Shown: piece after piece, positions 1-64,000 of the stretch
How positions within the stretch are numbered: position 1 is the first letter of the stretch
Layout of the letters: every line of letters begins with the position of its first letter
Source: Phytohabitans maris
Lineage (GTDB): Bacteria > Actinomycetota > Actinomycetes > Mycobacteriales > Micromonosporaceae
DNA: 64,000 nucleotides
Assembly (NCBI RefSeq): GCF_031085175.1
Contig: NZ_JAVHUY010000005.1
Coordinates: 124,001 to 188,000 of the forward strand
Direction of reading: 5' to 3'
Program-made: the position numbers and the translations under genes
Notes under the pieces: generated by a model
The model's database searches: none
The model's input: only the letters and a program-made list of their open reading frames with translations
What the model was told of the DNA's origin: nothing

Positions 1-1874
1 CGCCCGTCGGCGGGGCGCAGCCGCCGGTACGCCTGCCACGCCGTGGCCGAGTACCAGCGCAGGAGCCGGACCAGCGCGCCAGTGTCCGATGTGGCCAGTG
101 ACCTGCCGAAGAGCCGCAGCAGGTCGTGCAGCCGGAAGCGACCCGGCGCCGGGCAGGCCAGCAGCTGGGAGTCGACCAGCCGGTCGAGGATCCGCTCGGC
201 CGCGGCGGGCGGCAGGTCGAGCAGCGCGGCGGCGGCCGGCACGCTCAGGTCGGCCGCGTCGGGGAGGGCGATCAGCGGGAACGCCCGTGCGGCCGCCCGG
301 TCGTCCGCCTCCGCGCCGTCGTGCAGCAGTTCGTAGCTGACCTGGAAACTGGAGCGCACGCCCAGCTCGCCGATGCTCAGCTCGTCCAGCCGGCGGCGGG
401 TGTCGGAGAGGCGCTCGGCCAGCTCCCGTACCGGCCACGAAGGGCGGGCGGCGAGCCGTGCGCCGGCGATCCGCAGCGCCAGCGGGAGGCAGCCGCACCA
501 GGTGGCCACCCGCTGCGCGCCGCCCGGGTCGGCGGCCACCCGGTCGGCGCCGGCGAGGCGGCTCAGCAGCAGCATCGCGTCGACCGGCGAGAGCACGTCG
601 AGGTGGAGGTGTGCCGCGTTGTCCAGGGTGGACAGTATCGGGCGGCTGGTGAGCAGTACCGCGGTGTGCGGGCCGGCCGGCAGCAGCGGGCGGACCTGCT
701 CGGCGTCCTGCGCGTTGTCCAGCAGGACGAGCAGCCGGCGCCCCGCCGCGACCGCCCGGAACGCGGCGCTCGCTTCGTCCACCGTGGTGATGTCCGAGTC
801 GCGGGCGCCGAGGGCGCGCAGGAACCGGCCGAGTACCTCCAGCGGCGGCAGCGGGCGCAGTCCGGCGGTGGCGCCCTGCAGGTCGACGTAGAGCTGCCCG
901 TCCGGGAAGCGGTGCGCGAGCCGGTGCGCCAGGTACACGGCGAGGGCGGACTTGCCGACGCCGCCCGGCCCGGAGATGGCGACCAGCGGCGCGGGGCGCA
1001 GCGGGGAGATGGCGAGGCGGGCCCGGGCGGTGGTGACCTCGCGGTGCCGCCCGGTGAACGCGGCGATGTCCGGCGGCAGCTGCCGGGGCGCCGGCGGTCC
1101 CGCGCGTACGGCACCGGGCTCGCCGGGCGGGTCGAGTGCCGGGTCGGCGGAGAGGATCTGGCGCTGGAGCCGTTGCAGCGCCTGGCCGGGCTCGACGCCG
1201 AGGTCGGCCACGAGCCGCCGGCGCAGCTGGCGAAACGTCTCCAGCGCCTCGGCCTGCCGCCCGGACCGGTAGAGCGCGAGCATCGCCAGCTCGTGCAGCC
1301 GTTCGCGGAGCGGCTGCTCGGCGGCGGCCGCGGCGAGCGCGGGCAGCGTACCGGCGTGCTCGCCGAGTGTGAGCCGCGCCTGGGCCCAGTGCTCCAGCAG
1401 GGTGAGCCGCCGCTCGGCGATGTCGGCCAATGTGGACTCGGCCGCGGCGCCGAGCTCCAGCCCGTCGAGCGGCCGGCCGCGCCACAGGCCGAGCGCCCGC
1501 TCCCACCGGTCGGCCGCGCCGGCCAGGTCGCCGCGGGCCGCCGCGCGGTGCCCCTCGCCGGCGAGCCGGTCGAAGAGGAGCACGTCCAGGTCGTACGGGT
1601 CGACCTGGAGCTGGTATCCGGGCGGGCGCGCGGTCAGCCCGGTCAGCCCCAGCGAGGTGCGCAGGCTGGAGACGTGGGTGCGGAGCGCGCCGGCGGCCGT
1701 CCGGGGCGGCTTGAGCGGCCACAGCGCGTCGGTGAGCGTGCTGACCCCGACCGGCCGGTTGGCGTGGAGCAGCAGCAGGGCGAGCAGGGTGCGCGGCTTG
1801 GTCGCGGTGAGCGGCACGGTCCGGCCCTCCGCCCCCTCCACCTCCAGCGGACCGAGAATGCGGAACGTGACCAT
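1..1874 (-). CDS. SARP/AfsR-family transcriptional regulator, C-terminus beyond the window
   Basis: The frame stays open from an ATG at 1874 to the left edge, so at least 624 residues are visible and the 3' end is missing. The first ~90 residues form an OmpR-like winged helix (start MVTFRILGPLEVEG). A bacterial transcriptional activator (BTAD) domain follows, to about residue 250. Next is an NB-ARC-type NTPase with P-loop GPGGVGKSALA near residue 300 and a Walker B-like stretch LLVLLDNAQD. This is the AfsR/DnrI/RedD layout; such proteins bind direct repeats and activate secondary-metabolite promoters. No biosynthetic cluster is visible beside it, so its target is unknown. The start follows the last unit of a tandem repeat, and the ribosome binding site is weak (GGGGTAGGT). 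Confidence 0.85.
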   Translation of the reverse strand, partial: MVTFRILGPLEVEGAEGRTVPLTATKPRTLLALLLLHANRPVGVSTLTDALWPLKPPRTAAGALRTHVSSLRTSLGLTGLTARPPGYQLQVDPYDLDVLLFDRLAGEGHRAAARGDLAGAADRWERALGLWRGRPLDGLELGAAAESTLADIAERRLTLLEHWAQARLTLGEHAGTLPALAAAAAEQPLRERLHELAMLALYRSGRQAEALETFRQLRRRLVADLGVEPGQALQRLQRQILSADPALDPPGEPGAVRAGPPAPRQLPPDIAAFTGRHREVTTARARLAISPLRPAPLVAISGPGGVGKSALAVYLAHRLAHRFPDGQLYVDLQGATAGLRPLPPLEVLGRFLRALGARDSDITTVDEASAAFRAVAAGRRLLVLLDNAQDAEQVRPLLPAGPHTAVLLTSRPILSTLDNAAHLHLDVLSPVDAMLLLSRLAGADRVAADPGGAQRVATWCGCLPLALRIAGARLAARPSWPVRELAERLSDTRRRLDELSIGELGVRSSFQVSYELLHDGAEADDRAAARAFPLIALPDAADLSVPAAAALLDLPPAAAERILDRLVDSQLLACPAPGRFRLHDLLRLFGRSLATSDTGALVRLLRWYSATAWQAYRRLRPADG

Positions 1875-1875
1875 A

Positions 1876-2091
1876 CCTACCCCGCTCCGTCGCTCGGCGT
1901 AGCCTCGCGACTCCCGCTCATTGCCTACCCCGCTCCGTCGCTCGGCGCTCGTCCGCCGCTGGCCTCAAGGTCCGTAGCCTCGCGACTCCCGCTCATTGCC
2001 TACCCCGCTCCGTCGCTCGGCGCTCGTCCGCCGCTGGCCTCAAGGTCCGTAGCCTCGCGACTCCCGCTCATTGCCTACCCCGCTCCGTCGC
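1876..2091. repeat. 75-bp tandem repeat upstream of the SARP gene
   Basis: The motif CCTACCCCGCTCCGTCGC begins at 1876, 1924, 1999 and 2074. The 1924 and 1999 units are exactly 75 bp and identical by eye. The first unit lacks 27 bp (CTCGTCCGCC...GGTCCG) and the last is cut after 18 bp. The array abuts the SARP start codon, so it occupies that gene's leader and probable promoter. The remainder of the gap to 2291 holds no convincing gene. Confidence 0.9.
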
Positions 2092-2291
2092 CCCACCCCT
2101 CGACCGGATCCACGCGCCCGGCGCCAGATGGTTCAACCGTCAACAAAAAAATCATTCGTCCCGGCGGTACGGGTGACGCAGACTGGCGGCGTGATCGAGT
2201 CGAAGACCTTCCGCGTCCCTGTCGCCGCCGCCCTCGCCGGCACGCGACAGCAGCGTGGCGGGTCGCCGGCTGCGATCCCGCACCCACGATC

Positions 2292-2918
2292 GTGACCGGC
2301 GCGTTCGTCGACGGGGTGGTCGCCGGCTACGGCGTGGCCGTCCCGGTCGGCGCGATCGCGATCCTGATCATGGGGCTGGCGGCGCGTACCTCGTTCCGGG
2401 TCGGTGCCGCCGCGGCCCTGGGCGTGGCCACCGCCGACGGGCTGTACGCGCTCGCCGCGGTGGTCGGCGGCGCGGCCCTCGCCGGCGTGATCGAGCCGGC
2501 CGCCGCGCCCCTGCGCTGGGTGGCCGTGGCCGTGCTGCTCGGGCTGGCGGCGCGCACCGCGTACACCGCCGTCCGGCACCACCGCGACCCGGCCCGCGCG
2601 GCCCGCTCGGACGCCGGTCTCGCCTCGCCGGTACGGGCGTACGCGGGGCTGCTGGGGCTCACCCTCCTCAACCCGATGACGATCGTCTACTTCGGAGCGC
2701 TCGTGCTCGGCCGGCAGGCGGCGGAGAGCCTGAGCGCCGGGGGAGAGGCGCTCTTCGTGGCGGGCGCGTTCCTGGCGTCGGCGAGCTGGCAACTCGTCAT
2801 CGCGGGCAGCGGCACGCTCGTCGGGCGGCTGCTGACCGGGCCGCGTGGCCGGCTGGCAACCGCCCTCGTGTCGAGCGCGCTGATCGTCGCCCTGGCGGCG
2901 GGCACCGCCCTATCCTGA
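2292..2918 (+). CDS. LysE/RhtB-family amino-acid exporter
   Basis: A 208-residue, very hydrophobic protein with about six membrane segments. It opens with VTGAFVDGVVAGYGVAVPVGAIAIL, the proline- and glycine-rich first helix typical of LysE translocators, and carries the family-like LTLLNPMTIVYFGAL near residue 125. Such proteins export amino acids or related small molecules by proton antiport; the substrate cannot be told here. The GTG at 2292 is chosen because the family N-terminus begins there; no clear ribosome binding site precedes it. Its stop overlaps the stop region of the convergent acylase gene by 9 bp. Confidence 0.8.
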   Translation: MTGAFVDGVVAGYGVAVPVGAIAILIMGLAARTSFRVGAAAALGVATADGLYALAAVVGGAALAGVIEPAAAPLRWVAVAVLLGLAARTAYTAVRHHRDPARAARSDAGLASPVRAYAGLLGLTLLNPMTIVYFGALVLGRQAAESLSAGGEALFVAGAFLASASWQLVIAGSGTLVGRLLTGPRGRLATALVSSALIVALAAGTALS

Positions 2919-5900
2919 GTAGACCTCCATCTCGTACAGGGAATAGCCGTAGGAGGTGGCCCGGCGGACGCCGACCATCCGCACGTAGCGCGCGGTGGTC
3001 GGGGTGAAGGCGTCGTTGTCGGTGCCGCCGTTGCCGGCGGCGGTTGACCACGCCGTGGTCCAGCTCGTCCCGTCGGTCGAGGTCTCGATGCGGTACGACG
3101 ACGCGTGCGCCGCCTCCCACCGGAGGATCACCCGCCCCACGGTACGAGCCGATCCTAAGTCGACGGTCAGCGACTGGTTGTCGGTCCACGAGCTGGCCCA
3201 CCGGCTGCCCGGGTCGCCGTCGAACGCCCGGGCCGCCACGTGCGGCGACTGCGTGCCGGTCGCGGTCGCCGGGCGCCCCGCGGCCAGGTTGCCGATGTCC
3301 TGCCCGCGCCCGGCCGGAAACGACACCACCTGCTGGTACGTCGGCCGGTTCTGCCAGGCGATGATCGGCGAGGTGATGCCGCCGAGCGGTGAGTGCACGA
3401 TCGCGTCGGCGCACCACTGGTCGCCGGCCGAGCAGTGGTCGTCACCGGGGTACACAGTGGACGCTGGCTGGGCGGCGGCGGCCCGCAGCGTGTCGAGCAG
3501 CACCGTGCGGCAGGCGGCCAGGTCGCCGTTGCCGCAGTACGCCCGGCCGAGCCCACCCTGCACCGGCTCGCCGAGCACCCGACGGATGTCCTTGTCCACA
3601 TAGCCCCACCAGCCGTACTGGAAGGCGGAGCCCTTGTGCGGCTGCGCCTCGTTCGCCGATCCGGGGAAGCTGGACGTCTCACCGGTCTGGTGGCCGGAGG
3701 GCGACTCGTTGATCTGGATGGCGTTGACCAGCGACTGGTACAGGTCGGGGCCGAGGCCGGGCTTGAACTGTCCGCTCACGAGCAGCGGCCACCACGCGTC
3801 GAAGACCCGGATCGCGGCCCCGTGCTGGTACGCCTTCGAGCCGGCCGAGGTCTCCTTACGGGTGGCGCCGGCCTGCTGCCAGGCTTTCAGCTGGGTCACG
3901 GTGGAGGCGAGCGTGGCGTCGGTGACCGGCTGGCTCTCGATGACCCGGATCAGGTCGTCGAGCACCTCCTTGCCGCGCAGGTCCACTGTGGCCGCGTTCT
4001 CCACGATGCGTACGACGGCGGCCCGGTCCAGCTTTTGACCGGCGCCCAGCGCGGCCTTCACCGGCGTGTCCAGCAGTTCGCCCCGGTGCACCGAGCCGAA
4101 GCTGAAGTTGCCGTCCGCCGCCCCGAAGTCGCGGGCCTGCTTGTTGTTCCAGGAGACGTAGTAGTCCTGGCCGATCGACTGCGGGTGCGCGGCGGCCGGA
4201 GCGAAGCCGGTCCACTCGTACTGCGCGGCCATCGGCAGGTTGGGGTTGGAGCCGGCCGCCCGCACCGGGTTGCGCCCCGAGTTGAAGTACGCCGACTGGG
4301 TCGAGTTGACGTAGAACCAGTTGAACGCGTACTCCACGTTGGACGCCGCGGCGGCGAAGGCACTGGCGCTGCCCATCGCCGCCGGGTCGTTGAAGATCTG
4401 GAAGCCGATCGCCGAGTGCGCCTCCCGGCCGTACGTGGAGCGGCGCTGGGCGAACGCGTACGGCTGCCCGTCCACCGTGCCCCGCCAGGCGACCAGGCCG
4501 AGCGCGGTGCGCCAGGCGACGATGCGGTACGAGCCGGCGGGCGTGCCGTCGGCGACGGTGGGGTTCCAGGAGTTGACGTGCGACAGCTCCTCCATCGCCT
4601 TGCACTGTCCCTGGTGGAGGTACCGGTTGCTGGCGAGCGTCGGGGCCGTGCCGTCGGTCGTGCACAGCGGCAGCGCGTACGTGTCGGTGATGTCCTGGAT
4701 GGACGACGTGGCGCTCCACGCGTAGTCCTGGCCCCGGCCGAGCAGCACGTAGAGGCTGACCCCGGCGAACGCGACCCCCCGCGCGCTGATTCCGGGCCCC
4801 TGCAGCTCCTGCATGAGCAGCAGCTGCGGGGAGAAGTAGCCGGTCTGCGGCCCGAAGACCGCCACCGGGTGGCCCGAGGTGGTGTGCTGGCCGGAGATGA
4901 CGACCGCGTTCGACATGCCGCGGTGGGCCGCGCCGATGGACAGCTCGGAGAGCGCGACCGCGCCGTCCGTCGCCGACCCGGTCTGGTCCCTGATCACCGG
5001 CTCAGGCTGGACCGAGCCGGCGTCCGGCATCACCACGCTGGGCGCGTCGTCCGGCGCCGAGCCGTACGGGAAGCTCTGCCCGTCGTGGAGGGTCAGCACG
5101 GTCTCCGGGTCGTTCTGCGAGCGGAACGCCCGCCACACCGCGTCGCCCTCGGTCGGGCCGTACTTGGCGCGTGCGGCGATGCGGACCAGCGCGGACTGCA
5201 TCTCGCTGCCGCCGCCACCGCCGAAGAGCCCGCCGACGACGCCGGCGATGGCGATGAGGTCGGTCATCGTGAAGGGCTCCGGCCCGCCCTCGTTGGTGAT
5301 CGCGTCGAGGTGGCCGGTGAGCACGTACTCGCCGGGGCAGTTGCGGCCGGCCATGCACGCGGAGATGTAGGCGTTGACGCCGGCGATGTACGCCTCGACG
5401 TCCGAGTGGAGCTGCTCGCCCCGCGACCCCTGCTGGCGCAGCGCGGCGACCTGGGCCTGGAGGTCGGCCTCGGTGTACGGCGAGTTGCGCCAGACGCTCT
5501 GCTCCAGCGCGCGGTTGCCGGGCGCGCCGCCGGCGAACGGGGTGAGCGTGCCCCGCCCGACGTGCCGCAGCAGGTCCATGGTGAAGAGGCGGTCCTCGGC
5601 ACCGGCGTACCCGGCCCCGAACATCGTGCCGGACCGGGTCGTGCCGGTGATGTGCGGCGTGCCGGTCGCCTTGTCCCGCACCACGGTCACGTCGGCGCGC
5701 GGCTGGTACGTGCGCTCGACCTGCCCGGCCGGGACGCCGAACGAGGCGTTGTTGAAGTAGCTGCCGATCTGGCCGTCGGTGAGCCCGGCGTAGTTGTAGA
5801 CGAGGTTGGCGTACTCGTCGATCTGGTCCGCCGAGTGCGCGGGGCGGGTGCCGAGCGCCTGGTGGGCGAGGATCTCGACGAGCGTGGCGTTGCCGTTCTG

Positions 5901-6071
5901 GCCGGGCGGGAGGATGTCGGAGCACTGCTCCAGGCAGTAGTCGTTGGCCGCCAGGACGGCGGCGGCCTGCGCTTGCGCGGCTTCGGCGGTGGTTCGCGCG
6001 GGGACGATGAGGGCGGTCGTCGCGGTGAGCAGCGCCGCGGCGAGGACCGGGAGGGAGGCGGGTCTGCGCAT
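2910..6071 (-). CDS. Secreted penicillin acylase-family (Ntn hydrolase) amidase with C-terminal F5/8-type domain
   Basis: About 1,053 residues. An N-terminal signal peptide (MRRPASLPVLAAALL...) is followed by a penicillin-amidase precursor. The candidate catalytic serine is Ser387 in RGMSNAVVISG, which would become the N-terminal nucleophile of the beta subunit after self-cleavage, as in the family. The last ~130 residues (NLAAGRPATATG to the end) are a discoidin/F5-8 type C carbohydrate-binding-like domain. The family hydrolyses amides such as acyl-homoserine lactones, beta-lactam side chains or echinocandin acyl groups; the real substrate is unknown. An ATG at 6083 is also in frame, but GAGGA sits 5 nt before the ATG at 6071, so the latter is preferred. 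The neighbours give no functional link. Confidence 0.88.
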   Translation of the reverse strand: MRRPASLPVLAAALLTATTALIVPARTTAEAAQAQAAAVLAANDYCLEQCSDILPPGQNGNATLVEILAHQALGTRPAHSADQIDEYANLVYNYAGLTDGQIGSYFNNASFGVPAGQVERTYQPRADVTVVRDKATGTPHITGTTRSGTMFGAGYAGAEDRLFTMDLLRHVGRGTLTPFAGGAPGNRALEQSVWRNSPYTEADLQAQVAALRQQGSRGEQLHSDVEAYIAGVNAYISACMAGRNCPGEYVLTGHLDAITNEGGPEPFTMTDLIAIAGVVGGLFGGGGGSEMQSALVRIAARAKYGPTEGDAVWRAFRSQNDPETVLTLHDGQSFPYGSAPDDAPSVVMPDAGSVQPEPVIRDQTGSATDGAVALSELSIGAAHRGMSNAVVISGQHTTSGHPVAVFGPQTGYFSPQLLLMQELQGPGISARGVAFAGVSLYVLLGRGQDYAWSATSSIQDITDTYALPLCTTDGTAPTLASNRYLHQGQCKAMEELSHVNSWNPTVADGTPAGSYRIVAWRTALGLVAWRGTVDGQPYAFAQRRSTYGREAHSAIGFQIFNDPAAMGSASAFAAAASNVEYAFNWFYVNSTQSAYFNSGRNPVRAAGSNPNLPMAAQYEWTGFAPAAAHPQSIGQDYYVSWNNKQARDFGAADGNFSFGSVHRGELLDTPVKAALGAGQKLDRAAVVRIVENAATVDLRGKEVLDDLIRVIESQPVTDATLASTVTQLKAWQQAGATRKETSAGSKAYQHGAAIRVFDAWWPLLVSGQFKPGLGPDLYQSLVNAIQINESPSGHQTGETSSFPGSANEAQPHKGSAFQYGWWGYVDKDIRRVLGEPVQGGLGRAYCGNGDLAACRTVLLDTLRAAAAQPASTVYPGDDHCSAGDQWCADAIVHSPLGGITSPIIAWQNRPTYQQVVSFPAGRGQDIGNLAAGRPATATGTQSPHVAARAFDGDPGSRWASSWTDNQSLTVDLGSARTVGRVILRWEAAHASSYRIETSTDGTSWTTAWSTAAGNGGTDNDAFTPTTARYVRMVGVRRATSYGYSLYEMEVYSG

Positions 6072-6144
6072 GGCGATCCTCATGACTGTTAATATGTGAG
6101 GAACATTCGTGTACCGGATGGTAACTTGCCAAGCGGTGCCGTGC

Positions 6145-6819
6145 CTAGAGGTTCTTCAATGCCTCTCGGGCCGAGAGCGGGGCCAGCCGGTGACCCGCCA
6201 CATATGTCCGGACTGCCGCCGGTTCCGTCTTCGCGTACTCGCGCAGCGCCCAGCCGATCGCCTTGCGCACGAAGAAGTCGGTGTGGCCGGCCTGCCGCGT
6301 GCAGTACCGGAAGAGCCGCTCCGCGTCCGTCCGCTCCTTGTAGCGCAGCTGGTGCAGGATCGCCGTACGCACCAGCCACTTGTCCTTGTCGGCCACCCAC
6401 TCGTCCATCGTGGACACCAGCGCCGGATGCGCGGAGACGAGCGCCCCGACCAGGTGCGCGGCGAGGATGTCCACTGTGTCCCACCACGGCTTGGTCACGG
6501 CGAGGAAGCGGGCGGTCTCCAGAAACCCGGCCGAGCACGCCCGCGCGTGCCGGCGCAGCAGGCCGCAGGCGAAGTACTGGTACTCCCGCTCCGGCAGGGC
6601 CCAGCACGCTTCGGCCACGTCCCGCAGATCGTCTTCGCTCGGGCGGGGCAGCCCGTCGAGCACCTCCCGCGCGAGCACCCGCTGCACCGGCGCCTGGATG
6701 CCGAGGAACGGGAACTGGTCCCGCATGTACGCCGCCATCGCCGGCCCGCGATCCGGGTCGCGGGCACCGCCGTACACCCGGGTCAGGCGGCCCAGGACCG
6801 CGGTGGCGAGCGGCGTCAT
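6145..6819 (-). CDS. AlkD-like DNA alkylation repair protein
   Basis: A 224-residue all-helical HEAT-like-repeat protein of the AlkD family, which excises alkylated bases such as N3- and N7-alkylpurines. The motifs WWDTVDILAAHLVG (about residue 115) and DKDKWLVRTAILHQL are recognisable. The C-terminal FFVRKAIGWALREYAK is the most conserved part of the family. The ATG at 6819 is chosen because an upstream ATG at 6849 would overlap the divergent gene at 6848. The gene is monocistronic as far as can be seen. Confidence 0.88.
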   Translation of the reverse strand: MTPLATAVLGRLTRVYGGARDPDRGPAMAAYMRDQFPFLGIQAPVQRVLAREVLDGLPRPSEDDLRDVAEACWALPEREYQYFACGLLRRHARACSAGFLETARFLAVTKPWWDTVDILAAHLVGALVSAHPALVSTMDEWVADKDKWLVRTAILHQLRYKERTDAERLFRYCTRQAGHTDFFVRKAIGWALREYAKTEPAAVRTYVAGHRLAPLSAREALKNL

Positions 6820-6847
6820 AGCCTGATCATGCCGTACCGTCGGGCCC

Positions 6848-7492
6848 ATGGGCAGTCGACCGGCCGCGGGCGGCGGGCGCTGGGTCGACGTCGACCCCGA
6901 GCGCCTGGCGAGGTGGGTCGAGGGCTTCGCGGCCCGCCACGGCCCGGCGGAGCCGGTGGTCTCCGACGTCGGCGTCGCACTGCGGGCCCCGGACGGCGCG
7001 GTGGCCGAGATCCATGCCCCACCCGGCGTGACCGGCTACACCGACCTGCCCTCCTTCGTGGCCGCCTCGCTTACGCCGCACCGGCTGGGACTGCTGCTGG
7101 CCCGCAAAGGTGCGGTGGCGGTGGGGATCGCGCTCGGCGACCGGATCGAGGCGTCCAAGGTGGACACCAGCTACGTGCAGAGCCGCACCGCGGCGGGCGG
7201 CTGGTCGCAGCAGCGCTTCGCCCGCCGCCGGGAAAACCAGGCGAAGGCCGCCGCCGGCGACGCCGCCGACCTGGCCGCGCGGGTGCTGCTCCCGGCCGAG
7301 GCGACGCTGGCCGCCCTGGTCTGCGGCGGCGACCGCCGCACGGTCGACACGATCCTCACCGACCGGCGCCTGGCCCCGCTCGCCGCCCTCCGCGCCGAAC
7401 GCCACCTCCAGGTCCCCGACCCTCGCCACGCCGTACTTGTGGACGCGATCCGCGCCGCCCGCGCCGTCTCCATCCACCTCCCTCCGCCGTAG
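6848..7492 (+). CDS. acVLRF1-type peptidyl-tRNA hydrolase (actinobacterial Vms1-like release factor)
   Basis: A 214-residue protein with an eRF1 domain 2/Vms1-like fold. In this family a glutamine in a loop cleaves peptidyl-tRNA on stalled large ribosomal subunits. The loop here is AAGGWSQQRFARRR, with W119-S120-Q121-Q122, replacing the GGQ-type loop and followed by the basic tail RRRENQ. The N-terminus (RWVDVDPERLARWVEGFAARHG) and IEASKVDTSYVQSR match the actinobacterial family as remembered. The hexamer TACCGT ends 8 bases before the ATG, so the mRNA may be leaderless. Function is assigned from family knowledge, not from context. Confidence 0.82.
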   Translation: MGSRPAAGGGRWVDVDPERLARWVEGFAARHGPAEPVVSDVGVALRAPDGAVAEIHAPPGVTGYTDLPSFVAASLTPHRLGLLLARKGAVAVGIALGDRIEASKVDTSYVQSRTAAGGWSQQRFARRRENQAKAAAGDAADLAARVLLPAEATLAALVCGGDRRTVDTILTDRRLAPLAALRAERHLQVPDPRHAVLVDAIRAARAVSIHLPPP

Positions 7493-7549
7493 TCCCTGGC
7501 ACTCCCCGACCAGGACGCCCTCAGACACCCGTCGCGCGCCCGCAGAGGC

Positions 7550-7597
7550 GATCGTGGTATTTCAGTGCCCCTCGGGGGGCAGCCAAGTACCACGATC
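7550..7597. repeat. Palindromic intergenic element (hairpin)
   Basis: Perfect 10-bp outer arms GATCGTGGTA / TACCACGATC at 7550-7559 and 7588-7597 enclose an inner TGCCCC/GGGGCA-type stem. It lies downstream of the acVLRF1 gene and could end its transcription, although no T-run follows. A dispersed palindrome of the kind repeated in related genomes is also possible. Confidence 0.7.
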
Positions 7598-7759
7598 TCT
7601 TGCGCGTGACGATGTCGATCAGCCAAGACCTGCCACCCACGCCAGCGTGCCCTGCGCGAGCCACCTCAGCCGCTCCCGCGAGCGGGGCGGCAGCCCGGCG
7701 CCCGTGTGGCGACGGACCGCGTCGATCCCGACCACCCGCGGGCGCTGTAGCCCACCGGC

Positions 7760-7878
7760 CGCGGCACGTCCTCGACGCCGCGGGCGATCGGTGGGAAGAG
7801 CGGGTTGGTCAGGTCGGGATCACCAGGCCGACGCTGGCCGAACGGGCGGCGCGCGATCGGGTTGGGCCGGTAGCCGGG
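7760..7878 (-). pseudogene. Relic of a LacI-family transcriptional regulator
   Basis: On the minus strand, pieces of the LacI hinge and first core segment occur in the correct order but in different frames: GYRPNPIAR, then RSASVGLVIP one frame away, then DLTNPLFPPIARGVEDV back in the first frame. One C missing in ATCCCGACCTG explains the second shift. The DNA-binding head and most of the ligand-binding domain are absent. The relic lies just downstream of the MFS gene, which suggests a former regulator-transporter pair. The rest of 7598-7888 shows no coding signal I trust. Confidence 0.75.
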
Positions 7879-7888
7879 TAAGAGCCCG

Positions 7889-9073
7889 TCACGCTCCGTC
7901 CCTCCCACGAACGGGCGACGGCACGGCCACGGGCGGCCGCCACCGGGCCCGAGCCGTCGCGCCGGCCACACCGAGTGGCAGCAGCAGTGCGGCCGCGACA
8001 CCGAACACCAGCCCGAACCGGCCCGCCTCCACCGGCGGGCCGCCGGCCACCGCGGCGAGCGCACTGCCGGTGAAGAGCGCGCCGGCGAACAGCGACACGG
8101 CCGTCAGCCCGGCCTCCGGCACCACCTCGGTGGCCCAGGTCTGCATCGTGGAGTGCATCGAGGCCCAGGCCGCGCCGATCAGCAGGCAGACGAACGCGCC
8201 GGCGACCGGCGTCGCGGTGAACGCGGCCACCACGCAGCCGATCGCGGCCAGGGCGGCGCCGGCCGCGATGAGGGCGGCGGCGGGCACCCGCTGCTGGAGG
8301 CGGCCGACGATCGGGGCGCAGATGAGCACGGCAACGCCGTACGCCGCGGTGACGCCGCCGGCCAGCGCCGCGCCGCTGCCGGTGGCACCCACCGCCGCCG
8401 GCAGGAACGTCAGCACGCCCAGCAGAATGCCACCCTCCACAGTGGCCAGCAGCAGGAGCGTGCGGGCGGGACCGGAGCGGAGCACCGCGCGGAGCGGGGC
8501 GAAGATGCCGTCGGCGGCCGCACGCGGGGCCGGCAGCTCGGGCAGCCGACTCAGCACCAGACAGGCGACCAGGGCCGTCGTACCCGTGAAAAGGAACGCG
8601 GACCGCCAGCCGACCGTGGCGGCCAAGGCCCCCGCACCCGCCGTCGCCGCGGCTGTGCCGAGGGCGACACCGGCCATCAGGCCGGTGATGTCGCGGTGGC
8701 GGCGCCCCGGCGCCGCGGTGGCGCCGGCGTAGAAGAGCGCGGCGGGCACGGCCGCGCTGAAGCCGGCGCCGGCGACCAGGCGGAAGGCCACGAGCGACGC
8801 GGCGTCCGTGGCCAGCGCGGTGCCCGCGGTGGTCAGCGCCGCCAGGAGTACGGCGAGCCGGAGTGACCGGACCACGCCGAGCCGGCTGCCGAGGAGGCCC
8901 CAGACGGGCTGCATCAGGCCGTACGCGAGGAAGTAGGCGCCGGCCGCGCTGGCCACCCCGGCCACCGGGACGCCGAGGTCATGCGAGATGGCCAGCAGCA
9001 TGGGCGGCATCGCGAACCGGTCGAGTGTGCTGGCGAGCGCGGTGAACTGCAGCAGCCGGGTGTGCCGCGTCAT
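7889..9073 (-). CDS. MFS transporter
   Basis: A 394-residue protein with about twelve hydrophobic segments and a central break near residue 190 (LSRLPELPAPRAAADG), the usual major-facilitator layout. The loop between segments 2 and 3 reads GLLGSRLGVVRSLRLAVLLA, matching the family GxLxDRxGRR pattern loosely. Drug or sugar-acid export is possible, but the substrate cannot be inferred. The ATG start overlaps the TGA of a decayed 2Fe-2S-protein fragment, and a LacI relic lies just downstream, so the gene looks like a survivor of a larger degraded block. Confidence 0.85.
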   Translation of the reverse strand: MTRHTRLLQFTALASTLDRFAMPPMLLAISHDLGVPVAGVASAAGAYFLAYGLMQPVWGLLGSRLGVVRSLRLAVLLAALTTAGTALATDAASLVAFRLVAGAGFSAAVPAALFYAGATAAPGRRHRDITGLMAGVALGTAAATAGAGALAATVGWRSAFLFTGTTALVACLVLSRLPELPAPRAAADGIFAPLRAVLRSGPARTLLLLATVEGGILLGVLTFLPAAVGATGSGAALAGGVTAAYGVAVLICAPIVGRLQQRVPAAALIAAGAALAAIGCVVAAFTATPVAGAFVCLLIGAAWASMHSTMQTWATEVVPEAGLTAVSLFAGALFTGSALAAVAGGPPVEAGRFGLVFGVAAALLLPLGVAGATARARWRPPVAVPSPVRGRDGA

Positions 9074-9192
9074 GCCGCTGACGGTCCACTGAGGAACCGG
9101 CCGTCGACGAGACCGGAGCCGGGCGCGAGCGGGGACGTGTCCGGGTCGGCCTCGACGGCGTGCCGTTCACCGTTGATCGTCAGCTCGTAGCA
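9070..9192 (-). pseudogene. Fragment of a 2Fe-2S subunit of a molybdenum hydroxylase (isoquinoline oxidoreductase alpha type)
   Basis: The frame reads YELTINGERHAVEADPDT, the N-terminal signature of IorA/CoxS-like 2Fe-2S subunits, and then loses homology before the first cysteine motif (PLAPGSGLVDGRF...). The expected ATG before the Tyr codon is TGC, so there is no start, and the piece ends after about 40 codons at a TGA that overlaps the MFS start codon. It cannot make a functional iron-sulfur protein. Confidence 0.65.
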
Positions 9193-9213
9193 ACCGATTG
9201 CACGAGTCTACCG

Positions 9214-10122
9214 TCAGAGCGCGTCGCCGAACGTGTCGCACTGCGTCGGGTCGCCGGTCTGGTACCCGCGGCCGAACCACTCCTGCCGCTGCGCCGACGT
9301 ACCGTGCGTGAACTGCGACTCGTCGATCCGCCCGCCCGACTTCCGCTGGAGCGTGTCGTCGCCGATCGCGGCCGCGGTGTCCAGCCCCTCCTGGATGTCC
9401 TGCTGGGTGATGCTCTTGAAGATCTTCTGCCCGCTGGAGTCGGTCGAGCCGGTCATGCCCTTGGCCGCCGCGCCCGCGTAGCAGTCCGCCTGGAGCTCCA
9501 GCATCACCGAGAGCTGGTTGGCGTTGCCCGGGTCGCGCTGCTGCTGGCGGCGCATCTGCGCCTCGGTGCCGAGCAGGTCCTGCACGTGGTGGCCGTACTC
9601 GTGGGCCAGCACGTACGGCTGGGCGAACTCGCCCGGCGCGCCGAGCTGGTCCGCGAGCTGCTCGTAGAAGGAGAGGTCGATGTACACGCGGTCGTCCGCC
9701 GGGCAGTAGAACGGCCCCACGCCCGAGTCGGCCGTGCCGCAGCCCGTGCTCACCGCCTGGCTGAAGAGCACCGTGTCGGCCTGCTGGTACGGCTTGCCGA
9801 AGTGCTGGGGGAGCGCCGTCTGCCAGTACGCCTGGACCGCGTTCACGTAGAGCGTGTTGCGGCAGTCGAGCTGGTCGAGCGCGTTCTGCGCCGCGCACCG
9901 CTGCTCCAGCGCGGTGTTGTCGCCCTGCCCCTCGTCACCGCCGGTGATCTGGGTCAGGCCCGCGCCGCCGCCGGCCAGGACCACCAGAAGCGCCACGACG
10001 AGGCCGATCCACCCACCCTTGCCGCTCGGCAGCGGGATGCCGCCGAGTCCGCCTCCGCCGCGCGACCCGCGCCGGTCCTCGACCTGGCTGGTGTCGATCC
10101 GGGCATCTTCGTTGAGCTCCAC
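9214..10122 (-). CDS. YpfJ-type neutral zinc metallopeptidase, membrane anchored
   Basis: A 302-residue protein. Residues 1-35 are cytoplasmic and rich in Gly and Arg; a single membrane helix (WIGLVVALLVVLAGGGAGL) spans about 38-57; the rest is an extracytoplasmic peptidase domain. The zinc site is VLAHEYGHHVQDLLG (HEYGH), with a downstream ELQADCYAG supplying the third ligand. This is the zinc-peptidase family of YpfJ; the substrate is unknown. Four or more cysteines in the ectodomain may form disulfides. It is transcribed away from the ABC-F gene, and the divergent promoters share about 180 bp. Confidence 0.88.
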   Translation of the reverse strand: MELNEDARIDTSQVEDRRGSRGGGGLGGIPLPSGKGGWIGLVVALLVVLAGGGAGLTQITGGDEGQGDNTALEQRCAAQNALDQLDCRNTLYVNAVQAYWQTALPQHFGKPYQQADTVLFSQAVSTGCGTADSGVGPFYCPADDRVYIDLSFYEQLADQLGAPGEFAQPYVLAHEYGHHVQDLLGTEAQMRRQQQRDPGNANQLSVMLELQADCYAGAAAKGMTGSTDSSGQKIFKSITQQDIQEGLDTAAAIGDDTLQRKSGGRIDESQFTHGTSAQRQEWFGRGYQTGDPTQCDTFGDAL

Positions 10123-10159
10123 CCGAGCACGGTACCCAGTGATCTTGGTTCTTACTCGG

Positions 10160-10188
10160 TTGGGACCCCACGCCTCGCCGGGTAGAAT
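10160..10188 (+). promoter_or_regulatory. Sigma-70-type promoter of the ABC-F leader
   Basis: TTGGGA at 10160-10165 and TAGAAT at 10183-10188 are separated by 17 bp, close to the TTGACA/TATAAT consensus and among the best promoter matches I noticed in the window. Transcription would begin near 10195-10196, exactly at the GTG of the short leader ORF. Confidence 0.7.
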
Positions 10189-10195
10189 CGCTGCC

Positions 10196-10216
10196 GTGCT
10201 GCTCTGCGAAGGCTGA
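10196..10216 (+). CDS. Six-residue leader peptide (MLLCEG) of the ABC-F gene
   Basis: GTG CTG CTC TGC GAA GGC TGA starts at the predicted transcription start, so it would be translated leaderless. Its last ten bases (10207-10216) form one arm of a long stem with 10271-10280. That arrangement is what a ribosome-sensing attenuator needs: a ribosome stalled on the ORF would keep the arm from pairing. No experimental support is visible; the call rests on position and pairing. Confidence 0.5.
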   Translation: MLLCEG

Positions 10217-10280
10217 GCCTCTCCGGGCCGACCGGGTCGATGACCGGCCGGCCCTTTGGTGCGCCCTGAGTCAGCCTTCG
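10207..10280 (+). promoter_or_regulatory. Nested hairpin attenuator in the ABC-F leader
   Basis: The outer arms CGAAGGCTGA (10207-10216) and TCAGCCTTCG (10271-10280) pair perfectly. Inside lies GGGCCGACCGG (10225-10235) paired with CCGGCCGGCCC (10244-10254) with one mismatch, an 8-nt loop and a following TTT, resembling an intrinsic terminator. The structure sits between the promoter and the ATG at 10305. Confidence 0.6.
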
Positions 10281-10304
10281 ACCACGAGAGTGAGAGTTAG
10301 CCAC

Positions 10305-11903
<1,599 letters not shown>

Positions 11904-11932
11904 CGCGCCGCTCCGCGGCCGGCCCCCTCTTT

Positions 11933-12002
11933 CGCGGTTGATCAGGGACTTGGTGGGGCGGCGCGCCGGCAGACACGCCCACGAACTCCCTGATCAACCG
12001 CG
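11933..12002. terminator. Bidirectional hairpin between convergent genes
   Basis: A perfect 16-bp inverted repeat, CGCGGTTGATCAGGGA at 11933-11948 and its complement at 11987-12002, with a 38-nt GC-rich spacer that can form its own stem. It sits between the ABC-F stop and the convergent membrane-protein stop. There is no T-run, so termination is inferred from position only. Confidence 0.6.
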
Positions 12003-12019
12003 ACACGGCGGGCGGGGTC

Positions 12020-13198
12020 CTAGGGGGCGAGGACGGCGCGGAGGGCTACGGCGGTCGCGGCGCCCGCGGCGGCCAGCAGCAGGGGGGCCGGGACCGGGGG
12101 GCCGGCCTGGCGCTCGGGGGCGGTCGCGGCGACCGTCAGCCACGGAAAGAACGTGAGCCAGGCGTGCTCGACGCCGCCCCGGGCCAGGCCGGCGAGCACA
12201 GTGGACAGCACCGCCGCGCCGGCGCCGACCAGAAACGGCCAGCCCGGGGTGTTGCGCATCTTGCGCAGGCTGGCCACCAGCGCCGGCCCGGCGGCCAGCA
12301 GCAGCACCGCCAGGCTGATCACGCCCCACCAGATCACCGGGCGCTCGCGCTGCGCGGCCAGCAGGCCGTCCACCCAGCGAAAGCCGAGCAGCTGCGCCAC
12401 CCCGACCGGCACGAGGGCGCCGAGGCCGGTGAGGAAGTTGAGCGCCGCCCGCCGCCGCGCAAAATACAGACAAACCAGAGAAAAGCCCATCCATGGTACG
12501 GCGAACGAGAACATCGCCGCCACCCCCAGCAGCAGCCCAGCGGTGATCGCCCCGGCTCCCGCCTTCGGCCCGGTGCGCCGGTGGTCGCTGGCCCAGGCGC
12601 CGGCCGCCACCATCGCCGCGACCAGCACCGCGACCAGAGCGTCGAGGCTGGCGGCCACCCAGATGGCGTACGGTGCGAGCGCCACCACCGGCAGGTAGCG
12701 GCGGGCCTCCAGGTCGCCACAGCCGTTCCGCGCCGCCGCCAGGACCAGTGGCACGAGCAGGGCGCCGACGGCGGTCAGCAGCAGCCCCACGGCGAGCGGA
12801 TCGGTGATCCCGGCCCGGTGGATCCAGCGCAGTACCAGGGCCGGGCCGGGCGGCTCGCCGGAGTGGTTCGCGGGGCCGTACAAGCCGCGCTCACCGTTGA
12901 CAACGGCCAATGCGACGGTCCACATTAGCCCGGCGAGATAGCCGGTGAGCAGCACGATCGGCCACGCGGCGCGGTCCCACCACCCTCGCGCGGCAACTGT
13001 GAGCACGGTCGCGGCCACCGCCGGTGCGAGCGGTGAGGACGGTCCGACCTTGGGTCGGTAGGTCCCGAGGAAAGGAGCGGCATCGGTCCCGAGAGGGGAC
13101 GCGAACCGTACCGCCAGCCAGGTGAACGCGAGTCCGGCGGCGGCTAGAGCCAGCCACACGAACAGGTCCCACCGCGTCACCCGCGCTTCGCTTGTCAC
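12020..13198 (-). CDS. Polytopic membrane protein, possibly a GT-C-type glycosyltransferase
   Basis: About 392 residues with roughly nine to ten hydrophobic helices. After the first helix (LFVWLALAAAGLAFTWLAV) comes a periplasmic loop with FASPLGTDAAPFLGTY, and a later loop holds GERGLYGPANHSGEPPGPALVLRW. The pattern of many helices with an acidic or aromatic first loop recalls actinobacterial mannosyltransferases, but I cannot point to a catalytic DD/DE motif, so the function is left open. The start is uncertain: GTG at 13198 is used and GTG at 13180 is equally readable. The gene is convergent to ABC-F and divergent from the HTH gene. Confidence 0.7.
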   Translation of the reverse strand: MTSEARVTRWDLFVWLALAAAGLAFTWLAVRFASPLGTDAAPFLGTYRPKVGPSSPLAPAVAATVLTVAARGWWDRAAWPIVLLTGYLAGLMWTVALAVVNGERGLYGPANHSGEPPGPALVLRWIHRAGITDPLAVGLLLTAVGALLVPLVLAAARNGCGDLEARRYLPVVALAPYAIWVAASLDALVAVLVAAMVAAGAWASDHRRTGPKAGAGAITAGLLLGVAAMFSFAVPWMGFSLVCLYFARRRAALNFLTGLGALVPVGVAQLLGFRWVDGLLAAQRERPVIWWGVISLAVLLLAAGPALVASLRKMRNTPGWPFLVGAGAAVLSTVLAGLARGGVEHAWLTFFPWLTVAATAPERQAGPPVPAPLLLAAAGAATAVALRAVLAP

Positions 13199-13337
13199 GG
13201 CGCACCACGGTATCGGGTAGGCGACAAGGTGTGCGTGTCGCTTGGCGAAGGGTTGATATCTAGCGCATGATCGTTCGAGGCGGTCTAATAGACAGGACCG
13301 CAAAGAAACCGCACAGTCTGGGACGTGAGGAATCAAC

Positions 13338-13565
13338 ATGGCAGCCACCGGCACAGCCACCAGCACTGAGAAGGGTCGCCGGATCGTCGGGGCCGAGCGG
13401 CAGACGCTCGCTAAAGACCTGGTCAAGCGGTATACGTCCGGCGAGAGCATTCGTGCTCTGGCGGCCTCCACCGGCCGTTCGTACGGGTTCGTGCACCGGG
13501 TCCTGACCGAATCGGGCGTGCAGCTGCGCCAGCGCGGCGGAGCGCGTCGCCGCAAGAAGGCGTGA
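13338..13565 (+). CDS. Small helix-turn-helix protein
   Basis: 75 residues, strongly basic. A helix-turn-helix is visible at about residues 33-58 (SGESIRALAASTGRSYGFVHRVLTESG), followed by the Arg/Lys-rich tail RQRGGARRRKKA. It resembles short conserved actinobacterial HTH proteins of unknown targets. The start is supported by GAGG seven bases upstream (GTGAGGAATCAACATG). There is 46 bp to the next gene on the same strand. Confidence 0.85.
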   Translation: MAATGTATSTEKGRRIVGAERQTLAKDLVKRYTSGESIRALAASTGRSYGFVHRVLTESGVQLRQRGGARRRKKA

Positions 13566-13611
13566 GAGCCTTTCGCCTGTTCGGCACCCTGCCGCTGTCG
13601 GAAACCCCCCG

Positions 13612-14376
13612 ATGACCGACGACAGCGGCGTTCGGCTGGAATGCGCCGGGCCGGTCGCGACTCTGACGTTGTGCCGGCCCGACGTGCTCAACGCGCAAAC
13701 GCCGGCGATGTGGACGGCGTTGTCACACTTCTCCCGCGACCTGCCTGGTGATGCGCGGGTCGTAATCGTGAGGGCCGAGGGGCGGGCCTTCTCCGCGGGG
13801 CTGGACCTTTCACTAGTGAGTGGTGAAGGGACGAATTCTTTCACGGAGATGGCTCGCCTCAGCCCAGAGGAAAGCGCGGATCGCATTCACGCCTTTCAAA
13901 TGGGATTCACGTGGTTGAGGCGCCCTGACGTCGTTAGCATCGCCGCCGTCCAGGGTCATGCGATCGGCGCCGGATTCCAGCTCGCGTTGGCGTGCGATCT
14001 GCGCGTGCTCGCCGACGACGCGCAACTGTCCATGGCCGAGGTCACGCTCGGGCTGGTACCCGATCTGGGTGGCACGAAACGCCTGCTGGAGTTGGTCGGG
14101 TACGGGCGCGCCCTGGAGATCTGCGTCACCGGGCGCCGCATGGGCGCCGCGGAGGCCGAGCGGACCGGCATCGCCAACCTCGTCGTCCCCCGGGCCGACC
14201 TCGACGGCGCCGCCCGCGACCTCGCCGCCGCCGTGCTCTCCTCGCCGCGCGACGCGGTCGTCGAGGTCAAGGCGCTGCTCGCGGCCGCCGCCGACCACAC
14301 GTACCAGGAACAGGACCTGGCCGAGCGCGAGGCGCAGGTGCGCCGCTTCCGCGATCTCGCGGGCCTGGGGGAGTAA
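13612..14376 (+). CDS. Enoyl-CoA hydratase/isomerase family protein
   Basis: A 254-residue crotonase-fold protein. The oxyanion-hole segments are RAFSAGLDLSLVSG (about residues 58-71) and AAVQGHAIGAGFQLALACD (about 105-123). Usual catalytic glutamates could be supplied by LSMAEVTLGLVPDLGG (Glu near 143). Length fits the family. The CoA substrate cannot be read from the sequence or neighbours. It follows the HTH gene on the same strand and ends 87 bp before the ABC transporter. Confidence 0.88.
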   Translation: MTDDSGVRLECAGPVATLTLCRPDVLNAQTPAMWTALSHFSRDLPGDARVVIVRAEGRAFSAGLDLSLVSGEGTNSFTEMARLSPEESADRIHAFQMGFTWLRRPDVVSIAAVQGHAIGAGFQLALACDLRVLADDAQLSMAEVTLGLVPDLGGTKRLLELVGYGRALEICVTGRRMGAAEAERTGIANLVVPRADLDGAARDLAAAVLSSPRDAVVEVKALLAAAADHTYQEQDLAEREAQVRRFRDLAGLGE

Positions 14377-14463
14377 CGGCTCTCCGGGAAGAACGCGCTT
14401 ACCTGGCGGGTTCTGTCATACCGGGGACGCAGACTTGTCCCAGGACTGACGCGGAGGTGACGC

Positions 14464-16419
14464 GTGTCGTACGGCGGCATGGGCGGTTGGGAGACCTTGC
14501 GGGCGATGCGTGCCCGTGACAAGGTGGCCGGCCACCGGCTCGCCCGCGGCACCGCGAGGCGGATCCTGTCGTTCGCCCAGCCCTACCGCGCCGACATCGC
14601 GGTCTTCCTGATCGCGGTGGTGATCTCGGCGGGCATCGGGGTGGCCACCCCGGTCCTCGCCGGCGACGTGGTCAACGCGATCACCCGCGGCGCTGGCGAC
14701 GCCGGCGGCACGGTGGTGCGGCTGGCCCTGTTCATCGCCGGCCTCGCGGTCGTCGACGCCCTGCTCTCGCTCGTCCAGCGGTGGTACTCGGCCCGCATCG
14801 GCGAGGGCATCATCCTCAACCTGCGCACGAGGGTCTACGACCACGTGCAGCGGATGCCGCTCCAGTTCTTCACCCGCACGCAGACCGGCGCGCTGGTCAG
14901 CCGCCTCAACAACGACGTGATGGGCGCCCAGCGGGCGTTCACGTCCACGCTCTCCGGCGTGGTGAGCAACGTGATCCAGCTCGTGCTCACCGCGGCCGTC
15001 ATGTTCACCCTGTCGTGGCAGATCACCGCGCTCTCGCTGGTCATGCTGCCGCTGTTCATCATCCCGGCGCGGCGGGTCGGCAGGCGCCTCGCCGAGATCA
15101 CCAAGGAGAGCTACGACCTCGACGCGAAGATGAACGCCACGATGACCGAGCGCTTCGGGGTGGCGGGCGCGTTGCTGGTCAAGCTCTTCGGGCAGCCGGA
15201 GACCGAGGCCAAGCGCTTCGGCGAGCGGGCCGAGCGGGTGCGCGACATCGGCATCCAGTCCGCGATGTACTCGCGCACGTTCTACGTCGCGATGCTGCTG
15301 GTCGCCTCGCTGGCCCAGGCCCTCACGTACGGGCTGGGCGGCTGGCTCGCGGTCAACGGCACGGTCAGCGCCGGCACGGTCGTGACGCTCGCGCTGCTGC
15401 TCACCCGGCTGTACGGTCCGCTGACCGCCCTCTCCAACGTGCGCGTCGACGTGATGAGCGCGCTCGTCTCGTTCGAGCGGGTCTTCGAGATCCTCGACCT
15501 GGTGCCGTCGATCAAGGAAAAGCCGGACGCGGCCACGATCCCGGCCGGCTCGGGGCGGCTGGAGTTCCGCGACGTGCGGTTCCGCTACCCGTCCGCCGCC
15601 GAGGTCTCGCTCGCCTCGCTCGAAGACGTGGTGACGCTCGACCGTACGGTCTCCGAGCCGGTGCTGCGCGGCGTCTCGTTCGCGGTCGAGCCGGGGCAGA
15701 TGGTCGCCCTGGTCGGCCCCTCCGGCGCTGGCAAGAGCACCACGTCGATGCTGGTCTCCCGGGTGTACGACGTGACCGACGGACAGGTGCTCGTCGGCGG
15801 CGTCGACGTCCGCGACGCCACGCTGGAGTCGCTGCGTGACACGATCGGCGTGGTCACCCAGGACTCGCACCTCTTCCACGAGACCATCGCGGAAAACCTG
15901 CGGTACGCCAAGCCCGACGCCACCGACGACGAGCTCTGGTCCGCGCTGCGCGGCGCTCAGGTCGAGGAGCTGGTGCGGGCACTCCCCGACGGGCTGCAGA
16001 CGATGGTCGGCGAGCGCGGCTACCGGTTCTCCGGCGGGGAAAAGCAGCGGATCGCGATCGCCCGCCTGCTGCTCAAGGCCCCGTCGATCGTCATACTCGA
16101 CGAGGCCACCGCCCACCTCGACTCCGAGTCCGAGGCGGCGGTGCAGCGGGCCCTGTCGGTCGCCCTGGCCGGCCGCACCGCCCTGGTGATCGCCCACCGG
16201 CTCTCCACGGTCCGCGACGCCGACCAGATCCTGGTGCTCGACGAGGGCAGGATCGTCGAGCGTGGCCGCCACGACGAGCTGGTCGCGGTCGGCGGCCTCT
16301 ACGCCGAGCTCTACCGCACCCAGTTCGCGGTCGCCGACTCGCCCACGCCGTACGTCGACCCCGACCACCCCGAGCCGGTCACCGTCCCGCCGCCCCGCGA
16401 CTACGCGGCCGACTCCTGA
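14464..16419 (+). CDS. ABC exporter with fused permease and ATPase domains
   Basis: 651 residues. About six membrane helices occupy residues 35-335 (an ABC_membrane exporter fold, with the coupling-helix region SYDLDAKMNATMTERFGVAGALLVKLFGQPE). The ATPase domain follows: Walker A GPSGAGKST (about 419), Q-loop VTQDSHLFHETI, signature FSGGEKQRIAIARLL, Walker B IVILDEATAHLD and H-loop IAHRLST. A spacer of about 20 residues precedes Walker A (AEVSLASLEDVVTLDRTVS). Such half-transporters act as homodimers exporting lipids, peptides or drugs. GTG at 14464 has GGAGGT six bases upstream. Confidence 0.9.
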   Translation: MSYGGMGGWETLRAMRARDKVAGHRLARGTARRILSFAQPYRADIAVFLIAVVISAGIGVATPVLAGDVVNAITRGAGDAGGTVVRLALFIAGLAVVDALLSLVQRWYSARIGEGIILNLRTRVYDHVQRMPLQFFTRTQTGALVSRLNNDVMGAQRAFTSTLSGVVSNVIQLVLTAAVMFTLSWQITALSLVMLPLFIIPARRVGRRLAEITKESYDLDAKMNATMTERFGVAGALLVKLFGQPETEAKRFGERAERVRDIGIQSAMYSRTFYVAMLLVASLAQALTYGLGGWLAVNGTVSAGTVVTLALLLTRLYGPLTALSNVRVDVMSALVSFERVFEILDLVPSIKEKPDAATIPAGSGRLEFRDVRFRYPSAAEVSLASLEDVVTLDRTVSEPVLRGVSFAVEPGQMVALVGPSGAGKSTTSMLVSRVYDVTDGQVLVGGVDVRDATLESLRDTIGVVTQDSHLFHETIAENLRYAKPDATDDELWSALRGAQVEELVRALPDGLQTMVGERGYRFSGGEKQRIAIARLLLKAPSIVILDEATAHLDSESEAAVQRALSVALAGRTALVIAHRLSTVRDADQILVLDEGRIVERGRHDELVAVGGLYAELYRTQFAVADSPTPYVDPDHPEPVTVPPPRDYAADS

Positions 16420-16445
16420 GCCGGCGCGCCCTCGCCGGCTCGCGG

Positions 16446-16988
16446 TCATCGGCCGGCCACGCCGCGGAGCAGCGTGAACTCGGCGGCCAGCGCGTCCGGC
16501 GTGTAATGGGCGTTGAGGCCGCTCGGGTTGGGCAGCACCCAGATCCGGGTCGTGCCGATCCGCTCCGGCTGCGCGCCGAACGTCGCCTTCGGCCGCGAAA
16601 ACGCCGTCCGGTACGCGGTCACGCCCACCACCGCCAGCCACCGCGGGCGATACCGGCGCACCTTCGCGGTGAGCCGTCCGGCGCCGGCGACCAGCTCGGC
16701 GGTGCTCAGCTCCTCGGCGCGGGCGGTGGCGCGCTCGGCCACGTTGGTGATGCCCAGCCCGAAGCCGAGCAGCTCCTCCTGCTCGTCCGGGCGCAGCTGG
16801 CGCGGCGTGAAGCCGGAGCGGTGCAGGGCTGGCCAGAAGCGGTTGCCCGGGCGGGCGAAGTGGCGTCCGGTGGCGGCCGAGTACAGGCCGGGGTTGATGC
16901 CGCTGAACAGCACGGCCAGCCCGGGCGCGATCACGTCCGGGATCGTCCGGTCGGCCGCGGCGGCGAGCTGCTCCTTCGTGGGCTTCAC
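16446..16988 (-). CDS. mug: Mug-type G/U(T) mismatch-specific DNA glycosylase
   Basis: 180 residues. The uracil-DNA-glycosylase fold of the Mug/TDG branch is shown by FSGINPGLYSAATGRHFA (residues 28-45; GINPG is the catalytic motif), GFGLGITNVAERATA, and the DNA-intercalation motif VLPNPSGLNAHY near residue 152. The protein removes uracil, ethenocytosine or thymine opposite guanine. The start ATG overlaps the stop of the upstream SDR gene (ATGA), so the two are probably cotranscribed, without an obvious functional link. Confidence 0.9.
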   Translation of the reverse strand: MKPTKEQLAAAADRTIPDVIAPGLAVLFSGINPGLYSAATGRHFARPGNRFWPALHRSGFTPRQLRPDEQEELLGFGLGITNVAERATARAEELSTAELVAGAGRLTAKVRRYRPRWLAVVGVTAYRTAFSRPKATFGAQPERIGTTRIWVLPNPSGLNAHYTPDALAAEFTLLRGVAGR

Positions 16989-17746
16989 AGGGCCCGTACG
17001 GCGCCGCCGTCGACCGGGATCGACAGGCCGGTCAGGTAGCTGGCGGCCGACGACAGCAGGAACGCCGCCACCCGCCCGAACTCGGCCGGCTCGCCCAGCC
17101 GCCCCATCGGGATCGCCGCCTCCGCCTCCAGCTTCGCCCGTTCGGGGTCGCCGGTCGCCGCGAAGAGCTCGCGGTTGCGGTCGGTGAGGATGCGGCCGGG
17201 CAGGAGGCTGAAGACGCGGATGCCGCGCGGCGCGTACTCGTCGGACATGTCCTTCGCCACGCCGGCCAGGCCGGGGCGAAGGCCGTTGGAGAGGCCGAGG
17301 CCCACGATCGGGCTCCGCACCGACGTGGAGAGGACCAGCCCGATGGCGCCGTCACCGTCGATCGCCTCGGCCACCGTGCGGGCCAGCCGCACCGTGCCCA
17401 GGAACACCGTCTCGAAGGCCGCCCGCCACTGCGTGTCCTCCAGCGTGGCGGCGGTGCCCCGGGGCGGCCCGCCGACCGAGATCAGCGCACCGTCGACCCG
17501 CCCGAACCGCTCCCGTGCCGCCGCCACCAGCCGCTCGGCGGCGAGGGGGTCGCCGAGGTCGGCAGCCACGCCGATCGCCTGCTCCGGTACGCCGAGCCGC
17601 TCGACGGCGGCGGTCACGGCGTCCGCGGAGCGCGCGGAGACGACGACGTTGGCACCCTCCGCGACCAGGCATTCGGCGGTGGCGTACCCGAGGCCGCGGG
17701 AAGCACCGCTGAGGACATAGACGCGGCCGGCAAGTCCGAGATCCAT
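16985..17746 (-). CDS. SDR-family NAD(P)-dependent oxidoreductase
   Basis: 253 residues with a Rossmann fold. The cofactor site is VLSGASRGLGYATA (residues 9-22), followed by NVVVSAR and AADLGDP. The region LSTSVRSPIVGLGLSNGLRPGLAG lacks the classical Ser-Tyr-Lys spacing: the Tyr position is taken by Leu/Ser-Asn. This is seen in some divergent SDRs and may mean altered or lost catalysis. The C-terminus YLTGLSIPVDGGAVRAL is typical. AGGA upstream supports the ATG at 17746. The substrate is unknown. Confidence 0.85.
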   Translation of the reverse strand: MDLGLAGRVYVLSGASRGLGYATAECLVAEGANVVVSARSADAVTAAVERLGVPEQAIGVAADLGDPLAAERLVAAARERFGRVDGALISVGGPPRGTAATLEDTQWRAAFETVFLGTVRLARTVAEAIDGDGAIGLVLSTSVRSPIVGLGLSNGLRPGLAGVAKDMSDEYAPRGIRVFSLLPGRILTDRNRELFAATGDPERAKLEAEAAIPMGRLGEPAEFGRVAAFLLSSAASYLTGLSIPVDGGAVRAL

Positions 17747-17811
17747 GCGCCGATCCTGCCACCACCCCATCAGGTCGGCTCACCACGCCCGGCTCGGCGG
17801 GGCGATGGGCC

Positions 17812-17858
17812 GTGATCGAAGCTCCCCCCAAGTCGCTAGAACGACCTGCGGGGGGGGT
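17812..17858. repeat. Degenerate copy of the 54-nt palindromic element
   Basis: GTGATCGAAGCTCCCCCCAA, then GTCG-CTAGAA-CGAC. The left arm matches the perfect palindrome at 33716-33769, but the right arm has decayed into CTG-C-G(8). The loop CTAGAA is the reverse complement of the loop TTCTAG in the other copy, so the two elements lie in opposite orientation. It overlaps the end of the SCO6045-like gene. Confidence 0.75.
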
Positions 17859-18269
17859 ACAGACCAGACGGGGGGGGCGGCGGAAGAGGCGGCTCAGGCG
17901 GCGGCGCGGGCGCAGGGCGGCCTCGCGCTCGGCCAGCTCCTCCGCGGCCGCGCCGGTCAACGGCAGGGAACGGGCCAGGGCCAGACCGTCCTGGAAGGAG
18001 CCCGCCGTGGGGCGGCCGCCGCCCCACTCGGCGAAGACCGCCGGCCACCTCGTGCCGAACGACGCCGCCAGCAGCGGCCAGTGCCGCGCCACCTCGCCGG
18101 ATCGCTTGCGCAGCAACGCCTGCCGTGCGATCTCGACGAGCCGGGGGTCGAAGCCGTCCGGGATCGGGGCGCCGGCGACGAGCGCGGCGACCAGGGCGGC
18201 CTGGCGCTCGGCGAGCGACCCCGTGGCGCCGCCTGGTGCGACCGGTGCGGTGCCGCCGGGGCGGGTCAT
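17836..18269 (-). CDS. SCO6045-like partner protein of DUF692, 3' end frame-uncertain
   Basis: Starts at ATG 18269, overlapping the DUF692 stop (ATGA). The first ~120 residues (LAERQAALVAALVAGAPIPDGF, IARQALLRKRSGEVARHWPLL, FAEWGGGRP) match the C-terminal domain family of Streptomyces SCO6045, a regular neighbour of DUF692 genes. By analogy with partner proteins of other MNIO enzymes it may bring substrate to the oxidase; that is inference. The terminus is odd: after RRRLSRLFRRPP the strict frame has no stop until 17352, deep inside the next gene. A one-base change in either of two 8-G tracts (17850-17857, 17870-17877) moves it to a TAG at 17836. The end given here assumes such a shift. Confidence 0.65.
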
Positions 18270-19267
18270 GTCACGACCGGGTAGCCGGAGGCGGTGGCGA
18301 TCGCGTCGAGCTCGGTGCGGAGGGTGTCGGCGGGCGGGTAGTGGCCGTCGCGTTCGAGCATCAGGGCCGGCGGGCGGTGCCGGGCGCAGAGCTCGGTGAC
18401 CAGGTCGAGCACCTGCGGCGGTACGGCGTCCGTGTGGGTGTCGTGGTAGACGCCGTCGTGCTCGGCGCCACCGGCCACGTGGACGTACGCCACGCGGTCC
18501 AGCGGCAGCCGGTCCAGCAGGTCGGTGGGCTCGGTGCCGCGGTTGCGGGCGTTGGCGTAGACGTTGGCGATGTCGAGCAGCAGCAGCGCGCCGGTCCGGT
18601 CGAGGATCTCGGTCAGGAACGCCGCCTCGTCCAGCTCGTCGTCGGGCCAGTCGAAGATGGCGGCGATCGGTTCGAGCGCGATGGGGACCGGCAGCTCGGC
18701 CTGGGCGCGGGCGACGTTGGCGACCACGGCGTCGACCGCCTCGCGGCTGCGCGGGAGGGGGAGCAGGTGGCCCGCCTCGAGGCCGCCCGCCCGCACGAAC
18801 GCGATGTGCTCGCTCACCAGCGGCGCGTCCAGCTGCCGCGCGGCGGCGGCGAGGTGCGCGACGCGGGCCGGGTCGACGGGCTCGGCGCCGCCGAGGGAGA
18901 GCTTCACGCCGTGCGGGATGACCGCGGTGCCGGCGTCGCGCAGGGCGGCGAGGGGAGCCGGCACCGGCCCGGAGGCCGGCACCGACTCGGCGATCACCTC
19001 GGTGAAGCGGAGGCCGGGCAGCGCGGCCACGAAGCCCGCGATCTCCGGCCGCCACCCGATCCCAACCCCGAAGGCGCCATCCCCGCCGAAGGCGCCGCCC
19101 GCGCCGGAAGCGCCACCGCCCGCGGCGAGACCGCCACCCGCACCGGAGGCCCGACCCAGCCCGGACGAGCCAGCCATGGCCGGCAAGGCGGCTGGCCCGG
19201 GGGACGCGGCCGGGTGCGACGCAGCGCGCGGGCCGGATGCGCCACCGGCACCGGAGGGAACGGTCAT
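18266..19267 (-). CDS. DUF692 family multinuclear non-haem iron oxidase (MNIO)
   Basis: 333 residues. The first ~65 are Gly/Ala/Ser-rich low complexity; the TIM-barrel DUF692 domain begins at GVGIGWRPE. Candidate metal ligands typical of the family are His119 (IPHGVKLSLGG), Glu153/His154 (VSEHIAF), Glu199 (ALEPIAAIF), Asp232 (LLLDIANVYANARN), His263 (YVHVAGG), His275/His278 (YHDTHTD) and Glu305 (LMLERDGHY). Known relatives (MbnB, TglH and others) use two or three iron ions to modify cysteines in peptides. Both ends overlap neighbours by 4 bp, so it is translationally coupled to an upstream membrane protein ending in a Cys/Gly tail and a downstream SCO6045-like protein. The tail is the obvious candidate substrate. 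Confidence 0.88.
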   Translation of the reverse strand: MTVPSGAGGASGPRAASHPAASPGPAALPAMAGSSGLGRASGAGGGLAAGGGASGAGGAFGGDGAFGVGIGWRPEIAGFVAALPGLRFTEVIAESVPASGPVPAPLAALRDAGTAVIPHGVKLSLGGAEPVDPARVAHLAAAARQLDAPLVSEHIAFVRAGGLEAGHLLPLPRSREAVDAVVANVARAQAELPVPIALEPIAAIFDWPDDELDEAAFLTEILDRTGALLLLDIANVYANARNRGTEPTDLLDRLPLDRVAYVHVAGGAEHDGVYHDTHTDAVPPQVLDLVTELCARHRPPALMLERDGHYPPADTLRTELDAIATASGYPVVT

Positions 19268-20205
19268 CCGCCGCAGCCTCCCCCGCAGCCGCCGCCACAA
19301 CCGCCGCCGCCACCGCACGAGCTGCCGCCGTCGCCACCGCCGGAGCTGGAGCCGCCGGAGTCGCCGCCCGAGCCGCCGTAGTAGCCGCCCGTGCCGGCGG
19401 TCGAGGCGTACTGGCGCTGGATCTCGGCCTCTTCGGCGAAGGCGGCGTCCGCCTGCCAGAGGGACGCGGCGCCGTACAGGCCGACGCCGAGCGCGAGCCC
19501 GGCCGCGCCGTACGTGGCCCAGGCGGGGGTCATCGAGGGGGCGAGGTAGGTGTGCTGGCGGCGCAGCTCGTCGAGGGCCCGGCGGGCGGCGCGGGTGCGG
19601 GTCGGGATCGTGCGGAAGACGATGAGCGTGACCAGGGCCCAGACGATGGTCAGCACGACCAGGTAGCCCACCGGCTTGCCGCCCGCGATGCCGGCCACCA
19701 GCCGCACCACGCCGAGGCCGAGCAGCACCAGCATCAGGAACGGCACCGCCCGCGCCGCCTGCCGCGTGCCCTCGCTCGGGGCGAGGCCACGCCGCTCCAG
19801 GTCGTCGCGGAGGGTGGTGAGCGCCATCCGCACCCACTGGTCGCCGTCCACGTCGCGGGCGCGGACGCGCTGGCCGGCCGCGTTGTACACGGCTTGGTCG
19901 AGCGGGGTGGCGCCGGCCGGCATCGGGCCGGACGCGGTGAGCGTGCGGCCGGGGCCCACCTCGATCGCGCCGGCGGCCCGGAGGCCGGCGAGGGAGGAGT
20001 AGACGGCGAGCCGGTCGCCGCCGTTGAGGTAGGCGACCTGCTGCGGTCCGAGCCGGTCGACGGGGGTGTGGTGGCCGGCGAAGAGCACGGCCCGGTGGAT
20101 CAGCGCGGCGATCACCAGCGCGACCGCGGCACCGGCGAAGATCGCCAGGAAAGTGGGCCCGGGGATGCCCCAGGTGTCGCCCTGTGCGGCGAGAACCGTC
20201 TCCAT
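19264..20205 (-). CDS. TIGR04222 membrane protein with Cys/Gly-rich C-terminal tail
   Basis: 313 residues. Four hydrophobic stretches are visible: FLAIFAGAAVALVIAALIH near residue 20, FLMLVLLGLGVVRLVAGIA near 155, YLVVLTIVWALVTLIVF near 182, and YGAAGLALGVGLYGAASLW near 233. A cytoplasmic-looking domain between the first two (LGPQQVAYLNGGDRLAVYSSL) is the TIGR04222 hallmark. After about residue 265 the protein becomes Gly/Ser-rich and ends in a tail with cysteines at 297, 303, 307 and 311 (SSCGGGGGCGGGCGGGCGG). Such a tail beside an MNIO resembles a peptide substrate fused to a membrane anchor. The start ATG lies 22 bp after the acnR-like stop, so the whole run may be one transcript. Confidence 0.85.
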   Translation of the reverse strand: METVLAAQGDTWGIPGPTFLAIFAGAAVALVIAALIHRAVLFAGHHTPVDRLGPQQVAYLNGGDRLAVYSSLAGLRAAGAIEVGPGRTLTASGPMPAGATPLDQAVYNAAGQRVRARDVDGDQWVRMALTTLRDDLERRGLAPSEGTRQAARAVPFLMLVLLGLGVVRLVAGIAGGKPVGYLVVLTIVWALVTLIVFRTIPTRTRAARRALDELRRQHTYLAPSMTPAWATYGAAGLALGVGLYGAASLWQADAAFAEEAEIQRQYASTAGTGGYYGGSGGDSGGSSSGGGDGGSSCGGGGGCGGGCGGGCGG

Positions 20206-20227
20206 GCGCCCAGTGTGAGTCAGCCTG

Positions 20228-20800
20228 TCACGCCTTTCGGACGGCATCCTCGACCAGGTCGAGCACCCGCCCGAGACCGCCCGGCGGGCGTCCGGTGGCC
20301 AGGTGGAGGACCAACCCGTCGTACGCCAGCTCGAGGAACTGGGTCAGCAGGTCGAGCGGCACGTCGTCGCGGAGCACGCCGGCGTCGCGCTGGCGGCGGA
20401 GCCGCTCGTGGGTGGCGTCGGTGATGGCCTGCGAGCGCTGCGCCCACCGCTTCGCGAACGCCGGGTCGGTGCGCAGCCGCCGCGACACCTCCAACTGGCT
20501 GCCCAGCCACCCGGCCGTCTCGGTCGAGTCGGCGCGGGCGAGCAGGTCGCGCATCACCTGGACGAGGCCGTTTCGCGTGACCGTCTCGACCATCGCGGCC
20601 GCGTCGTCCTCGGCCACGGCGAGGAAGAGCGACTCCTTGTCACGGAAGTGGTGGAAGATCGCACCGCGGGACAGGCCGGTCTCTTCCTCCAGCCGGCGGA
20701 CCGTGGCACCCTCGTAGCCGTGCCGAGCGAAACAGGCGCGAGCGGCGGCGAGGATCTCCTGGCGCCGCGCGTCGAGCTGGTCCTGACTCACTCTCGGCAC
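20228..20800 (-). CDS. acnR: AcnR-like TetR-family repressor
   Basis: 190 residues. The N-terminal TetR helix-turn-helix is RQEILAAARACFARHGYEGATVRRLEEETGLSRGAIFHHFRDKESLF. The following stretch (EDDAAAMVETVTRNGLVQVMRDLL, QLEVSRRLRTDPAF) closely resembles Corynebacterium AcnR, the aconitase repressor, from memory. Supporting this, the aconitase gene lies 5.4 kb away in this window, and its promoter carries a near copy of the palindrome at 20839-20850 beside the acnR start. GTG at 20800 is used; GTG at 20791 is possible. The gene runs into the TIGR04222/DUF692 operon with a 22-bp gap, an unusual neighbour for an aconitase repressor. Confidence 0.75.
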   Translation of the reverse strand: MPRVSQDQLDARRQEILAAARACFARHGYEGATVRRLEEETGLSRGAIFHHFRDKESLFLAVAEDDAAAMVETVTRNGLVQVMRDLLARADSTETAGWLGSQLEVSRRLRTDPAFAKRWAQRSQAITDATHERLRRQRDAGVLRDDVPLDLLTQFLELAYDGLVLHLATGRPPGGLGRVLDLVEDAVRKA

Positions 20801-20838
20801 GTGCTCGATCGTGTCACGGTGACCGGTTCGCCGGCAAT

Positions 20839-20850
20839 CCGTACGTACGG
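20839..20850. promoter_or_regulatory. Probable AcnR operator in the acnR/amidase intergenic region
   Basis: CCGTACGTACGG is a perfect 12-bp palindrome, nine bases before the amidase ATG and 39 bases before the divergent acnR start. A copy with two changes (CCGTACGTCCGT) stands upstream of the aconitase gene at 29140-29151. A TetR repressor commonly binds such a site in its own promoter. Confidence 0.55.
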
Positions 20851-20859
20851 CTTGGTGAC

Positions 20860-21699
20860 ATGCGCCCCCTGACCGTCGCCGCGGTCCAGGCCGAGGCGAC
20901 CCCCGGCGACGTGGCGGGCAACGCGGCACGCGCCGCCCGCTGGGCACGGATCGCCGCCGACCGGGGGGCCACGGTCGTCGTACTACCTGAGCTTTTCCTG
21001 CCCGCTTACGACCCGCCGGCGCTGCGGGCGAGCCCGGCCACGACGGACGTCGCGGCCGACGGCGGCGGGTGGGTGGCCGACGCGCGCCTCGACCCGCTCC
21101 GCCGGGCCGCCGCCGAGCGCTCGGCCGCCGTCGTGGTCGGCGCCGCGGTCCGCCGCCCGGACGGCCGCCGCACCTGCGCCGCGCTCGTCGTGGACCGGGC
21201 CGGCCGCGTGGCCGCGGCCTACGACAAGCAACACCTGTGCGGGCCCGAGGAGAAGGACCTTTTCATCCCGGGTACGCGTGGCGCGACGCTCGACATCGAC
21301 GGATGGCGACTCGGGCTCGGCGTCTGCTACGACGGCTGCTTCCCCGAGCACGCGCGCGCCGCGGCGGTCGCCGGGGCGCACGGTTACCTGTGCCCGAGCG
21401 CGTACGTGCTGGGTTCGGCCCACCGGCGCGACGTGTACTACGCGGCGCGGGCGCTGGACAACACGATGTACGTGGTGTTCGCGAACCCGGTGGGCGGCGT
21501 GGATCCCTGGTGTTTCAACGGTGGCGCGGCAGTCTACGACCCGGAGGGGCGCCCGGTCGCGCGCGGCGCCGACGAGGGCGAGGCGGTCGTGGTGGCGACG
21601 CTCGACGCGGCCGAGGTCGAGCGGATCCGCGCGGCACACCAGATGCTGGCCGAACACCGTACGGATCTCGACGGCGATCGCTTGCTGTTGAGCGGTTAG
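20860..21699 (+). CDS. Nitrilase-superfamily carbon-nitrogen hydrolase
   Basis: 279 residues. The catalytic triad of the superfamily is in place: Glu in VVVLPELFLPAYD (about residue 44), Lys in AAYDKQHLCGPEEKDLF (about 123) and Cys in LGLGVCYDGCFPEHAR (about 156). This predicts an amidase such as an omega-amidase or N-carbamoyl hydrolase; the substrate is open. It is divergent from acnR, and a palindrome lies 9 bp before the ATG, so it may come under the same repressor. Confidence 0.87.
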   Translation: MRPLTVAAVQAEATPGDVAGNAARAARWARIAADRGATVVVLPELFLPAYDPPALRASPATTDVAADGGGWVADARLDPLRRAAAERSAAVVVGAAVRRPDGRRTCAALVVDRAGRVAAAYDKQHLCGPEEKDLFIPGTRGATLDIDGWRLGLGVCYDGCFPEHARAAAVAGAHGYLCPSAYVLGSAHRRDVYYAARALDNTMYVVFANPVGGVDPWCFNGGAAVYDPEGRPVARGADEGEAVVVATLDAAEVERIRAAHQMLAEHRTDLDGDRLLLSG

Positions 21700-21766
21700 T
21701 CAGTTACACGGCTTGTTTACGAAACGGGTCTGTTCCACGGTGTGCCGAATCACATAAGGTGCGCGA

Positions 21767-22432
21767 GTGCCCCTCCTGCTCCTCGATCTCGATAACACCC
21801 TGCTCGATCGGGCGGGGACGTTTCGCGCGTGGGCAGCGGACTTTCTGGCGGAGATCGGGGCCCCGCCGGAAGACCTCCAGTGGCTGCTCTCCATCGACGC
21901 CGACGGCCTGACCGACCGCTGGGACGTGGCCGACGCGATCCGCGACCGCTACCGGCTGCGCATCTCCTCCATCGACCTCGTCGACGAGCTCACCGAGGGC
22001 CTGGCGGAGCGCCTGCACCTCGATCCGCTGGTCGCCTGCGCGCTGCGGATAGCGGACGACTCGGGCTGGGTGCCCGTGGTGGTGACGAACGGTACGACCC
22101 GGCAGCAGGACATCAAGATCCGGCGTACCGGCCTGGACCGCTACGTGGCCGACTGGGTCATCTCCGAAGACGCCGGCGTGAGCAAACCCAACCCACGGAT
22201 CTTCGCGATGGCCGCCCAGCGCGTGCGGATGCGCCTGCAGGGCGCCTGGGTGGTCGGCGACAGCCCGGAGGCCGACATCGGCGGCGCGGCCGCGATGGGG
22301 CTGCCGAGCGTCTGGCTGCACCGCGGCCGCAGCTGGATGGAGTCCCGCTTTCGCCCGACCCGCACCGCCGAGGGCATCATCCCGGCCGTGGCGACGGTGC
22401 TGGCCGCGGCCGGGGTGGCCCGGTACGCGTAG
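21767..22432 (+). CDS. HAD-superfamily hydrolase
   Basis: 221 residues. Motif I is LLLLDLDNTLLDRAGTF (nucleophile Asp near residue 7), motif II VVVTNGTTRQQDIKI (about 110), motif III Lys in DAGVSKPNPRIF and motif IV VVGDSPEADIGGAAAMG. An alpha-helical cap lies between motifs I and II, as in subfamily I phosphatases (phosphoglycolate phosphatase or haloacid dehalogenase type). TAAGGT at 21755-21760 is a good -10 box six bases before the GTG, so the transcript is probably leaderless. Confidence 0.87.
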   Translation: MPLLLLDLDNTLLDRAGTFRAWAADFLAEIGAPPEDLQWLLSIDADGLTDRWDVADAIRDRYRLRISSIDLVDELTEGLAERLHLDPLVACALRIADDSGWVPVVVTNGTTRQQDIKIRRTGLDRYVADWVISEDAGVSKPNPRIFAMAAQRVRMRLQGAWVVGDSPEADIGGAAAMGLPSVWLHRGRSWMESRFRPTRTAEGIIPAVATVLAAAGVARYA

Positions 22433-22455
22433 GCCCGCCTGGCGCGCGGCGGTGC

Positions 22456-22701
22456 CTACTGGAGGTAACCCTCCACTTCGGACTTCGCGCGGCTGTGCGT
22501 GCCCTCGGGGTCCTGGCCGGCCTCACGCGCGGCGCGGCGCTGGCGCAGCAGGTCCCAGCACTGGTCGAGCGACTCCTCCACCTCGCGCAGCCGGTCCCGC
22601 TCGTCGTCGGAGGAGATCTGGCCCTTCTGCACCTGAGAGCGGAGCCGGTGCTCCTCCTCGACCAGCTTGTGTATCTCGGACAGGATCGTCGTGTCTTCCA
22701 T
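22456..22701 (-). CDS. DUF2630 family protein
   Basis: 81 residues, almost wholly helical and charged: MEDTTILSEIHKLVEEEHRLRSQ through LREVEESLDQCWDLLRQRRAAREAG. It matches the actinobacterial DUF2630 family, a short predicted coiled coil with no known role. ATG at 22701 gives the family N-terminus; ATG at 22707 is also in frame. It ends 23 bp from the convergent HAD gene. Confidence 0.85.
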   Translation of the reverse strand: MEDTTILSEIHKLVEEEHRLRSQVQKGQISSDDERDRLREVEESLDQCWDLLRQRRAAREAGQDPEGTHSRAKSEVEGYLQ

Positions 22702-22845
22702 GACCATGAGCCTACGAGAGTCCGGCCGGCCGCATCCGCCAGTGGCGCACCTGACCGCTCGCCCGCCGGCCGCCGGCTGGCCGGCCCTGGCGCACCGGGC
22801 CGGCTGCGTGGGTGGCGCCCCGACGCTCGCTGGCCGGCCGGCGGA

Positions 22846-25431
22846 TCAGTGCCCTGAGGCGCCGGCCTCGGGTTCGCCGGTCTTCGGTGCACCGGACGCG
22901 CCGTTGGGGTGTGCCTCGGGCTCGCCGGCCGGGTCCGTCTCGACGACCGCCTCCGCCGACCCGCTGCCGTTGGGTGAGCCGGCCGCCTCGGCCGGGGCCT
23001 CCCCGTCGGGTGCGGCACCCTCCTCCGTCGAGCCGCCGTTGGGGGAAGCGGCCGTGATCGCGTCCGGCGGGCGCCAGGCCGCATCCGGGGTGGCGGTGAC
23101 CGCGGGGACGGACGGGAGCAGGACCGTCACCTTGGCGTGGCCGCGGTGGGCCGCCACCGCGGCGCGGTGGTAGTCCTCGATCTCGCGCAGCAGCTCCTCC
23201 CGCTGGTACACCGTCCCGTCCACGAGCGGGCCCGGCCGCCGCTCCAGCACCGCGACCACGTCCTCGCCGGTGAGGGTCTTGTGGGTCTCCAGCGCGTGCG
23301 CCAGCGTGAGGATCTCGCGCCGGTTGGCCTCGAGCAGCTCGACGACGCGTTCCAGGTGGGTGTTGAGGTTGTCCTCGATGCGGTCGGCCAGCGCGCGGCG
23401 GGCGACGTCCTCCGGGTCTTCGCGGTTGCCCGGCCCGCGCCCGCCGGGCGTGCCGGTGCCGATCTGAGCCGACGCGGCGTACGACGAGACCGTCGAGCCC
23501 ATGCCCCAGAAGCCCTCCATCTGGGTGGCCACCGTGGTCGCGTGCTCCAGGTCGCCGGAGACGCCGGAGGAGCTGTCGCCCTCGAAGAACATCCGCTCGC
23601 CGGCGAGCGAGGCGAGCGAGACGTAGATGTCCGACTCGTACTCGGTGCGCCAGCGCGTGAACTGGTCCTCGGGCTTGATGCTCGCGACCATGCCGAGGTA
23701 CTCCGCGCCCTTTTCGATCGTCGCGATGTCGATCTCCATGTGGTAGCGGGTACGGTACGCGGCGACCGCGTGGCACGCCTCGTGCACCGCGACCGCGTGC
23801 CGCTCCCGCTCGATGTACTCGACGTCCTCCGGCGGGCCGAGCTGCTTGAGGCGCTTGGCCTGCATCACGTCGCGCCACTCGATGACCTCGCGCTCGTCGC
23901 GGATCGCGGTGATCAGCGCCTCGTTGACCAGGTCCTTGATCGTGGCGCCGGTGGCGTACGGGGTGATGACGGCGAGCTTGTCGATCTCGTCCTCGGTCAG
24001 GTCGTGCCGCACCTTGTCGAGGTACCCCTGGTAGGTGCGCATCCGCCCGGCCTTGCTCGGGTAGCCGACCTTGTAGATCCGGTCGATGCGGCCCGGCCGC
24101 AGCAGCGCCTCGTCGAGCGCCTCCGGCAGGTTGCTCGCCATCACCGTGAGGATGCGGTACTTCGGCGGCGGCTTGGGGCGCATGCCGAGCAGCCGCCGCA
24201 CGTACCGGTTGACCAGCCCGCGCGGCTTCTTCAGGCCGGACAGCTCGCTGAGCAGCGCCTGCAGCGTGCCCATGTCGCCGCCGCCACCCATCCCCATGTT
24301 GCCCATCACGACCCGGTTGCGGCCGGCGTCCGGGTCCTCCGGCGGCGGCTTGGCGCCGGCCAGCGCGTTGCGGGTGAGCAGCCACCTGGTGTCGCCGGAG
24401 AGGTACGAGAAGCCGTGGCACCCGTCGGCGAACACGGCCGGCCGCATACCCCGCGGGAAGCCCGGCCCGCCCTGGGCGAGCGCGCCGCGCCGGCCCAGCG
24501 AGTCGGCCTCGTCGAAGAAGACGATCACGCCGCCGTACCGGAGGGCGAGCTTGCGCAACTTGCGGAAGAGCGACTTGACCTTGAGGATGCCGACGCCCAT
24601 GAACATGTTGGTGAAGGCGCCCGGGTCGACGAAGACGTACGGCCGGCCGGTCTCGCCCGCCATCGCCTCGGCCATGAGCGTCTTGCCGGTGCCGGGCGGG
24701 CCCCAGAGCAGGATGCCGCCGGGCACGTAGCCGCCCTTGGCTTCGATCGCGTCCGGCTTTTCCAGGAAGAGCAGGTTTTCCCGGATCCGGTCGAGTACGT
24801 GGTCCTGGCCCCAGACGTCGGTGAAGCGGGTCTTGATGTCGTCCGGGTAGTACGTCTCGATGCCGCCCCGGGACAGGAACCAGAACAGCGCCACGAACTG
24901 CAGGATCAGCACGAACATGAGCAGGACGATCTGCACGATCAACGGCAGGAACTGCCAGAGGATCGCCGGCGCCTGGAAGAGCGCCAGGAACGGGGACGTG
25001 TCCAGCGCGGCGCCCGCGACCAGCGCGAACACGACGATCCAGAACGCCCACTTGATCGCGCGCGCGATGCGGAAGCGGGTCCAGTCGCTCAGCCGCCGGT
25101 GGGTGACCCGCTCGATGCCGCCGAAGAAGCGGTGCGTCCAGAAGTGGTGGTAGCCGGACCACCTCTCGCTGACCAGGAAGTGGATCTGCCGCAGCACCTC
25201 CAGCCCGATGAGCACGAAGATCCAGATCGAGTCGCGCGCCTGGATGCGGGCCGCGTCGTCGAACGGCAGCAGCGGGTTGTCGGCCATCGCGGCCCAGACC
25301 AGCACCAGCCACAGCAGCGCGAGCAGGATGACGAACTTGAGCCGGTCCCAGAGCGGCAGCTTGGGGCGGGTCGGCCGGTTGTCGTCGCGCGGACCCTCGT
25401 CCGGCGGCCGGAGGCCTTCGACAGGTTCCAT
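22846..25431 (-). CDS. Divergent FtsH-like membrane AAA ATPase/metalloprotease
   Basis: 861 residues, longer than FtsH (about 650). Hydrophobic segments lie near residues 30-50, 65-85, 125-145 and 155-195. The AAA domain follows: Walker A LLWGPPGTGKTLMAEAMAG, Walker B GGVIVFFDEADS, and LLRPGRIDRIYKVGYPS near the sensor region. A ~100-residue insertion with Gly-rich GNMGMGGGGDMG interrupts the AAA domain. The protease-like part has HEACH (AVHEACHAVAAY) and GVSGDLEHATTVA, equivalent to the FtsH zinc site and its distant Asp ligand. The C-terminus is a long Pro/Glu/Gly-rich tail. It probably degrades or unfolds membrane proteins. The start ATG at 25431 has GAGGAG upstream and abuts the lipoprotein gene, suggesting a functional pair. 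Confidence 0.82.
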   Translation of the reverse strand: MEPVEGLRPPDEGPRDDNRPTRPKLPLWDRLKFVILLALLWLVLVWAAMADNPLLPFDDAARIQARDSIWIFVLIGLEVLRQIHFLVSERWSGYHHFWTHRFFGGIERVTHRRLSDWTRFRIARAIKWAFWIVVFALVAGAALDTSPFLALFQAPAILWQFLPLIVQIVLLMFVLILQFVALFWFLSRGGIETYYPDDIKTRFTDVWGQDHVLDRIRENLLFLEKPDAIEAKGGYVPGGILLWGPPGTGKTLMAEAMAGETGRPYVFVDPGAFTNMFMGVGILKVKSLFRKLRKLALRYGGVIVFFDEADSLGRRGALAQGGPGFPRGMRPAVFADGCHGFSYLSGDTRWLLTRNALAGAKPPPEDPDAGRNRVVMGNMGMGGGGDMGTLQALLSELSGLKKPRGLVNRYVRRLLGMRPKPPPKYRILTVMASNLPEALDEALLRPGRIDRIYKVGYPSKAGRMRTYQGYLDKVRHDLTEDEIDKLAVITPYATGATIKDLVNEALITAIRDEREVIEWRDVMQAKRLKQLGPPEDVEYIERERHAVAVHEACHAVAAYRTRYHMEIDIATIEKGAEYLGMVASIKPEDQFTRWRTEYESDIYVSLASLAGERMFFEGDSSSGVSGDLEHATTVATQMEGFWGMGSTVSSYAASAQIGTGTPGGRGPGNREDPEDVARRALADRIEDNLNTHLERVVELLEANRREILTLAHALETHKTLTGEDVVAVLERRPGPLVDGTVYQREELLREIEDYHRAAVAAHRGHAKVTVLLPSVPAVTATPDAAWRPPDAITAASPNGGSTEEGAAPDGEAPAEAAGSPNGSGSAEAVVETDPAGEPEAHPNGASGAPKTGEPEAGASGH

Positions 25432-25433
25432 GA

Positions 25434-26093
25434 TCAGCTCCTCACCGTGAAGGAGGTGGCGATGCTCTCGAGCTCGTCGGCGCGCTCGGTGTAGCAGCGG
25501 GCAGCACAGCGGATGAGGAGCATGTAGAGGAGGCTCGCGTCGTCGTTGACGAGCGCGGTCAGGTCGAACGTGGTGGATCGCCCCAGAAACTGGTAGTTGT
25601 AGGCGACCCGGACGCCGTGCAGCCCCTTTTCGGGGACGATCACGTCGTCGCGGAGCAGCTCGAATCCGGGATAGAGCGCGTCGGCCTGGGCGGCCGCCGT
25701 GCGCATGTCCTCGGTGACCGGCAGCAGGAGGTTGCGCAGCACGTCGAGCGAGATCGCGGAGCTGACCTCGGGCAGGAGCCGCTCGACCTTGGCCCATACG
25801 GCCGGTTCGGCGAAGGGCATCGGGGCGGCGATGTGGGTGATCGACGGCTCCTCGGCCGCGTCGTACGCCACGGTCCACATGAGCTGCTCGCGGAGCTGGG
25901 CGGTGGCCGAGTCGGGATCGACCCCGACCGCGAACTCGTGCAGCGCCTCCTGGTCGATCTGCCGCCAGTCGTTCGGCACCTTGAAGTAGGTCTGCTGCTC
26001 GGAGTTCTTGACGTACTCGTACTCGGGGGCGCCGCAGGCGCTGACCAGCAGCGCGAGCGGAGCGAACAGGAGAATCAACCGTCTCGCCAGCAT
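25434..26093 (-). CDS. Lipoprotein of unknown function
   Basis: 219 residues. A signal peptide ends in the lipobox LVSAC, so Cys20 would be lipidated and the protein exposed outside the membrane. The mature part (PEYEYVKNSEQQTYFKVPNDW...) resembles small actinobacterial lipoproteins with a PsbP/LpqN-like alpha-beta fold, though I cannot assign a family. Two cysteines near the end (IRCAARCYTERA) may pair. The stop is two bases from the FtsH-like start, so the two genes are cotranscribed; it could be an adaptor or substrate of that protease. Confidence 0.8.
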   Translation of the reverse strand: MLARRLILLFAPLALLVSACGAPEYEYVKNSEQQTYFKVPNDWRQIDQEALHEFAVGVDPDSATAQLREQLMWTVAYDAAEEPSITHIAAPMPFAEPAVWAKVERLLPEVSSAISLDVLRNLLLPVTEDMRTAAAQADALYPGFELLRDDVIVPEKGLHGVRVAYNYQFLGRSTTFDLTALVNDDASLLYMLLIRCAARCYTERADELESIATSFTVRS

Positions 26094-26236
26094 TGCGCCC
26101 CCCGTCGGGTAGGGCCGGTGTGCTGGTCAGTATGGATCGTTACTGTTACGAGACACAGCGTTCGATGGGATCTATTTGCGGCCGCAACGGACTATGCCCG
26201 GCCGCTGCTCGCGGCCGGGGCATCCTGATCGGTGGC

Positions 26237-29056
<2,820 letters not shown>

Positions 29057-29139
29057 GTCGTACTCCCTCCTGCTGCGTCGTCACTGCTCAGTCTTTCGCA
29101 CAGGGGTGCCGTCCACCGTGGTAAGGCAACCCTTAGAAA

Positions 29140-29151
29140 CCGTACGTCCGT
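29140..29151. promoter_or_regulatory. Probable AcnR operator upstream of acnA
   Basis: CCGTACGTCCGT matches the perfect palindrome CCGTACGTACGG of the acnR promoter at 10 of 12 positions and stands 84 bp before the acnA start, a fitting place for a repressor site. Confidence 0.5.
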
Positions 29152-29228
29152 CTTGTTGCCGTGACCCAGCTTACCCCTCCTCCTTACCCATGCGCTCCCG
29201 GGGTGCTGGCCTCGACTGCCTAATTCCC

Positions 29229-29353
29229 GAGCTACCGCGATGTCCGCGCTGGTCCGGACCGTTGCGCGGGGTCCCCGGGGAAACGTGGAGCGCAGCGGAG
29301 CGTTTTCTTGGGGTGCATTCCCGCGGCCTCACCCGCCGCGCTTCACAACCCCG
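29229..29353. repeat. Dispersed ~125-bp intergenic repeat, copy 1
   Basis: Runs from GAGCTACCGCG to AACCCCGCCGG. It is roughly 90 percent identical by eye to 47285-47410, with the central stretch from GGGGAAACGTGGAGCGCAGC through GCGGCCTCACCC unchanged. Both copies have the same orientation and lie just 3' of a minus-strand gene. It fills most of the gap between acnA and the dehydratase gene. No transposase or target duplication is seen. Confidence 0.85.
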
Positions 29354-29379
29354 CCGGCGGGCAGCGACCGGGCGGTGGG

Positions 29380-30294
29380 TCAGGCGGGGGTCCAGGGGGC
29401 GTTCGCTCCACAGAGGACAAGGCAGGGGTGGTCGCCGGGGACGTCACCGGCGAGCCAGGCGGCGAACGGCGCGGCCGCCGCCGGCTCGACCGCCAGGCGG
29501 AACTCGTCCCACAGCCGGTCGCGGGCGGCGAGGATCCGCTTGTCTTCGACCAGGGCCAGGTGCAGGTTGGCGTCGCGGAGGATGGCGAACGGGATGCGCC
29601 CGAGCCGCGTGGCGCCGAGCGCGGACGCGGCGATCGAGTCGACCGGGCTGTCGACGGGTTCGCCGGCGGCGATCGCGGCGTGCAGGCAGGCGCAGTGCTC
29701 CGGCTCGACGCCGACGATCGTCGTACCGGGTGGGGAGGCCAGCGCCACGCCCGAGACGAGGCCGCCCCCGCCGACCGCCACCGCGATCGTGTCGCACTCG
29801 GGGGCCTGGGTGGCGATCTCCAGCGCGATGGTGCCCTGACCGGCCACGACGTCCGGGTCGTCGTACGCCGGCAGGTACCGCGAGCCGTCGCGGGAGGCGT
29901 GCGCGCGGGCCGCCTCCGCCGCCTCGGCGTACCGGCTGCCGTGATGGACCACCTCGGCGCCGGTGGCGGCGATGCGCGCGGTCTTGTCCGGCGGCGCGGT
30001 CTCCGGCACGTAGATGGTGGCGCGGACGCCGAGCCGGGCCGCGGCGGCCGCGACGCCGATGCCGTGGTTTCCCCCGGAGGCGGTGACGACCGCGCCGGTG
30101 GCACCGCCGGCGAGCAGCGCGTTCAGCGCACCGCGGACCTTGAACGAGCCCGTGAGCTGCAGGTGCTCCAGCTTGAACGTCACCGGCCGGCCGTCGACCA
30201 CGGTGGGGAAGACGGGTGTGCGCCGCACGTGCGGCGCGATGCGTCCGGCGGCGGTCGCCACGTCCCCGGCGACGGGCAGCACCAACTCGATCAT
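29380..30294 (-). CDS. PLP-dependent serine/threonine dehydratase-like enzyme
   Basis: 304 residues of fold-type II. The PLP lysine is in TGSFKVRGALNALL (about residue 52). The phosphate and cofactor loops are VVTASGGNHGIGVA (about 75) and AVAVGGGGLVSGVALA (about 170). The motif LCGANAPW close to the end corresponds to the last PLP-contact region. Such enzymes deaminate L-serine or L-threonine; short forms without an ACT domain are catabolic or racemase-like. AAGGAG upstream supports ATG at 30294. The divergent pullulanase promoter with its TTGCA repeats overlaps this gene's upstream DNA. Confidence 0.87.
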   Translation of the reverse strand: MIELVLPVAGDVATAAGRIAPHVRRTPVFPTVVDGRPVTFKLEHLQLTGSFKVRGALNALLAGGATGAVVTASGGNHGIGVAAAAARLGVRATIYVPETAPPDKTARIAATGAEVVHHGSRYAEAAEAARAHASRDGSRYLPAYDDPDVVAGQGTIALEIATQAPECDTIAVAVGGGGLVSGVALASPPGTTIVGVEPEHCACLHAAIAAGEPVDSPVDSIAASALGATRLGRIPFAILRDANLHLALVEDKRILAARDRLWDEFRLAVEPAAAAPFAAWLAGDVPGDHPCLVLCGANAPWTPA

Positions 30295-30303
30295 CCAACT
30301 CTC

Positions 30304-30334
30304 CTTGCAATATCTTGCAGGATCTTTCTGCAAG
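30304..30334. promoter_or_regulatory. TTGCA-type operator repeats upstream of pullulanase (MalR-like)
   Basis: CTTGCAA (30304-30310), CTTGCAG (30314-30320) and the inverted CTGCAAG (30328-30334) lie 41 bp before the pullulanase ATG and 10 bp before the divergent dehydratase start. Repeated CTTGCA/TGCAAG motifs are typical of maltose- and starch-gene promoters controlled by LacI-type MalR/Reg1 regulators in Streptomyces. The regulator itself is not visible here. Confidence 0.55.
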
Positions 30335-30374
30335 AGCTAGCGTGCGGGCACCCCACGAACCAGGAAGGTCGTCG

Positions 30375-33300
30375 ATGAAACGCCCGCTCCTGCTGTCCCT
30401 CGTCGCCGCGTCCGCACTCCTCGTCAGCTCCGCCCCGGCGAGCGCCGGAGCGGAGAACGTACCGCCACCAGCCAAGCACGAGATCACCGCGAAAGCCGAA
30501 CAGTTCTCCTTCCTGCTGCCGGACCGCTTCGCCAACGGTGACCCGCTGGCGACGGTCACGTTCGCGGCGGGGGTGGACGATGGTGAGTGGAAAGAGCTCG
30601 GCACGGCCCGGCGCGCGCCGTACCGGGTCCACCACGACCTGGCTGGCCTGCCCGCCGGTGCCGAGCTGGAGTACCGGGCGGCGGTCCGTGACAGCGAGGG
30701 GAGGACGGCGTCGGTGCGGTCCCGGGCGAGCGTGGCCACACCCCCGCCAGGCGGCAGCCGGGACTGGCTGGTCGTGCACTACGACCGCCCCTCCGGCGGC
30801 TACGACGGCTGGGGCCTCTACGCCTGGGGCGACATCGACCCCGCCTGGCAGACCCAGTGGCCGGCCGGGCAGCCGTTCGCCGGCGAGGACGCGTACGGGC
30901 GGTTCGCCTGGGTCAAGCTCAAGTCGGGCGCGAAGAGCGTCGGCTTCCTGGTGGTCAGCGCGGACGGTGTGAAGGACGTCGAGGCGGACCGCTTCGTCGA
31001 CGTGACCGAGCACGGCGAGGTGTGGGTGCGGCAGGGCGACCCGGCGGTGCAGACCGGCCGAGAGGGACCGCCGGTGGAGGAAGGGGCGGCGATCCTCCAC
31101 AAGGGAGACACAAAGGACAAGGACCTGTCCAAGGCGCGGGCGCACTGGATCGACAAGGGGAGCGTCGCCTGGCAGATCCCGTCCACCGGCGGCAAGCGGT
31201 ACGAGCTGGCGGTCGCCCCGGCCGGCGGGCTCTCCATCGTGGACGGCGAGCTGGCCGGGGCCCACACCAGGATCCCGCTCGCCGCGCGGCGCAACGGCCT
31301 CACCGAGAAGCAGCGCGGCAGGTTCCCGCACCTGTGGCAGTACACGGTGCTCGAAGTCGCCCGCCGCGATCAGGCGAAGGTCAAGGAGCTCCTGCGCGGG
31401 CAGGTCGTCGTCACCGAGCGGGACCGCGAGGGCAAGCTGCTCGCCGCGACCGGCGTGCAGATCCCCGGCGTGCTCGATGACGTCTACGCCGGCAGGGCGT
31501 CCGGGGCGGCGCTCGGCCCGACCGTCAAGGGAGACCGGGCCACGCTCGCCGTGTGGGCGCCGACCGCCCGCTCGGTGGCACTGGAGCTCTACGACACGCC
31601 ATCGGGCAGCCCGGGCGTCACGCCGATGCGCCGCGACGACAAGTCCGGGGTCTGGTCGGCGACCGGCCCGTGGCGGGGGAGGTTCTACAAGTTCCGGGTC
31701 GAGGCCTGGCAGCCGGCCGTCCAGCGGGTGGTCACCGCCTCGGTCACCGACCCGTACTCCGTCGCGCTCGCCGCTGACTCGACGCACAGCCTCGTGGCCG
31801 ACCTGACTGACCCGGCACTCAGCCCGGCCGGCTGGGACCGGCTGCGCAAGCCGGCGGCGGTGCCGGCCACCCGTACCCAGATCACCGAGCTCTCGGTCCG
31901 CGACTTCTCCATCGCCGACACCACCGTGCCGGCCGCGCGGCGCGGCACGTACGCGGCGTTCGGCGGTGGCGCCGGCGCGACCCACCTGAGAAAGCTCGCG
32001 GAGGCCGGGGTCACACACGTGCACCTGCTGCCCGCGTTCGACTTCGCCACGATCCCGGAGCGCCGTGCCGACCAGGCGGTGCCCCCGTGCGACCTGGCCG
32101 CGCTGCCGCCGGACTCGGACAAGCAGCAGGCCTGCGTCGCCGAGGTCGCCGACCGGGACGGCTACAACTGGGGCTACGACCCGCTGCACTACACCGTGCC
32201 CGAGGGCGGGTACGCGGTCGAGCCCGGCGGAGCGGCCCGCACCCGCGAGTTCCGGGAGATGGTCGCCGCGCTCAACCGCGGCGGGCTGCGCGTGGTGATG
32301 GACGTGGTCTACAACCACACGTCGGCGTCCGGTGTGGACGATCGCTCGGTGCTCGACCAGATCGTGCCCGGGTACTACCACCGGCTGCTGCCGGACGGCA
32401 CGGTCGCCAACTCCACCTGCTGCGCCAACACCGCCCCCGAGCACGCGATGATGGGCAAGCTGGTGGTGGACTCGGTGGTCACCTGGGCCCGGCAGTACAA
32501 GGTGGACGGTTTCCGCTTCGACCTGATGGGCCACCACCCGCGCGACAACATCCTCGCGGTGCGCAAGGCGCTCGACCAGCTCACGGTGCGCAAGGACGGT
32601 GTGGACGGCAAGGCGATCCTGCTGTACGGCGAGGGCTGGGACTTCGGCGAGGTGGCCGGCGGGGCCCGGTTCGTCCAGGCGACCCAGGCGAACATGGCCG
32701 GCACCGGCATCGCCACGTTCAACGACCGGCTGCGGGACGCGGTGCGCGGCGGTGGCCCGTTCGACGCCAACCCGCGGCAGCAGGGCTTCGCCTCCGGGCT
32801 CTACACCGACCCGAACGGCGACCCGGTCAACGGCTCGGACGCCGAGCAGCGCCGCCGGCTGCTGCACCAGCACGACCAGATCAAGGTCGGGCTGACCGGA
32901 AACCTGGCCGGCTACCGCTTCACCGACACGCTCGGCAAGAGCGTCACCGGTGCGCAGGTCGACTACAACGGCTCACCGGCCGGCTACACGGCGGCGCCGG
33001 GCGAGGCGGTCACGTACGTCGACGCGCACGACAACGAGATCCTGTACGACGCGCTGGCGTACAAGCTGCCGCAGGCGACCGCCCCGCTGGACCGGGCCCG
33101 CATGCAGGTGCTCGCGCTCGCCACGGTCGTGCTCGGGCAGGGCATCGGCTTCGTCACCGCCGGCTCCGAGCGGCTGCGCTCCAAGTCGCTGGACCGCAAC
33201 TCGTACAACTCGGGGGACTGGTTCAACCAGATCCGGTGGGACTGCGCGGACGGCAACGGCTTCGGCGCCGGGCTCCCGCCGGCCGCGGACAACCAGGACA

Positions 33301-33716
33301 AGTGGCAGTACGCCCGCCCGCTGCTCGCCGACCCGGCGCTGGTGCCGGACTGCGCGGCGATCGGGCTGGCCGAGGCCCGGTACGCCGAGCTGCTCCGGAT
33401 CCGCGCCTCGTCGCCGCTGTTCGCGCTGGGCAGCGCCGCCGAGGTGCAGCGGAAGCTGTCGTTTCCGCTCTCCGGCCCGCTGGAGGTGCCCGGCGTGATC
33501 ACGATGCAGCTCGGCGGCGGCGCGGTCACGGTGGTCTTCAACGCCACGAAGCAGACGGTCACCCAGCCCGTACCGTCGATGCGCGGCACCGACGCGACCC
33601 TCCACCCGGTGCTGAAGCACTCCGCCGACCCCGTGCTGCGGACGGCGACCTTCGACCCGACAACCGGCACCTTCACCGTTCCGCCCCGCTCGGTCGCCGT
33701 ATTCGTCCGCTCGTAG
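30375..33716 (+). CDS. pulA: Secreted type I pullulanase (alpha-1,6-glucosidase)
   Basis: 1,113 residues. The signal peptide MKRPLLLSLVAASALLVSSAPASA is followed by a linker domain and a pullulanase-associated/CBM41-type domain (WLVVHYDRPSGGYDGWGLY, about 130-240). Next comes a CBM48 (ATLAVWAPTARSVALELYD, about 385), then the GH13 barrel: YNWGYDPLHY, DVVYNHTSAS (region I), FRFDLMGHH (nucleophile Asp), LYGEGWDFGE (acid Glu) and YVDAHDNEILYD. A beta-rich C-terminal domain closes it. It debranches starch and pullulan outside the cell. GGAAGG precedes ATG 30375. The promoter carries TTGCA repeats, so expression probably responds to maltodextrins. A strong palindrome overlaps the stop codon. Confidence 0.95.
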   Translation: MKRPLLLSLVAASALLVSSAPASAGAENVPPPAKHEITAKAEQFSFLLPDRFANGDPLATVTFAAGVDDGEWKELGTARRAPYRVHHDLAGLPAGAELEYRAAVRDSEGRTASVRSRASVATPPPGGSRDWLVVHYDRPSGGYDGWGLYAWGDIDPAWQTQWPAGQPFAGEDAYGRFAWVKLKSGAKSVGFLVVSADGVKDVEADRFVDVTEHGEVWVRQGDPAVQTGREGPPVEEGAAILHKGDTKDKDLSKARAHWIDKGSVAWQIPSTGGKRYELAVAPAGGLSIVDGELAGAHTRIPLAARRNGLTEKQRGRFPHLWQYTVLEVARRDQAKVKELLRGQVVVTERDREGKLLAATGVQIPGVLDDVYAGRASGAALGPTVKGDRATLAVWAPTARSVALELYDTPSGSPGVTPMRRDDKSGVWSATGPWRGRFYKFRVEAWQPAVQRVVTASVTDPYSVALAADSTHSLVADLTDPALSPAGWDRLRKPAAVPATRTQITELSVRDFSIADTTVPAARRGTYAAFGGGAGATHLRKLAEAGVTHVHLLPAFDFATIPERRADQAVPPCDLAALPPDSDKQQACVAEVADRDGYNWGYDPLHYTVPEGGYAVEPGGAARTREFREMVAALNRGGLRVVMDVVYNHTSASGVDDRSVLDQIVPGYYHRLLPDGTVANSTCCANTAPEHAMMGKLVVDSVVTWARQYKVDGFRFDLMGHHPRDNILAVRKALDQLTVRKDGVDGKAILLYGEGWDFGEVAGGARFVQATQANMAGTGIATFNDRLRDAVRGGGPFDANPRQQGFASGLYTDPNGDPVNGSDAEQRRRLLHQHDQIKVGLTGNLAGYRFTDTLGKSVTGAQVDYNGSPAGYTAAPGEAVTYVDAHDNEILYDALAYKLPQATAPLDRARMQVLALATVVLGQGIGFVTAGSERLRSKSLDRNSYNSGDWFNQIRWDCADGNGFGAGLPPAADNQDKWQYARPLLADPALVPDCAAIGLAEARYAELLRIRASSPLFALGSAAEVQRKLSFPLSGPLEVPGVITMQLGGGAVTVVFNATKQTVTQPVPSMRGTDATLHPVLKHSADPVLRTATFDPTTGTFTVPPRSVAVFVRS

Positions 33717-33769
33717 TGATCGAAGCTCCCCCCAAGTCGTTCTAGCGACCTGGGGGGAGCTTCGATCAC
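33716..33769. terminator. 54-nt near-perfect palindrome between convergent genes
   Basis: GTGATCGAAGCTCCCCCCA and its complement enclose a second stem GTCG-TTCTAG-CGAC with one mismatch between the stems. It starts on the last base of the pullulanase stop and ends 7 bp before the convergent peptidase stop, so it probably ends transcription both ways. A decayed copy lies at 17812-17858. Confidence 0.75.
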
Positions 33770-33776
33770 CCGGGGG

Positions 33777-35225
33777 TCAGGCGGGGAGGCGGGGGCCGGC
33801 CTCGCGCTGGGCGGCGAGCCAGGACTCGACGTCGGCCGCGCGCCTCGGGAGGCCGGCCGAGAGGACCACGGCACCCTCGGCGGTGACCAGCACGTCGTCC
33901 TCGATCCGGATGCCGATGCCGCGCAGCTCGGCCGGGACCAGGTCGTCTTCGGGCTGGAAGTAGAGGCCGGGCTCGACGGTCAGCACGTAGCCCTCACCGA
34001 GCTCGCCCTCGCGGTACTTCTCCTTGCGGGCCTTGGCGCAGTCGTGCACGTCGGTGCCGAGCATGTGCCCGAAGCCGTGCAGCGACCAGCGGCGGTACAG
34101 GGTCGACTCCTTGTCCATCGCCTCGTCCACGCTCACCGGCAGTACGCCCAGCGCGTGCAGCCCCTCGGCGAGCACCCGCATGCAGGCCTGGTGCACGCCC
34201 TTGAAGCCGACGCCCGGCTTGATCGAGTCGATGCCGGCCTGCTGCGACTCGTACACGATGTCGTAGACCTGCCGCTGCAACGGCGTGAACGTGCCGGAGA
34301 CCGGGACGGTGCGGGTCACGTCCGCGGTGTACAGGTGCGGCCCCTCCGCGCCCATGTCCATCAGCAGCAGCTCGCCCGGGACCGTGGTGCCGTGGTTGCG
34401 GACCCAGTGCAGGATCGTGCTGTGCGCCCCGGCGCCGACGATCGAGCTGTAGCCGACGCCGTTGCCGTCGTGCCGGGCGCGCAGGTTGAAGACGCCCTCG
34501 ATCAGCCGCTCGGAGACGCCCCGGTCGGCGGGGAGGATGCGGGCGACGTCTTCGAAGCCGCGCACGGTCACGTCGATCGCGCCGCGCAGCTGGGCGATCT
34601 CCCACTCGTCCTTGACCAGCTTGAGCTCGGCGATCACCCGGGCCAGTTCGGCGTCGCGGGTGCCGGCCGCCTCGGCGTCGTACGGCAGGACGGCCGCGTC
34701 GACCAGGCGGTCGAAGCCGCGCAGCACCCGGGTACGCCCGGGCGGCAGGTCGGCCAGCGCGGCCGGGAGGTCGGCCAGCGGAGCGGTCTGGATGCCCAGC
34801 TCGGTGGCCTTCTCACCGAGGGTCTGGCGGCGCCCGAGCCACAGCTCGCCGTCGCGGCTGCGGAAGAACTCGTCGTGCTCCCGGGACGAGCGGGTCCGGG
34901 TGTACAGGATGGCGTCGCCGCCCGGGTGCAGCACCAGCACGCTGCCGGGGTCGTAGTCGCCGGTCAGCCAGGCGAAGTCGCTGCCCGGCCGGAAGAGGTA
35001 GTTGCTGTCGTTCGCCCGTACCCGCTCGTGGCCGGTCGGGACGACGATGATCTCGCCGGGGAAGGCTGCGGAGAGGGCGGCTCGGCGCCGGGCGTGGTGG
35101 CCCGCCTGCGGCCGCTCGGGCACCGGCACGGGGTCGTCCCGCCAGCCGGTGCGCATGAACTCCAGGAGCTTCTCCGGGTACTCGGGGTCGTGTGACTCGG
35201 TCTTCGGCTTCTCGTCGATGTTCAT
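33777..35225 (-). CDS. pepP: Xaa-Pro aminopeptidase (aminopeptidase P family)
   Basis: 482 residues. The N-terminal aminopeptidase P domain (about 40-200) holds PGSDFAWLTGDYDPGSVLVL. The creatinase-fold metallopeptidase domain follows, with metal ligands in LLLMDMGAEGPHLYTADVTRTVPVSG (two Asp), HGFGHMLGTDVHD (His), VLTVEPGLYF (Glu) and GIGIRIEDDVLVT (Glu). It removes N-terminal residues preceding proline using two Mn ions in the cytoplasm. GGGAG precedes the ATG. It is divergent from asnB with 64 bp between them. Confidence 0.93.
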   Translation of the reverse strand: MNIDEKPKTESHDPEYPEKLLEFMRTGWRDDPVPVPERPQAGHHARRRAALSAAFPGEIIVVPTGHERVRANDSNYLFRPGSDFAWLTGDYDPGSVLVLHPGGDAILYTRTRSSREHDEFFRSRDGELWLGRRQTLGEKATELGIQTAPLADLPAALADLPPGRTRVLRGFDRLVDAAVLPYDAEAAGTRDAELARVIAELKLVKDEWEIAQLRGAIDVTVRGFEDVARILPADRGVSERLIEGVFNLRARHDGNGVGYSSIVGAGAHSTILHWVRNHGTTVPGELLLMDMGAEGPHLYTADVTRTVPVSGTFTPLQRQVYDIVYESQQAGIDSIKPGVGFKGVHQACMRVLAEGLHALGVLPVSVDEAMDKESTLYRRWSLHGFGHMLGTDVHDCAKARKEKYREGELGEGYVLTVEPGLYFQPEDDLVPAELRGIGIRIEDDVLVTAEGAVVLSAGLPRRAADVESWLAAQREAGPRLPA

Positions 35226-35289
35226 GTCTGGCTCTCCCGTAATCCCGGATTTCCAGCGTCAGACGTTACCCGCTGCCAGAATGGCGCAT

Positions 35290-37218
35290 ATGTGCGGGAT
35301 TCTGGCTTTCTTCTCTAGTCGGGGTGATGCGGGCGCCCACCGGGACGCCGTGGCGGGCGCCCTGGAGTGCCTACACCATCGTGGCCCAGACGAGACGGGC
35401 ATCGATGTCGTCGACGGCGACGTGGTCTTTGCGCACAAGCGGTTGTCGATCATCGACGTCGAGTCGAGCCACGAGCCGCTCTCGTACGCCAACGACCGCT
35501 ACCTGCTGACCTTCAACGGCGAGATCTACAACTACCTGGAGCTGCGCGAGGAGCTGATCCGCGAGTGCGGCGCGATCTTCGCGACCCAGGGCGACGCCGA
35601 GGTGGTCGTGGCCGGCTACCACCACTGGGGTGAGCAGGTGCTGACCCGGCTGCGCGGCATGTTCGCCTTCGTGATCTGGGACCGGCTGGCCCGGCGGGCC
35701 TTCGGCGCCCGCGACTACTTCGGCATCAAGCCCATGTACTACATGGACACCACCGACGGCCTCTTCCTGGCCTCGGAGAAGAAGGCACTGCTGGAGCTGG
35801 CCGGCCCGCTCCCGGTCGACGGGGCCAGCCTCTCGCACTACCTCACGCTGCAGTACGTGCCCGAGCCGCGCACCCTGCACGAGGGGATCCAGCGCATCGG
35901 CTCCGGCGAGCTGCTGCGCTGGACGCCGCTGGACGGCGTCGAGGTGGAGCGCTGGTTCCGGCCGGTCTTCCAGCCCGCGCCGGTCGACGACGAGCAGAAG
36001 GTCTTCGACCGGATCCGGGACACGCTGCGCGACAGCGTGCGGGTGCACATGCGGGCCGACGTGCCAGTGGGGGCGTTCCTGTCCAGCGGCATCGACTCGA
36101 CCGCGATCGTGGCGTTGGCGCGCGAGTTCAACCCGAACATCCTGACCTTCACGGTCGGCTTCGACGTGGACGGGTACTCGGAGATCGGGGTGGCCCAGGA
36201 CTCGGCCCGGCACCTCGGCGTCACCACGATCCCGACGGTGATCGGCCCGCAGGACATGATGGACGCCCTCCCCAAGATCGTCTGGCACCTGGACGACCCG
36301 GTCGCCGACCCGTCGCTGGTACCGCTCTACTTCGTGGCGAAGAAGGCGGCCGAGCACGTCACGGTGGTGCTGTCGGGAGAAGGCTCGGACGAGTTCTTCG
36401 GCGGGTACACGATCTACCGCGAGCCGCTGTCGCTCAACTCGATCCAGCGCCTGCCCCACCCGCTGCAGCGCGGCCTGCGGGCGATGTCCCGGGTGATCCC
36501 GCGCGGGGTCAAGGGCAAGAGCTTCCTGGAACGCGGCACGACCCGGATCGAGGACCGGTACTACGGCAACGCCCGCATGTTCGCCGAGGTGGAGAAGCGC
36601 GTGCTGATGCGCCGCAACGACGGCTCGGTGCGGTACACGGACGTCACGGCCCCGATCTACGCCGAGTGCACCGACCTGGACGACGTGACCAAGATGCAGT
36701 ACGTCGACCTGCACACCTGGCTGCGCGGCGACATCCTGGTCAAGGCCGACCGGATCTCGATGGCGCATTCGCTGGAAGTGCGCGTGCCGTTCCTGGACAA
36801 GGACGTCTTCGAGGTCGCGTCCACGCTGCCGGTCGGGCTCAAGCTGCCGCCACGCTCCAACGCCACCAAGTACGCGCTGCGCCGAGCGCTGGACGGCGTG
36901 GTCCCGCCGCCCATCGTCAACCGGCGCAAGCTCGGCTTCCCCACACCGACGCGGGTGTGGCTGCGCGGCGAGATGTACGAGTGGGCCCGGCACATCCTGG
37001 CCACCTCCGGGGCGGGCGAGCTGCTGGACCTCGGGTACGCCGAGGACCTGTTGGAGGACCACCGCCGCGGCGAGGCCGACCACTCCCGCAAGGTCTGGAC
37101 GGTGCTGGTTTTCTGTGTCTGGTACGGCGTCTTCGTGGACGGCACGATCGACCCGGGCATCGAACGCAACCAGTCCGCCCTGCTCACCAAGCCACCCCTC
37201 AGCTCTCCCGTGGCCTGA
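35290..37218 (+). CDS. asnB: Asparagine synthase (glutamine-hydrolysing)
   Basis: 642 residues. ATG 35290 is followed directly by TGC, giving the class II glutaminase nucleophile Cys2 (MCGILAFFSSRG). The glutaminase domain has LECLHHRGPDE and LTFNGEIYNY. The synthetase domain has the ATP site VGAFLSSGIDSTAIVAL (about 265), VLSGEGSDEFFGGYT (about 360) and LEVRVPFLDKDVFE. It makes asparagine or amidates another carboxylate with ATP. Similar genes occur beside amino-acid and peptide pathways, but this one has no such neighbour. The next gene, 121 bp on, starts the SCO2525 cluster. Confidence 0.93.
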   Translation: MCGILAFFSSRGDAGAHRDAVAGALECLHHRGPDETGIDVVDGDVVFAHKRLSIIDVESSHEPLSYANDRYLLTFNGEIYNYLELREELIRECGAIFATQGDAEVVVAGYHHWGEQVLTRLRGMFAFVIWDRLARRAFGARDYFGIKPMYYMDTTDGLFLASEKKALLELAGPLPVDGASLSHYLTLQYVPEPRTLHEGIQRIGSGELLRWTPLDGVEVERWFRPVFQPAPVDDEQKVFDRIRDTLRDSVRVHMRADVPVGAFLSSGIDSTAIVALAREFNPNILTFTVGFDVDGYSEIGVAQDSARHLGVTTIPTVIGPQDMMDALPKIVWHLDDPVADPSLVPLYFVAKKAAEHVTVVLSGEGSDEFFGGYTIYREPLSLNSIQRLPHPLQRGLRAMSRVIPRGVKGKSFLERGTTRIEDRYYGNARMFAEVEKRVLMRRNDGSVRYTDVTAPIYAECTDLDDVTKMQYVDLHTWLRGDILVKADRISMAHSLEVRVPFLDKDVFEVASTLPVGLKLPPRSNATKYALRRALDGVVPPPIVNRRKLGFPTPTRVWLRGEMYEWARHILATSGAGELLDLGYAEDLLEDHRRGEADHSRKVWTVLVFCVWYGVFVDGTIDPGIERNQSALLTKPPLSSPVA

Positions 37219-37339
37219 GTCCGAACGCCGACAATCACGCGGCGACTCGGAGAGTTTCCGGATATCCCGCTGGTTCGTTTAGCGGTAGGTTTTACATCCG
37301 TTGTACGGTCGAAGTTTGAACAAGACGAGGAGTCGGCTC

Positions 37340-38146
37340 ATGGCCACAGAGGCGCCGCAGTTCACCCAGCGCCGCGCGGCGCCCAAGATCTCTGAAGCGG
37401 TCCGAAACCAGGACGTCAATTGGGATCTCTTCGACTCCTCGGCCTACTGGGAGGCCAACTACAAGTCCCTTCGGGATGATGACCAGCAGATTCTCAGCAT
37501 CATGGAGGACTTCTTCACGCAGCTTCCGCCGGAGTCCCGGGCAAAGGGCGTCGACGTCGGCCCGGGTGCCAACCTCTACCCCGCGTTGGCCATGCTGCCG
37601 TTCTGTGAAGAGATCGTTCTCTGGGAGCACTCCGCGGCGAACGTGCGGTGGCTCCGCGGCGAGCTGAGGTCGTTCCGGTCCACCTGGGATCCGTTCTGGC
37701 GGCTCGTTACCCGGGCTCGCCGGAGTTGGTTCGGCGAGGAGGTGCCGGAGGGTGCCATCGATCCGCGCAGCATGCTTGCCCGCGTCGCGGAGGTGCGGCA
37801 GGGAAGCGTGTTCGATCTTCCGGAGGCCGCGTTCGACGTGGGCACGATGTTCTTCGTGGCCGAGTCGCTGACCGAGGATCCCAAGGAGTTCGAACTGGCC
37901 ACCAAGCGGTTTGTGGCCTCCTTGAAGCCGGGTGCTCCGTTCGCCGCGGCCTTCATGGAGCAGTCCGGTGGGTACGATGTTGGTGGCTATCGCTTTCCCG
38001 CCGTTCCCATTACCATCGAAGACGTCGAGAAATGCCTGCAAGACATTGTCGACAAGCCACAGGTTCAGCCGGTAGCCAGCCAGAAGCCCCTGCGCGAGGG
38101 CTACAGCGGTGGGATGATTCTGGCCCTTGGGAGGGCGGGCAAATAG
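37340..38146 (+). CDS. SCO2525-family SAM-dependent methyltransferase
   Basis: 268 residues. It resembles the NNMT/PNMT-type methyltransferases: DSSAYWEANYKSLRDDDQQILSIMEDFF near the N-terminus, motif I KGVDVGPGANLYPALAM (about 72-88), motif II EIVLWEHSAANVRWL, and FDVGTMFFVAESLTED (about 170). It corresponds to S. coelicolor SCO2525, first of a conserved five-gene set; the substrate is unknown. GAGGAG precedes the ATG. SCO2524-like, SCO2523-like and SCO2522-like genes follow with 30-, 0- and -1-bp gaps, so this is one operon. Confidence 0.8.
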   Translation: MATEAPQFTQRRAAPKISEAVRNQDVNWDLFDSSAYWEANYKSLRDDDQQILSIMEDFFTQLPPESRAKGVDVGPGANLYPALAMLPFCEEIVLWEHSAANVRWLRGELRSFRSTWDPFWRLVTRARRSWFGEEVPEGAIDPRSMLARVAEVRQGSVFDLPEAAFDVGTMFFVAESLTEDPKEFELATKRFVASLKPGAPFAAAFMEQSGGYDVGGYRFPAVPITIEDVEKCLQDIVDKPQVQPVASQKPLREGYSGGMILALGRAGK

Positions 38147-38176
38147 AGGTGACGCCTCCGCAGATGGACACGTGAG

Positions 38177-40030
38177 ATGAGGCTGCAGCCGCGACAGCAG
38201 CTTCTCGAGGTGTGGCGTGCGACGGTTCGTTCATCGGTCCAGGACGGGAAATGGTCGTGGGGAGGGCGGGGACGGGCCAATTCGATCAGCGATGCCGAGC
38301 AACTGCTCTGCCTGATGTTGCCGGCCACCACGGTCGAGTCGTTCGGTCTCGATGAGCCGGATGCCACGGACGACGAGGTTGCTCGGGCGCTGCGCGGCTT
38401 GGGCGATCCGGTGGAGATCCCGCAGCGCCTGGTTCGGGTCCTGACGGAGTACATGCGGCGATACACGGACGACAACGGCACACCCGTCTTCTCCGGCGAC
38501 AGCTACTTCCGCAGTTCCGAGCGGGACAGGGAGCCGACGCACGCGCAGACGAAGCTCGATGTCGTCGACTCCTTCGCCGTCTCGGTGACGCTCGCCTTGG
38601 CCACGATCGGTTTCGTGCGGGTGTTCCGGGCGCAGCTGCGCCGGGAAGACATCCGGGTCGAGGTCGACACGCTCGAAAAGCTGGCGAGCACGCGGCTCAC
38701 CGCCGCGATGGTGGGCCTGCTGCGCAGCTTCACGGTCAGCGTGTTCGACGCGGACTCGCCCTTGGGCCGGGCGCTGGTGCGCACCACCAACCAGAGCGGC
38801 CTGCCGGCGCGGCACGTGATCGACGACTTGCGCCGCGCGCTACGCCAGGTTGCCGCCGCGCTGCGGGAGGTCACCATCGGATCCGGTGCCGCGCAGGTGC
38901 TCGATCTGGAAAATCCCCATCGCCTCTTCGAGTGCGGCTGGTCCTGGGGGATCGTCAAGGACGCCCCGCGGATCGACCTGGACGATCCCGCCGAGGATGC
39001 TCGGCCGCAGCCGGACGGCGTGGCCGAAGCCGCGCCATACCTGTACTTCACCATGGTGGCGTTGGACGGCATCGCGGCGCTGTTCTCAGAGCGCACCCGC
39101 ATCCTCGGGCTGCTCACCGAGGAGCAGCAGCGCCTCGCCCGCGCGCTGCAGCTCCGCTGGGACCTCACCCAGCAGTACTGGGCGACGATCGCGTCGTTCG
39201 GTCCGGGGAGGTGGCCGCTGGAGGACCTTCCCTGGCGCACCACCGACGAGGTCGAAAACGACCACCTCAGCCTGCTGGTCAGCGCCGTAACCGTGCAGGA
39301 TCTGGAGAGCCGGCGCGGGTCGGACGCCGCCCTCGACCGGGTGGGCCAGGTGCTGGAAGAGCTGGCCGCGCGGGGACGGGTGACCCGGCGCCCGGTGGCC
39401 CGGGACCCGGCCGTGACGCTCCATTCCCCCGGTGTCTCGTTCGAGCTGGTGGGGAGCGGCGGCCTGGGTGGGCCACGGCTGACCTGGGTCGCTTCGGACT
39501 TCTCACCCCTGCTGTTGAAGCGCATGCTCCAGGTCGCCCGGCTGGTCCGCGACACCGATCTGCGGGGCCGGCTGCTGGCCCAGGCCGACCTGGTCTGGGA
39601 TCACCTGGTCAAGCGGCGTCTCGTCGAGGGCGCGGGCCGCGACCTGTGGGACCAGCCCTCGGGTGCGTTCAGCGAGATCGATCCATCCGACGACAGCCCG
39701 TCCTGGTACTACACCGAACGCGTCGTGGAGTGCCTGGTCGCGGCCGCCAATCTGCTCGACACCTCCCCGCTGCGCAGTGGCTCGCTCGCCGGGCTGGCCA
39801 GCGAGCTGCTCAACGAGGCCGACCACCTCTTCGACCGCGAGCTGCTCAGCGGCGGCGGGGAGAGCGGACCCGCGCTCCGCCACGCGCTGCAGAACGCCCG
39901 AGCCGCCCTGCGCCGGGCGCGCCAGCTCCTGGACGAACGCCCCGGGACGGCGTACGTGCTCGCCAGTGACGTGTTGCGGGAGCTCGATCGTCTGGCCGCG
40001 GCGCGGCAAAGTGTCTTCGAGGCGGATTGA
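38177..40030 (+). CDS. SCO2524-family protein of unknown function
   Basis: 617 residues, mostly helical and soluble; I see no signal peptide, membrane segment or catalytic motif. The N-terminal part (ISDAEQLLCLMLPATTVESFGL) and the middle (HRLFECGWSWGIVKDAPRI, YLYFTMVALDGIAALFSERTRI) match the SCO2524 family from actinobacteria as I remember it. The C-terminus has leucine- and arginine-rich helices (ALQNARAALRRARQLLDERPG). Its size and position between a methyltransferase and a ParA-like protein suggest a scaffold or substrate-binding role; that is a guess. Confidence 0.75.
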   Translation: MRLQPRQQLLEVWRATVRSSVQDGKWSWGGRGRANSISDAEQLLCLMLPATTVESFGLDEPDATDDEVARALRGLGDPVEIPQRLVRVLTEYMRRYTDDNGTPVFSGDSYFRSSERDREPTHAQTKLDVVDSFAVSVTLALATIGFVRVFRAQLRREDIRVEVDTLEKLASTRLTAAMVGLLRSFTVSVFDADSPLGRALVRTTNQSGLPARHVIDDLRRALRQVAAALREVTIGSGAAQVLDLENPHRLFECGWSWGIVKDAPRIDLDDPAEDARPQPDGVAEAAPYLYFTMVALDGIAALFSERTRILGLLTEEQQRLARALQLRWDLTQQYWATIASFGPGRWPLEDLPWRTTDEVENDHLSLLVSAVTVQDLESRRGSDAALDRVGQVLEELAARGRVTRRPVARDPAVTLHSPGVSFELVGSGGLGGPRLTWVASDFSPLLLKRMLQVARLVRDTDLRGRLLAQADLVWDHLVKRRLVEGAGRDLWDQPSGAFSEIDPSDDSPSWYYTERVVECLVAAANLLDTSPLRSGSLAGLASELLNEADHLFDRELLSGGGESGPALRHALQNARAALRRARQLLDERPGTAYVLASDVLRELDRLAAARQSVFEAD

Positions 40031-40951
40031 GTGCTTGTTTTCGCGACCTCCGACAAGGGTGGCACCGGGCGGTCGGTCACCAGCAGCAACGTGGCCTACC
40101 GGCGCGCACTGCAGGGCAGCGACGTGTGCTACCTCGACTTCGACTTCGGCTCGCCCACGGCTGGCACGATCTTCAATGTGGACAATGCCGCCCGCGGCGT
40201 GACGTCGGGTCTCGGGCTCCACTCGTACATGCAGGGGCGCGTCTCCGAGCCCGTGGCCATCGACATCTGGACCGAGTCCGACCGGCCGAGCTTGCGCCAT
40301 CGGCCGCCCGGCGCGGGGCGGCTCGTGCTCTTTCCAGGCGACGCCGGCGGGAGTGAGTTCTCCATCGACGACGAAGCCGTACAGCGGTGTGTCAGGCTGT
40401 TGCGCCGCGTTGACGAGGAGTTCGAGCTCTGCCTGCTCGACCTGAGCGCCGGCCGCTCGTACGCGACCGATATGGTGCTGGCGGCCACGGCCGCGCCCGA
40501 GATGCGTTCGGTGACCGCTCGCTGGCTGGTCTTCCACCGCTGGACCCGCCAGCACATCATCGCGGCGAACGGGCTCGTCCACGGCCGCCGCGGGATCATC
40601 GAGGTGGGCCAGGACCGCGGGCACGATCCACGGGAGCTTGCCGACTCGATCCGCTTCGTCCGCACGGCCGTGGTCGACCCCAACTCCGACGAGCTCGCGG
40701 GCCTGCGCTCGTCCCAGATCGCTTGGCTGCGCGACTGCAACCGCGACCTTCAGGAGCTGGCCAGCGCGCGCAAGGTCGGCCGGACGACGATGCTCGGGGC
40801 GATCCCGCTGGACCCGGTGCTCCAGTGGCGGGAGCAGCTCATCTCCGACAACGACGTGTACGCGCGCCAGATCGCCAACCGCGAGACCGTCGACGCGTTC
40901 GAGCTGCTGGCCAAGCGTTTGACGGAGGACGCGGTCTGGGTGAGCCTCTGA
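40031..40951 (+). CDS. SCO2523-family ParA/MinD-like protein with variant P-loop
   Basis: 306 residues. The start FATSDKGGTGRSVTSSNVA is a deviant Walker A of the ParA/MinD type. The signature lysine is kept (Lys9), but the invariant P-loop lysine is Arg14. A switch-like motif VCYLDFDFGSPTAG (Walker A', about 34) and CLLDLSAGRSYATDMVLAA (Walker B region, about 136) follow. ParA-like proteins dimerise on ATP to position or shuttle cargo; this one may bind nucleotide without normal hydrolysis. GTG 40031 follows the previous TGA with no gap, and the stop overlaps the next ATG (TGATG). Confidence 0.8.
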   Translation: MLVFATSDKGGTGRSVTSSNVAYRRALQGSDVCYLDFDFGSPTAGTIFNVDNAARGVTSGLGLHSYMQGRVSEPVAIDIWTESDRPSLRHRPPGAGRLVLFPGDAGGSEFSIDDEAVQRCVRLLRRVDEEFELCLLDLSAGRSYATDMVLAATAAPEMRSVTARWLVFHRWTRQHIIAANGLVHGRRGIIEVGQDRGHDPRELADSIRFVRTAVVDPNSDELAGLRSSQIAWLRDCNRDLQELASARKVGRTTMLGAIPLDPVLQWREQLISDNDVYARQIANRETVDAFELLAKRLTEDAVWVSL

Positions 40952-41904
40952 TGGCCGCGGACGCGACCTTCCGGGAGGCGGGGGCGGAGCGGCGGACCAA
41001 GCGGCTGCCGCTGTCGCACCTCTCGATCGAGCTGGGTCACCTGTACATGGAGGACTTCGTCGAGGGGCCGGCGCGGCTGCGTGCGCTTTTCGAACGGGTG
41101 GCGCCCTGGGCTGAGGCCGCCCGCCGCCAGGCCAAGGTGGAGGCAGCCGGCAAGAAGCCCCGGATCAGCACATGCTTCCTGGTCGACGACTACTTCACGC
41201 GGTTCAAATCGCCGGCTGAGGTGATCCCGACCGTGCTCGACGCGGCGCGGGAGTCCGATCTGGAGATCGACTACGTGGCTCGCGAGTCGGGTTGTGCGGT
41301 GGCGGACGGCATCCCGCTCGCCCGCCTGGTGGAGGGTCGGCTGGTCCCGGACCCGCCGCCAGGCACGAACGGGTCGCGGCCACCGGTGACGGAGACCGGC
41401 TGGCTTTCCAACGGTTTGCGCTCGCCGGTCGGGGGCTCGAGCGAGGCGATGGCGGGGATCAAGAAGTGGCGTCCGCCCGTGCAGAACGCGGCCAACCGCC
41501 ACTCGATCTTCATGGACGTGGAGATCTGGGACGAGTCGCGGCAGGGGCGCGTCTGGTCGTGCGCCTTTCTCGCCGCCGTCTGGCAGCTGGTGCGACTCGG
41601 GCTCCTGCGCAACGAAGGTGAGCCGGTGATGGTGCCGCGGACCTGGGACGGCGAATGGCCGGAGGATTGGGACCAGCTGCCGGCGATCGTCCGGCTCAAC
41701 CCGTCGGCCGCCCCGTTCAGTGCGTACCGCACGTATTCCGTCCTGCCCGTCTCGTTCCTGCCCGTCGAGGGTGCGGTACGGACGATCATCAGCCAGTTCT
41801 GGCCGGACTCGGACGCGATGAACCAGCTCGCCAGCGCCGCCGAGCAGGAGAGCGTGGATCTGCCGAGGCAGTTGGTGGACCGCCTCCGCTACGCCCTCAT
41901 ATGA
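40951..41904 (+). CDS. SCO2522-family protein of unknown function
   Basis: 317 residues, soluble, no recognised domain. It has conserved-looking blocks LPLSHLSIELGHLYMEDFVEG (residues 20-40), ISTCFLVDDYFTRFKSPAEVIP (about 73), FMDVEIWDESRQGRVWSCAFLAAVWQLVRLGLL (about 188) and the C-terminal FLPVEGAVRTIISQFWPDSDAM. The acidic dyad VDDYF and the later DVEIW could be catalytic, but there is no family evidence known to me. Start and stop overlap neighbours (TGATG; 8-bp convergent overlap with the next gene). Confidence 0.75.
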   Translation: MAADATFREAGAERRTKRLPLSHLSIELGHLYMEDFVEGPARLRALFERVAPWAEAARRQAKVEAAGKKPRISTCFLVDDYFTRFKSPAEVIPTVLDAARESDLEIDYVARESGCAVADGIPLARLVEGRLVPDPPPGTNGSRPPVTETGWLSNGLRSPVGGSSEAMAGIKKWRPPVQNAANRHSIFMDVEIWDESRQGRVWSCAFLAAVWQLVRLGLLRNEGEPVMVPRTWDGEWPEDWDQLPAIVRLNPSAAPFSAYRTYSVLPVSFLPVEGAVRTIISQFWPDSDAMNQLASAAEQESVDLPRQLVDRLRYALI

Positions 41905-42907
41905 CCTCGTCGGCGGCCGCCCACAACTCCTCGAACTGCCTGATCAGGTCGCTCACCCGGCCCGGCCGGCGGACGAGCCGGGTGTTGACGATCGTCGGCC
42001 GCGAGTCGCCCTCGATGCGCGACGCGGGCGTCGTCTCGTAGCTGATCTCCTTGTCGAACAGGACGAAGTCGAATAGGGAGCTCTTGCGGAGCCGGGGGTT
42101 GGTGGAGGGATCGAGGATGCGTACCTGTATGCCGATCTCCTCCTGCCGCGCGCAGACCTGCCGCAGGCTGGAGTCGGAGGCCAGGTGCGGCTGGTCGACG
42201 ATGAACACCCGCCGGACCGCGACGTTGCGCCGGATCGCGTCCCGCTGCGCCTCCAGGTAACGCTGGCCGAGGTCACTCCACCAGAGTCCGCCGTCCGTGT
42301 ACCGGGCACCGCCGGCGTCCACTGTGGTCAAGCTCGTGGCGTCGATGGAGATCCGCGCCGTGCGGGCCAGTCCCAGTAGCCAGTCCCGGTCCTCGCCGTC
42401 GTACGTCACATCGGCGCCGGCGCCAAGTTCCTTGAGAAACGCGGTCATCCGCTCGATCTCGGATTGGGCGAATTCGTAGACGATCGGCGGAAAGGACGAG
42501 TCGATTTGAGTGGAGTGCCGCACGAGTTGCGTGACGAGATCGGTGCGGACGGCGGAGGCCTCGACGAGCCCGAAGAGCGCGGTCGCCTCGTTGATCTTCG
42601 AGAACTTCTCCTCGACCATCCGCTCGACCGCGTTGAAGCGATCGCGTACGAGCGCGTTGGTGCTGTCGCCGTGATGGGTCAGCCCGTCCTCGACCTCCAT
42701 CTGACCCTTTTCGACGGCCTTGAGCCGGTTGTCGAACTCGACGAGAAAGTCGACAACGAGCGTTACCCCGCCGACGAAGGCGCCGAGCATCACCGCGTAG
42801 ATGTCCGGCTGCGCGGTGAGGTTGGTGACGGAGTACGCGATCAAGCTCGTGAAGAGCGTCAGTACTACCTTGCGGACGATCCGCCCGCGGACATCCATGG
42901 TCGTCAT
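41897..42907 (-). CDS. Two-TM membrane protein with a C-terminal PLD-like domain (paralogue of 44935-45756)
   Basis: 336 residues. Two hydrophobic helices lie at about 15-60 (VVLTLFTSLIAYSVTNLTAQP, YAVMLGAFVGGVTLVVDFLVEF). A predicted coiled coil follows (about 63-105), then a soluble domain beginning RDWLLGLARTARISIDATSL. That domain contains LWWSDLGQRYLEAQRDAIRRNVAVRRVFIVD, IQVRILDPS and FDFVLFDKEISYET, also found in the second copy downstream. The arrangement recalls catalytically dead phospholipase-D-like domains, but no HKD motif is seen. The ATG overlaps the SCO2521-like stop (ATGA), so the two are cotranscribed. Confidence 0.75.
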   Translation of the reverse strand: MTTMDVRGRIVRKVVLTLFTSLIAYSVTNLTAQPDIYAVMLGAFVGGVTLVVDFLVEFDNRLKAVEKGQMEVEDGLTHHGDSTNALVRDRFNAVERMVEEKFSKINEATALFGLVEASAVRTDLVTQLVRHSTQIDSSFPPIVYEFAQSEIERMTAFLKELGAGADVTYDGEDRDWLLGLARTARISIDATSLTTVDAGGARYTDGGLWWSDLGQRYLEAQRDAIRRNVAVRRVFIVDQPHLASDSSLRQVCARQEEIGIQVRILDPSTNPRLRKSSLFDFVLFDKEISYETTPASRIEGDSRPTIVNTRLVRRPGRVSDLIRQFEELWAAADEVI

Positions 42908-43833
42908 CTGTCGCTCATTTCGGTCAACGACTCGCCCAGTAGCGCCACCGTGGCCGCCGCCAATTGATCGCGGATGCGGTTGACCAACGCCTCCCAATGC
43001 CGGGTGAATCCGGGGTTTCTCTCCAGCGCGTCCCATACCGATTGGTCGACCCGGGCGGCTGGCATCCATAGGTGGAGTAGGTAGTCGATGGCCGGCCTGA
43101 ACCGCCGAACGATCTGTGTCCTGCTGACCGCACCGATGTCGCTGCGCTCGATCAACGATTCGAGCGAGGTCAGCAACCAGTCGTGCATAGCCAGATCCGC
43201 GCAGATCTCGGCGAGGGCGCCGGGATCGCCGTGGTCCCCGGGGATGCGGAGGGTGCGCAGGCCACCCTGCTCGATCGCGAAATGGACGCGACGATCTCCG
43301 TCCTGGTCGAGCGCGGCCCAACGAAGGCGGGCCCGTGCCGTGCGCATTGGCGTGATCTGGTCCAGATCGGACGAAGTCTGCACGAGATGCATGACCTCCG
43401 CGCAGATCGCGCCCAAGTCCATTGCGTCCCGCGAGTGGGACTCGGAGAGGAAACCGGCGACAAGATCGGCCCAATCGATCTTACCGACGATCTCGACGAC
43501 TCCCGGACGGCTCAAATAGTGGGGCCAGGGAAGGCGGCGTTTGCTTTCGCTGCCGACAATCCGCGTGAAGGCGGAGCCCTGGAGCACATGTCCACCGGTG
43601 ATCGCGGCGTGGGTCGCCACTGTGCCGATCGTCCGGTGCCGAGCGCCTGAGGCGGCGACGAGCACGCAGTCTATGCCCCTTAACCTCTCCGGCGAGATCG
43701 CATAGGGCATGGGTCTTTCCGAGCGGCGAACACGTTCGCCTTGTGCGAGGGCCAGGACCCGGGACATGCGATCCCCGGACACTGAGGTGGAGTTTCGCAG
43801 GAATCCGGTGTGAACCTCTCCCAAGGTCAGCAT
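42904..43833 (-). CDS. SCO2521-family protein of unknown function
   Basis: 309 residues. The N-terminal half (MLTLGEVHTGFLRNSTSV, ERVRRSERPMPYAISPERLRGIDC, GGHVLQGSAFTRI) matches the SCO2521 family. The middle and C-terminal parts (LPWPHYLSRPGVVEIVGKI, DWLLTSLESLI) are helical and carry no motif I recognise. ATG 43833 is chosen because GGAGGT lies just upstream; the frame is open further 5' but without another good start. It forms an operon with the two-TM protein and runs convergently to the SCO2525-2522 operon. Confidence 0.75.
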   Translation of the reverse strand: MLTLGEVHTGFLRNSTSVSGDRMSRVLALAQGERVRRSERPMPYAISPERLRGIDCVLVAASGARHRTIGTVATHAAITGGHVLQGSAFTRIVGSESKRRLPWPHYLSRPGVVEIVGKIDWADLVAGFLSESHSRDAMDLGAICAEVMHLVQTSSDLDQITPMRTARARLRWAALDQDGDRRVHFAIEQGGLRTLRIPGDHGDPGALAEICADLAMHDWLLTSLESLIERSDIGAVSRTQIVRRFRPAIDYLLHLWMPAARVDQSVWDALERNPGFTRHWEALVNRIRDQLAAATVALLGESLTEMSDR

Positions 43834-43947
43834 CGCACCTCCGGCGGCAAGGTCGATGTCATCGATTGGACAGCACGGTTCGCTGGTTTCGCAACCATGT
43901 GTCAGAGTCTTCATATTCCTCGATGGAACGATCGCAGCTAATGTCAA

Positions 43948-44964
43948 ATGGTGCCCCCCAAACTGCCGCCGCCCATCCTTGTCATCGGCGCCGGCGTGTC
44001 CGGCCTGACGACTGCGGTCTGTCTCGCCGAGGCAGGCTACCCGGTGCGGATCCGCACCGCGCGACCACCGCTTCAGACGACGTCGTGCTCAGCGGGTGCG
44101 CTGTGGGGACCGTTCCTGCTGGAGGATCCCCGCCTGATCGACTGGTGCCACGAGACGAGGCGGGTGCTGCGGTCGCTCGCCGGGGAGCGGGCCGGCATCC
44201 GCATCGTCGCGGGAGTGGAAGCGGCCACACGAAGAGTGCCGCCACCGCGATGGGCGACGGAGATCGAAGGCTACACGCTGCGCGGCCCGGACGACCTGCC
44301 GGCAGGTTTCGTGACCGGATGGGCCTACACGGCGCCGGTCGTGGACATGCCGGTGTACCTGGCGTATCTGTGCGAGCGCTTCGTCCAGCGTGGACAGATC
44401 GAGGCCGGCACGGTCGCCTCCCTCGCCGACGCCGTCGCCGAGGCGCCCATCGTGGTCAACTGCACCGGCTACGGCGCGCGCCGGCTCGTGCCAGACCCGA
44501 TGCTCCGGCCGATCCGGGGACAGCTTCTCGTGGTCGACAATCCCGGCATCGACGAGTTCTTCGCCGACGCGGAGGTCGACGGTGAAGACCCGAGCGAGCT
44601 GACCTACATACTCCCGCAAGGAGACCGCGTCGTCCTCGGCGGCACCGCGCAGCCCGGGCGGCGCAGCCTGCGACTCGACCGGAGCGAGGCGCGGCGCATC
44701 CTGGAGCGGTGCGTCGCGGTCAATCCGCTTCTCGCGAAGGCGACCGTGCGGGAGCACCGGGTCGGCGTCCGCCCGAGTCGCCGGAGCGTACGGGTGGAGC
44801 GCGTGGAGCTCAACGGCGGACACGTGATCCACAACTACGGGCACGGCGGCTCAGGAGTGACGCTGTCCTGGGGATGCGCGGCAGAGGTGCTGCGACTCGT
44901 CCAGGATGTCGACAGTGGACAGCCCGCGGCGCCGTCACGCGGCTCCCTCGGCGTCGGTAGGTGA
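43948..44964 (+). CDS. FAD-dependent D-amino-acid oxidase-like protein
   Basis: 338 residues. The dinucleotide-binding motif ILVIGAGVSGLTTAVCLAEAGYPVRI opens the protein. The core has IVVNCTGYGARRLV, PIRGQLLVVDNP and the C-terminal FAD-contact motif HNYGHGGSGVTLSWGCA, all typical of D-amino-acid or D-aspartate oxidases. It would deaminate a D-amino acid to the 2-oxo acid with hydrogen peroxide; the peroxisomal tail of eukaryotic forms is absent. It is divergent from SCO2521 (114 bp between) and its end overlaps the second two-TM gene by 30 bp. Confidence 0.87.
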   Translation: MVPPKLPPPILVIGAGVSGLTTAVCLAEAGYPVRIRTARPPLQTTSCSAGALWGPFLLEDPRLIDWCHETRRVLRSLAGERAGIRIVAGVEAATRRVPPPRWATEIEGYTLRGPDDLPAGFVTGWAYTAPVVDMPVYLAYLCERFVQRGQIEAGTVASLADAVAEAPIVVNCTGYGARRLVPDPMLRPIRGQLLVVDNPGIDEFFADAEVDGEDPSELTYILPQGDRVVLGGTAQPGRRSLRLDRSEARRILERCVAVNPLLAKATVREHRVGVRPSRRSVRVERVELNGGHVIHNYGHGGSGVTLSWGCAAEVLRLVQDVDSGQPAAPSRGSLGVGR

Positions 44965-45756
44965 CGGATCCGCGACCGCCTCCAGGACCCGGGGCCCGGA
45001 CTCATGCTGTTCGAATTCGACTGCACGGGACCAGAGTGCTTCGAACCATTGCTTGCGACCGTCGACGCGGTTGGGGCGGCGTTCGAGGTGGGTCGCGAAG
45101 ATCAGTGGCTTGGTCATTTCCTCGAAGCTGACCGACGAGAAGATCTCATAGCTCATTACGCCGTCGAAGAGGACGAAGTCCGAGTGGGCGCTGCGGTCCG
45201 GCCAGTCGAGGTTCGAAGGATCGAGGAGTCGCACGTCGACCCCGCTCTGCCGATGCTGCTCGCACGACGCGACCACCTCGTCCGTGACGTCGGCGGGTGG
45301 ATCGAGGATGAAGATCCGGCGGATACGTACGCCACGATCGATCGCCCTGCGTTGCATCTGCAGGTAGCGCCGGCCCTGGTCGGATGTCCAGACGCCTTCG
45401 TCGACGCCGCGGCCGGTGCCGATGCGGGAGACCAGGCTGGTGGCGTCGATCGTTCGCTGCGCGGTCTCGGTCAGGCCGAAGAGCCAGGTCCAGTCCTCAC
45501 CGGCATAGGTGGCCAAGCCGTCGTTGAGGTCCCGGATCAGGTCGGCGGTCTGCGCGATGTTCCATCGGGCGAAGTCGATCAGGAACTGGACGACCAGGAT
45601 CGCGCCGGCGACGAAGACCGACATGGTGATGCCCCAGATCCTCGGTTGCGTGGTGAGGTTCGTCAGCAGGTAGGCGACCGCGCCGGTAGTCGTCGTGATG
45701 AGGATCTTGCGGGTCACGCGCCAGTCGCTCTTGTCCTGCACTTGGCTCATGCTCAT
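44935..45756 (-). CDS. Two-TM membrane protein with a PLD-like domain, second copy
   Basis: 273 residues. It has the same layout as 41897-42907 but lacks the coiled coil. Two helices (ITTTTGAVAYLLTNLTTQPRI, IWGITMSVFVAGAILVVQFLIDF) are followed by DWTWLFGLTETAQRTIDATSL, RRYLQMQRRAIDRGVRIRRIFILD, VDVRLLDPS and SDFVLFDGVMSYEI. The shared motifs at equal spacing show that the two genes are paralogues. The start is uncertain (ATG 45756, ATG 45750 or GTG 45765). It may have a dimer partner in the first copy. Confidence 0.75.
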   Translation of the reverse strand: MSMSQVQDKSDWRVTRKILITTTTGAVAYLLTNLTTQPRIWGITMSVFVAGAILVVQFLIDFARWNIAQTADLIRDLNDGLATYAGEDWTWLFGLTETAQRTIDATSLVSRIGTGRGVDEGVWTSDQGRRYLQMQRRAIDRGVRIRRIFILDPPADVTDEVVASCEQHRQSGVDVRLLDPSNLDWPDRSAHSDFVLFDGVMSYEIFSSVSFEEMTKPLIFATHLERRPNRVDGRKQWFEALWSRAVEFEQHESGPRVLEAVADPSPTDAEGAA

Positions 45757-45881
45757 CGATTGCACAGCATGGACGAGAGGGTGGCAACCGTCCGTATCGG
45801 GGATGGTGGCGAACCGTAGTGGTCACGAGAAGGCGGGCCCGGCGCTGAAGATGGCGCCGGGCCCGGAGGGTGGTGCGACTG

Positions 45882-46976
45882 CTATGCGACCGAGCAGCTG
45901 AGTGTCGGTGCTGTGGAGGGGCCGCTGCCGACGTAGCCGAACGTCGTCGACGTGCCCGCGTTCAGCGCGCCGTTGTGACCGGCGTTCCGTACCGTCAGGT
46001 TGGGTGCGGTACCCGACTGCGTACCGTTCCAGAGGCTGTTGACGGTCTGGCCGGACGCGAGTGTCAGGCCGACGGACCAGCCGGCGATGTTGGCCGTGCC
46101 GCTGTTGCGGACGGTGACCTCACCCTGGAAGCCGCCGTTCCACGAGCCGACCGAGCTGTAGGTCGCCGTGCAGGCGCCGGTGCCCGGGCCGGGGCCGGGG
46201 TTCGACGTGGTCGGGCCGGGGCCCGGGTTGCTGGTGGTCGGGTTCGGGTTGGGCGACTGGGTGCCCTGGCCGGGGCCGATGCCGGTGACCTGGCCGTTGC
46301 CGCCGTCGAAGGTGACGTCGGAGCAGCCGAAGAAGTTCTCGGCGCTGTCCGAGCGGACCCAACGCGAGTAGATGATGTGGCGGCCGCTCTTACCCGACGG
46401 CAGGTTGCCGGAGAAGTAGTAGTGGCCGTCGTTCGTGCCCACCGCGCCGCGCTGGGGCGGGTTGGTGACCGTCAGGAACGGGGTGGATTCCAGATCGCTC
46501 CAGGCCAGCGGCCGGGTCGGGCTCCAGCTGTTGTTGGTCACGTAGAAGTAGAACGTGCCCGGGTGGTGTGCCCAGTTGCTGTACCGGAACTCGATGTTGG
46601 CGCCCGCCGTCAGGTGGGTGAGCGGCCAGTCGTTGCGGGCCAGGTTGTACGCCGAGAAGGTGGAGTTGCCGCCGCTGCAGAGCTGCCCGTCCGGCACGAA
46701 GCCGGTCGTGCGGCCGGCCGCGTCGGAGCGCAGCACGCTGAACCAGTTGTACAGCGGGTTGGCGCCACCCTGGGCGACCGCGGCCTGGCAGGCCGGGTTG
46801 TTGGGGATGATCTGGCCGGTGGACGAGAGGCCGTCTTTCCAGCACAGGAAGGTGCGGCTGCCGGGCACCATCGCGGCGCCGTGCGCCTGGGCCGCGCCGG
46901 GCGTGATCACCGTGATGATGCCGGCGGCCACCACAGCGACGGCGGCGGCAGCCGCTGCCCTGCGTAGAAGTTTCAC
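45882..46976 (-). CDS. AA10 lytic polysaccharide monooxygenase with CBM2
   Basis: 364 residues. The signal peptide ends AQA-His32; the exposed His32 is the first half of the copper histidine brace, and the second His lies in YSNWAHHPGTFYFY. The catalytic domain runs to about 225 (ENFFGCSDVTFDGGNG). A Pro/Gly/Asn/Thr linker (PNPNPTTSNPGPG) and a C-terminal CBM2 of about 100 residues with terminal cysteines (ACTATYSSVGSWNGGFQG ... LSCSV) follow. It oxidatively cleaves crystalline cellulose or chitin outside the cell. GTG 46976 has AGGGAG upstream. No CebR palindrome is seen in the promoter. Confidence 0.93.
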   Translation of the reverse strand: MKLLRRAAAAAAVAVVAAGIITVITPGAAQAHGAAMVPGSRTFLCWKDGLSSTGQIIPNNPACQAAVAQGGANPLYNWFSVLRSDAAGRTTGFVPDGQLCSGGNSTFSAYNLARNDWPLTHLTAGANIEFRYSNWAHHPGTFYFYVTNNSWSPTRPLAWSDLESTPFLTVTNPPQRGAVGTNDGHYYFSGNLPSGKSGRHIIYSRWVRSDSAENFFGCSDVTFDGGNGQVTGIGPGQGTQSPNPNPTTSNPGPGPTTSNPGPGPGTGACTATYSSVGSWNGGFQGEVTVRNSGTANIAGWSVGLTLASGQTVNSLWNGTQSGTAPNLTVRNAGHNGALNAGTSTTFGYVGSGPSTAPTLSCSVA

Positions 46977-47284
46977 CTTTGGTCTCCCTTTCAGTACGAG
47001 GCCCCGGTGACGCGTGGTGGCGCGCACCGGAATCGGGGGAGATGCGGACAGGATGGCGCGGCAAAGGTCGGCTCGACGCACCCGTCCGATCTCGGACGCA
47101 CGCGCGCCTCTCACATGGCCCATAGCCCGGCAGCCGGCTCGGCGCGTGTCAGCCCTGCGCCGTCCGGCAATCGACATTGCACCATGAATCGATATCCAGG
47201 GCAATAGCAGCTCGTCTATGTCGCTCACTGGGCGGGCCGGCGCCCGCGGCGGCGGAGAGCTCGGTCGCACAAGCCCGAAATCTT

Positions 47285-47410
47285 GAGCTACCGCGACGTC
47301 CGCCGTGGTCCGGACCGTCGCGCGGGGCCCCCGGGGAAACGTGGAGCGCAGCGGAGCGTTTTCTTGGGGTGCATTCCCGCGGCCTCACCCTCCGCGGTTT
47401 CACGACCCCG
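47285..47410. repeat. Dispersed ~125-bp intergenic repeat, copy 2
   Basis: Same element and orientation as 29229-29353, from GAGCTACCGCG to the ACGACCCCGCGCG end, six bases before the end of the DUF1801 gene. The rest of the gap 46977-47284 holds the LPMO promoter region and shows no gene I can support. Confidence 0.85.
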
Positions 47411-47415
47411 CGCGC

Positions 47416-47832
47416 TCAGCCTGGATGGGCCGCCGCGGCGGCGCGGACCAGCTCGGCCACCGTCGCCAGGTCGACGTCGGCCAGCCGCTTGATGCGCACG
47501 CAACTGCGCCCGATGTCCGCCTTCGGCAGGCGGTCACGGTAGGTCTCGGCCAGGTACCGGTCGCCGTCGGAGGCGCTGACGTAGAGCGAGATGTGTGCCC
47601 GCCGGCCGGCCAGCCCGACCACGAACCAGTCGCCCTCGCGGCCGCTGTCGTACCGGTAGTGGTAGGTGCCGTAGCCGACCAGGCCGGACGACTCCATGTG
47701 CGGCTCGAGCTGGGGCGCCTCGCGGCGGATCAGGTCGTGCAGCACCCGCACCTCGCCCCGGCGCGGCTCCGGCAGCGCGGCGATGTACTCCTCGGGTGTC
47801 TTGACCTCGGCGTCCATGGCACTCGCGCCCAT
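47416..47832 (-). CDS. DUF1801 domain protein
   Basis: 138 residues. The segment TPEEYIAALPEPRRGEVRVLHDLIRREAPQL followed by YGTYHYRYDSGREGDWFVVGLAGRRAHISLYV and RSCVRIKRLADVDLATVAELVRAA fits the DUF1801 (YdhG-like) fold. Its role is unknown; some relatives sit near regulatory genes. ATG 47832 is used; ATG 47817 is possible, and neither has a good ribosome binding site. It is divergent from the SnoaL-like gene. Confidence 0.8.
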   Translation of the reverse strand: MGASAMDAEVKTPEEYIAALPEPRRGEVRVLHDLIRREAPQLEPHMESSGLVGYGTYHYRYDSGREGDWFVVGLAGRRAHISLYVSASDGDRYLAETYRDRLPKADIGRSCVRIKRLADVDLATVAELVRAAAAAHPG

Positions 47833-47918
47833 TCTGTCAGACCGGGATGCCAGTCTGTGTTCCAGCTTTCGGGACGGCGCGCCACGCGACCGCCCGGAGC
47901 CAACCAGGAGGGGGTGCC

Positions 47919-48293
47919 ATGACGAGGTCACGCGACGCGGTGCTGGCATACTGGGCGGCCGCCGAGGCACGCGACTGGCCGGGCTTCGCCGCGCTGCTCG
48001 CCGACGACGTGGTCTACGAGCTGCCGCAGTCGCGCGAGCGGATCCGTGGCAAGGTGCGCTACCTGCGGTTCAATGTGGAGTACCCGGGGGATTGGCACCT
48101 CACCGTGCGGATGGCGGTCGGCGAGGAGCGGCACGCGGCGACCTGGGCGCACTTCGTCACCGACGGGGTGGAGGAGCAGGCGCTCACGTTCTTCGAGTTC
48201 GACGACGCCGGCCTGATCGCCAAGGTCACCGACTTCTGGCCCGAGCCCTACGACCCGCCGGCCGGCCGCGAGCACCTGGTCGAGCGCTACTGA
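47919..48293 (+). CDS. SnoaL-like/NTF2-fold protein
   Basis: 124 residues. The N-terminal helix (SRDAVLAYWAAAEARDWPGFAALLADDVVYELP) and beta-sheet pattern ending VTDFWPEPYDPP are typical of the SnoaL-like NTF2 fold, which covers small isomerases, hydratases and ligand-binding proteins. No catalytic residue can be singled out. A strong AGGAGG lies before the ATG. The stop is 10 bp from that of the convergent MBL gene. Confidence 0.85.
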   Translation: MTRSRDAVLAYWAAAEARDWPGFAALLADDVVYELPQSRERIRGKVRYLRFNVEYPGDWHLTVRMAVGEERHAATWAHFVTDGVEEQALTFFEFDDAGLIAKVTDFWPEPYDPPAGREHLVERY

Positions 48294-48303
48294 GCGAGCG
48301 GCG

Positions 48304-49137
48304 TTACTGGGTGCGGCCGGACAGCTCGGCGTAGCCGCGGCGGACCGCCACCCGGGCGGCGTCCAGGCCAAAGGGGGCCTTGGCGGCGACCGTGGCCACC
48401 GAGGCGCCGTCGAGGTGGCCGTCGCGGATCAGCCAGTCGAGCGCCGCCAGCTCCTCGTGCTGGCCCTTCACGAAGTTGGGGCCGACCGGGGCGCCGTGCC
48501 CGGGCACGACCACCGTCGTCGGCGTCGTGAGCCGCAGCAGCTCGGCCACCGCCTCCGGCCACTCCAGGGGGTACGCGTCGCCGAACGAGGGTGGCGCGCC
48601 CTCCTCGACCAGGTCGCCGGCCACGACCACGTCGGCGTCGGGCACGTGCACCACCAGGTCGCCGGCGGTGTGGCCGCGCCCCAGGTAGCGGAGCACGACC
48701 GGGCGGCCGCCGAGGTCCACGGTGGACTCCTGGTGCACCGCCCGGTTGGGCGCGAGGATGGGCGCCTCGGCCAGCTCGCCGGCCAGGTCGGGGGCGAGCC
48801 GCAGCGCCTCCTCGTACGCCTCGCGCCGCACCGCCTCGGGCCGGGCGCGCAGCAGCGACACCGTCTCCTCGTGCGCCCAGATGTCGCACGGCGGGTCGCC
48901 GGCCAGCGCGGCGTTGCCGAAGCTGTGGTCGAAGTGGTGGTGGGTGTTGACCAGTACCCACGGCGCGCGGGTCACCCGGCGGGCGGCGGCGGCCAGCTCG
49001 GCGGCCTGCGCCGGCGTGGCGAGCGTGTCGACCAGCAGCGCCACGCCGTCGCCCAGCACGAGGGTGGCGTTGACGTCGAGCACCGGGTAGCGGAGCACGA
49101 AGACGTCGTCGCCGACCTCGGCGAACTCAGCCGGCAC
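48304..49137 (-). CDS. MBL-fold metallo-hydrolase
   Basis: 277 residues. The metal site VLVNTHHHFDHSFGN (HHHFDH, about residues 63-68) is followed by GHTAGDLVVHVPDADVVVAGDLVEEG (about 158-183) and VVVPGHGAP, the complete metallo-beta-lactamase ligand set. Relatives include glyoxalase II-like and SoxH-type thiolesterases. GTG 49137 lies inside the end of the thioesterase gene (11-bp overlap), so the two are coupled; both could act on thioesters. Confidence 0.87.
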   Translation of the reverse strand: MPAEFAEVGDDVFVLRYPVLDVNATLVLGDGVALLVDTLATPAQAAELAAAARRVTRAPWVLVNTHHHFDHSFGNAALAGDPPCDIWAHEETVSLLRARPEAVRREAYEEALRLAPDLAGELAEAPILAPNRAVHQESTVDLGGRPVVLRYLGRGHTAGDLVVHVPDADVVVAGDLVEEGAPPSFGDAYPLEWPEAVAELLRLTTPTTVVVPGHGAPVGPNFVKGQHEELAALDWLIRDGHLDGASVATVAAKAPFGLDAARVAVRRGYAELSGRTQ

Positions 49138-49648
49138 TCTCGGCCTCGCCGAAGGCGCGCCCGACGAACTTGTGGCGGTCGACCAGCACCCGCTCGATCC
49201 GCCCCTCGGCGACGGTCGCCTCGCCGTCGGTCACCGCCACCTCGAAGAGCAGGCGGCGGCCGTCGACCTTGGCCAGCTGGGCCTGCGCCACGACGGTGCG
49301 GCCGACCGGGGTGGGAGCCTTGTGGTCCAGCTCGACCCGGGTGCCGACCGTGGTCATGCCGGCCGGCATCCGCTGCGCCGTCGCCACCACGGTGGCCGCC
49401 TCGGCGAGCGCGAGGACCCGCGGCGTGCCGAGCACGGGCACGTCACCCGAGCCCAGCGCCTGCGCGGTGTCGGAGTCCGTGACGGTCAGCTCCACCCGGG
49501 CGGTCAACCCCGGCGCGAACGCGGGGCTGAGCTGGTCTGCGCTCGCTTCGCTCCCGCTGGGACCCCGGTGCCGGCTCGTGCCTTCCTCGTCGCTTCGCTC
49601 CTCGGGGCGGCGGTCGCCAGCCGCGGGGTCCGGCTGCTGCTGCTCCAT
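49127..49648 (-). CDS. Hot-dog thioesterase (FlK-like) with a repeat-derived N-terminus
   Basis: 173 residues. From about residue 42 (FAPGLTARVELTVTDSDTAQALGSGDVPVLGTPRVLALAEAA) it is a hot-dog thioesterase of the fluoroacetyl-CoA thioesterase type; TPRVLALAEAAT and VELDHKAPTPVGRTV are family motifs. The first ~40 residues (RRPEERSDEEGTSRHRGPSGSEAS) are highly charged and are encoded by a stretch with GCGAAGCGAGCG-type repeats common between genes in this group. The extension is therefore probably acquired or a mis-set start. No better internal start is visible. Confidence 0.8.
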   Translation of the reverse strand: MEQQQPDPAAGDRRPEERSDEEGTSRHRGPSGSEASADQLSPAFAPGLTARVELTVTDSDTAQALGSGDVPVLGTPRVLALAEAATVVATAQRMPAGMTTVGTRVELDHKAPTPVGRTVVAQAQLAKVDGRRLLFEVAVTDGEATVAEGRIERVLVDRHKFVGRAFGEAESAG

Positions 49649-49783
49649 GCCGCATAGCGTAGGCGCTCCCGAACCGGACAGACCACGTATCTGTGAGCGT
49701 CATGTATCTGTGCGGGCCACGGATCGGCGTACCGGACGCGCCCAGCGGCCATCCGGCGTACCCCCATGGTTAACCTGGACCCG

Positions 49784-50839
49784 ATGGCCGTGACGATCTC
49801 TCCCGCGCCCGCCGACTCCCCGCCTCCCGTGCGCGACCGGCGGCGCCAGATGATCGCGATGGGCGTGTGGGCCCTGCTCTTCGTGGCCGGCTGGTTCCTC
49901 ATCGGCCTGCCCACCGACCCGCTGTATGCGTTCGGCTGGCTCTGGACCGCCACCATCGCCTGGCGCATCGAGCGGCCGTGGCGCTCCCACCTGGGCTTCG
50001 CCCGCGACTGGCTGCCGGTCGTGCTGCTGCTCGTCGGATACAACCTGTCCCGCGGCTTCGCCGACAACGACGCCACCCCGCACGTGCTGGAGCTGGTCGC
50101 GGCCGACCGCTGGATGTTCGGGTGGGCGACCGGCGGCGAGGTGCCCACGGTGTGGCTCCAGCAGCACCTGTACGACCCGGACCGGGTGCACTGGTACGAC
50201 GTGCTGGTCAGCTGGGTGTACTTCTCCCACTTCGTCGTCGCGCTCACCGTGGCCGTGGTGCTGTGGCTGATCTCCCGGCCGCGCTGGGCGGCGTTCATGC
50301 GGCGCTGGGTGTTCCTGTCCCTGGCCGGGCTCGTCACGTACTTCCTCTACCCGGCCGCGCCGCCGTGGTGGGCCGCCCGCTACGGGCTGATCGAGGAGGT
50401 CGCCCGCATCTCCACCCGGGGGTGGAAGGCGATCGGCATGCACGGTGCCGGCAACATGCTCAACGTCGGCCAGGTCGCCGCCAACCCGGTGGCCGCGATG
50501 CCGTCGCTGCACACCGCGTTCGCGCTCTTCGTGGTGGCCTTCTTCCTCAGCTCGGTACGCCGGCGCTGGTGGCCGCTCCTGCTCGCCTACCCGCTCGCGA
50601 TGACCTTCACCCTCGTGTACTCCGGTGAGCACTACGTGATCGACGTCCTGGTCGGCTGGGCGTACGTGGGGCTGACGTTCCTGGCCGTCGGCCTGGGGGA
50701 GAGGTGGTGGGCGCGGCGGCGCGCGGCCAGCGCGGCGCCGGCGGTCGTCGCCCAGCTCGCGGTCAGTGCGGCGCCGGCACCGAGCGAGCCGCCCGGGAAC
50801 GCTCCGCCAGCGTCGCGGCAAGCTCCCAGGCCTCACTGA
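49784..50839 (+). CDS. PAP2-family membrane phosphatase/phosphotransferase (Aur1-like)
   Basis: About 351 residues with some six membrane helices. The PAP2 motifs are spread as in inositol-phosphoceramide-synthase-like proteins: a lumenal FLYPAAPPWWAAR, then AAMPSLHTAFALFVV (PSLHTAFA, catalytic His, about residue 245) and the final VYSGEHYVIDVLVGW (second His, about 285). It probably transfers or removes a lipid-linked phosphate at the outer face of the membrane. The Ala/Pro-rich C-terminus overlaps the convergent PH-domain gene by 77 bp. The start is uncertain between ATG 49766 and 49784. Confidence 0.85.
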   Translation: MAVTISPAPADSPPPVRDRRRQMIAMGVWALLFVAGWFLIGLPTDPLYAFGWLWTATIAWRIERPWRSHLGFARDWLPVVLLLVGYNLSRGFADNDATPHVLELVAADRWMFGWATGGEVPTVWLQQHLYDPDRVHWYDVLVSWVYFSHFVVALTVAVVLWLISRPRWAAFMRRWVFLSLAGLVTYFLYPAAPPWWAARYGLIEEVARISTRGWKAIGMHGAGNMLNVGQVAANPVAAMPSLHTAFALFVVAFFLSSVRRRWWPLLLAYPLAMTFTLVYSGEHYVIDVLVGWAYVGLTFLAVGLGERWWARRRAASAAPAVVAQLAVSAAPAPSEPPGNAPPASRQAPRPH

Positions 50840-52097
50840 CGTCGCGGTCGCGGGCCGCGGCGCTCGGCCCGCCGGCCGTGTCCGCGTACACGGTGGCCAG
50901 GCCCAGGCGGCGCTGCAGCGGCCCGCGGACCACCCGCACGCTCTGGATCCGCGCATACGGCACGACCAGCACCTGCCGGGTCAGCAGCCCCTCCCGGTGC
51001 GCGACCACCTGGTCGGTCAGGGCGGCGCCGAGTATCCGCCAGGAGAGCGGGTGCAGCCAGCGGGCGCGCCGCGACGGCGGGGTGAACGGGATCGTGTCCA
51101 GCGCCACGCCCGGCAGCGCCTCGGCGAGCACGAGCCGCGCGGTCTCCGGGTCGCCGACCGGCAGCAGGCGCCCGCCGCCGGAGTCGTCGCCCGAGCTCGG
51201 CGCGGCGATACCGGCCACGTGCGGGCGCAGCCGCAGCCACCGCCGGCGCCGCCACAGCAGCGGCCAGGTCGCGCCGACCGCCTGCAACCGGTCGAGCGGC
51301 ACGGTCTGGCTCCGCGTCTCCAGCAGGCCGCCGCGCAGCCGCAGCGAGCCCTCCTGGCTGGCCAGCCGGAAGTTCCAGTCGGCGAGGATCCGGCGGACCG
51401 GCTGGAGCAGCACGCCGGCCATCGCGGTCAGCGTGCTCGCGATGCCGATGAACGACCAGGTCGCCTCGGCCGCGAACTGCACCGCCACGAACGCCACGCC
51501 GAACGGCAGGAACAGCGTCTGCGGGGTGAGCAGCTGGCTGATCAGCAGGTCACGGTTGGCGACCGCGTGGATCGGCCGCTCCGGGTGCGCGACCGGTGCG
51601 ACCGCCTCGCCCTCGGCCGCCGCCTGGGCCGGTACGGCCGCGCCCGCCTTGCCGGCCAGCACCAGCAGCCGCTCGCGCAGCGCACGGGCCTCGTCGACGG
51701 TCAGGAACGCGAGCGGCGCCTCCGTCTTGCCCCCGCCGACCACCTCCAGCCGCAGCTCGGCCAGGCCGGTGAGCTGGGCCAGCAGGGGGCGTACGACCTC
51801 GACGGACTGCAGCCGCTCCAGCGGGATCGCGCGCGTGCGGCGAAACACCAGCCCCTCGTGTATCCGCAGCTCACGCCCGACCACCTGGTAGCCGGTGACG
51901 TACCAGCTGATCACCGAGAGGATCACCTGGCCGATCAGCGCGGCGACCACCATGGCGGCGAACCAGCCCAGCCCGACCCGCCCGAGCGTCTGCCAGGAGA
52001 GCGCCGCGATGATCACCACGAGCGCGCGGGCGCCCTTGAGCAGCGGTGTGAGGGGGTGCAGCCGCCGTCTCGGCCCGGTGGCGAGGGAGGTGGTCAC
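50763..52097 (-). CDS. Bacterial PH domain membrane protein (YdbT-like)
   Basis: 444 residues. There are two pairs of membrane helices (LVVIIAALSWQTLGRVGLGWF, AAMVVAALIGQVILSVISWY; and FLPFGVAFVAVQFAAEATW, GIASTLTAMAGVLL) and three bPH_2 domains, each recognised by its R..PL.R.Q.V...GPLQR/L pattern (TRAIPLERLQSVEVVRPLL, SQTVPLDRLQAVGATWPLL, VVPYARIQSVRVVRGPLQRRLG). YdbT-type proteins pair with YdbS; their role is unclear, possibly envelope stress or secretion. It is the last gene of a three-gene operon with 4-bp overlaps. Confidence 0.87.
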   Translation of the reverse strand: MTTSLATGPRRRLHPLTPLLKGARALVVIIAALSWQTLGRVGLGWFAAMVVAALIGQVILSVISWYVTGYQVVGRELRIHEGLVFRRTRAIPLERLQSVEVVRPLLAQLTGLAELRLEVVGGGKTEAPLAFLTVDEARALRERLLVLAGKAGAAVPAQAAAEGEAVAPVAHPERPIHAVANRDLLISQLLTPQTLFLPFGVAFVAVQFAAEATWSFIGIASTLTAMAGVLLQPVRRILADWNFRLASQEGSLRLRGGLLETRSQTVPLDRLQAVGATWPLLWRRRRWLRLRPHVAGIAAPSSGDDSGGGRLLPVGDPETARLVLAEALPGVALDTIPFTPPSRRARWLHPLSWRILGAALTDQVVAHREGLLTRQVLVVPYARIQSVRVVRGPLQRRLGLATVYADTAGGPSAAARDRDVSEAWELAATLAERSRAARSVPAPH

Positions 52098-52594
52098 AGC
52101 CCCTCCGCGCGGTCCTCGCCGAGCGCGGTCAGGCGGTCACGCAGGCGCGAGGCCTCGTCCGGCGGCAGTCCGGGGATCTTCGCGTCGGAGGCCGCCGCGG
52201 CGGTGTGCAGCTGGACCGTGGCCAGCCCGAACGCCCGCTCCAGCGGCCCGGCCGTGACGTCGACGAACTGCATCCGTGCGTACGGGACGATCGACAGCCG
52301 GCGCACCAGCAGCCCGTGCCGCACGAGCAGGTCGTTGTCGCGCTCCGCGTACCCCCAGGCGCGGACCGCCCGGAAGATCACGATGACCCGCCAGCCGGCC
52401 AGGGCCGCCACCAGCGCCAGGGCCAGGCCGAGAAGCCAGTGGCCGCTGAGGGCCCAGGCGATGCCGAGGCCAGCGAAAACGAAGATCATGAACGATCCGA
52501 AGCTGATCGTCTCGACCCAGATCAGGTCGCGCGAGACCGGGCGCCAGTCGACCGTCTCCGGCCACGGCTCGAGGGCGCTGGTGGGGGAGCTCAC
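52094..52594 (-). CDS. Bacterial PH domain protein (YdbS-like)
   Basis: 166 residues. Two membrane helices (FMIFVFAGLGIAWALSGHWL, LLGLALALVAALAGWRVIVIF) are followed by one bPH_2 domain with RRLSIVPYARMQFVDVTAGPLERAFGLATVQLHT. This is the usual small partner of the larger PH protein that follows. ATGA overlaps couple it to both neighbours. The C-terminus PPDEASRLRDRLTALGED is shared by the family. Confidence 0.87.
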   Translation of the reverse strand: MSSPTSALEPWPETVDWRPVSRDLIWVETISFGSFMIFVFAGLGIAWALSGHWLLGLALALVAALAGWRVIVIFRAVRAWGYAERDNDLLVRHGLLVRRLSIVPYARMQFVDVTAGPLERAFGLATVQLHTAAAASDAKIPGLPPDEASRLRDRLTALGEDRAEGL

Positions 52595-52776
52595 GCTTCC
52601 AGGCTACGGTCAATCTCGCGCAGAAACCCACGCGCGGAGAGGAAGTCGCTCAGGTGCTCGCGGTGGGCCTCACAGGCGAGCCACACCTTGCGCCGCTCGG
52701 GCTCGTGGATCTTCGGATTATTCCACCGGAGGGCCCAGACGGCCGGCTCTTTGCAGCCCCGGGCAGAGCACTTCAT
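52591..52776 (-). CDS. Small zinc-ribbon-like protein
   Basis: 61 residues: MKCSARGCKEPAVWALRWNNP, then VWLACEAHREHLSDFLSARG. Two cysteines near the start (C3, C8) and a later CEAH could hold a zinc ion. It is first in the operon with the two PH-domain proteins (stop overlaps the next ATG) and is found in this position in related actinomycetes as far as I recall. Function unknown. Confidence 0.8.
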   Translation of the reverse strand: MKCSARGCKEPAVWALRWNNPKIHEPERRKVWLACEAHREHLSDFLSARGFLREIDRSLEA

Positions 52777-53063
52777 GAGCGCCGAGTCTATGAGCGCCGG
52801 GCGGCCACGGGGGAAGCCGCCCGGCGACGGCTGAATCGTACACACCGGAAACCCCCTCATGTCTACCCATCGGTCGTGCCTGTTTGGCCTCTGTCCGTAA
52901 GCGGTAGCGTCGGCCGGACGTTCGGCGGTCGGGACCAGCCACGACGCGCGGGCGAGACCGGATTTCCGGCGCTGCGACCCCGGCTGGTTAGCTGGGCGTG
53001 TAAGGCTTGGTGCGGCAGCACCTCGCCGCAATACCGATGACGCCGCACCGCAGTGGAGGACCG

Positions 53064-54188
53064 GTGGCCAACGCGACCACGCCCGAGCGCCCCGACGCGC
53101 CCCCTTCGTCCACCTCGCCGGTGGACGGGAGCACCCCGGCCCAGGACGCCACGCTGCTCGAACGCGCGCTGTTCGAGGTCAAGCGCGTGATCGTGGGGCA
53201 GGACCGGATGGTCGAGCGGATGTTCGTGGCGCTGCTGGCGCGCGGCCACTGCCTGCTGGAGGGCGTGCCCGGCGTGGCGAAGACGCTCGCCGTCGAGACG
53301 CTGGCCAAGGTCACCGGCGGCACGTTCGCCCGCGTGCAGTTCACGCCCGACCTGGTGCCGGCCGACATCATCGGCACCCGGATCTACCGCCAGTCGAGCG
53401 AGAAGTTCGACGTCGAGCTCGGCCCGGTGTTCGTCAACTTCCTGCTCGCGGACGAGATCAACCGGGCGCCGGCCAAGGTGCAGTCCGCGCTGCTGGAGGT
53501 CATGTCCGAGCAGCAGGTCTCGATCGGCGGCGAGACCCACGAGGTGCCGCACCCGTTTCTGGTCATGGCCACTCAGAACCCGATCGAGCAGGAGGGCGTC
53601 TACCCGCTGCCCGAGGCCCAGCGCGACCGCTTCCTCATGAAGATCATCGTCGGTTACCCGACGGACGCCGAGGAGCGCGAGATCGTGTACCGGATGGGCG
53701 TGAGCGCGCCGGAGCCCTCCGCGATCTTCACCCCGGCCGACCTGATCGGGCTCCAGCGCAAGGCCGACCAGGTGTTCGTGCACAACGCGCTGGTCGACTA
53801 CTCGGTGCGGCTGGTGCTCGCCACCCGTACGCCGGCCGAGCACGGCATCCCAGACATCGCGCCCCTGATCCAGTACGGCGCCAGCCCGCGCGCCTCGCTC
53901 GGCATCGTGCGGGCCACCCGGGCGCTCGCGCTGATGCGCGGCCGCGACTACGCGCTCCCCCAGGACGTGCAGGACGTCGCGCCGGACATCCTGCGCCACC
54001 GCCTGGTGCTCAGCTACGACGCGCTCGCCGACGACATCCCGGCCGACCACATCGTGGCCCGGGTGATGGCCACCGTGCCGCTGCCCACCGTCGCGCCCCG
54101 GCAGAGCGCCGCCCCCGCCCCCGCCTCCAGCCCGCCCGTCGGTCCTCCCCAGCCTGCTCCGGCCGGTGCGTGGCCCAACCTTCCGTGA
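53064..54188 (+). CDS. MoxR-family AAA+ ATPase
   Basis: 374 residues. A disordered N-terminus of about 30 residues precedes the AAA_3 domain: Walker A LLEGVPGVAKTLAVETLA, Walker B NFLLADEINRAPAKVQSALLEVM, sensor 1 FLVMATQNPIEQEGVYPLPEAQRDRF and the lid domain. MoxR ATPases work with DUF58 and VWA proteins to mature or insert metal into envelope enzymes, and exactly those two genes follow. GTG 53064 has GGAGGA upstream; an ATG at 53037 lacks one. The Pro/Ala-rich C-terminus overlaps the next gene by 19 bp. Confidence 0.92.
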   Translation: MANATTPERPDAPPSSTSPVDGSTPAQDATLLERALFEVKRVIVGQDRMVERMFVALLARGHCLLEGVPGVAKTLAVETLAKVTGGTFARVQFTPDLVPADIIGTRIYRQSSEKFDVELGPVFVNFLLADEINRAPAKVQSALLEVMSEQQVSIGGETHEVPHPFLVMATQNPIEQEGVYPLPEAQRDRFLMKIIVGYPTDAEEREIVYRMGVSAPEPSAIFTPADLIGLQRKADQVFVHNALVDYSVRLVLATRTPAEHGIPDIAPLIQYGASPRASLGIVRATRALALMRGRDYALPQDVQDVAPDILRHRLVLSYDALADDIPADHIVARVMATVPLPTVAPRQSAAPAPASSPPVGPPQPAPAGAWPNLP

Positions 54189-55117
54189 CCCGTCCCGTGA
54201 CCGCCCCTCTCGACCCACAGGCCACGGCGCGGGCGGACGCCGTACTCTCCCGGCTGCAACTGCTCGTCACCCGCAAGCTCGACGGGCTGCTGCAGGGCGA
54301 CTACGTGGGGCTGCTGCCCGGGCCGGGCACCGAGGCGGGAGAGTCCCGGGAGTACCGCCCCGGTGACGACGTGCGGCGCATGGACTGGCCGGTGACCGCG
54401 CGCACCACGTTTCCGCACGTGCGGCAGACCGTGGCCGACCGCGAGCTGGAGACCTGGCTGGCCGTCGACCTGTCGGCCAGCCTCGACTTCGGCACCGCCC
54501 GCCACCTCAAGTCCGAGCTGGTCATCGCGGCGGCCACCGCGCTGTCGTACCTCACGGTCCGGGGCGGCAACCGGATCGGCGCGGTGGTCGGCACCGGGGC
54601 CGAGGTGCAGCGGCTGCCGGCCCGCCCCGGCCGCAAGGAAGCGCAGGGGCTGCTGCGCGCCGTCGCCCGTACCCGGATCAGGCCCGGCCGCTCCGACCTG
54701 GGCGCCCTGATCGACATGCTCAACCGCCCACCGCGCCGCCGGGGTGTGGCCGTGGTGATCTCCGACTTCCTCGCGCCGGTCGAGCAGTGGGCCCGCCCCG
54801 TCCGCAAGCTGGGCGTGCGCCACGACGTACTGGCGATCGAGGTGGTCGACCCGCGCGAGCTGGAGCTGCCGGACGTCGGCGTGCTCACGCTCGTCGACCC
54901 GGAGACCGGCGCGCTGCACGAGGTGCAGACCGCCGACCCCAAGCTGCGCCGCCGGTACGCCGAGGCGGCCGGCCTGCAGCGCGCGGCCATCGCCCAGGCC
55001 CTGCGCGCGGCGAACGCCGCCCACCTGCGCCTGCGCACCGACTCCGACTGGCTGCTGGACATGGTCCGCTTCGTCGCCGCCCAGCGGCACGCACGCACCC
55101 GAGGGACGACGCGATGA
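54170..55117 (+). CDS. DUF58 domain protein
   Basis: 315 residues. The motif GDYVGLLPGPGTEAGESREYRPGDDVRRMDWPVTART (about residues 42-78) is the DUF58 hallmark. A von Willebrand-like part follows, beginning TWLAVDLSASLDFGT, a MIDAS-type DxSxS. It lies between moxR and the VWA gene, overlapping both, and probably forms a complex with them. No membrane segment is seen. The exact start is uncertain (GTG 54170 or 54185). Confidence 0.9.
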   Translation: MAQPSVTRPVTAPLDPQATARADAVLSRLQLLVTRKLDGLLQGDYVGLLPGPGTEAGESREYRPGDDVRRMDWPVTARTTFPHVRQTVADRELETWLAVDLSASLDFGTARHLKSELVIAAATALSYLTVRGGNRIGAVVGTGAEVQRLPARPGRKEAQGLLRAVARTRIRPGRSDLGALIDMLNRPPRRRGVAVVISDFLAPVEQWARPVRKLGVRHDVLAIEVVDPRELELPDVGVLTLVDPETGALHEVQTADPKLRRRYAEAAGLQRAAIAQALRAANAAHLRLRTDSDWLLDMVRFVAAQRHARTRGTTR

Positions 55118-56064
55118 TCCGTTTTCTCGAGCCGTGGTGGCTGCTCGCACTGCTGCCGGTGGTCGCGATCGCGGCCGTGTACGTGTGGCGGCAGTTCCGC
55201 CGCAAGCAGTACGCGGTCCGCTTCGCCAACCTCGACCTGCTGCGCACCCTCGCCCCCAAGGGCCTGGGGTGGCGGCGGCACGTGGCGGCCGGCACGTTCC
55301 TGCTCGCGCTGCTGGCGCTGGCCACCGCGATGGCCCGCCCCTCGGTCGACCGCGAGGAGCCGCTCGAACGCGCCACCATCATGCTGGCGATCGACGTGTC
55401 GCTGTCGATGGAGGCGGACGACGTGGCGCCGAGCCGGATCGAGGCGGCGCAGGAGGCGGCGAAGCAGTTCGTGACCGAGCTTCCCCCGACGTACAACCTG
55501 GGGCTGGTCTCCTTCGCCAAGTCGGCCAACGTGCTGGTGCCGCCGACCAAGGACCGGGTCGCCGTCCAGCAGGCCATCGACGGCCTCGCCCTGGCCGAGG
55601 CGACCGCGACCGGCGAGGCCGTCTTCACCTGCCTGGAGGCGGTGCGGTCGGTGCCCGCCGACGGCGCGCAGGGCATCCCGCCCGCGCGCATCGTGCTGCT
55701 CTCCGACGGCTACCGCACGTCGGGCCGCTCGGTCGAGGAGGCCGCCGCGGCCGCCGCCGCCGCGAACGTGCCGGTCTCCACCATCGCCTTCGGCACCGAC
55801 GCCGGCGTGGTCGACATCGGCGGCCAGCTCCAGCCGGTACCGGTGGACCGGCTCGCCCTGGCCGAGCTGGCCGAGACCACGCAGGGCTTCTTCTACGAGG
55901 CCGCGTCGGTGAGCGAGCTCAAGCAGGTGTACGAAGACATGGGCAGCTCGATCGGCCACCGCGTGGAGCCGCGCGAGGTCACCCAGTGGTACGCGGGGAT
56001 CGCGCTGCTCTTCGCCCTCGCCGCGGGCGGCATGAGCCTGCTCTGGACCTCCCGCCTCCCGTAG
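55114..56064 (+). CDS. VWA-domain membrane protein (BatA-like)
   Basis: 316 residues. Two membrane helices at the N-terminus (WWLLALLPVVAIAAVYVW, HVAAGTFLLALLALATAMA) and one at the end (WYAGIALLFALAAGGMSLLW) flank a von Willebrand A domain with the MIDAS motif MLAIDVSLSMEADDVAPSR (about residues 91-109). This is the BatA/BatB type that completes MoxR-DUF58-VWA operons. ATG overlaps the previous TGA (ATGA). A hairpin terminator follows at 56108-56156. Confidence 0.9.
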   Translation: MIRFLEPWWLLALLPVVAIAAVYVWRQFRRKQYAVRFANLDLLRTLAPKGLGWRRHVAAGTFLLALLALATAMARPSVDREEPLERATIMLAIDVSLSMEADDVAPSRIEAAQEAAKQFVTELPPTYNLGLVSFAKSANVLVPPTKDRVAVQQAIDGLALAEATATGEAVFTCLEAVRSVPADGAQGIPPARIVLLSDGYRTSGRSVEEAAAAAAAANVPVSTIAFGTDAGVVDIGGQLQPVPVDRLALAELAETTQGFFYEAASVSELKQVYEDMGSSIGHRVEPREVTQWYAGIALLFALAAGGMSLLWTSRLP

Positions 56065-56107
56065 CGCGTCTTCGTCGCGCCGCGCCGCGAAGCGGGCGCG
56101 TCCCGCC

Positions 56108-56156
56108 CGTCCGTGGCGATTAGCTGCCCCTATCGGGGCGGTTTTCGCCACGGACG
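56108..56156. terminator. Hairpin terminator between convergent genes
   Basis: Perfect 12-bp arms CGTCCGTGGCGA / TCGCCACGGACG at 56108-56119 and 56145-56156 enclose a second stem GCCCC-TATC-GGGGC followed by GTTTT. It sits after the VWA gene and overlaps the last codons of the convergent DUF559-type gene. Confidence 0.75.
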
Positions 56157-56737
56157 CTCGTGTCCGGTCTCCAACCCGCCACGCTCAGGGCGGCGCGTAC
56201 GCCGGCGAGCACCTCGTCCGGCCGCTGGCGGAGCGCCCATCCCGGAAAGCGCAACAGCCGCTCGCCGGCGATCGCGCTCTCGTTGTGCTGGCGCATGTCC
56301 GCGTACCAGGCCTTGACGTCCATGTGCTGCCCACCGTCGATCTCGACGTGCACGCCCCACCGGTCGAAGTGGACGTCCCGGTAGCGGCGGCCGGACCGGT
56401 CGGTGCGGCCGCCCACTGGGCCGCGTCGATCATCGAGCGGGCCCGCGAGCGCCGACAGACCCGCCAGCGGCGCGGCTCGCCCGCGCCCCACGGCGAGGGC
56501 CGCGATCCACCGCCGCTGGTGCTCGCTGACCGGCCCGGCGTGAGTGACGTAAACCGCGCGGTGCGCGAGGAACCACCGCCCGCTGGCCAGCCGGTGCCGG
56601 ATCGCCTTCTCGCAGAGGTACCGCAAGGCCTGGCGGCGGCTGACGACGCCGTCCTGGTGGAAGAGCAGGAACTCGAGATCGCCCGCCTCGTCGGGGCGAA
56701 ACCTGTGGATGTCGTCGATTCGCTGATATGCGGCCAC
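56120..56737 (-). CDS. Shortened AbiEi-like/DUF559 endonuclease-fold protein
   Basis: 205 residues, about two thirds of the usual length. The N-terminal part (EFLLFHQDGVVSRRQALRYL, RLASGRWFLAHRAVYVTHAGPV) is the AbiEi-type winged helix. The C-terminal part (DVHFDRWGVHVEIDGGQHMD, RLLRFPGWALRQRPDEV) is the DUF559/Vsr-like nuclease core with the conserved acidic EIDG. The middle is missing; a neighbouring frame still reads MIDAAQWA, like the usual VVDAASWA, so a deletion has fused the ends. The nuclease-like core is intact but the fold is doubtful. It is probably not a working toxin-antitoxin part. Confidence 0.65.
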   Translation of the reverse strand: MAAYQRIDDIHRFRPDEAGDLEFLLFHQDGVVSRRQALRYLCEKAIRHRLASGRWFLAHRAVYVTHAGPVSEHQRRWIAALAVGRGRAAPLAGLSALAGPLDDRRGPVGGRTDRSGRRYRDVHFDRWGVHVEIDGGQHMDVKAWYADMRQHNESAIAGERLLRFPGWALRQRPDEVLAGVRAALSVAGWRPDTSVRGENRPDRGS

Positions 56738-56780
56738 GTCCCACCGGTGTCGCGGCGGGGTACGACGGTACGGGCGGCGA

Positions 56781-56855
56781 TCAGACGAGGACGAAGAGGA
56801 CGACGACCCAGACGGCGGCGAGGGTGAAGCCCAGGGGGGCGGCGTAACGGTTCAT
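56781..56855 (-). CDS. 24-residue single-pass membrane protein
   Basis: The reading frame gives MNRYAAPLGF followed by TLAAVWVVVLFVLV: a basic start and one transmembrane helix. GGAG lies 8 bases before the ATG. A leader with three hairpins precedes it. The size recalls accessory peptides of membrane pumps (KdpF-like), but no pump gene is nearby, so no function is proposed. Confidence 0.65.
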   Translation of the reverse strand: MNRYAAPLGFTLAAVWVVVLFVLV

Positions 56856-56887
56856 GGCGGTTCTCCGGTGGCGGTACGCGCGACGGT

Positions 56888-56995
56888 GCGCCCAGGGCCG
56901 TTGCCCGGGGCGCTCAAGGGAGAGGAGAGACCGGTCAGCTCAGCTGACGTGTGGCCCGGCTATGACTAGGGGGATCGCTATCTCGCACAGCGATC
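56888..56995 (-). promoter_or_regulatory. Structured leader of the small membrane protein gene
   Basis: Read toward the ATG at 56855: GATCGCT/AGCGATC (56973-56995, 9-nt loop), GTCAGCT-C-AGCTGAC (56934-56948) and a strong stem GCGCCC-GGGC/GCCC-GGGCGC (56888-56913, one mismatch, 4-nt loop). Three hairpins in about 110 nt before a tiny ORF suggest a riboswitch, an operator array or an attenuator. I could not match it to a known class by eye. Confidence 0.45.
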
Positions 56996-57056
56996 ACCTC
57001 CATAGGCCGTCGGGCTCAGAACCGTCCGTCATCGTACACCCCGGGCGCCGCCGTAC

Positions 57057-58139
57057 CTACTTGGCCGATCGGTCGGCGCGTGGTGTCCGCCTGGCCGGGA
57101 AGGCGGCGCACGCGGCGGCCAGAACCGTTGCGAACACAGGGAACCAGAGCACCCGCGCGGCCACCCAGCCCAGGCCGTCCGGGGCGGTGTGCAGGCCGGG
57201 TACGGGAGCGCCGGCCGTGAGCCACGCCATGCCCGCCACCACGGTGATGAGCGCGCTCTGGTGCCACAGGTAGATGGGCATGGCGGCCCGGTTGAGCACG
57301 GCCACGGCGGGCGGTGTGCGGCGGCGGTCGAGCCACGGGCGGACCAGCAGCGCGGCGCCGATCTGTGCGGTGGCGAGCGCGACCGTGAACAGTGACGGGG
57401 GCGACAGGTTGGAGCGCCCCTGCCCGGGTACGCCGACGGCGCTCATCGGGTAGTCCAGCCACCGGATCAGCACGGCCATCGCCACCGCGCCGCCGGCCAG
57501 GAGCGCGATCCCGGTGCGCCGGCCGGTCAGCCGCCCGGCCGCCAGCGCCATGCCCAGCGTGTACGGGACCAGCCACGCGGCCAGCACGGTCAGCGGGAGC
57601 GTGCCGAACCCGGCGTCCGCCAACCCGACCACCGCCACCGCCGGCAGGGCGGCCAGCGGCCCGATCCGGCGCAGCGGGCCGGTGAGCGCCAGCAGCGCCA
57701 CGAACGGCAGCAGGAACCACAGTGGACTGACGACCAGCGTGCCGACCGTGTCGAGCGTCACGCCGGGTACGCCGGCCGCGGCCGCCGCCAGCAGCGCGAT
57801 TGTCCACAGTGCACCGAAGCCGGCGACCGGGGCGGCCAGCCGGAGCAGGCGGCGGGGGAGCGGGCGGCGCGAGCGGGCCGCGGCGTACCCGCCGGCGAAG
57901 AAGAACAGCCCCAGCGTCTGCAGCACCCAGGTCACCGGCGCGAACGACGGGAGCGCGCGCAGCGGGCTGTCCTGGTCGAGCCCGCCGCCGGGGTCCAGCA
58001 CGAGCCCGGTGACGAGCCAGTGTCCCAGCACCACGCCGGCGATCGCGACGGCGCGGACCGTGTCGATCGCCCGGTCCCGGGGCTGGCTCGACGGGAAGCG
58101 GCCGGCGTCGGTCGGGGCGGGAGCGAGCCGGCGGTTCAC
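57057..58139 (-). CDS. Membrane acyltransferase family protein (OafA/Acyl_transf_3-like)
   Basis: 360 residues with about ten membrane helices. The opening RDRAIDTVRAVAIAGVVLGHWLVTGL carries the family R-x10-H motif (His near residue 40), and LFFFAGGYAAARS follows. The later MPIYLWHQSALI is typical of the last third of these acyltransferases. It probably acylates a cell-surface sugar or lipid. GTG 58139 overlaps the hydrolase stop (GTGA), so the two form an operon. Confidence 0.85.
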   Translation of the reverse strand: MNRRLAPAPTDAGRFPSSQPRDRAIDTVRAVAIAGVVLGHWLVTGLVLDPGGGLDQDSPLRALPSFAPVTWVLQTLGLFFFAGGYAAARSRRPLPRRLLRLAAPVAGFGALWTIALLAAAAAGVPGVTLDTVGTLVVSPLWFLLPFVALLALTGPLRRIGPLAALPAVAVVGLADAGFGTLPLTVLAAWLVPYTLGMALAAGRLTGRRTGIALLAGGAVAMAVLIRWLDYPMSAVGVPGQGRSNLSPPSLFTVALATAQIGAALLVRPWLDRRRTPPAVAVLNRAAMPIYLWHQSALITVVAGMAWLTAGAPVPGLHTAPDGLGWVAARVLWFPVFATVLAAACAAFPARRTPRADRSAK

Positions 58140-58876
58140 GAGTCCACCGCCACGATGCCGGCGACCGCGGTGAGCGTGGCTGTGCCGCGGGTCAGGTAGT
58201 CGGGGTGACCGTCCACACCGGCCACCGGCAGCCGGTTCGCGCCGAACGACGGGTCCGCCGGATGCCGGCCCAGGCCCAGGTCGAGGAGGCGGACGCCGGG
58301 TACGAAGCGGATCCAGTCGTGCGGTGACTCGGCGGCCCAGACGCGGGCGGTGGTGTGCAGGTCGGCCACGCGGTCCGCGCCCATGCCCGGGGCGCCGAGC
58401 GTGACGATGTCGGTCACCTGCGGCGGCAGGGTCGGCGCCGCGTACCCGATGACCAGCGCGCCGTAGCTGTGGCCGACCAGCGTGACCCGTACCTCCGGGC
58501 GGCCGGCCACCAGCGCGGCGACGTAGCGGCCCAGTGCCGGGGCGCCCGCTCGCGCTGACGAGGAGCGGGCGGCCTCCAGCCCGAGCCCGTCCGGTGGCCG
58601 GTACCCGAGCCAGGCCACGACCGCCACGCCGCCGGGACGGGTGCGCGGGGCGGCCGAGTCGTACAGGGTGCGGGCCATCACACCGGTCGTGGCGGCGAGG
58701 TTCGCCGGGGTCGTACCCACGCCGGGCACCAGGACGGCGATGCGGTCCGCTGTGGACGGTCGGCCGGCGACGTCGACGGCCGGGGTCGCCGGGACCGGGG
58801 CGGCCGCGTCGTGCGGTGGCGCGACGAGGACGGCGCCGAGCAGGGCGGCGGTTGCGGCGTACCGTATCCGGGTCAT
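58136..58876 (-). CDS. Secreted alpha/beta hydrolase (DUF1023-like)
   Basis: 246 residues. A signal peptide (MTRIRYAATAALLGAVLVAPPHDAAA) precedes an alpha/beta hydrolase: oxyanion region IAVLVPGVGTTPANLA, nucleophile elbow VTLVGHSYGALVIG (Ser about residue 140), ITDIVTLGAPGMGAD-type strand and a possible catalytic His in VAGVDGHPDYLTRG. This is the DUF1023 type found in actinomycetes, esterase- or lipase-like. It is coupled to the acyltransferase by a GTGA overlap. Confidence 0.85.
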   Translation of the reverse strand: MTRIRYAATAALLGAVLVAPPHDAAAPVPATPAVDVAGRPSTADRIAVLVPGVGTTPANLAATTGVMARTLYDSAAPRTRPGGVAVVAWLGYRPPDGLGLEAARSSSARAGAPALGRYVAALVAGRPEVRVTLVGHSYGALVIGYAAPTLPPQVTDIVTLGAPGMGADRVADLHTTARVWAAESPHDWIRFVPGVRLLDLGLGRHPADPSFGANRLPVAGVDGHPDYLTRGTATLTAVAGIVAVDS

Positions 58877-58949
58877 GCCGCAAGAGTCGGCCGCGCGACG
58901 GCCGGAGCGCGTCAGACCGGGGTCCGCTCTTTGCCCTAGGACCGGGGTA

Positions 58950-59618
58950 CTACTCCCCGGCGGCGACCAGACCTGTCTCGTACGCCAGCACGACGGCCTG
59001 CGCCCGGTCGCGCAGGCCGAGCTTGGCGAGGATCCGGCCGACGTGGGTCTTCACGGTCTGCTCGGCGACCACGAGGTTTTCGGCTATCTCCCCATTGGAC
59101 AGTCCACGCGCGATAAGCCGCAGCACCTCGGTCTCGCGCGGGGTGAGCGCGGAGAGCGCGGTGGGGCGGGGCCGGTTGCGGCTGGGCCGCGCGGCGAACT
59201 CGGCGATCAGCCGCCGGGTCACCGACGGCGCCAGCAGCGCCTCGCCGCCGGCCACCACCCGCACCGCGTGCACCAGGTCGGCGGCGGGCGCGTCCTTGAG
59301 CAGGAAGCCCGAGGCGCCGGCGCGCAGCGCCTCGTAGACGTAGTCGTCGAGGTCGAACGTGGTCAGGATCAGCACCCGCGGCCGCTCGCCGCCCTCCGGC
59401 CGGTCGCCCACCAGGCGCCGGGTAGCCTCCAGGCCGTCGAGCACCGGCATGCGCACATCCATGAGTACGACGTCCGGGTCGAGCCGCCGCGCGGCGGTGA
59501 CCGCGTCGGCGCCATTGGCCGCGTCGCCGACGACCACCAGGTCGGGCTGGGCGGCCAGCAGCGCCCCGAAGCCCTGCCGCACCATCGCCTGGTCGTCGGC
59601 GATGAGCACCCGGATCAC
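58950..59618 (-). CDS. NarL/LuxR-family response regulator
   Basis: 222 residues. The receiver domain has the acidic pair IADDQAMVRQG, phosphoacceptor Asp in DVVLMDVRMPVLDG (about residue 54), Thr in ILTTFDLDDYV and Lys in FLLKDAPAADL. The C-terminal LuxR-type helix-turn-helix is LTPRETEVLRLIARGLSNGEIAENLVVAEQTVKTHVGRIL. GTG 59618 overlaps the kinase stop (GTGA). Its targets are unknown; the neighbouring hydrolase/acyltransferase pair lies just downstream. Confidence 0.93.
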   Translation of the reverse strand: MIRVLIADDQAMVRQGFGALLAAQPDLVVVGDAANGADAVTAARRLDPDVVLMDVRMPVLDGLEATRRLVGDRPEGGERPRVLILTTFDLDDYVYEALRAGASGFLLKDAPAADLVHAVRVVAGGEALLAPSVTRRLIAEFAARPSRNRPRPTALSALTPRETEVLRLIARGLSNGEIAENLVVAEQTVKTHVGRILAKLGLRDRAQAVVLAYETGLVAAGE

Positions 59619-60868
59619 GTATCGCTCCCGCCGCCGGCGTCGTCCGGCTCGGGCGGGGGCGCGTAGGGCAGGCGCGCGGCCACCGCGAAGCCGCCGTCCG
59701 GCGTCGGGCCGGCCGCCATCTCCCCGCCGAGCAGCGTCACCCGCTCGCGCATGCCGGCGATCCCGTGCCCCTCGCCCGCCGTCGACTCGGGCGCGGAGAG
59801 TGGGGGACCATTGTGGACACGCAGGCTCAGGTCCGCGGTCCACGGGCGGATCTCCACCCGCACGGCCGCCCCGGGCGCGTGCCGGCTCGCGTTGGCGAGG
59901 GCTTCCTGCACGATCCGGTACGCCGCGAGCCCGACCGCCTCGGGTGGCGGCTCGCCCTCGGCCACGTCGAGGGTGGCGGCCACGCCGGCCCGCTGGGCGC
60001 TGGACACGAGCTCGGGGATGTCGGCGAGGCCGGGCTGGGGCGCGACGAGCCGCTCGCTCTCCTCGCTGCGTAGCACGCCGAGCAGCCGGCGCATGTCGGT
60101 GAGCGCCTGGCGGGCGCCCATCGCCATCGAGGTGAACTCGGCGCGGGCGGACTCGGGCAGGTCCGGGAGGCGGTACGGCGCCGTCTCCGCCTGCACCGCG
60201 ATCATGGACATGTGGTGTGCGACCACGTCGTGCATCTCCCGCGCGATCCGGGTGCGTTCCTCCAGCACGGTACGCCGCGCCTTCTCCAGCTCGCTCACCT
60301 CGGACTGCTCGGCGAGCCGTTCGCTGAGGCTGCTGCGGCTGCGGGCGATCCGCCCGATCACGTCGGCGACCAGGACCACGACGAAGAACAGCAGCGCGAC
60401 GCCCGCGATGTCCGGCGGCGGTACGAAGATCAGGACCGCCAGCAGGCTGAACAGCCCCATCCACAGCAGCACCGCCCGGTCGACCCGGGACCCCGCGACG
60501 AGCAGGACCAGCAGGATGATCACGACGTGGCCGGGGCTCCACGGCCAGGTCTCGTCGCCGCTGTTGAACGTGCCCAGGAGCATGCTGACGAACATCAGCC
60601 GCCACGCCCACAGCGGCCGGGAGAGCAGGAACGGCACCGGCAGGACGGTGAGGACGGCGATGAACCAGCTGGTGAGCGGCGGCAGCTCGCGGCCGTCGAT
60701 CAGGTACTGCGCGGTCGCGACCGCCACGCCGACGAGGGCGAGCGCGGCCACCGCCGGTAGGACCGGCCCGAGGCGCGGCCACGGCAGGCGCACCGTGACC
60801 GGCGCGTAGTCCGGTCCGGCGAAGAGCCGCTTGAGCGCGTTCCAAGCGCCGCGCATGGGGGAAGCCAC
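59615..60868 (-). CDS. Sensor histidine kinase (HisKA_3 family)
   Basis: 417 residues. About five membrane helices occupy residues 35-185, with little outside the membrane, so the sensed signal is probably within the membrane or cell envelope. The dimerisation/phosphoacceptor segment is ERTRIAREMHDVVAHHMSMIAVQAE (His about residue 225). The ATPase has YRIVQEALANASRHAPGA (N box) and GEGHGIAGMRERVTLLGG (G box). It is the partner of the LuxR-type regulator that follows. GTG 60868 is used; ATG 60856 is possible. Confidence 0.93.
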   Translation of the reverse strand: MASPMRGAWNALKRLFAGPDYAPVTVRLPWPRLGPVLPAVAALALVGVAVATAQYLIDGRELPPLTSWFIAVLTVLPVPFLLSRPLWAWRLMFVSMLLGTFNSGDETWPWSPGHVVIILLVLLVAGSRVDRAVLLWMGLFSLLAVLIFVPPPDIAGVALLFFVVVLVADVIGRIARSRSSLSERLAEQSEVSELEKARRTVLEERTRIAREMHDVVAHHMSMIAVQAETAPYRLPDLPESARAEFTSMAMGARQALTDMRRLLGVLRSEESERLVAPQPGLADIPELVSSAQRAGVAATLDVAEGEPPPEAVGLAAYRIVQEALANASRHAPGAAVRVEIRPWTADLSLRVHNGPPLSAPESTAGEGHGIAGMRERVTLLGGEMAAGPTPDGGFAVAARLPYAPPPEPDDAGGGSDT

Positions 60869-60919
60869 CCCTCGCAGGTTACGGTGTGTGATCAGTCGCG
60901 TCGTACCGCCGTGGTGTGA

Positions 60920-61693
<774 letters not shown>

Positions 61694-61707
61694 GAGGAAG
61701 GTCGTAC

Positions 61708-62475
61708 GTGTCAGGACTTCTCGCCGGCAAGCGGCTGCTCATCACCGGCGTCATCACCGACCAGTCGATCGCGTTCTCGACCGCGAGGCTGGCCCAGGAG
61801 CAGGGCGCCACGGTCGTGCTGACCGGGTTCGGCCGGCTGTCGCTGGTCGAGCGGATCGCCAAGCGGCTGCCCGAGCCGCCGCCGGTCATCGAGCTCGACG
61901 TGCAGAACGCGGAGCAGCTCGCCGGGCTGGCCGGCAAGGTGCGCGAGCACGTCGACGGGCTCGACGGGGTGGTGCACTCGATCGCGTTCGCGCCGCAGAG
62001 CGCCCTGGGCGGTGGCTTCCTCGACGCCGGCTGGGAGGACGTGAGCACGGCGCTGCACGTCTCCACGTACTCCTATAAAGCCCTCGCGATGGCCGCGCTG
62101 CCGCTGATGGGCCGGGGTGGCTCGGTGGTCGGGCTGACCTTCGACGCGCAGTACGCCTGGCCGGTCTACGACTGGATGGGCGTGGCCAAGGCCGGCCTCG
62201 AGTCCGCCTCCCGCTACCTCGCGCTGCACCTGGGCAAGCAGGGCATCCGCAGCAACCTCGTCTCGGCCGGCCCGCTGCGCACGATGGCGGCCAAGTCCAT
62301 CCCGGGCTTCGAGCAGTTCGAGGACGAGTGGGTACGCAAGGCGCCGCTCGGCTGGGACCTCGGTGACCAGGACGCCGCGGCCAAGGCGGTCCTGATGCTG
62401 CTCTCCGACTGGTTCCCCGCCACGACCGGCGAGATCGTGCACGTGGACGGCGGGTTCCACGCGGTCGGAGCGTGA
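61708..62475 (+). CDS. inhA: Enoyl-ACP reductase (InhA/FabI)
   Basis: 255 residues. The NADH-binding start [34 protein letters not shown], and the Tyr-x6-Lys pair in [14 protein letters not shown] are typical of InhA. The segment [14 protein letters not shown] matches the substrate-binding loop region. It performs the last reduction step of type II fatty-acid elongation. GAGG upstream; hemH follows after 4 bp. Confidence 0.95.
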
Positions 62476-62479
62476 GTCC

Positions 62480-63499
62480 GTGAGCGAGGCGTATGACGCG
62501 CTGCTGCTGGTCTCGTTCGGCGGGCCCGAGCATCCGGACGACGTGCTGCCCTTCCTGGCGAACGTCACGCGCGGCCGGGGCGTGCCCCCCGAGCGGCTGG
62601 CCGAGGTGGCCGAGCACTACCAGCACTTCGGCGGGGTGTCGCCGATCAACCAGCAGTGCCGCGACCTGCTGCGGGAGGTAGAGAAGGGCACAGACCTCCC
62701 GGTGTACTGGGGAAATCGCAACTGGCACCCGATGCTCGCCGACACCGTGGCGAAGATGCGCGACGACGGCGTCCAGCGCGCGCTCGCGTTCGTCACCAGC
62801 GCGTACGGCGGTTACTCCTCGTGCCGCCAGTACCTGGAGGACATCGCCGCCGCCCGTGCCGCCGTGGGGCCGAGCGCGCCGGTGATCGACAAGCTGCGGC
62901 ACTTCCACGACCACCCCGGCTTCGTCGAGCCGCACGCCGACGCGCTGCGGGCCGCGCGGGGCACCCTCCCGCCCGGCGGCAACGTCCGCGTGGTGTTCAC
63001 CGCTCATTCGGTACCCGTGTCGATGGCCGCGACCGCGGGCCCGGACGGCGGCCGTTACGAGGCGCAGCTCCACGAGACCGCGGCCCTGGTCTCCGCGGCC
63101 GGCGCGCCCGGCCTGCCCTGGGATCTGGTGTGGCAGAGCCGCAGCGGCCCACCGCACGTGCCGTGGCTCGAACCGGACGTCAACGACCATCTCGCCGCGC
63201 TCGCGGCGGACGGCGTCACCGGCGTGGTGGTGAGCCCGATCGGCTTCGTCTCCGACCACCTGGAGGTGATCTGGGACCTGGACAACGAGGCCGCCAGCAC
63301 CGCAAAGCGCCTGGGGTTGGACTACGCGCGGGCCGCCACGCCGGGCACCGACCCCCGTTTCGTGGCGATGGTGCACGATCTGGTGCGGGAGCGTGTCAAC
63401 GCACGGGAAAGTGCCCGGCGATCCCGGCTGGGTAGTCTTCCGGTTTGGGACACGTGTCCCGTGGGCTGCTGTCCGCCACCGCGCAGGGGGTCTGGATGA
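62480..63499 (+). CDS. hemH: Coproporphyrin/protoporphyrin ferrochelatase
   Basis: 339 residues. [19 protein letters not shown] and [14 protein letters not shown] at the N-terminus, [16 protein letters not shown] (about 115), and the metal-site motif [12 protein letters not shown] (His about 176) followed by [20 protein letters not shown] (about 255) are the class hallmarks. Actinobacteria mostly use coproporphyrin, so it probably inserts iron into coproporphyrin III. The C-terminus ends [14 protein letters not shown]; its cysteines may bind a 2Fe-2S cluster with an internal one, as in some actinobacterial ferrochelatases. GTG 62480 start; stop overlaps the next ATG (ATGA). Confidence 0.93.
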
Positions 63500-64000
63500 T
63501 CACCGATCGAAAGCCGATCGAGTCGTGGCTGACCGACATGGACGGGGTACTGGTCCACGAGGGGCAGCCGATCCCCGGAGCGCCCGAGTTCATCAGCCGG
63601 CTGCGCGCGTCGGGCAAGCCGTTCCTGGTGCTGACCAACAACTCGATCTACACGCCGCGCGACCTGCGGGCGCGGCTGACCCGGATGGGCTTCGAGGTGC
63701 CCGAGCAGTCCATCTGGACGGCCGCGCTGGCGACCGCGCAGTTCCTGGCCGACCAGCGGCCGGGCGGCACGGCGTACGCGATCGGCGAGGCGGGACTCAC
63801 CACCGCGCTGCACGCCGTCGGGTACGTGCTGAGCGACTTCGCGCCCGACTACGTGGTGCTCGGCGAGACCCGCACGTACAGCTTCGAGGCGATCACCAAG
63901 GCGGTTCGGCTGATCAACGACGGCGCCCGCTTCATCTGCACCAACCCCGACCCGACCGGCCCGTCGGTCGAGGGCGCCCTGCCCGCGGCCGGCTCGGTGG
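63496..64000 (+). CDS. HAD-IIA family phosphatase (NagD-like), 3' end beyond the window
   Basis: 168 residues are visible. The nucleophile motif is [20 protein letters not shown] (Asp about residue 14), and motif II is [16 protein letters not shown] (about 44). The cap domain starts near residue 80, and [23 protein letters not shown] shows the NagD/PNPase subfamily (substrate-loop TNPDxT). It dephosphorylates nucleotides or sugar phosphates; the substrate is open. ATG 63496 overlaps the hemH stop. Confidence 0.9.

Follow-up and report, generated by a model that had tools for sequence, protein, structure and literature searches.

A Cys/Gly-rich C-terminal tail as the putative substrate of an MNIO (DUF692) and its partner in a TIGR04222 operon, and its recurrence on unrelated proteins

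The window, a 64,000-nucleotide stretch of Phytohabitans maris DNA, encodes on its minus strand a TIGR04222 membrane protein, an MNIO (DUF692) and a short third protein, in consecutive genes with ATGA overlaps. From the comparison of such loci, we consider it probable that the MNIO, aided by a partner protein, oxidatively modifies the Cys/Gly tail of the membrane protein made from this operon. Antoine et al. (2025, PMC12452194) have already put forward the hypothesis that MNIOs act on the Cys-rich C-terminal tails found in a subset of TIGR04222 proteins, and the new observation here is that the same kind of tail occurs on unrelated proteins beside the MNIO-partner pair. A preliminary description of this DNA had likewise taken the tail as the likely MNIO substrate, with a partner gene alongside, and the comparison of loci, rather than chemistry, lends support to that proposal.

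The TIGR04222 membrane protein (313 aa; 19264..20205, minus strand), the putative substrate scaffold, was identified from its open reading frame and the NCBIfam profile TIGR04222, with 159 bits against a cut-off of 43. Its Gly/Ser-rich C-terminal tail (19267..19392, minus strand), as read from the translation, is ...GGSSCGGGGGCGGGCGGGCGG, with four Cys at residues 297, 303, 307 and 311 and a CGG end, and the pattern C-x5-C-x3-C-x3-C-GG reproduces exactly the spacing given in the preliminary description. The MNIO gene (333 aa; 18266..19267, minus strand) overlaps the preceding gene at 19264-19267 and the third gene at 18266-18269 (both minus strand). The DNA letters at both junctions are ATGA and the first two families are confirmed by profiles, and thus the operon with 4-bp overlaps described earlier is borne out. 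The 9.87-Mb host genome contains one TIGR04222 match and one MNIO match.

The assignment of the MNIO is based on the open reading frame, Pfam, NCBIfam and conserved columns. The catalytic domain starts from residue 67/68 and matches Pfam PF05114 with E=1e-78 and 264.7 bits against a cut-off of 25, while the NCBIfam BufB profile gave 181.9, under its cut-off of 310, so that the enzyme does not qualify as a BufB equivalog. Beyond the catalytic region, it has no Pfam or NCBIfam match. The window MNIO keeps H53, H88, N118, E133, D166, N169, H197, D210 and H212 (numbered along the matched segment). These nine His/Glu/Asp/Asn columns, which we take to be the metal ligands, are present in all 64 of the MNIOs that have both the third domain and the tail, in an analysis from which three of the 107 MNIO rows, shorter than 120 aa, were left out. 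A D-T-H sequence occurs in 60 of the 64 tail-associated MNIOs, with D-S-H at that place in 21 of the 25 without a local tail. With the start codon inferred from the ATGA overlap, the window MNIO begins with about 67 residues of low-complexity Gly/Ala/Ser/Pro sequence ahead of the catalytic domain (19067..19267, minus strand). The locus of Phytohabitans flavus (L221), the nearest named MNIO with 96% identity to that of the window, has no room for such an extension if its MNIO starts after the TIGR04222 stop, because no more than about 12 codons separate that stop from the MNIO domain.

The third gene starts at 18269 on the minus strand, and a profile HMM delimits a complete conserved domain at 17898-18224, so that the segment from start to domain end (17898..18269, minus strand) represents a candidate DUF2063-like partner (PME-type 2). 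The gene had been described as ending at 17836, which does not hold, since its frame has no in-frame stop there and stays open to 17352, beyond the start of the next minus-strand frame (17770). The stop at 17836-17838 belongs to another frame and lies near two 8-base G runs, and the P. flavus orthologue stops 11 residues past the domain. This open end may reflect a real extension, an assembly indel or a natural frameshift. The name 'SCO6045-like', given earlier to the third protein, was also not upheld, as no Pfam or NCBIfam family matched the protein at E<=1. SCO6045 itself is a DUF692 protein. It is among the entries of an RNA-Seq table in a study of the HbpS-SenS-SenR redox system (PMC4991794).

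We searched for the partner domain within 1.5 kb after each MNIO, using an HMM grown from the third gene. As a result, the domain was found after 90 of the 107 MNIO matches of a class sample (described below), 45 of them in one open frame with the MNIO (30 in family f21 and 15 in f20), while the other 45 have a frame of their own; a shared frame here means that no stop lies between the two, and it may contain a second start. All 80 of the named loci (the best 80 of 566 by MNIO) contained the domain, as did 68 of the 69 regions having both MNIO and TIGR04222. The exception, L153, gave no partner match at E<=10, and the second MNIO locus of its genome has a partner. The third gene fits the description of PME-type 2, in that it follows the MNIO and the DUF2063 signature is absent: PF09836 (DUF2063) matched neither the third protein nor, at E<=0.001, anything in the host genome. 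When 167 third domains were aligned with four DUF2063 proteins by hhalign, the score of 23.3 exceeded the highest of 30 column shuffles (16.2), at a probability of only 5.3%. The alignment of A3 alone with the four proteins was no better than 20 shuffles, a reverse search with an HMM of the four retrieved no third domain below E 0.4, and a search of PDB sequences with the third-protein profile returned no match. PF09836 was weakly detected in two of 43 third-domain members (best 0.018) and at 0.0023 in L219. These scores and that of the wider hhalign alignment are weak but point towards DUF2063, of which the third domain is a candidate relative. In L066 (genome G038), a TIGR04222 Cys tail runs in frame into a partner-like piece (3276-4292; E 0.0008), as if an intervening MNIO had been lost, and the same genome has a separate MNIO-partner locus, L187.

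We searched the host genome with a DNA pattern that requires two Cys-Gly-Gly units close together and allows TGC codons only. The pattern gave 20 matches in the 9.87 Mb and was not enriched, with 51 matches in a reversed control. Among the 18 matches read as far as a stop, that of the window was the sole Cys/Gly C-terminal tail, and the matched letters of the remaining two are identical to those of two that run into a stop after CGG. In the tails of the class sample, Gly follows 274 of the 337 Cys and Gly or Ser usually precedes, with a loose Cys spacing of 2 to 45 residues (mode 5). The CGG end recurs in 58 of the 68 Cys tails of the named loci (best 80 of 566; three loci have two tails). By charge bias, a rule of thumb, the TIGR04222 tail was assigned to the outside in 48 of 62 proteins, with three equal and 11 opposite, and we therefore predict that it lies on the outer side of the membrane; PMC12452194 also places TIGR04222 tails there by prediction. 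The TIGR04222 proteins furthermore share a conserved N-terminal GDTWG-like segment. Five loci (L109, L113, L144, L147 and L174) carry two tandem TIGR04222 genes after the MNIO, with a Cys tail on the first and none on the second.

The class sample comprised 394 genomes, with TIGR04222 over the cut-off in 106 and an MNIO in 94. TIGR04222 and PF05114 occurred together in 78 genomes, TIGR04222 only in 28, the MNIO only in 16 and neither in 272, as raw counts that ignore kinship. We examined 160 regions, around 134 TIGR04222 and 107 MNIO matches; TIGR04222 rows below the cut-off were left out, as were, among the MNIO rows, two short fragments of a split gene (G198:C116). A C-terminus counted as a Cys tail if its last 45 residues included at least three Cys and at least 22 Gly/Ser, and two of the 134 TIGR04222 rows were dropped for want of a closed C-terminus. 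By this filter, 63 of the 132 closed TIGR04222 proteins bear a Cys tail, and 62 of these belong to genomes with an MNIO plus partner. A same-strand MNIO lies within 3 kb of 55 of the 63, and seven are not adjacent to an MNIO and have the MNIO plus partner elsewhere in their genomes. The 63rd protein (G079) is next to an MNIO start truncated by the end of the contig, and the same protein is the only exception among the TIGR04222 proteins of MNIO-match-free genomes, 28 of 29 of which lack the Cys tail.

Among Gly/Ser-rich tails, the Cys tail was present in 62 of 70 where the genome has an MNIO plus partner, and in one of 11 (G079) where the pair was not found. Nine of these 11 have no Cys at all in the last 30 residues, the two exceptions being G079 and G183 (a weak match of 51 bits whose end is not tail-like). 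Since Cys-free Gly/Ser-rich tails thus occur in genomes in which no MNIO plus partner was found, it is Cys, and not Gly, that tracks the enzyme. Counted by genome, 65 of the 88 with MNIO plus partner show a Cys tail in the stretches read around the matches, with the open-ended Cys tail of G340 and eleven loci with other scaffolds added by hand; G038 and G128, among the other 23 genomes, have tail-like ends that fail the filter. An independent-pairs tree test covered 103 of the 132 rows (bits >=60), leaving out 29 rows under 60 bits, and had little power, with 3 to 4 starred pairs and a median p of 0.5. In these pairs, the tail went the same way 1.5 times on average and the other way 0.0 times (once in 200 pairings).

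The named set consisted of the 80 loci nearest to the window's MNIO, the best 80 of 566 in an MNIO alignment, and was filtered with at least 20 Gly/Ser in the last 45 residues. TIGR04222 was present in 69 of these 80, the other 11 being eight contig-cut loci and three from Rhodococcus, and a Cys-tail TIGR04222 protein was present in 65, with eight of the 15 misses contig-cut. Four TIGR04222 loci failed the filter: the tail of L233 lies in another frame, L249 lacks one, that of L296 has two Cys, and L299 contains a run of N. Virgisporangium has TIGR04222 and no tail. The three Rhodococcus loci (L289, L294 and L298; two viewed) have an MNIO plus partner without TIGR04222 or a filter-passing Cys tail, and the gene upstream in L289 encodes an AsnC/Lrp-type regulator. 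Cys-less tails in most homologous loci, which the preliminary description had named as evidence against its proposal, were not what we found, as Cys tails are present in 65 of the best 80 of 566 and in 64 of the 89 MNIO-partner loci of the class sample.

The tail is also found apart from TIGR04222. In eleven MNIO-partner loci where no TIGR04222 match exceeds the cut-off, a Cys/Gly tail is borne by another protein; nine of these loci have short anchors with one hydrophobic segment and about 85 to 120 residues including the tail. The other two encode a soluble-looking protein of about 450 aa upstream of the MNIO plus partner (L207, 4379-5734; L216, 2017-3444). A Pfam scan of two anchors and the two soluble proteins matched no family. 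In a tree of 90 MNIOs built by a quick method, the anchors fall at two places, one of which consists of three loci on long branches, and charge bias, again as a rule of thumb, put the anchor tail inside in all six checked of the nine. The sections of PMC12452194 consulted here do not describe one-helix anchors or soluble proteins with such a tail. We tentatively suggest that the Cys/Gly tail could be a portable modification tag, such that one MNIO-partner pair would modify any carrier and lineages would have moved the tail among TIGR04222 proteins (outside), anchors (predicted inside) and a soluble protein. These MNIOs would then act on proteins of both membrane sides, not only on secreted peptides, and fusion of the tail to any carrier would be sufficient for modification. 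If true, the tail would offer a straightforward means of equipping a protein of choice with a modified and perhaps metal-binding group.

The filter detected no local Cys tail in the remaining 25 of the 89 MNIO-partner loci. Their MNIOs keep the conserved columns (24/24 or 25/25 of the rows having the column), and decay of the enzyme in these loci was accordingly rejected. Seventeen of the 25 form one starred clade from genus g28 of family f21 (e.g. L071, L143 and L150), which we take to be Streptomyces, and their MNIOs adjoin a tailless TIGR04222 protein or none. Because these loci have no local tail yet retain the conserved columns, the enzyme of this clade should have another substrate, or one encoded elsewhere in the genome. 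In each of five loci of the clade that were viewed, there is an upstream gene with a similar end, and the two such genes scanned both match peptidyl-tRNA hydrolase PTH2. A PTH2 gene is also present in cluster II of PMC12452194, where that paper found no precursor.

The tailless loci bear on the alternative that the tail stays unmodified, as a thiol-rich segment that binds metal or forms disulfides, while the MNIO acts elsewhere and the genes are merely co-inherited. The 25 of 89 loci, 17 of them in one clade that keeps the conserved columns, speak for this alternative, whereas the genome-wide tie of Cys tails to MNIO plus partner, which includes the seven non-adjacent cases, and the recurrence of a similar tail on other, unrelated scaffolds next to the MNIO-partner pair make it unlikely. 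The tail on anchors and soluble protein, with no TIGR04222 match in the region, also argues against the TIGR04222 part or a recognition segment as the substrate and the tail as a by-stander or leader-like docking region. The conserved GDTWG-like segment would suit such a role, but the absence of the Cys tail from 28 of the 29 TIGR04222 proteins in MNIO-match-free genomes leaves this idea little credit. Least probable of all is an artefact of composition, by which the Gly-rich tails of GC-rich genomes would drift to Cys via one base change. Gly and Cys codons are indeed one base apart, and the spacing is loose (2 to 45, mode 5); nevertheless, nine of the 11 Gly/Ser-rich tails without the pair in the genome have no Cys in the last 30 residues, and the only Gly-rich tail with at least three Cys in MNIO-free genomes of the sample is that of G079, beside its cut MNIO.

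For modification of the tail by the MNIO, we envisage that the third protein, as partner, would present the tail to the MNIO iron site in the cytosol, where several of its Cys would be oxidised, probably to heterocycles of the thiooxazole kind. Anchored by the TIGR04222 helices, the modified tail would then sit on the outer membrane surface of the cell and would there most likely bind a soft metal such as copper. Since the TIGR04222 tail is predicted outside, modification would precede or accompany export, and we regard modification of the tail at this stage as quite likely. The earlier suggestion of a modification made in place at the membrane fits poorly with this topology and with an MNIO that has no Pfam or NCBIfam match past its catalytic region. 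By analogy with characterised systems, the chance that the product is a Cys-derived heterocycle seems about even, and that the modified tail handles metal is a more doubtful possibility.

In those systems, MNIOs convert EGKCG units to thiooxazole, and copper binding has been reported (PMC13097082, PMC13419390). The tails described here resemble bufferins, oxazolin and fontiphorin, which are made by an MNIO plus PME-type 1 (PMC12452194, PMC13097082, PMC13419390), in having several Cys with Gly after Cys. However, bufferin-type precursors have Sec signal peptides and their partners carry the DUF2063 signature, whereas the putative substrate here is a multi-helix membrane protein and the window's third protein is without that signature. 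Membrane-anchored precedents are the MerC-bufferin fusions, with the bufferin domain outside (PMC12452194). An artificial HvfBC fusion with MNIO and partner in one chain was highly active (PMC13419390), and MNIO and partner domain similarly share one open frame in 45 of 90 sampled loci.

The closest counterparts are the TIGR04222-MNIO clusters of PMC12452194, which are alike in family, Ser/Gly- and Cys-rich tail, neighbours and substrate hypothesis. PME-type 2 proteins accompany at least 10% of the TIGR04222 clusters in that paper, and many clusters are apparently partnerless, whereas here the partner domain was found in nearly all sampled loci, in half of the class sample within one frame with the MNIO. 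The paper also models a PME-type 2 partner of 158 residues from Micromonospora matsumotoense. The third gene of L234 (M. matsumotoense DSM 44100) has 158 codons (4798 to 5271, from the ATGA-overlap start), and the two are matched by species and length only. The adjamnio-I family of the same paper (122-293 residues with 8-21 Cys, followed by an MNIO and PME-type 2) could overlap with our short-anchor or soluble tail proteins. If the proposed modification is true, whole proteins would join the established MNIO substrates, and substrate, enzyme and partner would be defined for a group whose partner and modification are left open in PMC12452194. The same-frame MNIO-partner genes and the short anchors would be convenient material for study.

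Finally, a phylum-wide sample of 296 genomes, some from the same class, gave 11 over the TIGR04222 cut-off and 15 with an MNIO. One genome of another class (G405; L306/L327) has TIGR04222, MNIO and partner, with a Gly-rich, one-Cys tail ending in CGG, and in another (G419; L305, also of another class) the TIGR04222 tail is cut by a contig end. The TIGR04222 genes of both L305 and L306/L327 sit at contig ends.

Follow-up and report, generated by a model that had tools for sequence, protein, structure and literature searches.

A probable maturation unit for a cysteine-glycine protein tail, with an MNIO enzyme and a small partner protein, in Phytohabitans maris

The window analysed here is a 64,000-nucleotide stretch of the genome of the soil actinobacterium Phytohabitans maris, in which the genes for a TIGR04222 protein, an MNIO (DUF692) enzyme and an SCO6045-like protein adjoin as a three-gene unit on the minus strand. 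The unit comprises the TIGR04222 membrane protein, which carries the tail (313 aa; 19264..20205), the MNIO enzyme (333 aa; 18266..19267) and the partner protein (17352..18269). Both junctions, TIGR04222/MNIO and MNIO/partner, consist of a 4-bp ATGA overlap, in agreement with the initial annotation; the end of the third gene, which that annotation had set at 17836, had to be moved, as its own frame continues to 17352. A TetR-family regulator gene (20228..20800, minus strand), given here as context only, stops 22 bp before the TIGR04222 gene begins, and its product was identified as an AcnR orthologue by its match to the solved AcnR structures 4af5 (5.5e-58) and 4ac6 (6.2e-58). Of 80 named loci, 44 had an AcnR-type gene upstream in the same orientation, and the transcript in this family probably begins with this gene.

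Comparison with the NCBIfam profile revealed that the first protein is a member of the TIGR04222 family, with a score of 159 bits (cut-off 43) over residues 23-250. Its C-terminal Gly/Ser/Cys tail, at about residues 268-313 (19267..19404, minus strand), ends ...SSCGGGGGCGGGCGGGCGG, and the four cysteines lie within 19273-19317; the arrangement C-x5-C-x3-C-x3-C in poly-glycine, described earlier, was borne out by the translation and the family match. This tail holds the only copy of the motif Cys-Gly3-Cys-Gly3-Cys in the 9.87 Mb assembly, from which the reversed control pattern is absent; the tail motif is above chance expectation. Among the 120 TIGR04222 proteins most closely related to it, 110 have a Gly/Ser tail with at least three cysteines. 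Of 238 cysteines, 207 were followed by glycine, as compared with a mean of 146 and a maximum of 168 in 2000 shuffles. The cysteines could be regarded as accidental products of GGC to TGC changes within a drifting glycine run, since glycine and cysteine codons differ by one base, repeat expansion makes neighbouring units dependent, and tail length and cysteine spacing vary widely among the relatives. We consider this barely credible; it leaves unexplained the strong Cys-then-Gly bias, which was accompanied by no excess of glycine before cysteine, and the conserved end, as the final cysteine plus two residues closed the protein in 112 of 115 close relatives having at least two cysteines.

The assignment of the second protein as a DUF692 enzyme with the family metal ligands was confirmed by a match to Pfam PF05114 (264.7 bits, cut-off 25; 265.2 in the genome search) and by the presence of the metal-site residues. 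The conserved metal-site residues and the TIM-barrel fold place the enzyme, which bears a 66-aa Gly/Ala-rich N-terminal extension, in the MNIO superfamily, and nine metal-site-type residues were identical in all 77 clade members. Upon mapping of the HvfB residue numbers (PMC13419390) onto the clade through 3BWW, we found site 3 (equivalent to HvfB N175, D242 and H244) to be incomplete: the Asp and His are retained, and the Asn is replaced by Ala in 74 of 77 members and by Ser in 3 of 77. According to PMC13419390, this Asn is essential in HvfB, and the equivalent change in MbnB kept some activity. TglH also lacks the site-3 Asn and has His, so the missing Asn does not exclude MNIO membership. 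Against the BufB equivalog NCBIfam NF050167, the enzyme scored 181.9 bits, below the cut-off of 310, as compared with 363 bits for a control, the bufferin-type actinobacterial enzyme of locus L185. Biochemistry on this clade was not found in the literature surveyed.

The third protein had no match in the Pfam and NCBIfam profile searches, DUF2063 included; the label "SCO6045-like" is nevertheless correct because its relatives carry PF26136, the "SCO6045-like C-terminal domain". The frame extending to 17352 encodes 305 aa and overlaps the next gene, as compared with 114-144 aa in the 25 best relatives, and the conserved part is intact (about residues 18-120, about 17910-18218). Its position directly after the MNIO gene and the lack of a DUF2063 match assign it to the PME-type 2 class. 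In our class sample of 345 genomes with 70 MNIO loci, the partner was found in 68 of the 70 loci and lay within one open reading frame with the enzyme in 37; it was also present in all 80 named loci, which were chosen for likeness to the window enzyme. The fusion also occurs among public proteins: all 120 listed relatives of one Streptomyces fusion had both PF05114 and PF26136, in a search that takes in proteins of similar length only. A profile of the partner gave no significant match to solved structures (best E 0.42), and neither NGO1945 (3dee) nor TglI appeared in its fold lists, an absence that proves nothing. In one published expression table, SCO6045 was peroxide-induced.

The tail cysteines were found to go with the MNIO gene. 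Among the Gly/Ser-tailed TIGR04222 proteins of the 345 genomes, at least three tail cysteines were present in 48 of 48 with an MNIO gene in the locus, in 5 of 10 with MNIO elsewhere and in 1 of 7 without it. In the lone Cys-tailed case without MNIO (locus L132, genome G362), a contig end cuts off the MNIO gene after its start, and a true absence of MNIO from this genome was rejected; after L132 was counted, the values were 49 of 49, 5 of 10 and 0 of 6. By genome, 51 had both the cysteines and MNIO, 3 had the cysteines without MNIO, 17 had MNIO without the cysteines and 23 had neither (Fisher p 4e-8, without correction for relatedness). One of the three exceptions is G362; the other two, G326 and G311, have three cysteines scattered past the domain, not three within the last 60 residues. 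A first tail rule, which missed short tails, was replaced once by a second rule, and the two agree in direction ([[45,2],[23,24]] and [[51,3],[17,23]]). Locus L145, with unknown residues in the tail, was left out of the tail tables, and distant paralogues such as that of G161 (see below) were missed because the TIGR04222 search stopped at E 1e-8 and scored no more than 8 candidates in each genome.

The co-occurrence of the Cys tail and DUF692, which the initial annotation suggested checking, was also evident locus by locus, and most homologous loci do have tail cysteines: Cys-tailed proteins made up 49 of the 69 TIGR04222 proteins adjoining an MNIO gene in the class sample, and a TIGR04222 protein with a Cys tail was found in 68 of 71 informative named loci (9 of the 80 were left out, as the contig ends at the MNIO start). 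In a tree that took in 118 of 119 rows (one with unknown residues was left out), six independent contrasts lay on strong branches, with about three in the expected direction, almost none in the opposite direction and about three showing no difference; the sign test was not significant, and this tree-aware test is too small for significance. With regard to accidental cysteines, same-family Gly/Ser tails without MNIO mostly contain Asp, Glu or Trp, and three cysteines in the last 60 residues were found in 0 of 6 of them; the MNIO link, the Cys-Gly bias and the conserved end all disfavour that explanation.

Similar tails were found beside the same enzyme on eight single-helix proteins of 83-119 aa, which consist of a helix plus the tail and stand in the place of the TIGR04222 protein, and on one 447-aa protein without a clear membrane segment. 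The carriers are thus of three kinds: the multi-helix TIGR04222 protein, the single-helix protein, and a protein without a membrane segment or family match. Given this variety of carriers, the substrate is probably the tail itself, on a carrier that can be exchanged, and comparison of the loci suggests that the enzyme recognises the tail and not the membrane protein. A more tentative possibility is that the Gly/Ser/Cys tail acts as a portable tag for MNIO, recognised alone on at least three unrelated carriers, and that MNIO is a post-translational modifier of ordinary proteins, probably cytoplasmic, whose product may differ from thiooxazole because the clade lacks the site-3 Asn. The earlier view of a membrane-anchored modification made in place was not upheld: the eight single-helix carriers are predicted by their charge pattern to have a cytoplasmic tail, a clear membrane segment is missing from one carrier, and the TIGR04222 tail may lie on either side of the membrane.

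A Cys-tailed carrier was present in 51 of the 70 MNIO loci of the class sample and absent from 19, namely 13 Streptomyces loci, L118, L165-L168 and L173. In the 13 Streptomyces loci, the sole TIGR04222 protein is tail-less; L118, outside the Streptomyces family, likewise has MNIO beside a tail-less TIGR04222 protein, and Virgisporangium, a named exception, has MNIO, the partner and a tail-less TIGR04222 protein. Ten places have MNIO but no TIGR04222, and five of them, L165-L168 and L173, gave no Cys tail even under a laxer rule, and four more partner-bearing MNIO loci (L175 and L179-L181) had no Cys tail. A tail hidden in a neighbouring gene of the tail-less loci was sought by rough gene calls (10 loci) and by a laxer-rule scan (11 loci) and was rejected; the one hit of the scan was a doubtful L165 frame well away from the enzyme. 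When 18 genomes were searched with a pattern, each had 3-16 sites as against 84-187 for the reversed control, which makes the pattern uninformative; 15 of the sites were fetched, and that of G161 alone was a convincing C-terminal tail. G161 was also the only one of 17 Streptomyces-type genomes with a tail-less TIGR04222 protein to encode a distant Cys-tailed one, and this protein as a query revealed a relative in one other genome, without a tail. The cysteines of the N-terminal region in the tail-less clade, conserved in 18 of 19 and 17 of 19, are not thought to be the enzyme target.

The 19 loci without a Cys tail favour a different explanation, namely that the tail is an unmodified metal or thiol binder and that the MNIO-partner pair modifies another peptide or protein of the same stress response. 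Among these 19 are Streptomyces loci in which an MNIO-partner fusion stands beside a tail-less TIGR04222 protein, so that the enzyme may have another use there. Gly/Ser tails with a single Cys or Asp that occur away from the enzyme point the same way. We nonetheless judge this explanation unlikely, as it does not account for the restriction of sampled Gly/Ser tails with at least three cysteines to MNIO-encoding genomes, the ATGA overlap of the enzyme gene with the stop of the tail gene in 47 of 67 named loci, or the replacement of TIGR04222 by single-helix carriers with a similar tail. It is highly unlikely that the TIGR04222 protein serves the mature product as a membrane platform or transporter and that the true precursor, a small peptide, escaped the gene callers. 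Short precursors are described for other MNIO clusters in PMC12452194, and cysteine-less TIGR04222 proteins stand beside MNIO genes in Streptomyces; however, the 4-bp overlaps leave no space between the three genes of the window, and the helix-plus-tail carriers of the eight loci are too small to be transporters.

We favour, with a probability of roughly 0.7, the reading that the three-gene unit is a maturation unit for the cysteine-glycine tail, in which MNIO and its partner would oxidise the Cys-Gly cysteines. The operon, the metal-site residues, the association of the cysteines with the enzyme, the near-constant and often fused partner and the other carriers are established at the level of sequence. 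The original proposal that the tail is the substrate gains comparative support from this association, the partner and the similar tails on other carriers. The MNIO enzyme, held together with the small, predicted all-helical partner, would oxidise cysteines at the Cys-Gly steps of a flexible C-terminal Gly/Ser tail, which in Phytohabitans maris is carried by the TIGR04222 membrane protein, and the tail cysteines would thereby be chemically modified. The enzyme would act in the cytoplasm, before or without export of the tail (no sign of export was seen by inspection), and the product may bind metal or sense thiol stress. Were the tail by itself sufficient for recognition, any protein could have it grafted on, and many actinobacteria, including the sampled Micromonospora-like genera, would gain a protein-borne metal or thiol centre. 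The enzyme-partner fusions found naturally in Streptomyces lend themselves to easy biochemistry on a single protein.

The idea of the tail as substrate has been published before: Antoine et al. (2025; PMC12452194) proposed the C-proximal Gly/Ser/Cys segments of a TIGR04222 subset as possible MNIO substrates with PME-type 2 partners, and the TIGR04222-MNIO-PME type 2 clusters described there have a gene set identical to that of the window. As PME-type 2 model B they use a 158-residue Micromonospora matsumotoense protein; in the TIGR04222-MNIO locus of this species (L235), the partner frame has a start giving 158 aa, and the window partner was judged to be of the same family as the M. matsumotoense protein by place and the 158-aa length only. 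In the part of the article surveyed, many such clusters appear partner-less, with PME-type 2 in at least 10%, whereas in our loci the partner was found in 68 of 70, and in all 80 of those chosen for likeness to the window enzyme; the same part contains no comparison of tail cysteines with MNIO neighbours and no mention of fusions, other carriers or the site-3 change. Characterised MNIO enzymes use peptides, and in the literature surveyed, modification of the tail of a full-length protein appears as a suggestion for TIGR04222 proteins. TglHI (pearlin) and MbnBC (methanobactin) have low identity to the window proteins (25% between the window enzyme and TglH) and act on free peptides, and their partners match that of the window too weakly for a shared fold to be proved. 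The bufferin/oxazolin systems (BufB/HvfB) share with the window the enzyme superfamily, a Cys-rich substrate and a partner protein, and the oxazolin motif EGKCG (family name per PMC12452194) has cysteine followed by glycine, as in the tail. In contrast, their partner is a DUF2063 protein, whereas the window partner does not match DUF2063 in Pfam; at the position of the HvfB site-3 Asn, the window clade has Ala or Ser; and their substrate is a secreted peptide, whereas that proposed for the window is a protein tail.

The window unit comprised three consecutive minus-strand genes joined by ATGA overlaps, as the initial annotation had described, and family searches identified the first two products as a TIGR04222 membrane protein of 313 aa (19264-20205) and an MNIO (DUF692, PF05114) enzyme of 333 aa (18266-19267). 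The membrane protein ended in the tail SSCGGGGGCGGGCGGGCGG, and the Cys-Gly3-Cys-Gly3-Cys motif occurred only once in the 9.87 Mb assembly. The enzyme carried a 66-aa Gly/Ala-rich N-terminal extension (19070-19267, minus strand) with zero cysteines. The third product, a small helical partner, had no match in the copies of Pfam and NCBIfam searched; its SCO6045-like name was borne out by its relatives, which carry PF26136, the 'SCO6045-like C-terminal domain'. The end previously assigned to this gene, 17836, proved to be a stop in a different frame. The partner frame started at 18269 and was open to 17352 (17352-18269, minus strand); it was 305 codons long, lacked a stop at the end point of its relatives and overlapped the next gene, a short-chain dehydrogenase (16985-17770). 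Runs of 7-8 C were present in this region, and the over-long frame may reflect either an assembly error or a real change. The closest named relatives came from Phytohabitans.

The initial annotation had taken the tail to be the MNIO substrate, and co-variation of its cysteines with the enzyme was examined in 345 genomes of the window's class. Searches revealed 119 TIGR04222 proteins in 94 genomes and PF05114 in 81 genomes, and 110 stretches were fetched, which together contained each of the 119 proteins as well as 10 MNIO places lacking TIGR04222. A Gly/Ser tail, defined by a combined Gly, Ser and Cys content of 60% or more over the last 30 residues, was present in 65 proteins, and a Cys tail was defined as at least three cysteines within the last 60 residues. 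All 48 Gly/Ser-tailed proteins with an MNIO gene in the same stretch had a Cys tail, compared with 5 of 10 when the genome's MNIO gene lay outside the stretch and 1 of 7 when no MNIO gene was found. This last protein stopped 140 bp from a contig end, where the leftover sequence codes for the beginning of an MNIO protein; the corrected counts were therefore 49/49, 5/10 and 0/6. The expected co-variation was upheld as a strong association (51 genomes with tail cysteines and MNIO, 3 with cysteines only, 17 with MNIO only and 23 with neither; Fisher p 4e-8, relatedness ignored), but not by the tree-based sign test, which was not significant: on strong branches only, a tree of 118 rows gave six independent contrasts, about three as expected, almost none reversed and about three equal.

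Four of the five Cys tails with a distant MNIO gene belonged to one genus, g255; these four genomes had the MNIO gene and partner at a separate locus, which in three also encoded a single-helix Cys-tailed carrier. The other five tails with a distant MNIO gene, which had fewer than three cysteines, came from two genomes with bufferin-type MNIO only (G502 and G561) and three Streptomyces-type genomes. Tails in MNIO-less genomes were similar in make-up but had chiefly Asp, Glu or Trp in place.

An MNIO profile scan of named genomes yielded 80 further loci, a non-random sample because they were selected by likeness to the window enzyme. Draft contigs break at the Gly/Cys tail, as at L132, and nine of the 80 loci (L229, L253, L257, L264, L270, L275, L276, L286 and L290) began at the MNIO gene; tails and neighbours are therefore probably under-counted in draft genomes. 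Among the remaining 71 named loci, 68 encoded a Gly/Ser-tailed TIGR04222 protein with at least two tail cysteines. The exceptions were L234, with the tail in a shifted frame; L299 (Gordonia), with a short Cys-tailed protein and no TIGR04222; and L249 (Virgisporangium), with a TIGR04222 protein without a tail. The partner was a separate gene in all 80, and the MNIO domain started at most 40 nt from the carrier stop in 60 of 67. At least three cysteines were present in the Gly/Ser tails of 110 among the 120 nearest TIGR04222 proteins; the other ten comprised three complete tails with two cysteines, five proteins labelled partial and two ending tail-less.

A Cys-tailed carrier was found at 51 of the 70 MNIO loci in the class sample and at none of the other 19. 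In genus g8, identified as Streptomyces by a protein identical to one of Streptomyces sp. M92, 17 tail-less TIGR04222 proteins adjoining the enzyme formed one clade; four adjoined a Cys-tailed paralogue (L074, L076, L087 and L091), and 13 MNIO loci had the tail-less protein only. L118, from another taxonomic family, was a further MNIO locus with a tail-less TIGR04222 protein only. Neither TIGR04222 nor a Cys tail was found at the MNIO loci L165-L168 and L173 or, in a second batch, L175, L179, L180 and L181. Searching 17 Streptomyces-type genomes more deeply revealed a distant Cys-tailed TIGR04222 protein in G161 only; it lies far from the MNIO gene (L207:1183-2112) and ends CGTSCGGGCGGGCGGE, and the G161 MNIO locus itself encodes only a tail-less TIGR04222 protein. 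At tail-less loci, therefore, the enzyme either acts on a different substrate or is itself being lost now that its substrate has gone.

Other carriers bore similar tails. At eight MNIO-partner loci (L169-L171, L174, L176-L178 and L190), a single-helix protein of 83-119 aa with a Gly/His/Cys or Ser/His/Cys tail replaced TIGR04222. These may correspond to the very small proteins encoded 3' of MNIO genes (adjamnio-V) that the main text of Antoine et al. 2025 (PMC12452194) mentions without sequence. At L172, a 447-aa carrier (5876-7234, minus strand), about 60 bp upstream of an MNIO-partner fusion, ended ...GGGCGSAGGCGGGGCGGGGGGCGGGGC; it had no clear hydrophobic segment (top 19-residue mean 1.39) and no match in the family search. 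Across 47 class-sample tails, 207 of 238 cysteines were followed by Gly, against a mean of 146 and a maximum of 168 in 2000 shuffles, and Gly preceded Cys no more often than expected. The asymmetry persisted in 11 Ser-rich Streptomyces-type tails, where Cys was followed by Gly 55 times and by Ser 16 times, and preceded by Gly 19 times and by Ser 46 times. All these counts are partly dependent through repeat expansion.

The tail may lie on either side of the membrane. PMC12452194 assigns it to the outside, as does charge for TIGR04222: Lys/Arg were commoner before than after the fourth segment in 40 of 45 proteins, but the hydrophobicity of this segment was low, with a median of 1.14 and values of 1.6 or more in 7 of 45. 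The eight single-helix carriers had 6-8 Lys/Arg directly after the helix versus 0-1 before, a pattern that points to a cytoplasmic tail. A cytoplasmic enzyme would need to act before the tail crosses or on a tail retained inside.

Nine metal-site-type residues were invariant in all 77 clade members. The position matching HvfB Asn175, which we mapped through the printed 3BWW alignment, was Ala in 74 and Ser in three; three bufferin-type enzymes in the sample keep Asn, and TglH has His. According to PMC13419390, changing Asn175 abolished HvfB activity, and the equivalent MbnB change retained some. The product of this clade may therefore differ from thiooxazole.

Among the neighbours tested, only carrier, enzyme and partner were common to loci across families. 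An AcnR-type regulator lay upstream of the unit in 44 of 80 named loci versus 3 of 110 class stretches. The window unit is located near an aconitase-AcnR locus, with the AcnR orthologue (20228-20800, minus strand) ending 22 bp before the TIGR04222 start and an aconitase-family gene (27230-28837, minus strand) about 6.4 kb further upstream. A chlorite-dismutase-family gene, presumably HemQ-like, and a flavin oxidoreductase gene, which we take to be HemG-like, were neighbours in 24 of 27 g8 MNIO loci (for example, L067, L070, L078 and L079) and no others. SCO6045 itself would be an MNIO-partner fusion, judging from the Pfam name and Streptomyces relatives. PMC4991794 reports that 0.15 mM H2O2 induced SCO6045 3.0-fold in wild-type S. 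coelicolor alongside genes for cysteine assimilation, and that no gene was induced in a mutant of a redox-sensing system; this weakly fits a role in thiol or metal stress.

TIGR04222 weakly resembles DUF2207 (Pfam E 0.053), with PF20990 annotated on proteins P0159 and P0223. Outside the class, many sub-cut-off TIGR04222 matches (L015-L029 and others) fall in frames of about 550-1200 residues, and these frames may encode DUF2207 proteins.

The window genes most probably form an MNIO unit that modifies the tail, and such a class has previously been proposed in print. Our search of the literature found no experiment on the tail as MNIO substrate; the idea itself is a known hypothesis, because PMC12452194 proposes it. 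That study identified more than 3,500 TIGR04222 proteins, described among them Gly/Ser C-terminal regions bearing cysteines, termed a subset likely MNIO substrates and named PME-type 2 partners; it also reported C-proximal Cys missing from more than one quarter of these proteins and no MNIO in 490 of 1372 TIGR04222-bearing genomes. To this proposal, our analysis adds three points: tail cysteines strongly co-vary with the enzyme, the partner is almost always present and often fused to it, and comparable tails recur on more than one kind of carrier.
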